A DNA stretch of 39,467 nucleotides from an uncultured Spirochaetales bacterium (GTDB taxonomy: Bacteria; UBP6; UBA1177). Location of the stretch: the NCBI GenBank assembly GCA_902774115.1, contig CACYHH010000010.1:1-39467 (forward strand), written 5' to 3'. Position 1 is the first letter of the stretch; the number at the start of each line of letters is the position of its first letter. The notes under the pieces are model-generated. The model had not been told where the DNA came from. It did not search any database and saw nothing but the letters and a program-made list of their open reading frames with translations. Below are positions 1 through 39,467 of this stretch, one piece after another. A program made the position numbers and the translations under genes.

Positions 1-9
1 TTTTCTGTC

Positions 10-75
10 GTTATTCCGATATTTCAATATTTCGCCGCCGCTCGATATATTGATATTTCGTTATTTCGATATTTC
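10..75. repeat. AT-rich array with 8-bp period
   Basis: Reading in steps of eight from base 10 gives GTTATTCC, GATATTTC, AATATTTC, then a 10-base break (34-43), then GATATATT, GATATTTC, GTTATTTC, GATATTTC (44-75). Seven units share the frame and an approximate G(A/T)TATTTC consensus. The array lies in the gene-free leader of the amylase lipoprotein gene. Its function is unknown. Confidence 0.7.
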
Positions 76-101
76 GACAAAAAAGCAGCGGCTAAAAAAC
101 A

Positions 102-133
102 TCGGACGACGAAACAACGTGACGCCGCAACGA
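102..133. repeat. Degenerate CG-rich octamers
   Basis: Four consecutive 8-base blocks (TCGGACGA, CGAAACAA, CGTGACGC, CGCAACGA) follow the loose CGTKACGN pattern seen much more clearly at 16897-16957 and 37882-37905. The first two match weakly. The rest of the 1-140 gap shows no gene. Confidence 0.4.
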
Positions 134-140
134 CCAATTC

Positions 141-168
141 TTGTCTTTTTCTCTTTCTTTATTAAAAT
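141..168 (+). promoter_or_regulatory. Candidate promoter of the amylase lipoprotein gene
   Basis: A -35-like TTGTCT (141-146) and a -10-like TAAAAT (163-168) are separated by 16 bases. The predicted start near base 175 leaves a short leader containing GGAGG at 186-190. Confidence 0.5.
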
Positions 169-195
169 ATTGCGGTTTTTTTTGTGGAGGTTGAA

Positions 196-3100
196 ATGAA
201 AAAAGTATTTCTGGTTTTAATTTGCGTTCTGATGGTTTTTGCTGTTTCGTGCAGCAAATCAAAAAAACACTCTCCGTGTGACGGTGAGACTTGCAGCGGA
301 CACGGAACATGCGACGATTCTAGCGGCAGAGCGGTCTGTCAGTGCGATGAAGGCTATGTTCCGAGCGGCACTCTCCAATGCATCGAGTCATCTGTGGATG
401 AAGCATGTGCAGATATCGAATGCGACGAGTGGGAATTCTGCGAGAACGGCTCATGCCATGTCAAATCCGGCAGATGCAGTGAAAACTCCGACTGTCAGAG
501 CAACAAATGCAACATGGAAACACATAAATGCGAATACACAGGTCCTTGCGAAGGCGTGACCTGCAACGGTCATGGTGAATGCAAGGAAGGTTCGGGCTAC
601 GGCAGCGGTTACGGCAGCGGAAGCTCATATCAGAGCGGCGGAATCTACTGCGACTGCGAGGACGGTTACAGGCCTGAAAACGTCGGCGAAACTCCGACAT
701 GCGTAAACGAGAACTGCTCGCTTGAATGCGGTGACAACTCATACTGCGACATCGACGGCAGCGGAAACGAATACTGCAAATGCATCGACGGATTCGAAAA
801 AGACGAAAACGGCAACTGCGTTCCTGAATCTCAGCCCGAAGTATGCGACCTTGAATGCGGTTTCGGAAGCTGCATTTTCGAAGGCGAAGAGAAAAAATGC
901 GAATGCTACGAAGGCTATGTCAATGAAGACGGAGACGAAACAAAAGCGTGCATCGAGGACAAGTGCAGAAAAGTAACATGTGAAGACTGGCAGGAATGCA
1001 ATCCCGCGAACGGAAACTGCATTGTCGAATATCCTAACTGCAACGGCGACGACGACTGTGAAAGCGGCGAAGTCTGCGACCTTGCGGAACACGAATGTGC
1101 TGAAGACAAATGCGCTGATGTTAACTGCGGAAACGGCGGTATATGCACGGTAGAAAGCGGCAAAGCGGTCTGCAACTGCCCTGACGGTTTCTATGACAGC
1201 AACACTTCATGCGCGGCAATAACTTCACAGAAACCCGGCTGGGTCGGCGTTCAGTGGCCTTTCACGATATCGGCTTCAGTCGGCGACGATCCCGAAATGG
1301 TCTACGGTCAGATCTGGTTAGACGGACAGACCGGTTCAGGTGTTCCGCAGCACACCGAATGGAAAGCTCAGCTTCTCTACAAAAAAGGGACAGGAAGTGC
1401 CGAATATCCGCTAATCGCAGGAACATGGAACAAACTTGACGCAGCATTCAACTCAGAACATTCGGGTGACAACAACCATGAATACAAAGTTGAGTTCCCG
1501 ACAGACAAAGCGGGGGAATTTATCTACATTTTCAGATTCTCGCTTGATAACGGCGCAACCTGGTGGTACGGCGACAAAGGTATCGGGGAAAACATGGAGC
1601 CCGGTCCGAAATTCATAACTTCATCTGACAACCATCCCGGAAAAGCAACAATAGCATCAATTGATATTCCTGACACTCTTCTTACCCTCGCCAGCCACGA
1701 AAAAACGAAAAATTCATACACTTTTACCCTTAAATACAACGGTTCTGCGGCAATCGACTTCGCCGCTTCGGTCATCACTCTGAACGGTGTCGAAACGACG
1801 GATTACGAATATGACGAAACGACTAAGACTTTCACCGTTTCGCAGACAGGACTTGAACCGAACAAATACAGCTGGCTTTTCAGACTTGTCGATGATAACG
1901 GCGAAAAAATCGAGCCTTTCTTCGTTCCGCTCTGGATCGGCGAAGGTGTTGACTATGCCGATTTCGGCTGGCGTGACGCCTTTATTTATCAGATTATGAC
2001 CGACCGCTTCCTGAACGGCGACACAACCAACGATGTCGGTCCGCTTGCGGGTGTAAATCAGGACCTTGAACAGTGGAAAGGCGGAGACTTCAAAGGAATA
2101 ATCAAAAAAATCGACGACGGATACTTCACCAATATGGGTGTAAACGCGATCTGGATAAGCACTCCGGTCCTCAATCCGCACCACACAAGCCAGGGCGGCA
2201 CATCGTCCTCGCAGAGCAACATCTACTTCACAAGCTACCACGCTTACCATCCTGTTGCGACCGGTTATTCCTTTGATAACGACTACGACTTTGACAACGA
2301 AGGCGTTGACACCGCTTTCGGAACGGTTGCAGAACTCCGCGAGCTTGTTGCAAAGGCACACAAAAAAGGAATCAGAGTCATTCCAGATTTCGTTGTAAAC
2401 CATGTCTACATCGAGGCTCCGCTCTATCAGCAGCACAAAAACGACGGCTGGTTCTATCAGGAAAATTCCTGCGCAGACCAGGGCTGGGCAGACAACGTGA
2501 TCAAAAACTGCTGGTTCACTCCTTACATGCCCGATTTCAACTACAACAACGCCGATGCAAGAAAGGCTGTCATCGCCCACGCACTCTGGCTTATCCAGAA
2601 TTTCAACCTTGACGGCTTCCGCGCAGACGCTCTGAAGCACATCGACGATATTTTCGTCAAGGAACTCCGCAAGGCGATAAAAGAGAATATCGAAACAACC
2701 GTCACAAACCACGATATGCCCGATGAAGCCGAAGTTTTCTACATGGTCGGTGAATCGCTCGGCGGCGACTGGGCACGTTACCATACCCGTGCAGACATGG
2801 TTCAGGGTCAGGTCAACGACAAACTTTACTATGCGATCAGGGATAACATTCTTCACGGCGGCAGCTATTCTACTCTTGCAGGCAGAATAATGAACGACGC
2901 TAACGGCGACGTTACCGATACGGCGTTCCTCACTCCGAAAGCGGCTCAGGGCGGAACCGGCGGCTTCCCGGGCGCTGTAATGGGCAACTTCTTCGGCAAC
3001 CACGATCAGGACAGGGCTCTGACGGAATGCAACGGAAACTACACTCTGCTCAAGCACGCGCAGACTTTCCTTCTCACGACTCCTATCAACATCCCGATGC

Positions 3101-3489
3101 TTTATCAGGGCGATGATATAGGCATGACAGGAAAGGCAGAAAACGGTTTTGACGGCGGAAGACGCGCTGTCATGAAGTTCGAAAACCTTTCAAACGATGA
3201 AAAAGACGCTCTGCAGCATGTCAAAAAACTCGGAACTTTCAGAAAAGCTCATCCTGCTTTGAGACACGGAACACGTTCGACCTGCAGCAGCACGAACGAC
3301 GCATGGGTCTATAAATTCACCTACGACGGCAAAACCGTTGTCGTCGGCATCAACAAAGGATCTTCGGCATACACCGCGACATGCAGCGGAGTAAGCGGCT
3401 CGTTCACTTCCTACGACGGATCATCCGTTCAGGTTTCAAACGGAAGCGTAACAGTTCCAGCGAACGGCAGTTTAGTCATCGGAAATTAG
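196..3489 (+). CDS. Lipoprotein with EGF-like repeats and a GH13 alpha-amylase domain
   Basis: A 1097-residue surface or periplasmic lipoprotein predicted to cleave alpha-glucans such as starch or maltodextrin. A lipoprotein signal ends at Cys19 (AVSC). Residues about 25-340 hold roughly seven Cys-rich EGF-like modules of the CxxGxC...CxCxxGY type, one interrupted by a Gly/Ser/Tyr-rich insert. Two beta-sandwich-like segments (about 350-590) come next, then a GH13 catalytic domain from about 595. The GH13 motifs are complete: DFVVNH (731-736), GFRADALKH with nucleophile Asp811, general acid Glu853, and NHD with Asp937. The start is ATG 196, five bases after GGAGG; the in-frame GTG at 184 overlaps that Shine-Dalgarno site and is rejected. 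pyrF follows after 14 bases. Substrate and exact amylase subtype cannot be told from sequence. EGF-like repeats on a bacterial amylase are unusual and may serve binding or spacing, which is inference. Confidence 0.9.
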   Translation: MKKVFLVLICVLMVFAVSCSKSKKHSPCDGETCSGHGTCDDSSGRAVCQCDEGYVPSGTLQCIESSVDEACADIECDEWEFCENGSCHVKSGRCSENSDCQSNKCNMETHKCEYTGPCEGVTCNGHGECKEGSGYGSGYGSGSSYQSGGIYCDCEDGYRPENVGETPTCVNENCSLECGDNSYCDIDGSGNEYCKCIDGFEKDENGNCVPESQPEVCDLECGFGSCIFEGEEKKCECYEGYVNEDGDETKACIEDKCRKVTCEDWQECNPANGNCIVEYPNCNGDDDCESGEVCDLAEHECAEDKCADVNCGNGGICTVESGKAVCNCPDGFYDSNTSCAAITSQKPGWVGVQWPFTISASVGDDPEMVYGQIWLDGQTGSGVPQHTEWKAQLLYKKGTGSAEYPLIAGTWNKLDAAFNSEHSGDNNHEYKVEFPTDKAGEFIYIFRFSLDNGATWWYGDKGIGENMEPGPKFITSSDNHPGKATIASIDIPDTLLTLASHEKTKNSYTFTLKYNGSAAIDFAASVITLNGVETTDYEYDETTKTFTVSQTGLEPNKYSWLFRLVDDNGEKIEPFFVPLWIGEGVDYADFGWRDAFIYQIMTDRFLNGDTTNDVGPLAGVNQDLEQWKGGDFKGIIKKIDDGYFTNMGVNAIWISTPVLNPHHTSQGGTSSSQSNIYFTSYHAYHPVATGYSFDNDYDFDNEGVDTAFGTVAELRELVAKAHKKGIRVIPDFVVNHVYIEAPLYQQHKNDGWFYQENSCADQGWADNVIKNCWFTPYMPDFNYNNADARKAVIAHALWLIQNFNLDGFRADALKHIDDIFVKELRKAIKENIETTVTNHDMPDEAEVFYMVGESLGGDWARYHTRADMVQGQVNDKLYYAIRDNILHGGSYSTLAGRIMNDANGDVTDTAFLTPKAAQGGTGGFPGAVMGNFFGNHDQDRALTECNGNYTLLKHAQTFLLTTPINIPMLYQGDDIGMTGKAENGFDGGRRAVMKFENLSNDEKDALQHVKKLGTFRKAHPALRHGTRSTCSSTNDAWVYKFTYDGKTVVVGINKGSSAYTATCSGVSGSFTSYDGSSVQVSNGSVTVPANGSLVIGN

Positions 3490-3503
3490 TTTTTGAGGGA
3501 AAA

Positions 3504-4199
3504 ATGAAATCGAAAATTTTTGTCGCACTCGATGTCGAAACAAAAGCAAAAGCTCTTGAAATAGTCGGCGATCTGAAAGGTCTCGGCGCCTGCTTCAAAA
3601 TCGGCAAGCAGCTTTTCACATCCACCGGTCCGGAACTTGTCAGAGAGATCGTCGGCATGGGCGAAGATGTTTTCCTTGACCTCAAATATCACGATATTCC
3701 GAACACTGTCGCGAAAGCGGGTGCAGCTGCGGCTGAACTCGGTGTCAAGATATTCAACGTCCACGCTTCCGGCGGCAGAAAGATGATGGAAGCCGTCAGA
3801 GAAGAAATGAACAAGTTCACGAACCCGCCTCTCGTGCTGGCCGTAACTATCCTCACGAGTCTCGGAGAAGAGGATATCCGCGAAGTCGGCTTCGACCGCA
3901 CTATACCGGAACAGATTGCAAAGCTCGCGAAACTTGCAAAAGATTCCGGCATGGACGGAGTCGTCGCAAGTCCACTTGAAATCGAACTGATACGTGAAAC
4001 CTGCGGCAAGGATTTCAAAATCCTAACTCCCGGGATCCGCCCTGCATTTGCGGCAGTCAACGACCAGAAGCGCATTGCGACTCCGGCAGAAGCTCTCCGC
4101 AAAGGTGCAGATTTCCTCGTTATCGGACGCCCGATCACGGCTGCCGAAAACCGCCGCGAGGCTTTCCTCAAAATCCTCGAAGAATGTAAAAACGCCTAA
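3504..4199 (+). CDS. pyrF: Orotidine 5'-phosphate decarboxylase
   Basis: Converts OMP to UMP, the last step of de novo pyrimidine synthesis, in the cytoplasm. The 231-residue length is normal for the type 1 family. The catalytic DxKxxD array is present as Asp59, Lys61 and Asp64 inside DLKYHDIPNT. Asp10 and Lys32 fit the substrate-binding positions, and the C-terminal LVIGRPIT is the phosphate-binding segment. The start is ATG 3504, just after GAGGGA (3495-3500); a longer upstream reading overlaps the amylase gene and has no support. It follows the amylase lipoprotein after 14 bases and may be co-transcribed with it, although the pathways are unrelated. Its stop lies one base from the stop of the convergent permease gene. 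No other pyr gene is in the window. Confidence 0.95.
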   Translation: MKSKIFVALDVETKAKALEIVGDLKGLGACFKIGKQLFTSTGPELVREIVGMGEDVFLDLKYHDIPNTVAKAGAAAAELGVKIFNVHASGGRKMMEAVREEMNKFTNPPLVLAVTILTSLGEEDIREVGFDRTIPEQIAKLAKLAKDSGMDGVVASPLEIELIRETCGKDFKILTPGIRPAFAAVNDQKRIATPAEALRKGADFLVIGRPITAAENRREAFLKILEECKNA

Positions 4200-4200
4200 T

Positions 4201-5175
4201 TTATTTTGTTTTAATCAATATAAATAAGAAAAACGGACCGCCCACAAGCGACGTTACAACTCCTACCGGAATTTCCGAAGGTGCGATCACCGTTCTTGAA
4301 ACTGCATCCGAAAGCATGAGAATACATCCTCCGGTAAAAAGCGATGCGAATGCGAGCGTGCTGTGTTTCCTGCCGACCAGCCTTCCTGCAATGTGAGGAG
4401 CCATCATGCCGATAAAACCGACAGGTCCCACCTGCGAAACAACAAGAGCTATGGCTACAGAAACCGTAAAAAGAAGGATATTGCCGACCGTGTTCATGTT
4501 CACGCCGCGGGTCGTCGCGATATCGGAATCGATCCGCATGAGATCGAGTTCTCTGTGGAAAAAGAGCGAAACAAAAAGCATTACAGCAAACGCAGGAACG
4601 ATTTTCAGAACCGTTGAAAAGCCCGTAAAATCAAGGCTTCCCATCATCCAGTGAACCATCATCGAACTTTCACTGCCGCTCGCTATATACTGAATAAAAA
4701 GAATAAGCCCGCTGCATATAAAGTTGACCGAGACTCCGGCAAGAAGCAGAAAACCGGTGTCGAACCTCTTTTTGAGGCGCCCGGCAGTGTAGATGAAAAC
4801 GACCGTGAGAAACGCAAATGCAAAACTGAGGATCTGCGTGACCGGAAGCGCAAAGGCAACCCCGGAAAAGAGCTTGATTGCAGTCACCGCACCTAAAGCC
4901 GCGCCGCTGCTCACTCCGAGCGTGTAAGGCGTCGCCAGATCGTTTTTGAACATCGACTGGAACACCATTCCGCAAAGAGCCAGAGTCGCGCCGCAGACAA
5001 AAGCCCCCGAAGTTCGCGGAACTCTGATATTCCAGAATATGTTCGCGGCGGCACTTTCGCCGAAAATTTCACTCAGCGGCATTTCGACATATCCGAAAAA
5101 AGGAAGAAGCGCTAAAAGCAGAATAGAAAGCGCTGCAACGGCAGAAATTTTGACGGTATTCAGTTTTTCCGGCAT
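4201..5175 (-). CDS. FecCD/BtuC-type ABC transporter permease
   Basis: A 324-residue polytopic inner-membrane permease of the FecCD family, which imports iron-siderophore, haem or cobalamin together with an ATPase and a binding protein. Family hallmarks include the N-terminal RVPR, the ALCGMVFQ segment, the GVSSGAALGA segment and GPVGFIGMMAPHIAR-like GPVGFIGMMAPHIAG. About nine or ten hydrophobic segments are visible. The start is ATG 5175, overlapping the amidase stop by one base (TGATG); a GTG three bases upstream is possible, but AAGG is better spaced for the ATG. Neither the ATPase nor the binding protein is in the window. It is therefore an orphan permease translationally coupled to a cell-wall amidase, and the substrate cannot be assigned. 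The methylmalonyl-CoA mutase in this window needs B12, but that does not assign the cargo. Confidence 0.9.
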   Translation of the reverse strand: MPEKLNTVKISAVAALSILLLALLPFFGYVEMPLSEIFGESAAANIFWNIRVPRTSGAFVCGATLALCGMVFQSMFKNDLATPYTLGVSSGAALGAVTAIKLFSGVAFALPVTQILSFAFAFLTVVFIYTAGRLKKRFDTGFLLLAGVSVNFICSGLILFIQYIASGSESSMMVHWMMGSLDFTGFSTVLKIVPAFAVMLFVSLFFHRELDLMRIDSDIATTRGVNMNTVGNILLFTVSVAIALVVSQVGPVGFIGMMAPHIAGRLVGRKHSTLAFASLFTGGCILMLSDAVSRTVIAPSEIPVGVVTSLVGGPFFLFILIKTK

Positions 5176-6059
5176 CACTTCACCTTCGAAGCAGAGACAG
5201 AATCAAGCAGAGATTTCGCTATCGATTCGAGATACTCATCTTTTTGAAGGAGATCTTTTTCCGTCTTGTTCGTAATGTAGCCTATCTCGAAAAGAAGAGA
5301 GGGCATCCTCGCGCCGACGAGGACGTAAAAAAGGGCACCTTTTTCATAACCTCTTAATTTAACTCCATATTTTTTCAAATCTTTTTTCAAGCCGCTGCCT
5401 ATTTCCTTCGCATAATCCAGACTGTCGCCGACATAATAGCTTATATCCATATCGACTAAAATCGTACCGAGAAGCGAGGCGTTTTCAGAAATTTTATTTT
5501 CGACTCTCGCCAGTTTGTTGGCATATTCGTCACGCGTGTTGTCAAGGTGGTAAATCTCCATTCCGCCGATATTTCTGTCCTTGGGGAACGAGTTGGCGTG
5601 AAGCGAAATGAACAAATCGCCGCCCATCTTGTTTGCAATCACGGCGCGCTCTTCCAAAGCAAGGAAAACGTCCTTGTCGCGTGTCAGTCTGACTTCAATG
5701 TTTTTGTAATTTTTTGAAAGTTTCTCGATTTTTTTCGCGAGCTTTAAAACAATGTCCTTTTCATAAAGTTTTCCCGAAATCGTTCCGGGATCTTTTCCGC
5801 CGTGACCGGGATCGATGACTATCAGTTTTTTACCTTTAACTTTTGCCGGTTTGACTTCCTGTTTTTTTGTTTTCTCGTTTTTTTGCGGTTGTACCGCCTG
5901 TTTTTCCTGCTTTTTTTCCTGTTTCTGTTCTTTTTTTGACGATTCGAGCAAATCGGAAATCAGCTGGTCAAGAGAATCCATATCGGAATCACTGATCGCA
6001 TCTTGTGCCGAAACAACGCAGAACTGGAACAAAAAAAGAAAGAAGAGAGCGATTTTCAT
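5175..6059 (-). CDS. N-acetylmuramoyl-L-alanine amidase (Amidase_3, AmiC-like)
   Basis: A zinc hydrolase that cuts the amide bond between N-acetylmuramic acid and the stem peptide during cell separation or murein turnover; 294 residues. A signal peptide covers about residues 1-18. It is followed by an acidic stretch and a Lys/Gln-rich low-complexity linker (about 41-75). The catalytic domain begins at VIDPGHGGKDPG (His86). Other metal or catalytic residues are Glu100 (LYEKD), His154 (ISLHAN) and Glu258 (LLFEIGYITN). RLTRD and ERAVIAN are also family motifs. No AMIN or LysM/SPOR wall-binding domain is visible, so targeting may depend on the charged linker. It sits in a tight unit: three bases after the outer-membrane protein gene and overlapping the permease gene by one base. 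Confidence 0.93.
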   Translation of the reverse strand: MKIALFFLFLFQFCVVSAQDAISDSDMDSLDQLISDLLESSKKEQKQEKKQEKQAVQPQKNEKTKKQEVKPAKVKGKKLIVIDPGHGGKDPGTISGKLYEKDIVLKLAKKIEKLSKNYKNIEVRLTRDKDVFLALEERAVIANKMGGDLFISLHANSFPKDRNIGGMEIYHLDNTRDEYANKLARVENKISENASLLGTILVDMDISYYVGDSLDYAKEIGSGLKKDLKKYGVKLRGYEKGALFYVLVGARMPSLLFEIGYITNKTEKDLLQKDEYLESIAKSLLDSVSASKVK

Positions 6060-6062
6060 CGG

Positions 6063-7466
6063 TTAGAACCTGAGTCCGGCAAATCCGCCTATAGAGAAAC
6101 AGTTGTAGTAGCTGTAGAAACCGGGACTGTTCCGATCTTCGACAAGATACCACTTAGAAGCAGCTCTGAAGCCGACATTGAAGTATTTGTTTATGTAGTA
6201 TGTTATCGAACCGCTGTAGTATGGTCTGTTTTTGAGCCATCTTCCGTCTTCACCCAAAGACTGGAACGTCATAAGAAGATCTATAGCCAGAGAATCGAAG
6301 AAGAACATATCCGTGAATACGTTGATCTGGTAGTTGTCGTACTTTTTCGCCTCATGGTTATAAAGTTTGTTGTGTTCGAACGAACCGCCGATCGAAAACG
6401 TTCCCGTTATATCGAAAACAAGATCCAGATAGTATCCGGCAGTCCAGTCCTTTCCTCTTCCGGCATAGCTTATAAGATAGCGTGACTTCGTTGTAGGCGT
6501 GCCGAGAGTCGAATCGCTCTGTCCTTTGTAATACTCCCTTTCAATGTCATAGAACGTGTTGAAATACGACGGGATGTAGTCCGGCTCCATCGCCCTGACC
6601 TCCCAGCGGCTCAGGATCTGCATATCGGTGCTTGTCGGAAGCATGAGTTTGTGCTTTGCTCCAAAGTGCATACCGAAACCGGCATCGACGATTTTGTTCA
6701 TGTCGGTATAAAGCGTGAGCTGGTAATACTTCATCGCAAGGAGACGGAAAGAAAGGTCGAAACCGAAAATCTGGAAGTTTGAATCAGTTATCTCGCGTCC
6801 GTATTCATTGTCAGTCTTTCCCGTGATCTGATCAGGCGAGAAAACATCGGCAAAGTATGAAGCACCGATCTCGAGATTGTTGCCGTAACTTTCCTTCATA
6901 AAACTTATCGGCTTGACATAAACGCGTCCTCCTATGACATTCGGCGGGGTGACGTCATCCATGAAAAAATCGAGTCCCGCGTAGTCCGTATTGATTTCAA
7001 GGTTGACTCCGCGCTGCGGATGGTAAAGCCTGAGATCGCCGTAGTAAGCCCCGACAATCGAGCCGTTGCCGACATAGCGGTTCCTCTGCTCGCCGAAATA
7101 GAAATAGAACATATCGCCGGAATGACCGTAGTGGAAATAATTGAGAATCGAGACCCAGTCACGCGCGTCATCCCAGTCTTCTTTCGGAAAAATACCGCCT
7201 GTCAGCGGAATGTCGTCGTCGTTTCTCAGCATGAACCTGACCGGAAGACCGACACCGAAACCGAGCATAGAAAATTCAGCGGAAGCATAGACATCAAGCT
7301 CAAGAAGCAGCGAGTTGCCCTGATATGTCGGATAGAGCGCTCCGCCGACACTTATCCCTTTTTTAAAGCGGCTGTAGGCTTCGTTCGGATGAAAATCGAC
7401 AGCACTTATCGTAAAAAAAGAGACCAAAATAAGAAAAAACAGGAATATTCCCCGGACTCTCTTCAT
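6063..7466 (-). CDS. Outer-membrane beta-barrel protein, family not recognised
   Basis: A 467-residue protein with a signal peptide (residues 1-22, ending ISA before VD). The mature part is rich in alternating aromatic and polar stretches with many Tyr, Phe and Gly residues. It ends GGFAGLRF, and a C-terminal Phe of this kind is the usual signal for outer-membrane barrel assembly. I do not recognise the family. Repeated strand-like segments such as YYLDLVFDITGTFSIGGSF and NVGFRAASKWYL suggest a barrel of many strands. The start is ATG 7466, six bases after GGAG; the TTG at 7478 overlaps that site and is rejected. It lies between a membrane diguanylate cyclase (27-base gap) and the amidase (3-base gap), so it is probably co-expressed with both. 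Pore, adhesin or structural roles are all possible. Confidence 0.75.
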   Translation of the reverse strand: MKRVRGIFLFFLILVSFFTISAVDFHPNEAYSRFKKGISVGGALYPTYQGNSLLLELDVYASAEFSMLGFGVGLPVRFMLRNDDDIPLTGGIFPKEDWDDARDWVSILNYFHYGHSGDMFYFYFGEQRNRYVGNGSIVGAYYGDLRLYHPQRGVNLEINTDYAGLDFFMDDVTPPNVIGGRVYVKPISFMKESYGNNLEIGASYFADVFSPDQITGKTDNEYGREITDSNFQIFGFDLSFRLLAMKYYQLTLYTDMNKIVDAGFGMHFGAKHKLMLPTSTDMQILSRWEVRAMEPDYIPSYFNTFYDIEREYYKGQSDSTLGTPTTKSRYLISYAGRGKDWTAGYYLDLVFDITGTFSIGGSFEHNKLYNHEAKKYDNYQINVFTDMFFFDSLAIDLLMTFQSLGEDGRWLKNRPYYSGSITYYINKYFNVGFRAASKWYLVEDRNSPGFYSYYNCFSIGGFAGLRF

Positions 7467-7493
7467 AATATTCTCCAAGTAATCAGCACATTG

Positions 7494-10400
7494 TTAAATT
7501 TCGAACTCCGAGAAGTTGTCGGGTTCTACCTTTTCAAAAGTATAAAAACCGTTTACGGCGGCAAATTCGCTGCTGCTCAGCATACTGTTGATGTCTTCCT
7601 GAGTTGCGGGCACTTTTTCTCCCGGGACTACGAAAGTCGCCATATCGCGTCCTTTCTCTTTCGAATGGTAAAGAGCCATATCCGCCAGTGTCGTGACGTT
7701 TTCGAAAGTCATGAGTTTCGGATTACTCGCAAAAAACGGCAGGAAAACGACTCCCATTGAAACCGTGATCCAGATAGTCGTGCCGCTCTGAGTCGTAAAA
7801 GGACGCTTTTCTATAGCCTTTCTTATCTTCTTTACAACCTCAAGCATCTTTCCGAGCGGAATGTTTCTCAGAACGATAAGGAACTCCTCTCCGCCCCAGC
7901 GGATCAGGATATCGTCGGCACGGACTGAATCCTGCATGACTTCAGCAACACCTTTAAGCACCATATCACCGGCATCATGCCCGTAAAGGTCGTTTACCCG
8001 CTTGAAATGGTCGATATCCATCATTATGACACCGTAGACAATGTCGTTCTTTTCAAACACATTACGGTTGTCCATCAGATGGATCTTACGGTCTCGCGAC
8101 TCGATAAAGCGCCTGATCTTGCGCTCTTCGACATCGAACATATACCGCCTGTTCATGAGCCCGGTGAGAGGATCCTTCATGACAGCTTCCTTGAGAGCGT
8201 TGTTTTTGATCTGAAGCTCGGCTGTCTTTTCGTCGATGAGACGCTTAACCTCTGCCTTTCTTATCATCTTCAAACGCTTATCAAGAAAAAACAGAACAGA
8301 AACAAATAAAATGAAAAGAAGAGGAACCGTTACCAGAAACCCTGTTTTTTTATAAAATACGGTTTTCACACGAAAAACGAGCTTCTTTTCGCTGAATTTC
8401 GACGGATCACCCGCAAGGTAAGCTCTGACTGAAAATTCGTGCAGACCGCTCTGAATACTCGACAAAATAACTTTTTTTCCGGTCGTTCCTTTCACCTGCT
8501 CTTTATCGAAAGAATAGTCGAAAAGCAGCTGTCCGGCACCGTAAAAGAGCGGAGCCGAATAAGAAATCAAAAGATTGTCGACAGTATACGGCAAAACGAT
8601 TATGTCCTGATAGTCCGGATAATAGTTCCGGTCTTCAGACGGCGAATAAATGCGGTCTATACTGATTTCCGGTACAAAACCGCTGTTCTCTTTGAAATTC
8701 GTATCGAAAACCGCAACACCTTTCATCATCGGCACGTAAAGGACTCCACCGTATACAGCTGCGTCCGAAGCCCGTCCTTCGGCACATTCGACTAAAGTCA
8801 TACCGTCCTTTTTCCCGTAAACGATGACCGGCACTTCCTCACACCGACCGCTTACGAAACAGTCGGTATCTCCCCCTTTTACCGAAGCGATTCCGGCATT
8901 CGTCATAATCCAGAAATTGCCGTTTTTATCTTCCGAAATTGAATGTACCGCCGCTTTGCCCCCGATTCCGGCAACAGGAAATGCGATCGCGTCACCTTCG
9001 ATGTCGATAAAAATCTCGTCGGAAAGAGTGATTATCCAGATGCGCTGCTTCGAATCAACGTAAACCCTTTTTACAAAGATCTCCTTTGTCCAAAGGGTTA
9101 CCGGAGCAAAACTGCCGTTCTCTTCAAGTCCGAAAACACCGCTCCGCTTCGTAACAATAAAAAGCTTTCCGTCATGCTCGATAATATCAACGATTTCCGC
9201 GTCGGCATCAGGAAGCGCGAACTTTTCTAAAGTTCTGTCGTTTCTGAAAACAAAGAGCGTGCCGGGAAGCAAACTGTCATTTACCCAGACATTTCCGTCG
9301 GCATCGCTGAAAAACACATCCGATGAAACAGGGAAAAGATCATCTTCACTCGTGTAGATTTCTTTTACCGGCTTGAAAGTTTTGTCGGGCTGCATGATAA
9401 AAAGCCCTGACGACTTCGAAGAAGCCCAGAGATTATTTATTTTATCGACAAAAATCGTGTCGAAAACCGAATCGCTTACAAGTTTTTCCCCGAGCTCTCC
9501 AAGCTCTCCGAATCCGAAGATTCCGTTTTTCGTATTGACGAAAACATCGTCCGAAGACGCAGCAACGGAAACGCTTTCGTCTTCGAAAAACATCCCTTTG
9601 AAAGCACTTTTTTTGGCAATGCAGAAACCTCCTGCCGAAGTTCCGAACCAGACTTCGCCGTCATTGCCGCGGGCTGAAGCGGTGATTGCTCCGCCGACAG
9701 ACCATGAAGCGATCTCGTCATAAAAGAAACCCGATTTTTTCGTTCCGATCCAAATCCTGCCGGAATCGGCGGTTTCAAGCACTGTGACATCCGGCCACGG
9801 CACTTTTTCACCAGCGTATGAAATTGAAACTTCGCCGTTTTCGATGAGATAGTAACCGTTTCTGCCGCCGGCATAAATACTGTTTTCAGCCTCTTCCGCA
9901 AAAGCGGATATCGAATCATCGAGGTAGTCGATCTGAACGAATCTCTCGCTTCCGTCTTTCATGAAGTAGACGCCGCTTTCAGTTCCGAGCCATACCGTCT
10001 CCCTGCTATCGATAAAAACTTTGTTGACGTTTTTCGTGCCGAGACGCGAATTTTCTGGATTGAACCACTCGATAAAACCTTTTGCCGAAGCCACGAAAGC
10101 CCCTTTTCCCGGAACCGCTCCATAGACAAGAGCCTTATTTTTATCATAAGCTATTGATTTTACTGAAATATTTCCGACTTTATCAAAATTCTTGAACGAA
10201 AATGCTTCAAAATTGCTTAAATCAACACTCCAAAGCCCAAGATCTGTCGCAACATAGCCGATACCGGCATCATCCGAGACGAAATCGTTTATCGTATTTG
10301 TAGGAACGCCCTCAAGCCGGCCGCCTTCGGGAAGAATAAATTCGCTGCCGTCGAATCTTGAAATCGTGTTTCTTCCGACGACAAACATATATCCCTGAGC

Positions 10401-10553
10401 ATTTCTGGAAAATGCAACAATCTGATTTTGCGGAAGACCTTGAGAAGAATCGTAGCAGTCAAAGCAATAACCGCCTGCACACCACGGCATCGTTCCGGCA
10501 TAAACAGAAGCAAAAAGAGCAAGAACAAACAAAAACGAGAGAATTTTTTTCAT
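7494..10553 (-). CDS. Periplasmic propeller sensor with GGDEF diguanylate cyclase
   Basis: A 1019-residue membrane signalling protein predicted to make c-di-GMP in response to a periplasmic signal. It has a signal peptide (about 1-19). A long region of two-component-regulator-propeller-type repeats follows, for example NVNKVFIDSRETVWLGTESG and similar VWxGT or IWIGT blades. A Y_Y_Y-like beta domain comes next (SYSAPLFYGAG...GLHEFSVRAY). A transmembrane helix lies near residues 738-760, then a short coiled coil, then a GGDEF domain starting DPLTGLMNRR (about 794). The active-site GGEEF is at 887-891. An RxxD inhibitory site (Arg878-Asp881) sits exactly five residues upstream, so product inhibition is expected. 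The start at 10553 is set by the signal peptide; the Shine-Dalgarno site is weak. It heads the unit with the outer-membrane protein, amidase and permease. Confidence 0.9.
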   Translation of the reverse strand: MKKILSFLFVLALFASVYAGTMPWCAGGYCFDCYDSSQGLPQNQIVAFSRNAQGYMFVVGRNTISRFDGSEFILPEGGRLEGVPTNTINDFVSDDAGIGYVATDLGLWSVDLSNFEAFSFKNFDKVGNISVKSIAYDKNKALVYGAVPGKGAFVASAKGFIEWFNPENSRLGTKNVNKVFIDSRETVWLGTESGVYFMKDGSERFVQIDYLDDSISAFAEEAENSIYAGGRNGYYLIENGEVSISYAGEKVPWPDVTVLETADSGRIWIGTKKSGFFYDEIASWSVGGAITASARGNDGEVWFGTSAGGFCIAKKSAFKGMFFEDESVSVAASSDDVFVNTKNGIFGFGELGELGEKLVSDSVFDTIFVDKINNLWASSKSSGLFIMQPDKTFKPVKEIYTSEDDLFPVSSDVFFSDADGNVWVNDSLLPGTLFVFRNDRTLEKFALPDADAEIVDIIEHDGKLFIVTKRSGVFGLEENGSFAPVTLWTKEIFVKRVYVDSKQRIWIITLSDEIFIDIEGDAIAFPVAGIGGKAAVHSISEDKNGNFWIMTNAGIASVKGGDTDCFVSGRCEEVPVIVYGKKDGMTLVECAEGRASDAAVYGGVLYVPMMKGVAVFDTNFKENSGFVPEISIDRIYSPSEDRNYYPDYQDIIVLPYTVDNLLISYSAPLFYGAGQLLFDYSFDKEQVKGTTGKKVILSSIQSGLHEFSVRAYLAGDPSKFSEKKLVFRVKTVFYKKTGFLVTVPLLFILFVSVLFFLDKRLKMIRKAEVKRLIDEKTAELQIKNNALKEAVMKDPLTGLMNRRYMFDVEERKIRRFIESRDRKIHLMDNRNVFEKNDIVYGVIMMDIDHFKRVNDLYGHDAGDMVLKGVAEVMQDSVRADDILIRWGGEEFLIVLRNIPLGKMLEVVKKIRKAIEKRPFTTQSGTTIWITVSMGVVFLPFFASNPKLMTFENVTTLADMALYHSKEKGRDMATFVVPGEKVPATQEDINSMLSSSEFAAVNGFYTFEKVEPDNFSEFEI

Positions 10554-10680
10554 TATCGATGTTCCCAAATCACAACCGTTAAACAGCGAAACGCAAAAAA
10601 ACGGCGCAAAATAGCACATAACACCGATTCAAACAAGAAAAATCACAAAAAATTATTATTAAGGGGAAAAAAACAAGAAG

Positions 10681-10757
10681 TGGTAGCGGGAGAGTGATTC
10701 GAACACTCGACCTGCGGGATATGAGTCCGCTGCTCTAGCCAACTGAGCTATCCCGCC
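10681..10757 (-). tRNA. tRNA with CAU anticodon, probably elongator Met
   Basis: The minus strand reads as a full cloverleaf. The 7-bp acceptor (GGCGGGA with TCCCGCT, first pair G-U) is followed by TA, the D arm GCTC/GAGC, anticodon loop CTCATAT, T arm GAGTG-TTCGAAT-CACTC, discriminator A and an encoded CCA (10681-10683). The G1-U72 pair and overall sequence resemble elongator tRNA-Met. A tRNA-Ile2 with lysidine-modified CAU cannot be excluded. Initiator identity is unlikely because the GGG/CCC anticodon-stem signature is absent. The last anticodon-stem pair appears as A31 x C39, a mismatch. Confidence 0.93.
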
Positions 10758-10773
10758 ACGCAGGACGGCAGGT

Positions 10774-10801
10774 AGTTTAGGAATTTTTTTCCGGATGTCA
10801 A
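10774..10801 (-). promoter_or_regulatory. Candidate tRNA promoter
   Basis: On the minus strand TTGACA (10801-10796) and TAAACT (10779-10774) are 16 bases apart. The expected start is about ten bases before the tRNA 5' end. The promoter lies just beyond the stop of pepT. Confidence 0.6.
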
Positions 10802-10812
10802 GTTTTTTTCAG

Positions 10813-12060
10813 TTATTTGACGTTTTCAAGAATTTTGACAGTAACAGCCGAAGCAAGGGCGATGTCTTCAAGAGCGACCCACTCTTTCTGGGAATGGAAG
10901 TTTACGCCGCCTGCAAAAATGTTCGGGCACGGAAGTCCCATGAAGGAAAGTCTTGCACCGTCGGTTCCGCCGCGGATAGGCTCTACATCAGGAGCTGCGC
11001 CCAGATCTTCGATCGCCTTCTTGACGTAGCCGAAAACTTCCATGTTGTTCTTCATGACTTCATGCATGTTGAGGTAGCTTTCGGTGAAAACAGGCGTTAC
11101 CTGAAGACGAGGTTCTTCAGCCTTGAGAACTTCGATAATGTTGAGGATTATCTTCTCTTCGCGCTCGATGTCTTCGCGAACGAAACTTCTGAGGATCATG
11201 CTGACCGTAACTTCCTCGCTGCCGCCGCTGATGCCGACAATGTGGATGAAAGGCTCTCTGCCGCAGGTTCTCTCAGGCGACATCGTCTTCGGAAGCATAT
11301 CGATGAATTTGCCTGCGTATCTGATTGCGTTGACCATTTTGTCTTTTGCATATCCGGGGTGGATCGAAACGCCGCGCAGTGTGACTTTTGCCGAGAAAGC
11401 GTTGAAATTCTCGTAGTTTACTTCATAAGGTGCTCCGCCGTCGAGCGTGTATGCGAAATCTGCATCGACTTTCTGAAGGTTGATTTTGTCGACACCGCGT
11501 CCGATTTCTTCGTCTGGCGTGAAGCAGATTCTGATTTCGGGATGTTTGATTTCCGGATGTTTGCCCAAATATTCAACCATCGACATGATAGCTGCAACAC
11601 CGGCTTTGTCGTCAGCGCCGAGAAGCGTAGTTCCGTCGGAAGTAATGATCGTGTCGCCGATGCAGTCGGAAAGATGCTCTGTATCAGCCGGGTCGATAAC
11701 TGTTCCGCCTTTAAGATTCATAACCGTTCCGTCGTATTTTTCGTGGATGACCGGACATACGCCTTCGCCTTTGCAGTCAAGAGCGACGTCCATGTGGGCA
11801 ATGAAAGCGACTTTCTTCGTGATTCCGCAGTTCGTAGCCATTTTTGCATAAACATAGCCGTTTTCGTCCATTTCGGCGTTTGCAAGGCCGAGCGATTTAA
11901 GCTCTTCGACAAGCTTTCTGCCGAGATTTTTCTCTTTCGGCGAAGAAGGACAGGTATCGCTCTCTTCAACAGACTGCGTATCCTCTTTAACGTAGTCTAA
12001 GAAACGGTTCAACAAATTGGTTTCATTAAGGATTTTTGCTGCCAACTGATCTCTTTTCAT
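10813..12060 (-). CDS. pepT: Peptidase T (tripeptide aminopeptidase)
   Basis: A cytoplasmic M20-family dizinc enzyme that removes the N-terminal residue from tripeptides; 415 residues, the usual length. Metal and catalytic residues are visible: AHMDV (His89, Asp91), LGADDKAG (Asp150/151), TPDEEIGRG (Glu184/185), LDGG (Asp207) and the C-terminal FHSQKEWV histidine. RGGTDGARLS is a PepT signature. AGGAGT lies seven bases before ATG 12060. It follows rnfB on the same strand after 30 bases, in the position where other Rnf subunits would be expected, and may be read from the same transcript. No terminator is obvious after its stop; the tRNA promoter begins almost at once. Confidence 0.95.
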   Translation of the reverse strand: MKRDQLAAKILNETNLLNRFLDYVKEDTQSVEESDTCPSSPKEKNLGRKLVEELKSLGLANAEMDENGYVYAKMATNCGITKKVAFIAHMDVALDCKGEGVCPVIHEKYDGTVMNLKGGTVIDPADTEHLSDCIGDTIITSDGTTLLGADDKAGVAAIMSMVEYLGKHPEIKHPEIRICFTPDEEIGRGVDKINLQKVDADFAYTLDGGAPYEVNYENFNAFSAKVTLRGVSIHPGYAKDKMVNAIRYAGKFIDMLPKTMSPERTCGREPFIHIVGISGGSEEVTVSMILRSFVREDIEREEKIILNIIEVLKAEEPRLQVTPVFTESYLNMHEVMKNNMEVFGYVKKAIEDLGAAPDVEPIRGGTDGARLSFMGLPCPNIFAGGVNFHSQKEWVALEDIALASAVTVKILENVK

Positions 12061-12090
12061 AACGGACTCCTATAAAAGTTAGTAAAAAAA

Positions 12091-12993
12091 TTAAGCTGTT
12101 TTTTCAGTTTCAGGCGCGGGTGCTGCGGCCGGTTTCGCTTCTGCCGGTTTTTCCGCGACTTTGATTTCGAACGTCGCCTTTATCGCATGTGTCGGGCACG
12201 CTGCGGCACATTTTCCGCAGGCAATGCACTTTGCCGGATCGATATAAGCAAGGAAGTTTTCGACGGTGATCGCCTGAACTTTTTCGGGGCACTCTTTCGC
12301 GCACTTTCCGCAGCCGATACATGCTGCCTTGCAGACGCTCATTGCAGCCGGAGCCTTGTCGGTATTGCGGCAGCCGACGTAAACGCGCCTGTTGTTGCGG
12401 CCTTTAGGACGGATCTCGATAATTTTTCTCGGACATTTTTTCGCGCAGACTCCGCACGATGTGCATTTTTCTTCGTCAACGACGGGAAGACCGGTGGTTT
12501 TATCCATCGAAAGCGCGCCGAAAGCACAGGCCGAAACACAGTCGCCAAGACCGAGACAGCCGAACTGACACCCTTTTTCGCCGACAAAGAGAGAAGCTGC
12601 GACAGCGCAGTTTGCCGGACCGTCATAATCACTTTTTCTCGTCGTTTTTTCACATGTGCCGCCGCATCTTACAACAGCAACTTTCGGAACAGCCTCCTGC
12701 ATCGCAAGACCGATGACTTCTCCTATTTTTTTGCGGTTCTCAGCACTGCATCCAGGGCAGCACGGAATATCGGAAGAACCTGCGTTGGCAGCCTTGATTA
12801 TACCTTCTGCAAGTCCGCGGCAGCCGGGAAAACCGCATCCGCCGCAGTTCGCACCGGGCAAAAATTCGAGAACTTCGTCGATTCTCGGATCTTCCTCGAC
12901 CTTGAATTTTTTTGCGACGACAAAAAGAACGACCGCGGAAACGACCGCGATAATACCAAGAGTTACAAGCGAATAAAGGATAGCTCCGTCCAT
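12091..12993 (-). CDS. rnfB: Rnf complex subunit B, polyferredoxin
   Basis: The entry ferredoxin subunit of the Rnf ion-pumping ferredoxin:NAD+ oxidoreductase, anchored to the inner membrane; 300 residues. One N-terminal membrane helix (about 5-27) is followed by the Fe-S motif CGGCGFPGC with a later CCPGC. The rest has ferredoxin-type motifs CLGLGDCVSAC, CTSCGVCAKKCP, CIGCGKCAKECP and CIACGKCAAACP, so about five clusters in total. The C-terminus is an Ala/Pro/Glu/Lys-rich tail. The start is ATG 12993 behind a GGGGG-containing site. It lies 15 bases after an RseC-family gene, the order known from Bacteroidetes-type Rnf operons. However, C, D, G, E and A are not next; pepT is. Either the remaining subunits are elsewhere, or RnfB serves another partner. 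Confidence 0.93.
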   Translation of the reverse strand: MDGAILYSLVTLGIIAVVSAVVLFVVAKKFKVEEDPRIDEVLEFLPGANCGGCGFPGCRGLAEGIIKAANAGSSDIPCCPGCSAENRKKIGEVIGLAMQEAVPKVAVVRCGGTCEKTTRKSDYDGPANCAVAASLFVGEKGCQFGCLGLGDCVSACAFGALSMDKTTGLPVVDEEKCTSCGVCAKKCPRKIIEIRPKGRNNRRVYVGCRNTDKAPAAMSVCKAACIGCGKCAKECPEKVQAITVENFLAYIDPAKCIACGKCAAACPTHAIKATFEIKVAEKPAEAKPAAAPAPETEKTA

Positions 12994-13008
12994 ACTGACC
13001 CCCGTAAA

Positions 13009-13419
13009 TTAAGGTTTCCTGCAAACAAAGACAAAAGTCTTCGCGAAATAAGGCTTCAGAAGCGCAAGCAGCAGGTAGTAAGGCGCCAGAATCAGCAATG
13101 AAAACAGCGCCGCAAAACTTTCCGCCACGAAATTCGCCGAAACAAAAAGTGTTGAAGCCATAAGAACAAAAGGTATGAAAAAAACATAAAAAACTGCTTT
13201 CAGGCCGAATTTTTCCTCCATTTCGACAAGCACGCTGTCGCCGACGGAGACGTTTTCAGCAGGAAGAGCTTCGATCACCTTCTCGGAAAGTTCCGAAACC
13301 GAGCACATACTTTTGGCATGACACGCACTGCACGCGCTTTTCACCTCGATTTTTACAGAAACTTTTCCGTCAGCCACGTTTATCACCGTGCCTTCGTGTG
13401 AAACTCTAGAGCCCGCCAT
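13009..13419 (-). CDS. RseC/MucC-family membrane protein
   Basis: A small 136-residue membrane protein of the SoxR-reducing RseC family. The N-terminal domain holds a Cys motif, CSACHAKSMC (about 29-38), typical of the family. Two close transmembrane helices follow, around residues 71-90 and 98-118. In enteric bacteria RseC works with Rsx/Rnf proteins in reducing SoxR and affects sigma-E control. In Rnf operons of several anaerobes it directly precedes rnfB, as here (15-base gap). The exact biochemical job is not established. The start is ATG 13419, with AGGTTC upstream. A promoter candidate lies at 13445-13472. Confidence 0.85.
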   Translation of the reverse strand: MAGSRVSHEGTVINVADGKVSVKIEVKSACSACHAKSMCSVSELSEKVIEALPAENVSVGDSVLVEMEEKFGLKAVFYVFFIPFVLMASTLFVSANFVAESFAALFSLLILAPYYLLLALLKPYFAKTFVFVCRKP

Positions 13420-13444
13420 GTTCTGAACCTAAAAAAAACACTTT

Positions 13445-13472
13445 TTTTTATACTTCCCGCGATTTTTGTCAA
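13445..13472 (-). promoter_or_regulatory. Candidate promoter of rseC-rnfB
   Basis: On the minus strand TTGACA (13472-13467) is followed after 16 bases by TAAAAA. An alternative, better -10 (TATAAA) has only a 14-base spacer. It sits directly beyond the stop of the chromate-transporter gene. Confidence 0.4.
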
Positions 13473-14036
13473 TTAAAAACTATAAACTGCAATTCCCAGC
13501 ACTGCGCTGACAATGATGAGGGTTATCGGCGAAATTTTCTTTTTCCGGGAAACCGGCGGCAGAAACGCCGCTAAAGCAAGTAAAACCGTGATCAAAAGCG
13601 CCTTCGGATCAAAGCTTCCCTCCCCTTTCAGATCAAAAAAGGCTTCCGCCGTCATAAAAATTCCGACTGCCAGAATAAGCCCTACGACGCAAGGTTTCAA
13701 AGTGCCTATGAGCGAATTGAAACATTTGTTCTTCATAAGCGCGTTAAAAACGAACATGCAGAGCAGCATGATGAGAAACGCCGGAAAAACAACGGCGAAA
13801 GTTGCGATGAAAGCACCGAAAAATCCGGCCTGACTGCGCCCGACATAAGTCGCGAGGTTCACCATGATGGGTCCCGGCGTCATTTCGCTCACCGCGATCA
13901 TGTAGGTCAAAGTTTCGTCCGTCACCCAGCCGTATGACAAAACTACGTCGCGGATCAGAGGAATCGCGGCATAAGCACCGCCGAAAGCAAAACAGCCAAC
14001 TTTAAGAAAACCTAAAAAAAGATCGAGATAAATCAT
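13473..14036 (-). CDS. Single-domain chromate transporter (CHR family)
   Basis: A 187-residue inner-membrane protein with one CHR domain. Family motifs visible are FGGAYAAIPLI near the N-terminus and SEMTPGPIMVNLATYVG (about 55-71), followed by several hydrophobic helices. Short CHR proteins usually work as a pair encoded by tandem genes; here only one copy is present and no partner is adjacent. Substrate may be chromate or another oxyanion. The start is ATG 14036, five bases after GGGAG; 31 upstream in-frame codons lack a ribosome site and cover the promoter region. It is divergent from the PAS gene and followed by rseC after 53 bases. Confidence 0.88.
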   Translation of the reverse strand: MIYLDLFLGFLKVGCFAFGGAYAAIPLIRDVVLSYGWVTDETLTYMIAVSEMTPGPIMVNLATYVGRSQAGFFGAFIATFAVVFPAFLIMLLCMFVFNALMKNKCFNSLIGTLKPCVVGLILAVGIFMTAEAFFDLKGEGSFDPKALLITVLLALAAFLPPVSRKKKISPITLIIVSAVLGIAVYSF

Positions 14037-14063
14037 TGCGCTCCCGCCGGAAATTTTCCCTCG

Positions 14064-14091
14064 AATATAACCATTTATTTTATTTGCACAA
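14064..14091 (-). promoter_or_regulatory. Candidate promoter of the chromate-transporter gene
   Basis: On the minus strand TTGTGC (14091-14086) and TATATT (14069-14064) have a 16-base spacer. The predicted start is about 20 bases before ATG 14036. Confidence 0.5.
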
Positions 14092-14119
14092 AAAAATCGG
14101 ATATGATCAGCCGTTTTGT

Positions 14120-14147
14120 TTGCGGACAAATCCGCGGACCGTATAAA
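14120..14147 (+). promoter_or_regulatory. Candidate promoter with internal palindrome
   Basis: TTGCGG (14120-14125) and TATAAA (14142-14147) are 16 bases apart. A perfect inverted repeat GCGGA-CAAA-TCCGC occupies 14122-14135, overlapping the -35 box and the spacer, where a repressor could block polymerase. The repressor is unknown. Confidence 0.45.
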
Positions 14148-14171
14148 AACAACTATTCAAAGGAGAAAAAA

Positions 14172-14507
14172 ATGTTCAGAGACTGGGTTGACAAATTCGG
14201 CGCGGCAATAACCGTCATGGACACCGAAGGAAACATTCTTGACATGAATGAAGCTGCAATGCAGGCACTTTCGGGCGGAAGAAACATGATCGGCGAAAAT
14301 CTGATGAAGTGCCACCATCAGGCATCGATCGACAAAATGCACGACATGATGAAAAACGACCATCCGAACATCTACACTATCGAGAAAAACGGCAGAAAAA
14401 AGATGATCTACCAGGCTCCGTGGTATAAGGAAAACGGCGTTATCGGCGGTCTTGTCGAAATTTCGATGGTTATCCCGTTTGACATGCCGCACTACGTCAG
14501 AAAGTAG
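14172..14507 (+). CDS. Stand-alone PAS-domain protein
   Basis: A 111-residue cytoplasmic protein that is essentially one PAS fold with no output domain. The N-terminal segment AAITVMDTEGNILDMNEAAMQAL is a classic PAS beginning. The GENLMKCHHQASIDKM segment (about residues 41-56) resembles the NCHP helix of PAS_10-type domains. A beta-rich C-terminal half (KKMIYQAPWYKENGVIGGLVEISM) completes the fold. The Cys-His-His could bind a cofactor or metal, but this is not shown. The start is ATG 14172, behind AAGGAG. The gene is divergent from the chromate transporter, with a palindrome in its promoter. It may be a small ligand sensor acting on a partner encoded elsewhere. Confidence 0.8.
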   Translation: MFRDWVDKFGAAITVMDTEGNILDMNEAAMQALSGGRNMIGENLMKCHHQASIDKMHDMMKNDHPNIYTIEKNGRKKMIYQAPWYKENGVIGGLVEISMVIPFDMPHYVRK

Positions 14508-14552
14508 TTCTATTCAAATTCTTCAAGCAAATTCAATTCATTAGCTTCTACT

Positions 14553-14576
14553 AATCGATAAATGACGATTTTTTTT
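14553..14576 (+). terminator. Weak intrinsic terminator after the PAS gene
   Basis: AATCG (14553-14557) pairs with CGATT (14566-14570), and a run of T covers 14569-14576. The stem is only five pairs and AT-rich, and the T-run overlaps the -35 box of the next promoter. Confidence 0.35.
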
Positions 14577-14602
14577 GACTTAGAATCTTTTGTGAATAGC
14601 AT
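14575..14602 (+). promoter_or_regulatory. Candidate promoter of the small outer-membrane protein gene
   Basis: TTGACT (14575-14580) and TAGCAT (14597-14602) are separated by 16 bases. The predicted leader is about 50 bases and contains GGAGG before ATG 14661. Confidence 0.45.
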
Positions 14603-14660
14603 TCTGCGGTTTTTTTGTTTGGGTTAACCAATTTTTGTTATTTTATTTTTGGAGGAAGTT

Positions 14661-15263
14661 ATGAAAAAATTTTTGGTTCTTGCAGCTGTTATCTGCTGCA
14701 CATTCGGTCTTTTCGCAAAGATCGGCGATCCTACACCTGAGATTATCCAGCTCACTTTCGGTCTCGGTGCTGCCGATTTGGACAATGAAAGCTGGAATGA
14801 ACTTGGCTTAACAGTCGGTGCAGACATTGACTGGAATGTTTGGGAAAAAGCTACTACACGCGCTCATGACGGCAGCGGCAAAATGTATGCAGGTCTTGAC
14901 CTTGCGGCTCAGTGGTGGATTCCTACAAGACATGCTGACGGTTTCAAACGTCACATGATCATGATCCCTGTTCAGGGAAACTTCATGTATCTTTTCAACA
15001 CGACTCAAATGAAAGGTGCTGGTCCTCTTGAAGCAGTAGGTCCATGGCTTTCGATGGGTGTTGGTCTCAACGTTTTCACATGGGACAACGGAGATAAAAC
15101 AAAAGGTGAATTCGCAGCAAGTTTCGCTTGGGGAATCGGTGCACAGCTTAATTTCAAAGGCAACTGGGGGCTCAAAGCCGGTTTCGGCGGCAACGCAGGT
15201 GGAGACAAATACTTCTACCACAGCCACGACTACTTTATGGCTGAAGCAGCTTACAGATTCTAA
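14661..15263 (+). CDS. Small outer-membrane beta-barrel protein, family unknown
   Basis: A 200-residue protein with a signal peptide (about 1-19, ending LFA before KIG). The Gly- and aromatic-rich body alternates strand-like segments such as MIMIPVQGNFMYLF, WLSMGVGLNVFTW and GLKAGFGGNAGG, and it ends EAAYRF with a terminal Phe. These are the marks of a small outer-membrane barrel of perhaps eight strands. I do not recognise the family. The start is ATG 14661, after GGAGGAAG; the in-frame ATG at 14649 overlaps that site. It has its own promoter candidate and is flanked by the PAS gene and a DEAD-box helicase gene, neither obviously related. The base composition is slightly more AT-rich and uses less constrained codons than the V-ATPase genes. 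Confidence 0.75.
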   Translation: MKKFLVLAAVICCTFGLFAKIGDPTPEIIQLTFGLGAADLDNESWNELGLTVGADIDWNVWEKATTRAHDGSGKMYAGLDLAAQWWIPTRHADGFKRHMIMIPVQGNFMYLFNTTQMKGAGPLEAVGPWLSMGVGLNVFTWDNGDKTKGEFAASFAWGIGAQLNFKGNWGLKAGFGGNAGGDKYFYHSHDYFMAEAAYRF

Positions 15264-15348
15264 GTTTAATTGTTTTTCCTTTTCTTAATCCAAAAAATTT
15301 CAGTTTTTTCAAAAATTTATCAATAGTAAAAGTGTATTTTGAGGCACA

Positions 15349-16896
15349 ATGACTGAAAAATTCGCCGAAATGGCAACAGACATGACTTTTGAAGATTTCG
15401 GCTTCAAAAGCGACATAATGGAAGGTATCCGCGAAGCAGGTTTTAAAATTCCGAGTCCGATTCAGGCTCAGGCTATTCCTTTGATTTTAGAAGGAAAAGA
15501 CGTTATCGCGCAGTCCCATACGGGAACCGGCAAAACGGCAGCTTTCGGACTTCCTGTGATGAACAACATGCTGCGGAATGTAGGGATCGAACTTATAGTG
15601 ATCTCCCCTACCCGCGAGCTCGCAGCCCAGATCAGCGACGAACTCTACCGTCTTGGCAAATTTGCCGGGATCCGCACTTGCTCGATTCTTGGCGGACACT
15701 CGTATTCGAGACAGCTCAAACTTCTTGAAAGCGGAACTCAGGTCCTCGCTGCAACTCCCGGACGTCTTCTCGACATGCTGCGATCGGGTAAGATCGAGAT
15801 AGTCGAGCCGATAACCGTCGTTCTCGATGAAGCCGACGAAATGCTGGATATGGGTTTTTACGACGACATCATGGCGATTTTCGACTTCATGCCGCAAAAG
15901 CGCCAGACGCTTCTTTTCTCGGCGACAATGCCCGAAGAGATCAGAAAACTCGCCGAATCAATCCTCAAAGATCCCGTGTCGATAAAGGCAGAAACGGTCG
16001 ATGAATCGACGAATACCGATATCGAGCAGTCATATTACATCGTAGAGGAAGAGGAGAAAAAGCCTGCTCTTACACGCCTTATTGAAGAGCAGAACCCTGA
16101 AAAGGCGATAGTTTTCTGCCGCACAAAGCTGGAAGTCGACGAGCTCAGCACTTTTCTGGTGGCTCGCGGATTCAACGCAAAGGCGCTTCACGGTGACCTC
16201 GACCAGTCGCAGAGAAATCAGGTAATGTCCGCTTTCCGCAAAGGGATGATCGACATTTTAGTCGCTACCGACGTTGCGGCACGCGGACTTGATATCGCCG
16301 ACGTGAGCCACGTTTTCAACTACCACATTCCCTTCAACGCAAAAAGCTACATCCACCGCGTCGGAAGGACAGGACGTGCCGGAAACAAAGGGATCGCGAT
16401 AACTCTTGTCACACCCTCTGAGTTCAGGAACATCCGCAGGATCGAAAAAAATGTCGGCTCGTCAATTGAAGTCAAAGTCATTCCGACCCTGCACGATATC
16501 AGAAGCGAGCGTATCAAACGCCTTGCCGCAGAAGCACTCGAATACACACCGAACAAAGCGGGGATCGAATTCGTCGAAGGGCTTGAAAGTGAGCTTGATC
16601 CGAGGTCTATCGCGATGATCCTGGCATCGATGCTCCTTGAAGAAGAGGAAAGCGAAACCGAAGAACCCGACCAGATCGGATTTACCGAAAAAAAGATAAG
16701 ACAGCTTCTCAAAAAAGAGGATGACAAATTCTCCAAAACCCACCGAGGCTTCGGGAAAACAAACCGCAGACATGAGGGCGAAGAAAAACACAAGTCTCGG
16801 AAATCAAACGATTTTCACCGCAAAGACCACAAAGACAAAAAACGCGGCGGTTACGGCGAGGATTTCAAAAACCGCGACAGAAAATTTAAAAAATAA
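15349..16896 (+). CDS. DEAD-box ATP-dependent RNA helicase
   Basis: A 515-residue cytoplasmic RNA helicase of the DeaD/CsdA/RhlE type, remodelling RNA or ribosome intermediates. All motifs are present: Q motif around SPIQAQAIP, motif I SHTGTGKT (56-63), Ia PTRELAAQ, Ib TPGRLLDML, II DEAD (160-163), III SAT (191-193), IV IVFCRTK, V ATDVAARGLDI and VI YIHRVGRTGRAG. The core ends near residue 370. The tail has an acidic part (EEEESETEEPD) and then a strongly basic, Lys/Arg/His/Gly-rich low-complexity end (about 445-515), typical of RNA-binding extensions. No clear DbpA domain is seen. ATG 15349 follows GAGG. The gene stands alone and converges on the peroxiredoxin gene across an octamer-repeat gap. 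Confidence 0.95.
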   Translation: MTEKFAEMATDMTFEDFGFKSDIMEGIREAGFKIPSPIQAQAIPLILEGKDVIAQSHTGTGKTAAFGLPVMNNMLRNVGIELIVISPTRELAAQISDELYRLGKFAGIRTCSILGGHSYSRQLKLLESGTQVLAATPGRLLDMLRSGKIEIVEPITVVLDEADEMLDMGFYDDIMAIFDFMPQKRQTLLFSATMPEEIRKLAESILKDPVSIKAETVDESTNTDIEQSYYIVEEEEKKPALTRLIEEQNPEKAIVFCRTKLEVDELSTFLVARGFNAKALHGDLDQSQRNQVMSAFRKGMIDILVATDVAARGLDIADVSHVFNYHIPFNAKSYIHRVGRTGRAGNKGIAITLVTPSEFRNIRRIEKNVGSSIEVKVIPTLHDIRSERIKRLAAEALEYTPNKAGIEFVEGLESELDPRSIAMILASMLLEEEESETEEPDQIGFTEKKIRQLLKKEDDKFSKTHRGFGKTNRRHEGEEKHKSRKSNDFHRKDHKDKKRGGYGEDFKNRDRKFKK

Positions 16897-16957
16897 CGTT
16901 ACGGCGTGACGGCGTTACGGTTCGTCGTCACAGCGTTACGTCGTGACGGCGTGACAC
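16897..16957. repeat. CG-rich octamer array in a convergent gap
   Basis: Directly after the helicase stop, seven 8-base units follow one another: CGTTACGG, CGTGACGG, CGTTACGG, then five bases TTCGT, then CGTCACAG, CGTTACGT, CGTGACGG, CGTGACAC. The consensus is CGTKACGN. GTGACG and CGTCAC units can pair into hairpins. It fills nearly the whole 63-base gap between helicase and peroxiredoxin stops. It may be a terminator substitute or an inert expansion; the role is unknown. Confidence 0.75.
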
Positions 16958-16959
16958 AA

Positions 16960-17415
16960 TCAATTAAGCGAGCAAAAAACTTTTTCCGCATGGCCTGCAG
17001 CTTTGACTTTTTCGAAGACTTCGGCGATTTTTCCGTCCGTGCCGATGAGATAGGTCGTTCTGACAACGCCCATCGACTCTTTTCCGTAAAGTTTTTTGAG
17101 CTGCCATGCGCCGTATTTCTGGAGAACTTCTTTGTCAGGATCGGAAAGAAGAAGAACTCTGAGGCCGTGTTTTTCCTCGAATTTGCGGTGCGATTCGACC
17201 GAGTCCGGGCTTATTCCGATGATGACAGCGTGTTTTTCCTTGAATTTGTCGGCAAGTTCGGTGAACTCCTTTGCCTCTGTCGTGCAGCCCGAAGTGTTGT
17301 CGCGCGGATAAAAGTAAAGAACGACGTTGTAGCCCGTAAAATCGGAAAGTTTTATTTCGGTTCCGTGTGAATCCTGAAGTTTGAATTCGGGAGCGAGGTC
17401 ACCTTTTTTCAGCAT
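16960..17415 (-). CDS. bcp: Peroxiredoxin of the BCP (PrxQ) family
   Basis: A thiol peroxidase that reduces hydrogen peroxide and organic peroxides using thioredoxin or another donor; cytoplasmic, 151 residues, normal length. The PxxxTxxC active site reads PRDNTSGC with peroxidatic Cys44. Many BCP proteins carry a resolving Cys five residues later, but here that position (residue 49) is Lys. The only other Cys is near the C-terminus (VFCSLN). It may thus act as a 1-Cys enzyme or use the terminal Cys. The conserved Arg is in VVRTTYLIG. AGGAGG lies six bases before ATG 17415. It follows the ABC permease gene after nine bases, so the three genes probably form one transcript. Confidence 0.93.
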   Translation of the reverse strand: MLKKGDLAPEFKLQDSHGTEIKLSDFTGYNVVLYFYPRDNTSGCTTEAKEFTELADKFKEKHAVIIGISPDSVESHRKFEEKHGLRVLLLSDPDKEVLQKYGAWQLKKLYGKESMGVVRTTYLIGTDGKIAEVFEKVKAAGHAEKVFCSLN

Positions 17416-17424
17416 TTCCGCCTC

Positions 17425-18204
17425 CTATGAAATCTCTTTATTGTTGAAAAACATAACTGCGAGCGAAAGAACGATCACAATGATAAGAAGCGCGTAAACC
17501 GAGGCAAAACCGAGGCTCAAGCCTTCGAGACCGCGCCCGTAAACCAGATTGTCCTTGATATTGAAGTGAGAAAAATCGGGAAGAACGTAGCGCAGGGTAG
17601 TTACCAAATTGGCAACAAACTCCGAAGTTCTGCTCGTTATCGCATAAACAAGGTTGTACGAAGTCGCGCCGATGAGATAAAACGAAATCGTGAGCATCGC
17701 AGCGACCGCCGGTTCGGTAAGAGTCGAGCAGAGAACTGCAACCGAAATGACTGTGCAGGTCTGCAAAAAGATCGTGTAAACCGCCGGAAGATAGCCGAAA
17801 AAGCGCGAAAATCCGCCGAAAACGGTAAGAAGGATCGCAAAAATTATGCACATTACGACTATTTCAACGACAATAAGGAGAACCATGCCGAAAAATTTCC
17901 CAAGAATATACTCGGGACGCGCAACAGGCCTTGCCAGAAGCGGATGGAGGGTTTTAAGCGAAAGTTCCTTGTGAACGAGTGAAATTCCGAGGAAAATCGA
18001 AAGAACAGTGGAAAAAATCTCGATAGTTCCAAGACCGATATCGCTGATGATGTCCTGCACGTTGCCTATCGTCATCTGCGTGATGCCTATTCCGAGCGCG
18101 AAGATAAAAAGTGCGAAGAAAAGGAGAATGTAGAGCACTTTGCTGCGGACCATTTCGAGAAAAGTGTAGAATGAAACTTCTGTGATTCTTTTAACGCTGT
18201 CCAT
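17425..18204 (-). CDS. ABC-2 type transporter permease
   Basis: A 259-residue inner-membrane permease with about six hydrophobic helices, for example around residues 22-45, 58-75, 105-130, 135-160, 165-190 and 230-253. It partners the ATPase encoded just upstream, overlapping it by 14 bases, which implies translational coupling. The sequence HPLLARPVARPEYILGKFFG is the usual ABC-2 cytoplasmic loop of export permeases (NatB/Gld-like or lipid/drug efflux). The substrate cannot be told. The next gene is the peroxiredoxin after nine bases. Confidence 0.85.
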   Translation of the reverse strand: MDSVKRITEVSFYTFLEMVRSKVLYILLFFALFIFALGIGITQMTIGNVQDIISDIGLGTIEIFSTVLSIFLGISLVHKELSLKTLHPLLARPVARPEYILGKFFGMVLLIVVEIVVMCIIFAILLTVFGGFSRFFGYLPAVYTIFLQTCTVISVAVLCSTLTEPAVAAMLTISFYLIGATSYNLVYAITSRTSEFVANLVTTLRYVLPDFSHFNIKDNLVYGRGLEGLSLGFASVYALLIIVIVLSLAVMFFNNKEIS

Positions 18205-19132
18205 TTTCTTCCTCCCTGATCTCCTTGAAAACTACCTCTTCCAGCGAAGGATATGAACCGTTCGCATTCAAAACCGTGTATCCTTTGCTGACAACTTCAG
18301 CCAGTTTCATGTTGAAATCACGGATATCTGCACAGTCGAGAACGAATCTGTCAGAAACGATCCTGACACCGTCGAAAAGCGAGAAAACGGCGTCTTTCAT
18401 GCTCTTGTCGCACGAAAATTCGATCGAATATCTGACGTCTTCGGGGCGGATGATCTCATGCAGAGAGCCGAAACTCTTGAGTTTTCCGTGTTCGATGATG
18501 AGAACTCTGTCGGAAAGGTTTTCGATATCACTCAGGATGTGACTTGAAAAAATGACGCTTTTTCCGTCTCTCTTGAGGCCGCGGATGATGTCTTTGACCT
18601 CTTTTCTGCCGATCGGATCAAGGCCGCTCATCGGTTCGTCCATAATGACAAGTTCCGGATCGTGAATTATCGCCTGAGCCAGACCGATTCTCTGAAGCAT
18701 ACCTTTCGAATAACTCGCAAGTTTGCGGTTCCTCTCCTCGAAAAGTCCCACTTTTTTCAGCACGTTTTCAGCTTTATCGGTAAGAATCCTGCCGCTTATT
18801 CCCGAAAGTTTTCCGAAATATTTCAAAACTTCCATCGCGGTAAGTTCCGAATAGAAGTAAGGTCTCTCAGGCAGGAAGCCGATTTTGCTCTTAACTTCGC
18901 GCTCTCCCGGCTTTTTGCCGAAAACAGAAATTTCGCCGCTTGTAGGCTTGATGAAGCCCATTATCATTTTGATTGTCGTCGTCTTTCCAGCGCCGTTGTG
19001 GCCGACGAATCCGATTATTTCACCCTGTTCCATTGAGAAAGAAAGGTCTTTGACCGATTCGATCTTCGTCCATACCTTCATCGGATGACTGAAAACCTTC
19101 CTGACATTTTTGAGTTCGATAGGTTTTACCAA
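18191..19132 (-). CDS. ABC transporter ATP-binding protein
   Basis: A 313-residue cytoplasmic ATPase driving the ABC-2 permease encoded next. Motifs are Walker A GHNGAGKTT (44-52), Q-loop region IGFLPERP, signature YSKGMLQRIGLAQA, Walker B LVIMDEP and the switch His in IFSSHIL. The C-terminal extension of about 85 residues is typical of CcmA/NatA-like exporters. Start choice: GGAGG lies five bases before TTG 19132, giving M-VKPIELKN. The in-frame GTG at 19144 overlaps that Shine-Dalgarno site, so I prefer the TTG start. A -10 TATAAT with a 16-base spacer lies upstream. The substrate is unknown. Confidence 0.92.
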   Translation of the reverse strand: MVKPIELKNVRKVFSHPMKVWTKIESVKDLSFSMEQGEIIGFVGHNGAGKTTTIKMIMGFIKPTSGEISVFGKKPGEREVKSKIGFLPERPYFYSELTAMEVLKYFGKLSGISGRILTDKAENVLKKVGLFEERNRKLASYSKGMLQRIGLAQAIIHDPELVIMDEPMSGLDPIGRKEVKDIIRGLKRDGKSVIFSSHILSDIENLSDRVLIIEHGKLKSFGSLHEIIRPEDVRYSIEFSCDKSMKDAVFSLFDGVRIVSDRFVLDCADIRDFNMKLAEVVSKGYTVLNANGSYPSLEEVVFKEIREEENGQR

Positions 19133-19164
19133 GTTCTCCTCCACGAAAAATCAAAAAACCGTTG

Positions 19165-19192
19165 ATTATAATGAAAACAATCAAAAGAGCAA
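19165..19192 (-). promoter_or_regulatory. Candidate promoter of the ABC exporter unit
   Basis: On the minus strand TTGCTC (19192-19187) and a perfect TATAAT (19170-19165) have a 16-base spacer. The start would lie about 25 bases before the TTG start codon. Confidence 0.55.
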
Positions 19193-19204
19193 AAAAGCAT
19201 ATTC

Positions 19205-19259
19205 GTCATGTTGAACGAACGTGAAACATCTCAGGATTCTTCGCTTTGCTCAGAATGAC
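19205..19259. repeat. Imperfect 55-base palindrome (dispersed-repeat type)
   Basis: The left arm GTCATGTTGAACGAACGTG matches the reverse complement of the right arm, which begins GTCATTCTGAGCAAAGCG, with several substitutions. A central CTCAG joins them. Near-identical GTCATtcTGAgC...GAATC palindromes are known to me as intergenic repeats in many bacterial genomes. It sits between two divergent promoters. Confidence 0.65.
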
Positions 19260-19282
19260 GCTTAAAATTTCGTAACCGTTTC

Positions 19283-19310
19283 TTGCATTTCGGACGCACT
19301 TGACTATAAA
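19283..19310 (+). promoter_or_regulatory. Candidate pheT promoter
   Basis: TTGCAT (19283-19288) and TATAAA (19305-19310) have a 16-base spacer. The leader to ATG 19369 is about 50 bases, with GAGGAG at 19355. No leader peptide rich in Phe or T-box structure was seen. Confidence 0.45.
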
Positions 19311-19368
19311 ACTCCCGTTTTTTTGTGCTGTAACAATTGAATTTTTATAATTTTGAGGAGATTTTGTC

Positions 19369-21753
19369 ATGAAATTATCTTTAAACTGGCTTAACGACTA
19401 CATAGATCTCAGCGGAATAGCCGCAGAAGAGATCGCGAAACAGCTTACGATGAAATCGGCGGAAGTCGAGGATTATGAATGGCTTTTCAAGCACTTTGAC
19501 CAGGTTATTACGGCGAAAGTAATGAAGGTCGAGAACCATCCGAATTCGGATCACCTTCATCTTGCGACCGTTTTTGACGGAACAAAAGAGCAGACCGTTG
19601 TCTGCGGTGCACCGAATATCGCTGAAGGCCAGACTGTCGCGTTTGCTCCGCTGGGAACAGTTCTTCCTGGCAATTTCGAAATTAAACCGGCAAAGATCCG
19701 CGGAGTTGAAAGCTGCGGCATGATCTGTGCAGAAGACGAACTCGGCCTCGGCACCGACCACACTGGCATCATGGTGCTTGATCCGGCGACCGAAATCGGC
19801 GTTCCCCTCAAAAAGATCTTCAACAGACAGGATTTCGTGATCGAGATCGAAAACAAGACTATAAACCACAGACCGGACCTCTGGGGTCACTACGGAATCG
19901 CGCGTGAGATCAGGGCGATCTTCGAACTTCCGTGGAAAAAGGAGCTCAAATACACAGGCATCAAAGCCGACAGAGTTGACGAAAAATTTGAAATCGAAAT
20001 CAAAACTCCGCGCTGCCTCCACTATCTCGGCCTCAAAGTCAGCAACCTCAAGACTGCTCCTTCGCCTGACTGGATGAAGGCGAGACTTGAAAATGTCGGG
20101 CTACGCCCGATAAACAACATCGTCGATATCGCAAACTACGTCATGTATGAAGTCGGTCATCCGCTTCACACCTTCGACAGACGCGATATCGCAGGAAACA
20201 AAATCGTGATCAGAGACGCATTCGAAGGTGAAAACTTCACGACTTTAGACAATGTTCCGAGAGTTCTCAAAAATACAGACGCAGTCATCGCGGACGAGAC
20301 GAGAAGTCTTGCAATCGCAGGTGTCATGGGCGGTCTCAACAGCGAGATCAAGGACGATACGACTGAAATCTTCATCGAATCGGCTCTTTTCGCTCCGGCA
20401 AGCGTCCGCAGAACGGCAAACAGGCTCGACCTCAGAACCGACGCGGTCAACAGATACGAAAAATCGCTCTGGGTCGAAAACTGCTATCTTGCAATGGAGC
20501 GCATCGTAACGCTCATCAAAGAGATAATTCCGGGTGCAATAATCACTTCGGAACTTGCAACAGCCGATAACAGCGAGGGCTACGGCTTCAAAGGAAACAT
20601 CGTCATCACGACTGACAGGATCCGCTCGCTTCTCGGCATTCCGGCAGAAGATCTCAGCGATGAAAAGATCGTTTCGATGCTCACCTACCTCGATTTCGGC
20701 GTTAAAAACGAGGGCGGAAAACTCACGATCGAAGTTCCGGCTCACAGAAGAAGCAAGGATGTATCTATTGCCGAAGATATCGTCGAAGAAGTCGGCAGAC
20801 TTTACGGCTTCAACAACATCAAGCCGCAGAGCCCCTACTTTGAAGTCGAGCGTCCGGCACGCAACAAAGATATGGAAAAAACCGAGATTCTGAAGAATCT
20901 CCTCGCAACAGCCTTCGGTGCAAATGAAGTCATGAACTACTCTTTCTACGGCGAAAGCGACCTTGAACTTCTTCCTTTCCCGAAAGAAAAAATCGTTGAA
21001 ACAGTTGACGAAAGAGACACGCCTTACCTCAGATACTCGCTTTTCCAGGGTTTGGTCAAAAACGTTCACGAAAATCTCAAAAATTTCAAACAGTTTACTC
21101 TCTTTGAATTCGGCCGTATCTTCACAGTTGACGACGAGAGAAAAAGAATCGGCATAATCGCTGTCGGAACACCGGAACTGTTTGAATTCACGAAGAAAAT
21201 CATGGTTTCGATCGCAAAAGAACTCTGCACGCCGCCGCTCCGTTTTGAAAGAATCACAGGAAACGCGCTCTGCGGAACTGAATTCCTTCATCCGAACAAG
21301 TCGGCAGTCGTCCTCTCCGGCAAGGATCCGATCGCGATTTTCGGCGAAGTTCATCCCGGAATCCTCAAAAAATGCGATATCCATGTTCCTGTTGCATACA
21401 TCGAAATAGAACAGACGATGCTTTTCGACCTGCCGGAAAGAAACACGAAGTTCGCGCAGCTCCTCAAATTCCCCTCAACGAGTTTCGACGTTTCGGCGAT
21501 CGTTCCCGAAAGAACCGAAAGTTCGCAGCTTCTAAACGTCGTCAAAAAAGCAGTTGACCCGAAAATTTTCATCGAGACCAAACTTGTTGACAAATTCACC
21601 GGTTTCCCGATCCTTCCGGGTTTTGCAAGCATCACGATGAGAGTAGTCCTCAACGCGAAAGAGCGCACTCTCACGATCGACGAAATGAAAGAGACCCAGC
21701 AGAAAGTATTTGCGGCTCTCAGAAACGCAGGCTGGAAAATCAGCGGAGACTAA
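19369..21753 (+). CDS. pheT: Phenylalanyl-tRNA synthetase beta subunit
   Basis: The tRNA-recognising and editing subunit of the (alpha-beta)2 enzyme that charges tRNA-Phe; cytoplasmic, 794 residues, the standard full length. Domains in order: N-terminal helix (MKLSLNWLNDYIDL), EMAP-type tRNA-binding domain (about 45-155, VENHPNSDHLHLATV), B3/B4 editing domain (about 205-390), B5 (about 400-475), catalytic-like core (about 480-680), and the C-terminal FDX-ACB domain (about 700-794, FPSTSFDVSAIV...LRNAGWKI). GAGGAG is eight bases before ATG 19369. The usual upstream pheS is absent; the neighbour is a divergent ABC gene. cdsA follows after 32 bases. Confidence 0.96.
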   Translation: MKLSLNWLNDYIDLSGIAAEEIAKQLTMKSAEVEDYEWLFKHFDQVITAKVMKVENHPNSDHLHLATVFDGTKEQTVVCGAPNIAEGQTVAFAPLGTVLPGNFEIKPAKIRGVESCGMICAEDELGLGTDHTGIMVLDPATEIGVPLKKIFNRQDFVIEIENKTINHRPDLWGHYGIAREIRAIFELPWKKELKYTGIKADRVDEKFEIEIKTPRCLHYLGLKVSNLKTAPSPDWMKARLENVGLRPINNIVDIANYVMYEVGHPLHTFDRRDIAGNKIVIRDAFEGENFTTLDNVPRVLKNTDAVIADETRSLAIAGVMGGLNSEIKDDTTEIFIESALFAPASVRRTANRLDLRTDAVNRYEKSLWVENCYLAMERIVTLIKEIIPGAIITSELATADNSEGYGFKGNIVITTDRIRSLLGIPAEDLSDEKIVSMLTYLDFGVKNEGGKLTIEVPAHRRSKDVSIAEDIVEEVGRLYGFNNIKPQSPYFEVERPARNKDMEKTEILKNLLATAFGANEVMNYSFYGESDLELLPFPKEKIVETVDERDTPYLRYSLFQGLVKNVHENLKNFKQFTLFEFGRIFTVDDERKRIGIIAVGTPELFEFTKKIMVSIAKELCTPPLRFERITGNALCGTEFLHPNKSAVVLSGKDPIAIFGEVHPGILKKCDIHVPVAYIEIEQTMLFDLPERNTKFAQLLKFPSTSFDVSAIVPERTESSQLLNVVKKAVDPKIFIETKLVDKFTGFPILPGFASITMRVVLNAKERTLTIDEMKETQQKVFAALRNAGWKISGD

Positions 21754-21785
21754 TCAAGCAACTATCTGATTTTAACGGGGTTTTT

Positions 21786-22712
21786 ATGAAAACACGTATC
21801 ATAACAGCTGTAATCGGAATTGCCGCGGTAGTCGGAATGATCTACTTCCTGCCGCCCGCAATTTTCAACTATCTCATCATCGCCGTCGCATTTTTTACTT
21901 TCGCCGAATATCTTTCGATGTTCAAAGAGAGAAATCATCCGCTTTTCATCATCGCGGCGATACTCATGCTTTCGATGGCAAATTCCATCATGCGGATGGA
22001 CGCACTTTTCCTTGCAGCGGCGGATCCGGCAACTGCAAACATTGCTGAAATGGCAAAAAGCGGCGAAGCATTCTGGAAACTTTATATGCCTCTCAAGCAG
22101 TTTCTTACGGTGCTTTTTGCAGGGGTCGCACTCATTCCGATGATCGCACTCACCGGAAAAGATCCGATCGAAGTGAAATTCAGAAGAATGAATGTCTACT
22201 TCTTCGGATTTTTCTATTTCGGCATAATTTTCGGACTCTTCCCGCTCATCAAAAGCTACACTTCCGGACTTGAACCGCTGTTTGAAAAGTTTCCCTACTC
22301 CAACGCACACTGGTTTCTTTTCATGCTCGTGATTCCGTGGGTCTGCGACAGTGCGGCATACTTCGGCGGCAAGGCGCTCGGCAAGCACAAATTTGCTCCG
22401 GCGATAAGCCCCAAAAAAACCTGGGAAGGAGCAGTTTCCGGCATGATTTTTTCGGTTATTGCCGGACTTGTCTTTGCTCTCACCCTTCTTAAAAACGAAA
22501 ATATCTGGTTCGTTCTCGTCGTCGCGCTTCTTGACGGCATTTTCGCACAGTTCGGAGACCTTATCGAATCGCTCATCAAACGCGGCGCCGGCGTCAAGGA
22601 TTCAAGCAACCTGATTCCGGGTCACGGCGGTTTGTTCGACAGAACCGATTCCCTTCTCGTCTCGGCAGTTATAGTTTTTGTTTCCCTTCTTATGAAAAGC
22701 TATGTCGGATAA
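21786..22712 (+). CDS. cdsA: Phosphatidate cytidylyltransferase
   Basis: Makes CDP-diacylglycerol from phosphatidate and CTP, the branch point of phospholipid synthesis, in the inner membrane. It has 308 residues with about eight hydrophobic helices. The family signature is clear near the C-terminus: SPKKTWEG, followed by GDLIESLIKRGAGVKDSS and PGHGGLFDRTDS, with the conserved Asp and Lys residues that bind metal and CTP. ATG 21786 follows ACGGGG. It overlaps dxr by 11 bases; cdsA next to dxr is a common bacterial arrangement, often with uppS and the rseP protease gene, neither of which is here. Confidence 0.96.
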   Translation: MKTRIITAVIGIAAVVGMIYFLPPAIFNYLIIAVAFFTFAEYLSMFKERNHPLFIIAAILMLSMANSIMRMDALFLAAADPATANIAEMAKSGEAFWKLYMPLKQFLTVLFAGVALIPMIALTGKDPIEVKFRRMNVYFFGFFYFGIIFGLFPLIKSYTSGLEPLFEKFPYSNAHWFLFMLVIPWVCDSAAYFGGKALGKHKFAPAISPKKTWEGAVSGMIFSVIAGLVFALTLLKNENIWFVLVVALLDGIFAQFGDLIESLIKRGAGVKDSSNLIPGHGGLFDRTDSLLVSAVIVFVSLLMKSYVG

Positions 22713-23850
22713 AATCGTAATTTTCGGTATCACAGGCTCAATCGGCACAAACACCGAACGCCTTGTCCGCGCCTTTCCCGAAAAATTTGAAATTATCGGC
22801 TGCTCGGCAGGAAAGAACGTCGCCCTTCTCAACGAAATGATCCCGCGTCACAGGTCACTCAAAGCGGTCGCTGTGATGGATGAAGAAGACAAAAATTCCG
22901 TCGTTTTTGACGGAAAGATATATGCTGACGAAGAGGGGATGATGCGCCTTCTCGACCTCGCTCCCGACAAGATCGTGATGGCTCTGCCAGGGAAATCGGG
23001 CTGGAAAATAACTGCCGAAGCTGTGAAAAGAGGGATCAAAGTCTGCCTTGCAAACAAAGAATCGTTAGTTATTTCAGGGTTCTATCTCGGCAATTCCGTA
23101 ACATCAGACAGATCAAAGATAATCCCGATCGACAGCGAACACGCAGCTTTGATGCAGCTTTTGGAACACAGCCGCAGAAGTGACATTGCGAAAATATATA
23201 TCACTGCTTCCGGCGGAGCTCTGCGCGACATGAGCGCGGCTGAAATGGAAAACGCTGACGCGGCTGCGGCACTGAAACACCCCGTCTGGAGCATGGGACA
23301 GAAAGTAACAATCGACAGCGCGACGATGCTCAACAAAGGTTTGGAACTCTTCGAAGCGTTCTGGCTTTTCGACCTCGATCCCGAAAAACTCGATGTCCTG
23401 GTGCATCCTAGCGTCAACACTCATGCAGCCCTTCTTTTCAAAGACGGCTCCAGTGTGGCGCAGAACGCGGTCGGAAACATGCTTGTCCCAATCGCTGCGG
23501 CCCTCTCCTACCCTGACATGCTGCCTGTAGTCGAAAAATTCCCTGAAATGAACTTTGAATACTGCGGCAAAAATATGACTTTCCAAAAACCAGACCTTGT
23601 TAAGTATCCGCTTCTAAAAACTGCGTTCGAACTCCTTAAAAACCGCGATTATTCGGGCATGGTAGCCTACGCGATATCGGATGAAACGGCGGTTTCCAAA
23701 TTCCTTAAAGGAGAGATCAGAGTCAAAGGGATACACTCAGTCGTCCAGGCCGCAACAGAAAGATTCAGCTGTCAAAAAGCACCTCAAAATATCGAGGAAA
23801 TATCAGAATTCATTAAAGAAATAGAAAATTTCACAGCAAAAGTGCTATAA
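22702..23850 (+). CDS. dxr: 1-deoxy-D-xylulose 5-phosphate reductoisomerase
   Basis: The second enzyme of the MEP isoprenoid pathway, converting DXP to MEP with NADPH; cytoplasmic, 382 residues. The NADPH fold begins GITGSIG. LANKESLV, PIDSEHAAL (metal ligands Asp and Glu), TASGGALR and HPVWSMGQKVTIDSATMLNKGLE are canonical. Downstream the sequence is less usual: HPSVNTHA replaces the common HPQSxxHS, and VGNMLVPIA stands where GxPDMRxPI is typical. The C-terminal helical domain is complete. Translation is probably coupled to cdsA by the 11-base overlap. I expect activity because the metal and substrate residues are kept. Confidence 0.95.
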   Translation: MSDKIVIFGITGSIGTNTERLVRAFPEKFEIIGCSAGKNVALLNEMIPRHRSLKAVAVMDEEDKNSVVFDGKIYADEEGMMRLLDLAPDKIVMALPGKSGWKITAEAVKRGIKVCLANKESLVISGFYLGNSVTSDRSKIIPIDSEHAALMQLLEHSRRSDIAKIYITASGGALRDMSAAEMENADAAAALKHPVWSMGQKVTIDSATMLNKGLELFEAFWLFDLDPEKLDVLVHPSVNTHAALLFKDGSSVAQNAVGNMLVPIAAALSYPDMLPVVEKFPEMNFEYCGKNMTFQKPDLVKYPLLKTAFELLKNRDYSGMVAYAISDETAVSKFLKGEIRVKGIHSVVQAATERFSCQKAPQNIEEISEFIKEIENFTAKVL

Positions 23851-23874
23851 ACGCATATTGTTACCGGGTTAGCA

Positions 23875-24390
23875 ATGATATTCAAATCAAAATACATTAC
23901 GCCTGACGGTTTCGACGACATTGTGATGGAATCGGACGGAAAGTTTCTCACCGGACTCAGGTTCGAACAATGCAAAAGCGAATTTGACGAGACAGAAAAT
24001 CTGCCGGTTTTCGCGGAAACCTGCCGCTGGCTCGACATCTATTTCAGCGGTCACCAGCCGGACTGGATGCCAAAATATAAAATCGAATTCCCCTCAGCCT
24101 TTAGAAAAGATGTCTTGGAAGAAACATCCAAAATTCCTTTTGGAAAAACAACAACTTACGGCGAAATAGTGCAAAGGATCGCGAACCGCAGAAACATATC
24201 AAAAATGTCGGCACAGGCAGTCGGCGGAGCTCTCGGCCGGAACCCGCTCTGCACCATAATTCCGTGCCACCGGGTCATCGGCTCAGACGGAAAACTCACC
24301 GGCTACGGCGGCGGAATAAAAAACAAGACCGCACTGCTTGAACTGGAAAAAACGAATAGGAAAACCGCTGGTTACCCTTTCCGCTATTAA
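23875..24390 (+). CDS. ogt: Methylated-DNA--protein-cysteine methyltransferase
   Basis: A suicide DNA-repair protein that moves an alkyl group from O6-alkylguanine to its own cysteine; 171 residues, cytoplasmic. The active site IPCHRVIG places the acceptor at Cys131. The helix-turn-helix region before it (GKTTTYGEIVQRI...SAQAVGGALGRNP) and the following GKLTGYGGGIKNKTALLELE are typical of Ogt/MGMT. The N-terminal ribonuclease-H-like domain is present in normal length. It follows dxr after 24 bases and ends the pheT-cdsA-dxr unit. Confidence 0.94.
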   Translation: MIFKSKYITPDGFDDIVMESDGKFLTGLRFEQCKSEFDETENLPVFAETCRWLDIYFSGHQPDWMPKYKIEFPSAFRKDVLEETSKIPFGKTTTYGEIVQRIANRRNISKMSAQAVGGALGRNPLCTIIPCHRVIGSDGKLTGYGGGIKNKTALLELEKTNRKTAGYPFRY

Positions 24391-24493
24391 CTATTTCTGA
24401 GGCGCGCTGTTCAGTTCTTCCTCCACTTTTTTACTAAATAATTCCGTTTATTGGAGCGCGAAAAAACCGTCTGCATATGACCTCATTCCCGAT

Positions 24494-24517
24494 CCCTCAG
24501 CCGCTTGCGGCAGCTCC
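24494..24517. repeat. Short copy of a hairpin repeat
   Basis: CCCTCAGCCGC-TT-GCGGCAGCTCC contains a perfect GCCGC/GCGGC stem. The same sequence with one extra T occurs at 32193-32216. It lies in the 285-base gap 24391-24675, which otherwise holds AT-rich sequence, a promoter and no gene that I can see. Confidence 0.7.
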
Positions 24518-24604
24518 AAACTCGTCATGCTTTTTTCTTTAAACCCTCTGTATCGATTCCCATTTTGCTATTTTTATTCAGCAATTCCGGCACTTTTTTT
24601 TATT

Positions 24605-24632
24605 TTGACTTTTGTACCCCCTACACTAAGAT
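24605..24632 (+). promoter_or_regulatory. Candidate V-ATPase operon promoter
   Basis: TTGACT (24605-24610) and TAAGAT (24627-24632) have a 16-base spacer. The leader is about 37 bases and carries CCGGAGG before ATG 24676. Confidence 0.55.
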
Positions 24633-24675
24633 ACCTCCGTTGAATGTTTGAATAACACATTTCCGGAGGTAAAAA

Positions 24676-25308
24676 ATGAGCGAAGCTCAAAACATGAAAC
24701 TCAATGTCACCGACAGCAAAATTAAGGACATCACCGATTTCCTTAAATCTTCCGTTCTTGAACCTGCCGAGCAGGAAAAAGCCACAATTATTTCCGACGC
24801 GAAAAAGGAATCAGCGAAGATTATCGCCGACGCAAAAAAAGAGGCGGAATCGATAATCGAAAATGCGAAAAAAGAGGCCGAGACAATGAAACACAACACC
24901 GAATCGGCTCTTAAGATCGCGGCTAAACAGTCTGTCGACAAGCTCAAACTCGTTCTTGAGAAAGAGGTTCTCACGGCGGCTGTCGCAACTCCTGTAAAAG
25001 AGGCTATGAAAAGCGAAGCACTGATCAAAGAGTTCGTTTCGGAATTTCTCAAAATATATGCAGACAAAGGGTCGTTCTCTGTAGAACTTCCGGCTGCACT
25101 TAAAGACAAACTTTCAGCTTATGTTAAAAGCCAGATCGATTCGCTCGGCGCGAAAGAGATCAAGCTCAGCGACGAAACGCTTCCTTCGGGATTCGCTGTA
25201 ATCGCGGCAAACGGAGCTCTCCGCTACGATTTCACCGATGAATCGGTCGTTGAACTGCTTACTGAATACATCAGACCCGAACTTAGAAAAGCTCTCTTCT
25301 CGAAATAG
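24676..25308 (+). CDS. atpE: V-type ATPase subunit E
   Basis: Part of the peripheral stalk that holds the catalytic head against the membrane stator; 210 residues. The N-terminal half (about 25-95) is a long charged helix rich in Ala, Lys and Glu with AxKEAE-type repeats, expected to form a coiled coil. The C-terminal part (about 100-210) is the compact E domain ending in YIRPELRKALFSK. GGAGG precedes ATG 24676. First gene of the operon, 14 bases before the DUF2764 gene. A separate G/H stalk gene is not seen, so the partner of the E helix is unclear. Confidence 0.88.
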   Translation: MSEAQNMKLNVTDSKIKDITDFLKSSVLEPAEQEKATIISDAKKESAKIIADAKKEAESIIENAKKEAETMKHNTESALKIAAKQSVDKLKLVLEKEVLTAAVATPVKEAMKSEALIKEFVSEFLKIYADKGSFSVELPAALKDKLSAYVKSQIDSLGAKEIKLSDETLPSGFAVIAANGALRYDFTDESVVELLTEYIRPELRKALFSK

Positions 25309-25322
25309 CGGGGTGATTAAGC

Positions 25323-26138
25323 ATGAAGTTTAATCACTACACGATAGCGGCTCTGCCCCAGCTCACCTGGGACGGCGACCTTCCGTGCACACTGGCCGAT
25401 CTGCTTGAAGAATTCGACATGCAGCTTGAGCCTCTGCGCGAGGGAATCCGCTCTATCCTTCTTCTCGATGACATCAGAAATATCGAGCTCATCATAAAAT
25501 CAAGGCTTGCCGCTGAAGATGAAAAAGAAACCGACTTTTTCCGCGCCGGCATAACTGCTCCTGAAGAGCTTGAACTTTTCGTTGATGACCCGAGACACAA
25601 CATTCCCGACGAATATCCTGAATTTATTGAGGATTTCTTTGAGTCGGCGAAGACGAACGAAGAAAGAAACGCGAAAATCGAAGAGCTTTACACCGGCTAC
25701 TACACCTGGATGTCCGCGAACAAGAACCCGTTCCTCGCACGCTACGGCACTAACATGATGACGGTTTACACCGTTGTTTCGGCTTTGAGAATGCTGAAAA
25801 ACGGCACAGATCTCGACAAACACTTAAAAGGCGATACGGACGCGGTCAAACTCATCCTTGAAAACAGGAACAACGCAGACCTCGGGCTTAAAGGCTATTT
25901 TCCGGAAGTCACTGAGATCGCTGCTCTTTTTGACAAGGAAAAGACTCCGGACGAAGTCGAGAGAGAACTCGACAGGATCCGCTTCAACCTTCTTGAAGAA
26001 ACCGGTCAGGAAAAGCCTTTCGCCGACCACATCACCTACGGCTACATCATCGCTTTCCAGATGAAAGACCGCTGGATGACTCAGAGCGACGAAGCCGGAA
26101 TGAAGATTTTGGAAAATATAATCAATGGAAATTACTGA
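25323..26138 (+). CDS. DUF2764 family V-ATPase operon protein
   Basis: A 271-residue, mostly helical, acidic cytoplasmic protein beginning MKFNHYTIAALPQLTWD. This N-terminus and its position between subunits E and A match the DUF2764 protein found in V-ATPase operons of spirochaetes, chlamydiae and Bacteroidetes. There is no membrane helix and no nucleotide motif. The operon contains no recognisable C or F gene, so DUF2764 may replace the C (yeast d) subunit that joins the rotor shaft to the membrane ring. That is inference from gene order and helical character. Fourteen-base gaps on both sides support co-translation. Confidence 0.82.
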   Translation: MKFNHYTIAALPQLTWDGDLPCTLADLLEEFDMQLEPLREGIRSILLLDDIRNIELIIKSRLAAEDEKETDFFRAGITAPEELELFVDDPRHNIPDEYPEFIEDFFESAKTNEERNAKIEELYTGYYTWMSANKNPFLARYGTNMMTVYTVVSALRMLKNGTDLDKHLKGDTDAVKLILENRNNADLGLKGYFPEVTEIAALFDKEKTPDEVERELDRIRFNLLEETGQEKPFADHITYGYIIAFQMKDRWMTQSDEAGMKILENIINGNY

Positions 26139-26152
26139 TAGGAGACTTGCAA

Positions 26153-27904
26153 ATGGATGAAAAAACCAAAGGGATAATCATTGCGGCGCAGGGCAACCTT
26201 GTCACCGTAAGATTCGACGGAACGATCCGTCAGAACGAAGTTGTTTTCGTCAAGACCGGCGGACAGTCGCTTAAAGGCGAGGTCATCGAGATCAACGGAA
26301 ACGAAGCGAAAGTCCAGATTTTCGAGCCGACCGACGGCATCAGATACGGCGACGAGGTCGTTTTCGAGAAAGATCTTCTCTCCGTAGAACTTGGACCGGG
26401 ACTTTTGAAGAGAGTCTTCGACGGTCTTCAGAATCCTCTCGAGGATATTGCTGAAGCTGCTGGATATTTCCTTAAAAGAGGTATCTACCTTCCCCCCCTT
26501 CCACGCAACATCAAATGGCAGTGGAATCCGACGGCAAAAGTTGGCGATGTCGTTTACAGAGCGCACTTTTTGGGCTGGGTTCCTGAAGAAAACATCAAGC
26601 ATCAGATCATGGTTCCTTTCAATTTTATAGGTAAAGGTATCGTCAAGTCGATAGCGGCTCCAGGCGAATACACAGTCGAGCAGGAAATCGCGAAAATCGA
26701 AGACGAAAAGGGAAACATCCGTTCGGTCAACATGATCAATATGTGGCCTGCTAAATTCGCGCTCCGTTTCGGCGAAAGACTTCTTCCGACAGAACAGCTT
26801 GTAACTTCGCAGCGCATCATCGACGGACCTTTCCCTGTCGCTAAAGGCGGAACGTTCTGCACTCCCGGACCATTCGGCGCAGGCAAAACAGTCCTTCAGC
26901 ACCAGATCTCAAAATACGCTACAACTCAGATAGTTATCATCGTTGCATGCGGCGAGCGCGCAGGTGAAGTTGTTGAAATTCTTCGTGAATTCCCGCACCT
27001 TGACGACCCGCAGACCGGAAAGAAGCTCATGGACAGGACCTGCATCATCTGCAACACTTCTTCAATGCCTGTTGCTGCACGTGAAAGCTCGATCTACATG
27101 GGCGTTGCGATCGCTGAATACTACAGACAGATGGGTATCGACTGCCTTCTTCTCGCAGACTCGACTTCGAGATGGGCTCAGGCTCTCCGTGAAATGTCGG
27201 GAAGACTTGAGGAGATCCCCGGCGAAGAGGCGTTCCCGGCTTACCTCGCATCACGAATTTCGGAACTTTATGAAAGAGCCGGTGTTATCAAGCTCTACAA
27301 CGGCGAGCAGGGTTCGCTTACGATCGGCGGATCGGTAAGCCCCGCAGGCGGTAACTTCGAAGAGCCGGTGACCCTTTCGACTCTTGCAGTCGTAGGATGC
27401 TTCCTCGGCCTCAGCAGACAGAGATCGGATGCCAGAAGATTCCCGGCGATCGATCCTCTCATCAGCTGGTCGAAATACGGCGAGAGATTCGCTGCCCACG
27501 GCGATGAAACGATGAAAACAAGACTCAAAATCATCGAAAAAGCGCAGAAAATGATCATAGAAAGCGACGATATCGGTAAAAAAATGTCGGTCGTCGGCGA
27601 AGAAGGTATCAGCATCGACGATATGGTAACCTACCTCAAAGGCGAGTTCTACGATGCGGTTTACCTGCAGCAGAACGCTTACGACAAGGTCGACACCGCG
27701 ACGAGCATGGACAGGCAGAACGAGCAGCTCGGCATCATCTCGAAAGTCCTCGACAAGAACTTCAAGTTCGACGACAGGGAAAAGGCGAGAAACTACTTCC
27801 TCGACCTCACCGACAAGATAATCCAGCTCAACTACCTTCCGCGTGAAGCTTCGATCTACGGCGAAAAGAAACAGGAAATACTCAACATGATTGAGGGGGA
27901 ATAA
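26153..27904 (+). CDS. atpA: V-type ATPase catalytic subunit A
   Basis: The catalytic nucleotide-binding subunit of the V-ATPase head; 583 residues. It has the N-terminal beta-barrel (about 5-70), the bulge domain typical of A subunits, Walker A GPFGAGKT (239-246) with Lys245, the catalytic-Glu segment [28 protein letters not shown] and the C-terminal helical domain. The start is ATG 26153, eight bases after AGGAG; the TTG codon at 26147 lacks a correctly placed site. Subunit B follows one base after the stop. It can hydrolyse or make ATP depending on the ion gradient; the direction cannot be read from sequence. Confidence 0.97.
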
Positions 27905-27905
27905 G

Positions 27906-29210
27906 ATGGTAAAGACATACAACCGAATTGAAAGAATCAAAGGAAGTATCGCTCAGGTAAGAGCCGAAGGCGTTATGCTGGGAGAGCTTGCCCAGATCAA
28001 AATGAGCGACGGCAGATCGACTCTGGGACAGGTCATCGGTTTCAACGGCGACAGAGTCAGCCTTCAGATTTTTGCCGGAACGAAAGGTGTCGGCACGGGC
28101 GACCAGATCCGTTTCCTCAGCAAGCCGATGCAGGTAAACTGCGGCGAAAGCATGCTCGGAAGAGTCTTCAACGGCAGCGGCGAACCGATCGACAACGGCC
28201 CCGAGATCATGGCTGAGAAGATCGACATCGGCGGTCCTTCATTCAACCCGTCAAGAAGAATCGTCCCGAAGAGATTCGTCAGAACGAACATCCCGATGAT
28301 CGACATGTTCAACGCGCTCGTCATCAGCCAGAAGATTCCTATTTTCTCGATTTCAGGCGAGCCCTACAACGAACTTCTCGCACGAATCGCGAGCCAGACA
28401 GACGCCGACATCATCATCCTCGGCGGCATGGGTCTCAAATTCGACGACTACCAGTTCTTCAAGGATTACTTCACGAGAACGGGAGCTATGGAAAAGACTT
28501 CGATGTTCATCCACCTCGCTTCCGACCCGGTCGTTGAGTGCGTCCTCGTTCCCGACATGGCGCTTGCGGCTGCGGAACAGTTCGCCATCAAAGACAAAAA
28601 CGTCCTTGTTCTTCTTACCGATATGACCTCTTTCAGCGACTCGCTCAAAGAGATCTCGATTTCTATGGATATGGTTCCTTCGAACCGCGGTTATCCGGGT
28701 TCGCTCTACTCCGACCTCGCTTCGAGATATGAAAAGGCGGTCGATATCGAAGGATCAGGCTCGATCACGATCATCGCCGTAACCACGATGCCCGGTAACG
28801 ACGTCACCCACCCGGTTCCCGACAACACGGGCTACATCACGGAAGGTCAGTTCTATCTCCACGGCGGCAGGATCGACCCGTTCGGCTCGCTCAGCCGTCT
28901 TAAACAGCAGGTCATGGGAAAAGTTACGAGAGAAGACCACGGCGACCTTGCAAACGCTATGATCAGGCTTTACGCCGACGCTAAAAAGGCGCGTGACAGA
29001 GAGTCGATGGGCTTCAGACTTTCAGGCTGGGACAAGAAACTTCTCGCTTACGCCGAAACATTCGAGAAAAAGATGATGGACCTCCAGGTCAACCTCGACA
29101 TCGAGGAACAGCTTGACCTCGGCTGGACGATCCTCGCTCAGTGCTTCGACCGCAACGAGACAGGTCTCAAAAACACATGGATTGAGAAATACGGTAAATG
29201 GGATAAGTAA
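27906..29210 (+). CDS. atpB: V-type ATPase regulatory subunit B
   Basis: The non-catalytic partner of A in the A3B3 hexamer; 434 residues. It has the same overall fold as A but no Walker A: the equivalent position reads [15 protein letters not shown]. Conserved B-type segments include [45 protein letters not shown] and [22 protein letters not shown]. The start is ATG 27906, with the ribosome site (GAGGGGGA) inside the end of subunit A. Subunit D begins immediately after the stop. Confidence 0.97.
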
Positions 29211-29834
29211 ATGGCAGTAATAAAACTGAACAAAACAGAGCTGAAAACTCAGAAGAACCTTCTGGCGCAGCTCAGCAAGTATCTTCCCACGCTCCAGCTC
29301 AAAAAGCAGCAGCTTCAGGCGGAAGTCGAGAACTCCCGCAACATGGCGGCGGCAGTCGAGGCTGAGATCGAAAGAAGGAAGAATTTCGTCGCAAAATGGG
29401 CGGCGGTGCTGAGCCAGAAGACGACGCTGAACATCTATCAGCTTGTTGCAGTTGACGAAGTCGTCACCGACACCGAAAATATCGCCGGAGTCGATGTCAG
29501 AGTCTTCAAGGATGTAAAGTTCAAGCCGTTTGAATACTCATTTTTCGCCACTCCGGTCTGGCTTGACAGAGCATTCGAGGAACTCCGTGCCCTTGCATCC
29601 GAAAGGGAAAAACTGAAAATCGTACATGAGCGTTTCGACATTCTTTCGGAAGAGCTGCGCCAGACGAGCATCAAGGTCAACCTTTTCGAAAAGAGGAAGA
29701 TCCCCGAGTGCAAGGAAAACATCAAAAAGATCTCCATTTTCCTCGGTGACCAGGAAATCGCAGCAATCTGCAACGCTAAAATCGCGAAAGACAAGCTCAA
29801 ACGCAAAGACGAACAATTTGCGGAGGCAGTGTAA
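29211..29834 (+). CDS. atpD: V-type ATPase subunit D
   Basis: The central rotor shaft subunit; 207 residues, almost entirely helical, with the N-terminal NKTELKTQKNLLAQLSKYLPTLQLKKQQL coiled-coil segment and a C-terminal antiparallel helix (about 140-200). ATG directly follows the stop codon of B with no gap. The F subunit that normally binds D in the shaft is not encoded here. Confidence 0.93.
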   Translation: MAVIKLNKTELKTQKNLLAQLSKYLPTLQLKKQQLQAEVENSRNMAAAVEAEIERRKNFVAKWAAVLSQKTTLNIYQLVAVDEVVTDTENIAGVDVRVFKDVKFKPFEYSFFATPVWLDRAFEELRALASEREKLKIVHERFDILSEELRQTSIKVNLFEKRKIPECKENIKKISIFLGDQEIAAICNAKIAKDKLKRKDEQFAEAV

Positions 29835-31730
29835 ATGATCAGTAAAATGCAGAAACTTCTGCTGGTCGGACCGCAGAAAAAGAAAGATGAGATAATAAAA
29901 ACGCTGCAGAAGGCGGGCGTTGTCGAAGTCATGCCCTACAAAGGCAAAGAGTTCAGGACAGACGGCCGCTTCGTCACAACCGCGGACGCTGACACCGCCC
30001 TTTCGGCACTCAAACTTGCCGACAAATACGGCGCGATGGAAAACGCGAAAAGCAGACGCGGCGAAATAAATCTCCACGGCTCCGAACTGGCAAACAAAAT
30101 CATCGAACTTGACGCTTCGTGCAAAAAAATCAAGGACGAACTTACGCTTCTCGGCAACAAGCTTTCAACTATCGAAAAACTCGGCGATTTCTCGCTTGAC
30201 GACATCCGCCTCATCGAAAAGAAAGGCAACATAAAGATACAGATCTGGGAATGCCCGAAAAAGAGCGCAGACGAGATCAATTTCGAAAAAGTTCTCGCCG
30301 TTTTCAAGATTTATTCCGATAGTTCGAGCGTATTTTTCCTAACCTGCGCGAAAGAACCGGTTCAGCTTAGAAAATGCTCCGAAATCGTTGTTGAAGAAGA
30401 CATGACAGGCCTCAAAAAGGCGATAACAGAGCTCAAAGAGAAGCAGAACGGCACAGAATCGGCGATCTTCGACCTCGCGGCAAAACGCGGAGAGCTTTAC
30501 AACAACTACCTTGCCGAACTCGACAAAATCAGCTTCAACCGCGCGGCAAAAGGAACTGTCAGCGAATTCGACGACAAAGTTTTCCTTCTTCAGGCATGGT
30601 GCCCGAAAGGTGAACTTGCAAACCTGAAAAAGACTTTTGAAAACGAATGTGCGGCAATCATCGAGATCGAGCCGGAAAAAGACGAGACGATCCCGACACT
30701 TATCGACTCGAAAAAAGCGGTCGACGAAATGGGCCGCGACCTCGTCAACATCTACGACACGCCGGCATACAACGACTGGGATCCGAGTTCGTGGGTATTC
30801 TTCTCGTTCACCCTTTTCTTCGCTATGATCGTGGGCGACGGCGGATACGGACTTCTCCTTTTCGTTTTCATGCTTTTCCTCAAGATAAAGCTGAAAAATC
30901 CTGGCGCGGCGATGAAACGCTTCATCAACCTTTCGCTCGTTCTCACGGGAGCGACGGCGGTTTACGGCATACTCACGGGCGCATTCTTCGGCTGGTTCCC
31001 GAAAGCGTTCGAGGCACCGCTCATCACATTCTGCAAGAACATGGATTTCATCAAGATCGACAAGACAAACCCCGACACGACGAAATTCATGATGCAGCTT
31101 TCGGTCCTCATCGGTATGGTCCACATCTGCCTTTCGCTGATCTTAAGAGGACTCCGCGCGGCCAAGGACGAAAAAGACTTCATCACTCCGCTCATCAACC
31201 TTGCGTGGATCGGCGGTATCTGGTCTTTCTTCTTCTGGTATGCCTTCGACAAAGGCGGAAGCACGGTTTTCAATGCGGCTGACCCTGCTGCAATAAGCGC
31301 GAACGGACTTTTGTCTCTTGAAATTTTTGCCGGAATACTTGTTATTCTATATGCTATCCAGGCAAAGACTTTCAACCCGTTCAAAATGCTTTACGCATCA
31401 TTCTTCGGGCTTTACAACGGCGTGCAGTTCTTCAGCGACATCCTGAGCTACATCAGACTTTTCGCTCTCGGTTTGTCAGGCGCGCTTTTGGCTCAGACCT
31501 TCAACAATCTGGCAGGACAGGTTCTTGATCTCGGTGTTGCAGGTTACATTTTTGCCCCGCTTATCGCGATCTTCGGGCATCTGCTCAACATCGCGCTCTG
31601 TCTCATGGGCGGCGTTATCCACGGGCTCAGGCTCAATTTCCTCGAATGGTACAGATGGTGTTTTGACGGCAGCGGCAGAAAGTTCGTGCCGTTCAAGAAT
31701 TTAACAGCAAATGCTAAAGGCAACGATTAA
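29835..31730 (+). CDS. atpI: V-type ATPase subunit I (a)
   Basis: The membrane stator subunit that provides the ion half-channels; 631 residues. The N-terminal cytoplasmic half (about 1-310) is helical and has the MxKxxL start typical of the family. The C-terminal half has about seven or eight membrane helices. The essential stator arginine is expected at Arg541 in SYIRLFALGLSGALLAQ, the segment facing the rotor ring. It starts with no gap after subunit D; the K gene follows after 23 bases. Confidence 0.95.
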   Translation: MISKMQKLLLVGPQKKKDEIIKTLQKAGVVEVMPYKGKEFRTDGRFVTTADADTALSALKLADKYGAMENAKSRRGEINLHGSELANKIIELDASCKKIKDELTLLGNKLSTIEKLGDFSLDDIRLIEKKGNIKIQIWECPKKSADEINFEKVLAVFKIYSDSSSVFFLTCAKEPVQLRKCSEIVVEEDMTGLKKAITELKEKQNGTESAIFDLAAKRGELYNNYLAELDKISFNRAAKGTVSEFDDKVFLLQAWCPKGELANLKKTFENECAAIIEIEPEKDETIPTLIDSKKAVDEMGRDLVNIYDTPAYNDWDPSSWVFFSFTLFFAMIVGDGGYGLLLFVFMLFLKIKLKNPGAAMKRFINLSLVLTGATAVYGILTGAFFGWFPKAFEAPLITFCKNMDFIKIDKTNPDTTKFMMQLSVLIGMVHICLSLILRGLRAAKDEKDFITPLINLAWIGGIWSFFFWYAFDKGGSTVFNAADPAAISANGLLSLEIFAGILVILYAIQAKTFNPFKMLYASFFGLYNGVQFFSDILSYIRLFALGLSGALLAQTFNNLAGQVLDLGVAGYIFAPLIAIFGHLLNIALCLMGGVIHGLRLNFLEWYRWCFDGSGRKFVPFKNLTANAKGND

Positions 31731-31753
31731 TAACTTTTTTCAGGGAGAAAAAA

Positions 31754-32182
31754 ATGATTTTTGAAAATTTCCAGAATTTCGGACCCGCTCTTTGCCTCGG
31801 CCTCGCGGCAATCGGAAGCTCGATCGGCTGCGGTCTTGCAGGTATGACTTCTCATGGCGCAATGGCGAAAGTTGAAGAAGGTCACGCAAAATTCGTAGCA
31901 CTTTCCGCAATGCCAGCGTCTCAGTCGATTTACGGATTTGCGCTCATGATCATCCTTCAGGGCGCACTTAAAGCAGAAAACGATTTCGCTATCTTCGGAA
32001 TCGGCCTTGCTTGCGGTCTTGCATTCATGGTCAGCGCAATTTTCCAGGGCAAAGCCTGCTCCAGCGCAATTCTCGCAGTTTCCAAGAAACCGTCTGTTTT
32101 CGGTATGAGCTTCGCGGCTCCCGGTATCGTTGAGTCGTTCGCGCTTTTCGCTCTCGTCGGCGGGATCATGATGGCTTCGTAA
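31754..32182 (+). CDS. atpK: V-type ATPase proteolipid subunit K
   Basis: The membrane rotor-ring subunit; 142 residues, four helices formed by two duplicated hairpins. The ion-carrying Glu127 (PGIVESFALF) is in helix 4. Helix 2 lacks an acidic residue and has PASQSIYGF. Compared with the Na+-binding residues established for Enterococcus hirae NtpK (Leu61, Thr64, Gln65, Gln110, Glu139), the corresponding residues here are Met53, Ser56, Gln57, Gln98 and Glu127, with constant offsets within each hairpin. This favours Na+ coupling, which is inference. GGGAG precedes ATG 31754. It is the last gene before a strong terminator. Confidence 0.95.
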   Translation: MIFENFQNFGPALCLGLAAIGSSIGCGLAGMTSHGAMAKVEEGHAKFVALSAMPASQSIYGFALMIILQGALKAENDFAIFGIGLACGLAFMVSAIFQGKACSSAILAVSKKPSVFGMSFAAPGIVESFALFALVGGIMMAS

Positions 32183-32191
32183 GCCGGCAAA

Positions 32192-32261
32192 CCCCTCAGC
32201 CGCTTTGCGGCAGCTCCGACCTCTCCGTCACTACGTGACACCTCCCCTACTTCAGGGGAGG
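32192..32261. repeat. Three-hairpin intergenic repeat
   Basis: Immediately after the V-ATPase K stop are three tandem stems: GCCGC/GCGGC (in 32199-32211), GTCAC-TAC-GTGAC (32227-32239) and CCTCCCCT-ACTTC-AGGGGAGG (32241-32261). The first stem with its flanks repeats the element at 24494. The arrangement resembles REP/MITE-like CCCTCAG...CAGCTCC repeats. A further CACCAAG/CTTGGGTG stem lies at about 32278-32304. Confidence 0.7.
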
Positions 32262-32330
32262 CTAGAAGCGGTAAAAACACCAAGCTTCAGGGGCGCCTTG
32301 GGTGGTAAGGACTTAAGAATCTTTTTTAGA

Positions 32331-32357
32331 AGGGGGTCTTCGGACCCTCTTTTTTTT
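32331..32357 (+). terminator. Intrinsic terminator of the V-ATPase operon
   Basis: AGGGGGTC (32331-32338), tetraloop TTCG and GACCCTCT (32343-32350) form an 8-pair stem with one G-U, followed by eight T (32350-32357). UUCG is an extra-stable loop. It acts only on plus-strand transcripts. Confidence 0.88.
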
Positions 32358-32377
32358 GTCTTGAACTCTCCGAAAAG

Positions 32378-32405
32378 TTGACTCTGACTTAAAGAGGACT
32401 AACAT
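32378..32405 (+). promoter_or_regulatory. Candidate promoter of the structured RNA
   Basis: TTGACT (32378-32383) and TAACAT (32400-32405) have a 16-base spacer. The predicted start (about 32411-32413) coincides with the first base of the long closing stem at 32413. Confidence 0.5.
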
Positions 32406-32411
32406 TTTCAA

Positions 32412-32573
32412 GCCTGCCCGGTGCGTGAGCTTGGGGCGTTAGAAGTTTTTTCCTATTTAAATTTTGGGGTTTGTACTTACTACCGTGAAAGTTGATCGGT
32501 TCGGCTTTCCCCACCTGTGAGCACAGGATAAAGCTTGTTTCGGGCCACGGCTGCGGCGGGTTTCTTGTTATTT
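32412..32573 (+). ncRNA. ssrS: Candidate 6S-like regulatory RNA
   Basis: The gap after the V-ATPase terminator folds around a long-range stem. CCTGCC (32413-32418) pairs with GGCGGG (32555-32560), CGGT (32419-32422) with GCTG (32550-32553), and CGTG (32424-32427) with CACG (32546-32549). That is 14 pairs with two single-base bulges. Three pairs are G-U, which would be A-C on the minus strand, so the plus strand is favoured. Inside are AGCTT/AAGCT, a 3'-side hairpin CCTGT-GAGC-ACAGG (32514-32527) and an apical TGGGG/CCCCA arm, leaving a large central bubble. This layout, the roughly 150-160 base length and the CTGCGGCGG 3' strand resemble 6S RNA, which binds the sigma70 holoenzyme. A T-rich tail follows (32561-32573). 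The family assignment is by eye. Confidence 0.5.
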
Positions 32574-32597
32574 CCCGAAAATTCAGATGTTTTGAGG

Positions 32598-34277
32598 TTA
32601 TTTTTTTGAGCCTTTCTTCTTGTCTACAAGATGTGTGTAGAGCGTTCTTCTTATCTTTTTTGTCGAAGTTTTCTGGAATTCTTCGGGATGTATCCTGATT
32701 TCCGAAATTTTTGCATATGCCGGAAGAGTTTCATTCAGCTCGTCGCGGTTCTGCTGCATGATCCCGGCAAGCTGCTCTTCCGTGACGTTTTCCTCTTTCA
32801 TTTTGTCGTAATCGGGATAAACGAACGCTATCAGCCGTCCTTTGCCTGCATCGAGAAGGAGCGATTCGGAAACAAACGGCATATAGTTGATTTTGAGTTC
32901 GATCTCTTCCGGATAGATGTTCTGCCCGGACGAAGAAAGAATCATGTTTTTCAGTCTTCCGCAGATAAAAAGGAACCCGTCTTTGTCGATCCTGCCCAGA
33001 TCGCCGGTATGAAGCCAGCCTTCGCTGTCGAGGACTTCAGCGGTTTCCTTCTCCATTTTGTAGTAGCCGCTCATTATGTTTTCGCCTTTGACGCAGATCT
33101 CGCCTACCCCTTTTTTGTCGGGATTGTCGATTTTTGCAGTCAAGTAAGTCATGATTTTTCCGCAGCTGCCGATTTTGCGGTTATCTGCGTAGTCTGTGTA
33201 GGCAATAAGCGGTGCGCACTCGGTCATTCCGTATCCGGTCGTGAATCTGACGCCTGATTTGAGAAGGAACGATTCGATTTTCGGGTTGAAAGCGGCTCCG
33301 CCGGAGATGACTTCGTAGCACTTTCCGCCGAAGAAATCGCTGATCCCCTTCCCTATTTTCTTCATTATTATCTGTCTGATTCCGGGAATCGCCATAAGAA
33401 TCCTCATTTTCTTGGTCTCAAGCAGCGGACGGATCTTCGAAGTGTATATTTTCTCAAGGATGAGCGGAACTGAAATTACAAGAAAGGGCTTAGCTTCGCC
33501 GAAAGCCTTGATAAGAATTTTAGGTGTCGGCGTTCTGCTCATAAAAATTATGTGAAGTCCTCTTGCAACCTGAAGAAGAAAGTCGAAAGCGCATCCGAAA
33601 CAGTGCGCCAGCGGAAGGAACGAAACCATCGCCTCCCCGCCTTTGGGAAGGGAATCAATGGCATATTGGATGTTCGCCATAAGACAGTTGTGGGAAATCA
33701 TTACACCTTTTGAAAAACCGGTCGTTCCCGATGTGTAGACTATCGTCGCAAGATCTGTCTTTGCAGGAATTTCAAAAGAAAGCGTTTCTTTCGTAACGGC
33801 CTGCGTTTTAACAAAATTATCAATAATTCCGGCAACTTTTTCATTCAGATTTTCTTCTTTTGAAAACGCCACAGACATATCTTCGAGTTTGAAAACGGCT
33901 TCGACTTCCGGAAGCTGCGCGAAATCAAGTTTTTCTTCTATTATGAGTTCAGAAGCGAAAAAGAGCTTTGAATCGGAGTGGTTGACAAGATGGTGGATCT
34001 CTTCAGCCGTAAAATCGTTGAGAAGCGGAACGATTACAGCACCGTAAGTCACTGTTGCAAGGTAGGTTACAGCCCAGTTTACCGAATTTTTGCCGCAGAG
34101 AGCGATCTTGTCACCTTTTTTTATGCCAAGAGCTTTGAATATTTCATGTAACTCTTTTATTTTATTGGCTGTTTCTCCGAAAGTAAGAGGCTCTGAACCG
34201 TAATCGCTGAAACACGGTTTATCCCAATTCAGTTTAAAGGAATCTTCAAAAACCTTTACGAGATCTTCTTTCAACAT
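32598..34277 (-). CDS. Long-chain fatty-acid--CoA ligase-like AMP-binding protein
   Basis: An adenylate-forming enzyme that activates a carboxylic acid, probably a fatty acid, to its CoA or ACP thioester; 559 residues. The motifs are YTSGTTGFSKG (181-191), GYGMTECAP, HTGDLG, and the hinge region GRLKNMILSSSGQNIYPEEIE. The catalytic C-terminal lysine motif is QKTSTKKIRR, and the protein ends in a Lys-rich tail. NMIL-S-GQNIYPEEIE is the form seen in long-chain acyl-CoA or acyl-ACP synthetases. The start is ATG 34277 after CCGGAGGGG; the upstream TTG overlaps that site. It is a single gene with its own promoter, divergent from the acidic lipoprotein gene. Chain length and acceptor are not determinable. 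Confidence 0.9.
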   Translation of the reverse strand: MLKEDLVKVFEDSFKLNWDKPCFSDYGSEPLTFGETANKIKELHEIFKALGIKKGDKIALCGKNSVNWAVTYLATVTYGAVIVPLLNDFTAEEIHHLVNHSDSKLFFASELIIEEKLDFAQLPEVEAVFKLEDMSVAFSKEENLNEKVAGIIDNFVKTQAVTKETLSFEIPAKTDLATIVYTSGTTGFSKGVMISHNCLMANIQYAIDSLPKGGEAMVSFLPLAHCFGCAFDFLLQVARGLHIIFMSRTPTPKILIKAFGEAKPFLVISVPLILEKIYTSKIRPLLETKKMRILMAIPGIRQIIMKKIGKGISDFFGGKCYEVISGGAAFNPKIESFLLKSGVRFTTGYGMTECAPLIAYTDYADNRKIGSCGKIMTYLTAKIDNPDKKGVGEICVKGENIMSGYYKMEKETAEVLDSEGWLHTGDLGRIDKDGFLFICGRLKNMILSSSGQNIYPEEIELKINYMPFVSESLLLDAGKGRLIAFVYPDYDKMKEENVTEEQLAGIMQQNRDELNETLPAYAKISEIRIHPEEFQKTSTKKIRRTLYTHLVDKKKGSKK

Positions 34278-34307
34278 TTTCCCCTCCGGAAGCAAAAAAC
34301 CTGTGAA

Positions 34308-34335
34308 AAATAGCGTTTTTAATGCTTCGTGTCAA
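34308..34335 (-). promoter_or_regulatory. Candidate promoter of the acyl-CoA ligase gene
   Basis: On the minus strand a perfect TTGACA (34335-34330) and TATTTT (34313-34308) have a 16-base spacer. It is back-to-back with the lipoprotein promoter at 34364-34391. Confidence 0.5.
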
Positions 34336-34363
34336 CAATAGAACCGCTATTTATTGTTTTAAC

Positions 34364-34391
34364 TGGACAAAAAGGGCTCTTTTTGTATTAT
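34364..34391 (+). promoter_or_regulatory. Candidate promoter of the lipoprotein-lyase-flavodoxin unit
   Basis: TGGACA (34364-34369) and TATTAT (34386-34391) have a 16-base spacer. The two divergent -35 boxes are 28 bases apart. No operator-like palindrome is evident between them. Confidence 0.5.
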
Positions 34392-34426
34392 CGCGCGGTT
34401 TTATTAAGTTTTTTGGTCAAAGCAAT

Positions 34427-35791
34427 ATGAAAAAGATTGTTTTTTCAGTTTTAGCACTGATTTTATTGGTATTTTTCGTTTCATGCGAAGATTCAGCCCT
34501 GCCCGATCTGCCGGAGATGGATGAGTCGATGGATGTCGATGCTTTTGAAATAGGTGACGAGGATGCAACTCCCGGTTCCGAGTCAGAACCTGATGAGGAA
34601 AACGGCGGAAACGATGCGGATAACCAGGAAACTCCTGATTCTGAGAGTCCCGATTCCGAAAAACCGGATACTGAAACTCCTGATGAAACGCCTGAAACTC
34701 CCGACGAAGAAGTTTCTGAACCTGAGATAGCGGCTTCACACCTCATTGTGGCGACAGTCGGCGGATACGACGTTCCGATGAGCGGTCACGTTTACTATGC
34801 AAAAGATGAAAAACTCGACACTTTTAAAGAAATTCCGGTTGAAGGCGGCATGGGAAGTTCAGACGGCGCAGATCTCAATGCAGCTGCATGGGAAAACGGT
34901 TTCGCAGTTGTCGGAAGGCACGATTCTTCTTCTCTTTACTTTTTCACCCGGAATTTTGAATTTGAGCAGGAAATTCAAGTAAAACCAGATACTTACATAA
35001 ACATGCAGGACATGGTTCATAACCCGTTCAAAGATGAATTCATCGTTTCGGCCCTCAATTTCGATACCGATTCAAAAACGGTCTTTTCCAACAAGCTCTT
35101 CATCTTCAAAAAAGATTCGCCGGAAACGGCATCAACACTGGAAATAAGCGATAACGAGTCGGCAAGCCCTGCAAAAATGAAGGTCGTCGGCAAAAAACTT
35201 TTCGTTGCACTGCAGAACCTCGAAAACAACACTTCGGCAAAAGGCGAAATCGCAGTTGTTGACCTTGAAAATTATTCTGTCGAAAGGATAACTCTGCCGA
35301 CAACGAACCCGACAGGAAAGATAGAATACAACAAAAATGTCGATAAAAACCACATCTATCTTACGACGACCGGTAACTGGAAACAGGGTGACGGCGCACT
35401 TCTTCAAGTAAATATCGACACTTACGAAGTTAAGAAAGTTCTAAGCGAATCTGAAGAGGAAAACAATATTCTTGACGGTGATTTCGTCGATCTCTCGATT
35501 GCCGATAACGGTGATTTTTACATCATTTTTTCAAATAATATCCTCTACAATGACAACAGTCTGCTGCTTTACAAACCGAAAGAAGGCAACATTTCAAAAA
35601 TAGATTCCAAAATCAATGCATTTGCGGCAAATCCGATCGATTACAGCTCGGTCAGCGGAAAAATTTACTATTTTGTCGATGAAAAATCGGATACTTACCT
35701 GAAATCTTTCGATACGAAGACAAAGGCTGACGAGAAGATTCTTCTTGATTTCGGTCCTGCCGCGTTAAGAGTGAAATACGACTACAAGTGA
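34427..35791 (+). CDS. Lipoprotein with acidic linker and propeller-like domain
   Basis: A 454-residue exported lipoprotein of unknown function. The signal sequence ends in a lipobox FVSC (Cys20), followed by Glu-Asp. Residues about 24-105 are a low-complexity linker dominated by Asp, Glu, Pro, Ser and Thr, with PDSE/PDTE/PDET repeats. The remaining about 350 residues form repeated beta-rich units such as FAVVGRHDSSSLYFF, KLFVALQNLENNTS and GDFYIIFSNNILYNDNSLLLY, suggesting a beta-propeller or YncE-like fold. No catalytic motif is recognised. The start at 34427 is fixed by the signal peptide, although the Shine-Dalgarno site is weak. The ammonia-lyase gene follows after seven bases, so co-expression is likely. 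It could bind a ligand or peptide at the outer membrane. Confidence 0.8.
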   Translation: MKKIVFSVLALILLVFFVSCEDSALPDLPEMDESMDVDAFEIGDEDATPGSESEPDEENGGNDADNQETPDSESPDSEKPDTETPDETPETPDEEVSEPEIAASHLIVATVGGYDVPMSGHVYYAKDEKLDTFKEIPVEGGMGSSDGADLNAAAWENGFAVVGRHDSSSLYFFTRNFEFEQEIQVKPDTYINMQDMVHNPFKDEFIVSALNFDTDSKTVFSNKLFIFKKDSPETASTLEISDNESASPAKMKVVGKKLFVALQNLENNTSAKGEIAVVDLENYSVERITLPTTNPTGKIEYNKNVDKNHIYLTTTGNWKQGDGALLQVNIDTYEVKKVLSESEEENNILDGDFVDLSIADNGDFYIIFSNNILYNDNSLLLYKPKEGNISKIDSKINAFAANPIDYSSVSGKIYYFVDEKSDTYLKSFDTKTKADEKILLDFGPAALRVKYDYK

Positions 35792-35798
35792 GGGATAA

Positions 35799-37373
35799 AT
35801 GAAAATTGTAAACGGAAACAGTCTGACAATCGAAGATGTATGCGATGTCGCGTATAAAAACGAGGAAGTTGCCCTTCCGGAAGAACGCGAATTCTGGGAA
35901 ACTTTAGAAAAATCACGGAAATTCCTGGAAGATTACGTAAAAACCGGCGTTCCGGTATATGGCGTCACGACCGATTTCGGCGACAGCTGCGACAACCAGA
36001 TAAGCATTGACAAGGCTGGCGAACTCCAGCGGACGATCTGCACATATCACGGTATCGGTCTAGGCCCGAAATTCGACCGCGTCACCGGAAGAGCAGTAGT
36101 TCTTGCGCGCCTCAACAGCAACGTAAAAGGCGGTCACTCGGCAATTCGCCCTGAACTTGCCAAAATGATGCTTACTCTGCTCAACAAAGACATAATCCCT
36201 GTGATTCCGCAGCTCGGTTCTGTCGGTGCTTCGGGAGACCTCACACCGCTCAGCTACCTTGCGGCAGTCATCATGGGTGAGCGCGATGTTTACTACAAAG
36301 GAAAAATCGTTCCGGCGGCGGAGGCTTTTAAAGCGGAAGGGATAAAACCGCTTCCGATCGAAGCGAAAGAAGGCCTGGCCCTTATGAACGGAACGAGCGT
36401 AATGAGCGCGGTCGCGGCTCTTGCATGGAAAAAAGCTGAAAGATTAGCCAGAATTTCAGACTTTTTAACCGCTGTGACATCTGAAATCACGCAGGGAAAG
36501 GACACCCCTTTCGCAGAAAAGGTGAGCGAAATCAAAAACCACCGCGGGCAGTGCGATTCTGCGGCATATATACGCGAAATCATTAAAGATTCCAAACGCG
36601 TTTTCAGATACGAGGATTTCCTTAAGAATAAAATCGATTCGATCGAAAACAAAGGTTTCATCAAGCAGCAGAATAAAATCCAGGACAGATACTCCATCCG
36701 CTGCGCGCCGCAGATAACTGGCGTTTACCGCGACACTCTGCGCTTTGCACGAGAGCTGATAACGGAAGAACTCAATTCAGCCAACGACAATCCCCTTGTC
36801 GATATTGAAAGCAGCAGGCTTTTCAACACCGGAAACTTCTACGGCGGCCACATCTGCGCTGCATGCGACTACCTGCGGACGGCTTTGGCAAATATCGCCG
36901 ATCTTTCCGACAAACAGGCAGAAGTTATAATCGACGGCAAATTCAACGGACTCACTGAAAATCTGATCCCTTTCACTCCCGAAAATCATCCGAGAGCAGG
37001 ACTACGGCTCGGTTTCAAGGCAGTCCAGATAACGATAAGCGCAATCCGCGGCGAAGTTATGACATACTCCTTCCCGGTCAGCATCACAAGTGCGCCGACA
37101 GAGGCTTTGAATCAGGATAAAGTTTCGATGGGAACGATCTCTGCACGAAAACTTGCCGAGCAGACTGACCTCGTATTTTTGCAGTTCGCGGCGCACATCC
37201 TCGCCGCAATGCAGGCGGTCGACCTTGCGGGAAAAGACGAATTCTCCTCATTCACGCAGAAAATCCACACCGAAATCAGGAAAATCAGCGCATTCGTTGA
37301 AGACGACCGCGCCCTCGACAAAGAAGCCGAAGCAGTCGCCGAGTGGCTGAAAACAACTGAGATTTTCGGGTAA
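35799..37373 (+). CDS. Aromatic amino acid ammonia-lyase (HAL/PAL/TAL superfamily)
   Basis: An MIO-dependent lyase removing ammonia from an aromatic amino acid; cytoplasmic, 524 residues. Ala144-Ser145-Gly146 in GSVGASGDLTPLSYLA forms the MIO cofactor. Tyr54 (VYGVTTDFG) is the catalytic tyrosine, and NGTS, RYSIRCAPQ and SANDNPLV are superfamily motifs. By closest default it would be called HutH, but the substrate positions do not fit. The selectivity pair reads Tyr83-His84 rather than Ser-His. The segment NQDKVSMG (438-445) lacks the Glu of NQEDHVSM in histidine ammonia-lyases and looks like the NQD form of Phe/Tyr lyases. No hutU, hutI or hutG is present. I infer Phe or Tyr (or another aromatic) as substrate. 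It lies between the lipoprotein and flavodoxin genes. Confidence 0.85.
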   Translation: MKIVNGNSLTIEDVCDVAYKNEEVALPEEREFWETLEKSRKFLEDYVKTGVPVYGVTTDFGDSCDNQISIDKAGELQRTICTYHGIGLGPKFDRVTGRAVVLARLNSNVKGGHSAIRPELAKMMLTLLNKDIIPVIPQLGSVGASGDLTPLSYLAAVIMGERDVYYKGKIVPAAEAFKAEGIKPLPIEAKEGLALMNGTSVMSAVAALAWKKAERLARISDFLTAVTSEITQGKDTPFAEKVSEIKNHRGQCDSAAYIREIIKDSKRVFRYEDFLKNKIDSIENKGFIKQQNKIQDRYSIRCAPQITGVYRDTLRFARELITEELNSANDNPLVDIESSRLFNTGNFYGGHICAACDYLRTALANIADLSDKQAEVIIDGKFNGLTENLIPFTPENHPRAGLRLGFKAVQITISAIRGEVMTYSFPVSITSAPTEALNQDKVSMGTISARKLAEQTDLVFLQFAAHILAAMQAVDLAGKDEFSSFTQKIHTEIRKISAFVEDDRALDKEAEAVAEWLKTTEIFG

Positions 37374-37393
37374 ATGATGTAGTGAGGCACAAC

Positions 37394-37876
37394 ATGAGCA
37401 AAAATTTAGTAATTTATTTTTCGGCTGGTGGTCACACAAAATTGAAAGCCATCCAGCTTGCAGAGGCGATCGAAGCCGACATTTTCGAGATCGAGCCGGT
37501 AAAAAAGTACACGAAAGCAGATCTGCTTTGGATGAATCCGCTTTCAAGAAGTTTCCGCGAGGTCGCGACGAGAAAAAGCAAACGCCCTGAGATCGTCGAC
37601 AAAGAGCTTGATTTAACGGGTTATAACAAAATTTTTCTCGGTTTTCCGATCTGGGGCTGGGCAGCTCCTTCGATAGTAAACTCTTTTTTGGAAAAGCACG
37701 ATTTTTCGGGCAAAACAATCGTCGTTTTCGCAACGAGCGGCGGCACGATGAAGCTCGACGGCAGCGTGAAATCGCTGATTCCTTCGCTTTCTGAAACTAC
37801 GATCGTCAAAGAAGGCAGAGTCCTCAACGGAGAATGGACAAAAGAGGAACTCGCTGACTGGGCGAAAGATCTTTAA
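37394..37876 (+). CDS. Flavodoxin-like protein
   Basis: A 160-residue cytoplasmic FMN-binding electron carrier or quinone-reductase-like protein. The N-terminal phosphate loop is YFSAGGHTK (residues 8-16), in place of the commoner FSxTGNT. The flavin-stacking segment is GFPIWGWAAPSIVNSFLEKHDFSGK, followed by VVFATSGG. This is the flavodoxin_4-type arrangement. The start is ATG 37394 with GAGG upstream; the GTG at 37382 is less likely. It follows the ammonia-lyase after 20 bases and ends next to an octamer repeat. The partner reductase is unknown. Confidence 0.88.
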   Translation: MSKNLVIYFSAGGHTKLKAIQLAEAIEADIFEIEPVKKYTKADLLWMNPLSRSFREVATRKSKRPEIVDKELDLTGYNKIFLGFPIWGWAAPSIVNSFLEKHDFSGKTIVVFATSGGTMKLDGSVKSLIPSLSETTIVKEGRVLNGEWTKEELADWAKDL

Positions 37877-37905
37877 CGCGGCGTAACGACGTAACGCCGT
37901 CACGA
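37877..37905. repeat. CG-rich octamers in a convergent gap
   Basis: After the flavodoxin stop come CGTAACGA (37882-37889), CGTAACGC (37890-37897) and CGTCACGA (37898-37905), preceded by CGCGG. Reverse-complemented, these match the CGTKACGN octamers at 16897-16957. They fill the 33-base gap between convergent genes. Confidence 0.65.
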
Positions 37906-37909
37906 TAAT

Positions 37910-39467
37910 TTAGAGAACAACTGATTCTTTGTGAACGCCGAAAACTTCTTCAAGCGTGCCTGCGATTTCGCCGAGTGTCGCATACTGTTTTACAGCGTCG
38001 AGGATCTTCGGCATAAGGTTGTCGCTGGTCTGAGCCGTAGCCTTGATGATTGCAAGGTGTCTCTTGACGGCATCGTTGTCACGTGCTTCCTTGACAGCCT
38101 TGATTTTAGCGATCTGAGCGACCTGGATCGACGGATCGACTTTGAGAAGATTTGCCGGAGCGGGTTCCTTGATCTGGAACTTGTTGACGCCGACAACGAC
38201 CTGTTCGCCGCTTTCGACTTCAAGCTGATAATGGTATGCGCTGTCCTGGATCTCCTGCTGGACGAAACCTTTTTCAATAGCTTCGACCATTCCGCCGAGT
38301 TCGTCGATTCTTGCGATGTATCCTTTAGCCTTTTCATAAATGCTGTCGGTAAGAGCTTCGATGTAGTAGCTTCCTGCGAGCGGATCTATCGTGTCAGCAA
38401 CGCCGCTTTCGTAAGCTACGATCTGCTGCGTTCTGAGCGCGATACGAACGCTGTCTTCAGTCGGAAGAGCCAAAGCTTCGTCACGGCTGTTGGTGTGGAG
38501 TGACTGGGTTCCGCCGAGAACCGCCGCCAAAGTCTGGATAGCGACTCTGACGATATTGTTGTCGGGCTGCTGTGCTGTGAGCGTGCATCCTGCAGTCTGC
38601 GTGTGGAAACGGAGCATCTGAGATTTTGCACTCTTCGAGTTGAAGCGGAACTTCATGATTTCAGCCCAGAGTCTTCTTGCAGCGCGGAATTTTGCGACTT
38701 CCTCAAGAAGGTTGTTGTTTGCGTTGAAGAAGAAGGAAAGACGCGGCGCGAAAACGTCAACGTCAAGACCTGCCTTGATCGCAGCTTCGACGTAAGCGAT
38801 ACCGTCTGCAAGCGTGAAAGCGACTTCCTGAACCGCGTTCGAACCTGCTTCGCGGATGTGGTAACCCGAAATAGAGATCGTGTTCCACTTCGGAACGTTC
38901 TGTGCGCAGAAAGCGAAAATATCGGTGATAAGTCTCATCGAGGGCTTCGGCGGGAAGCGGTAAGTGCCTCTCGCGATGTATTCCTTGAGAATGTCGTTCT
39001 GAATGGTTCCGGTGAGTTTGTCAGCCGAGAAACCCTGCTTTTCGGCGACTGCGATATACATCGAAAGAAGGACAGAAGCGGTTCCGTTGATGGTCATTGA
39101 TGTCGAAACATCGCCAAGCGGAATACCGTCGAAAAGAATTTCCATATCCTTGAGAGAATCGATAGCAACGCCGACTTTTCCGACTTCGCCGTCACTCATC
39201 GGATGATCAGAGTCGTAGCCGATCTGCGTCGGAAGGTCGAAAGCGACCGAAAGACCGGTCTGACCGTTGCCGAGAAGGTATTTGTAACGTTTGTTCGATT
39301 CTTCAGCCGTTCCGAAACCTGCATACTGACGCATCGTCCAGAATCTGCCGCGGTACATCGTGGGCTGGACGCCTCGAGTGAACGGATATTCGCCCGGCAC
39401 ACCGCGTGTTTCGAGGTATTTTTCGTCCTCGTTTTCAGGAATGTAGAGCGGTTCTACCGTCTCACCG
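37910..39467 (-). CDS. mcmA: Methylmalonyl-CoA mutase catalytic subunit (5' end outside window)
   Basis: Interconverts methylmalonyl-CoA and succinyl-CoA with adenosylcobalamin, used in propionate formation or breakdown. 518 residues are visible, and the reading frame runs off the right edge ([13 protein letters not shown] upstream of PGEYPFTRG). Active-site segments are [16 protein letters not shown] (Tyr of the methylmalonyl type), PSMRLI (substrate Arg) and [11 protein letters not shown] (His). Tyr plus Arg point to methylmalonyl- rather than isobutyryl-CoA mutase. The protein stops after [13 protein letters not shown], so the B12-binding domain is not fused and must be a separate subunit elsewhere, as in split mutases of archaea and some bacteria. 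The GTG at 39400 is internal, not the start. Confidence 0.94.

Follow-up and report, generated by a model that had tools for sequence, protein, structure and literature searches.

A short, divergent 6S RNA gene predicted in an uncultured bacterium of the UBP6 phylum

The gap between the V-ATPase and acyl-CoA ligase genes

The window (the whole stretch of 39,467 nucleotides analysed here, from an uncultured Spirochaetales bacterium assigned to the GTDB lineage UBP6; UBA1177) contains a gap flanked by the gene for subunit K of a V-ATPase (31754-32182, plus strand) and by a convergent acyl-CoA ligase gene (32598-34295, minus strand). The gap holds the elements listed below, where RF00013 is the 6S RNA model of Rfam and R1 is a covariance model built solely from 17 RNAs of the phylum.

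32328-32362, plus strand: intrinsic terminator with an 11-pair stem, a TTCG loop and a T run, found at 32328-32353 and predicted to insulate the RNA gene from upstream transcription
32378-32405, plus strand: sigma-70-type promoter, TTGACT-N16-TAACAT, the sole promoter-like site in 32150-32700 (one, against 0.2 expected)
32412-32566, plus strand: predicted 6S RNA (ssrS), approximately 150-155 nt, its ends placed from the promoter and from the RF00013 and R1 matches
32412-32438, plus strand: 5' strand of the closing stem, pairing with 32536-32561
32443-32469, plus strand: central region, 5' side (AAGUUUUUUCCUAUUUAAAUUUUGGGG), supported by the Rfam alignment and by conservation
32482-32500, plus strand: apical arm with an ACCG/CGGU core and two pairs with double changes
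32509-32530, plus strand: 3' strand of the central region, containing the conserved CCCCACCU and the hairpin 32514-32518/32523-32527
32536-32561, plus strand: 3' strand of the closing stem; ACGGCUGCGGCGGG lies close to its end, and a U-rich tract comes after it

Both the promoter and the upstream terminator had been proposed in a preliminary description of this DNA, and both are present. A TTGAC-N16/17-TANNAT element is located upstream of the RNA in all 17 of the f1 and f2 genomes examined, at a nearly constant distance. The terminator is the only such site nearby, although by count alone one would be expected by chance. A coding alternative for 32412 to about 32566 was rejected, as the overlapping open reading frames encode only 22-68 amino acids and conservation tracks the paired columns.

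Several other observations concern the surroundings of the RNA. A dispersed palindromic repeat with the core CACCTCCCCTACTTCAGGGGAGG occupies positions 32194-32263, between the V-ATPase K gene and the terminator preceding the RNA; this repeat is found in 12 copies in the genome at up to three mismatches, while its reversed control has none. On the other side, the RNA and the ligase gene are approximately 35 bases apart (32566-32600), the minus strand carries no consensus terminator, and antisense run-in of ligase messages into the RNA gene could occur. Further downstream, the open reading frame at 34322-35791 resembles a lipoprotein with an acidic spacer rich in Asp, Glu and Pro after the signal peptide, and a search of Pfam and NCBIfam assigned it to no significant family. 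That at 35799-37373 belongs to the aromatic amino acid ammonia-lyase/aminomutase family and scores below the cut-offs curated for histidine ammonia-lyase and the listed sister families.

Fold and covariation

The plus strand is predicted to fold as a single long rod (-58.9 kcal/mol, z -1.85, with 5 of 200 shuffles as good), while the fold of the minus strand (z -0.40) is no better than that of shuffles. Three or more G-U pairs are formed on the plus strand, in agreement with the earlier argument that three such pairs favour it. Since fold energy alone is weak evidence, homology and covariation have to decide. In a consensus structure of 41 pairs, derived from a 20-sequence alignment that was fitted to the model and leans towards structure, 97.8% of the cells are paired, and double changes occur in 16 of the 41 pairs, against a shuffled mean of 6.2 (none of 500 shuffles reaches 16). 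When the partners are slid by one to three columns as a control, pairing drops to 40-56% of the cells. Aligning 17 sequences with plain MAFFT, without structure fitting, still leaves double changes in 11 of 40 pairs. Pairing is kept at the homologous loci, as expected from the preliminary description. A chance fold in intergenic DNA, which the fold energy taken by itself (z -1.85) would accommodate, has a negligible probability and is already refuted by the long-range covariation, the conservation across families and the E-values of the homologues.

The individual elements of the rod largely correspond to those first described. The long-range stem opening at about 32412 is found at 32412-32425/32548-32561, with 13 consensus pairs, and runs inward to 32438/32536, with pair probabilities of 0.83-1.0 over the whole stem. 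Its helices 1 and 2 show double changes in 10 of 23 pairs, with 95-98.5% of the cells paired, and most of the covariation signal comes from the inner closing stem (8 of 10 pairs). The hairpin on the 3' side (32514-32518/32523-32527) is paired in all 20 sequences, and in one of them (L016) CCUGU/ACAGG has been replaced by CCUAC/GUAGG through two compensatory pairs. The apical arm, formed by 32482-32485 and 32497-32500, is present and shows double changes in two pairs. On the other hand, the proposed pairing between AGCTT (32428-32432) and AAGCT (32531-32535) was rejected as a conserved element, since only 74% of its cells are paired, with no double change and no better result than shuffles, and both strands have other supported partners (32429-32438 with 32536-32545, and 32444-32449 with 32530-32535).

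The large central bubble of the preliminary description is retained in part. An open region with the 3'-side hairpin is present, but in the fold predicted for the window RNA it appears fairly closed, and there 32452-32454 pairs with 32525-32527 at a probability of approximately 0.7. The AGG at 32525-32527 has an alternative partner in the CCU of the 3' hairpin (32514-32516, probability approximately 0.24). Because this CCU and that at 32452-32454 are both nearly invariant, covariation cannot choose between the two partners; in the folding model, the hairpin and the closed CCU/AGG form may represent alternating states.

Affiliation with the 6S RNA family and gene neighbourhoods

When the window stretch was compared with all Rfam families, RF00013 matched 32408-32566 on the plus strand over its full length (model positions 1-187 of 187) with 38.8 bits and an E-value of 1.3e-6, and scanning the whole 2.5-Mb genome with RF00013 returned a single match (E 2.2e-6). 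The score lies below the gathering cut-off of 46.4 bits, which is a curation rule and not a biological trait; at the gathering thresholds of Rfam only a tRNA is called in the window, and 6S RNA is not. Among the other Rfam families, none scoring below threshold on the window stretch has a meaningful E-value. R1 matches the same RNA at 32410-32566.

In the phylum, RF00013 yields a match at E<=0.001 in 20 of 28 genomes, exceeding the cut-off in one (G026, a sister-family copy with 49.4 bits). R1 adds three genomes of family f3 (63-74 bits, E 9e-13 to 1e-15), at whose loci RF00013 scores 30-33 bits in agreement with R1 in place and strand. Together, the two models cover a 6S RNA in 23 of the 28 genomes (that of the window and 22 others); both are without a match in G005, G010 and G024 (65-77% complete), as well as in G018 and G022 (91-92% complete). 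Most records whose V-ATPase K is the same as the window's, or very close to it, are metagenome bins from rumen or gut, and three records carry the label UBP6.

The reciprocal comparison was made by running R1 on 242 genomes, 214 of them outside the phylum. Four matches were obtained in these 214 genomes at E<=0.01 (E 1.2e-8 to 0.005), each of them at the site of an RF00013 gene that passes the cut-off (109.9, 107.2, 68.5, and 49.5 bits), the starts and ends given by both models agreeing within two bases. As such a coincidence is not credible by chance in genomes of 1.4-2.6 Mb, homology with 6S RNA is settled. Canonical 6S genes of other phyla (L002, L003) also have in common with the window RNA the CCCACCU...AGG hairpin region, a CGGC motif close to the 3' end and a similar fold.

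A different rod-shaped RNA that binds the polymerase and is not a 6S homologue would have a precedent in Ms1, a polymerase-binding RNA described as distinct from 6S (PMC11077062), and a score under the Rfam cut-off would be in line with it. However, the full-length alignment to RF00013, the reciprocal matches falling on accepted 6S genes, the lack of a meaningful E-value for any other Rfam family and the zapA neighbourhood in a sister family, described below, make such an Ms1-like RNA extremely unlikely. Thus, judging from sequence comparison, positions 32412 to about 32566 of the plus strand almost certainly constitute a 6S RNA (ssrS) gene, a stand-alone unit of approximately 155 nt predicted to be read rightward from its own sigma-70-type promoter. 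What had been presented as a probable 6S RNA is supported by RF00013, covariation and the reciprocal model.

This gene is genuine and unannotated, and it joins a known family as a short, divergent member. With RF00013 6S RNAs it shares the rod with a long closing stem, the central CCCCACCU and 3'-side hairpin, the apical arm, the terminal GCCUGC and GGCGGG motifs, ACGGC, and a single-copy gene with its own promoter. It differs from them in its length in the genus (approximately 155 nt, against 187 model positions), its shorter apical arm, its score under the gathering cut-off and, in this order, its position away from zapA. The predicted RNAs, whose ends are themselves predictions, measure approximately 150-155 nt in the genus and 155-188 nt in relatives, and the window RNA would therefore be at, or slightly below, the lower limit of the 160-200 nt range given for 6S RNA (PMC8414754). 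No paper naming both 6S RNA and UBP6 was found in the literature collection searched, which is weak evidence of absence.

The V-ATPase/acyl-CoA ligase gap to which the RNA was first assigned is conserved on one side within the genus. A convergent acyl-CoA ligase gene follows the 6S gene in eleven genomes of the genus, with other arrangements in other genera, whereas V-ATPase K precedes it in two genomes only, those of the window's species and one other. Within the genus, the upstream neighbour varies by species (L007, L012, L013, L015, L017-L019) while the ligase stays; by eye, some of the upstream open reading frames resemble Lon protease, a PIN-domain protein or DUF3990. That the RNA is a structured 3' UTR or attenuator of V-ATPase subunit K or of the convergent ligase, rather than an independent RNA gene, is suggested by its position 230 bases past the V-ATPase K stop and approximately 35 bases from the ligase stop, and by the ligase side being kept in the genus. 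Nevertheless, this is very unlikely, given the rarity of V-ATPase K upstream, the different neighbours on both sides in other genera and families, the terminator between V-ATPase K and the RNA, the conserved promoter of the RNA, a minus strand that folds no better than shuffles, and 6S models that match the plus strand only. The changing neighbours already refute it as a general account.

In the sister family f4, the RNA lies a few bases after the ZapA gene in the order zapA, RNA, RNase Y; ZapA was identified there by Pfam with E 1.2e-10 (L014) and 9.6e-5, just under the cut-off (L004). The 6S RNAs of this family (L004, L014, L022) resemble the window RNA in matching RF00013 (35-49 bits) with agreeing ends, and differ from it in their length of 186-188 nt and in their site between the zapA and RNase Y genes. 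A zapA-ssrS linkage has been described for Proteobacteria (PMC7641849). The window's own genome has no convincing copy of ZapA (best 15.6 bits, E 0.04), which fits the absence of a zapA-6S neighbourhood there. From these gene orders, the 6S gene probably moved away from zapA, its older neighbour, in the ancestor of the window's order.

Proposed mechanism and significance

In most bacteria, RNA polymerase is sequestered by a small RNA, 6S RNA. Such RNAs resemble an open promoter and capture the housekeeping holoenzyme, which is set free again when pRNAs are made on the 6S template (PMC8414754, PMC12005410). By homology with the 6S RNAs of E. coli and B. subtilis, the window RNA would form a rod consisting of a long closing stem, an open central region that bears the 3'-side hairpin, and an apical arm; this rod would mimic an open promoter, bind RNA polymerase in its housekeeping-sigma form and hold it back when growth slows. 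Once nucleotides return, the polymerase would copy a short pRNA from the RNA, starting opposite about U32456 with the predicted sequence 5'-AUAGGAAAAAAC, and the resulting refolding of the RNA would release the enzyme. The genome encodes a housekeeping-type sigma factor of the RpoD type (350 bits). From the same homology we infer that the window RNA is expressed, binds polymerase, starts its pRNA at this position and plays this physiological role. As for the start site, the Rfam alignment places U44 of E. coli 6S RNA, where its pRNA begins, at about U32456, which is base 45 counted from the predicted start of the window RNA; the base varies between genera, and we infer this position to be the pRNA start here.

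The two partners of the central AGG could also provide the 6S RNAs of this order with a built-in switch, in which the choice of partner would set polymerase binding or release without, or before, pRNA synthesis, although such a switch, conceived from the folding model, is rather unlikely. An alternative central pairing, comparable in idea, is known from the central-bulge collapse helix of B. subtilis 6S-1 RNA (PMC12005410), whereas the one in the window RNA is predicted in the absence of pRNA.

The picture of how 6S RNA works is unchanged by this gene. Default Rfam annotation would report no 6S RNA for nearly all genomes of this uncultured phylum of the ruminant gut, and a 20-sequence seed with covariation would extend the RF00013 family model. 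6S RNA is now documented in a poorly known uncultured phylum, where one family has the gene beside zapA and another order has it elsewhere.
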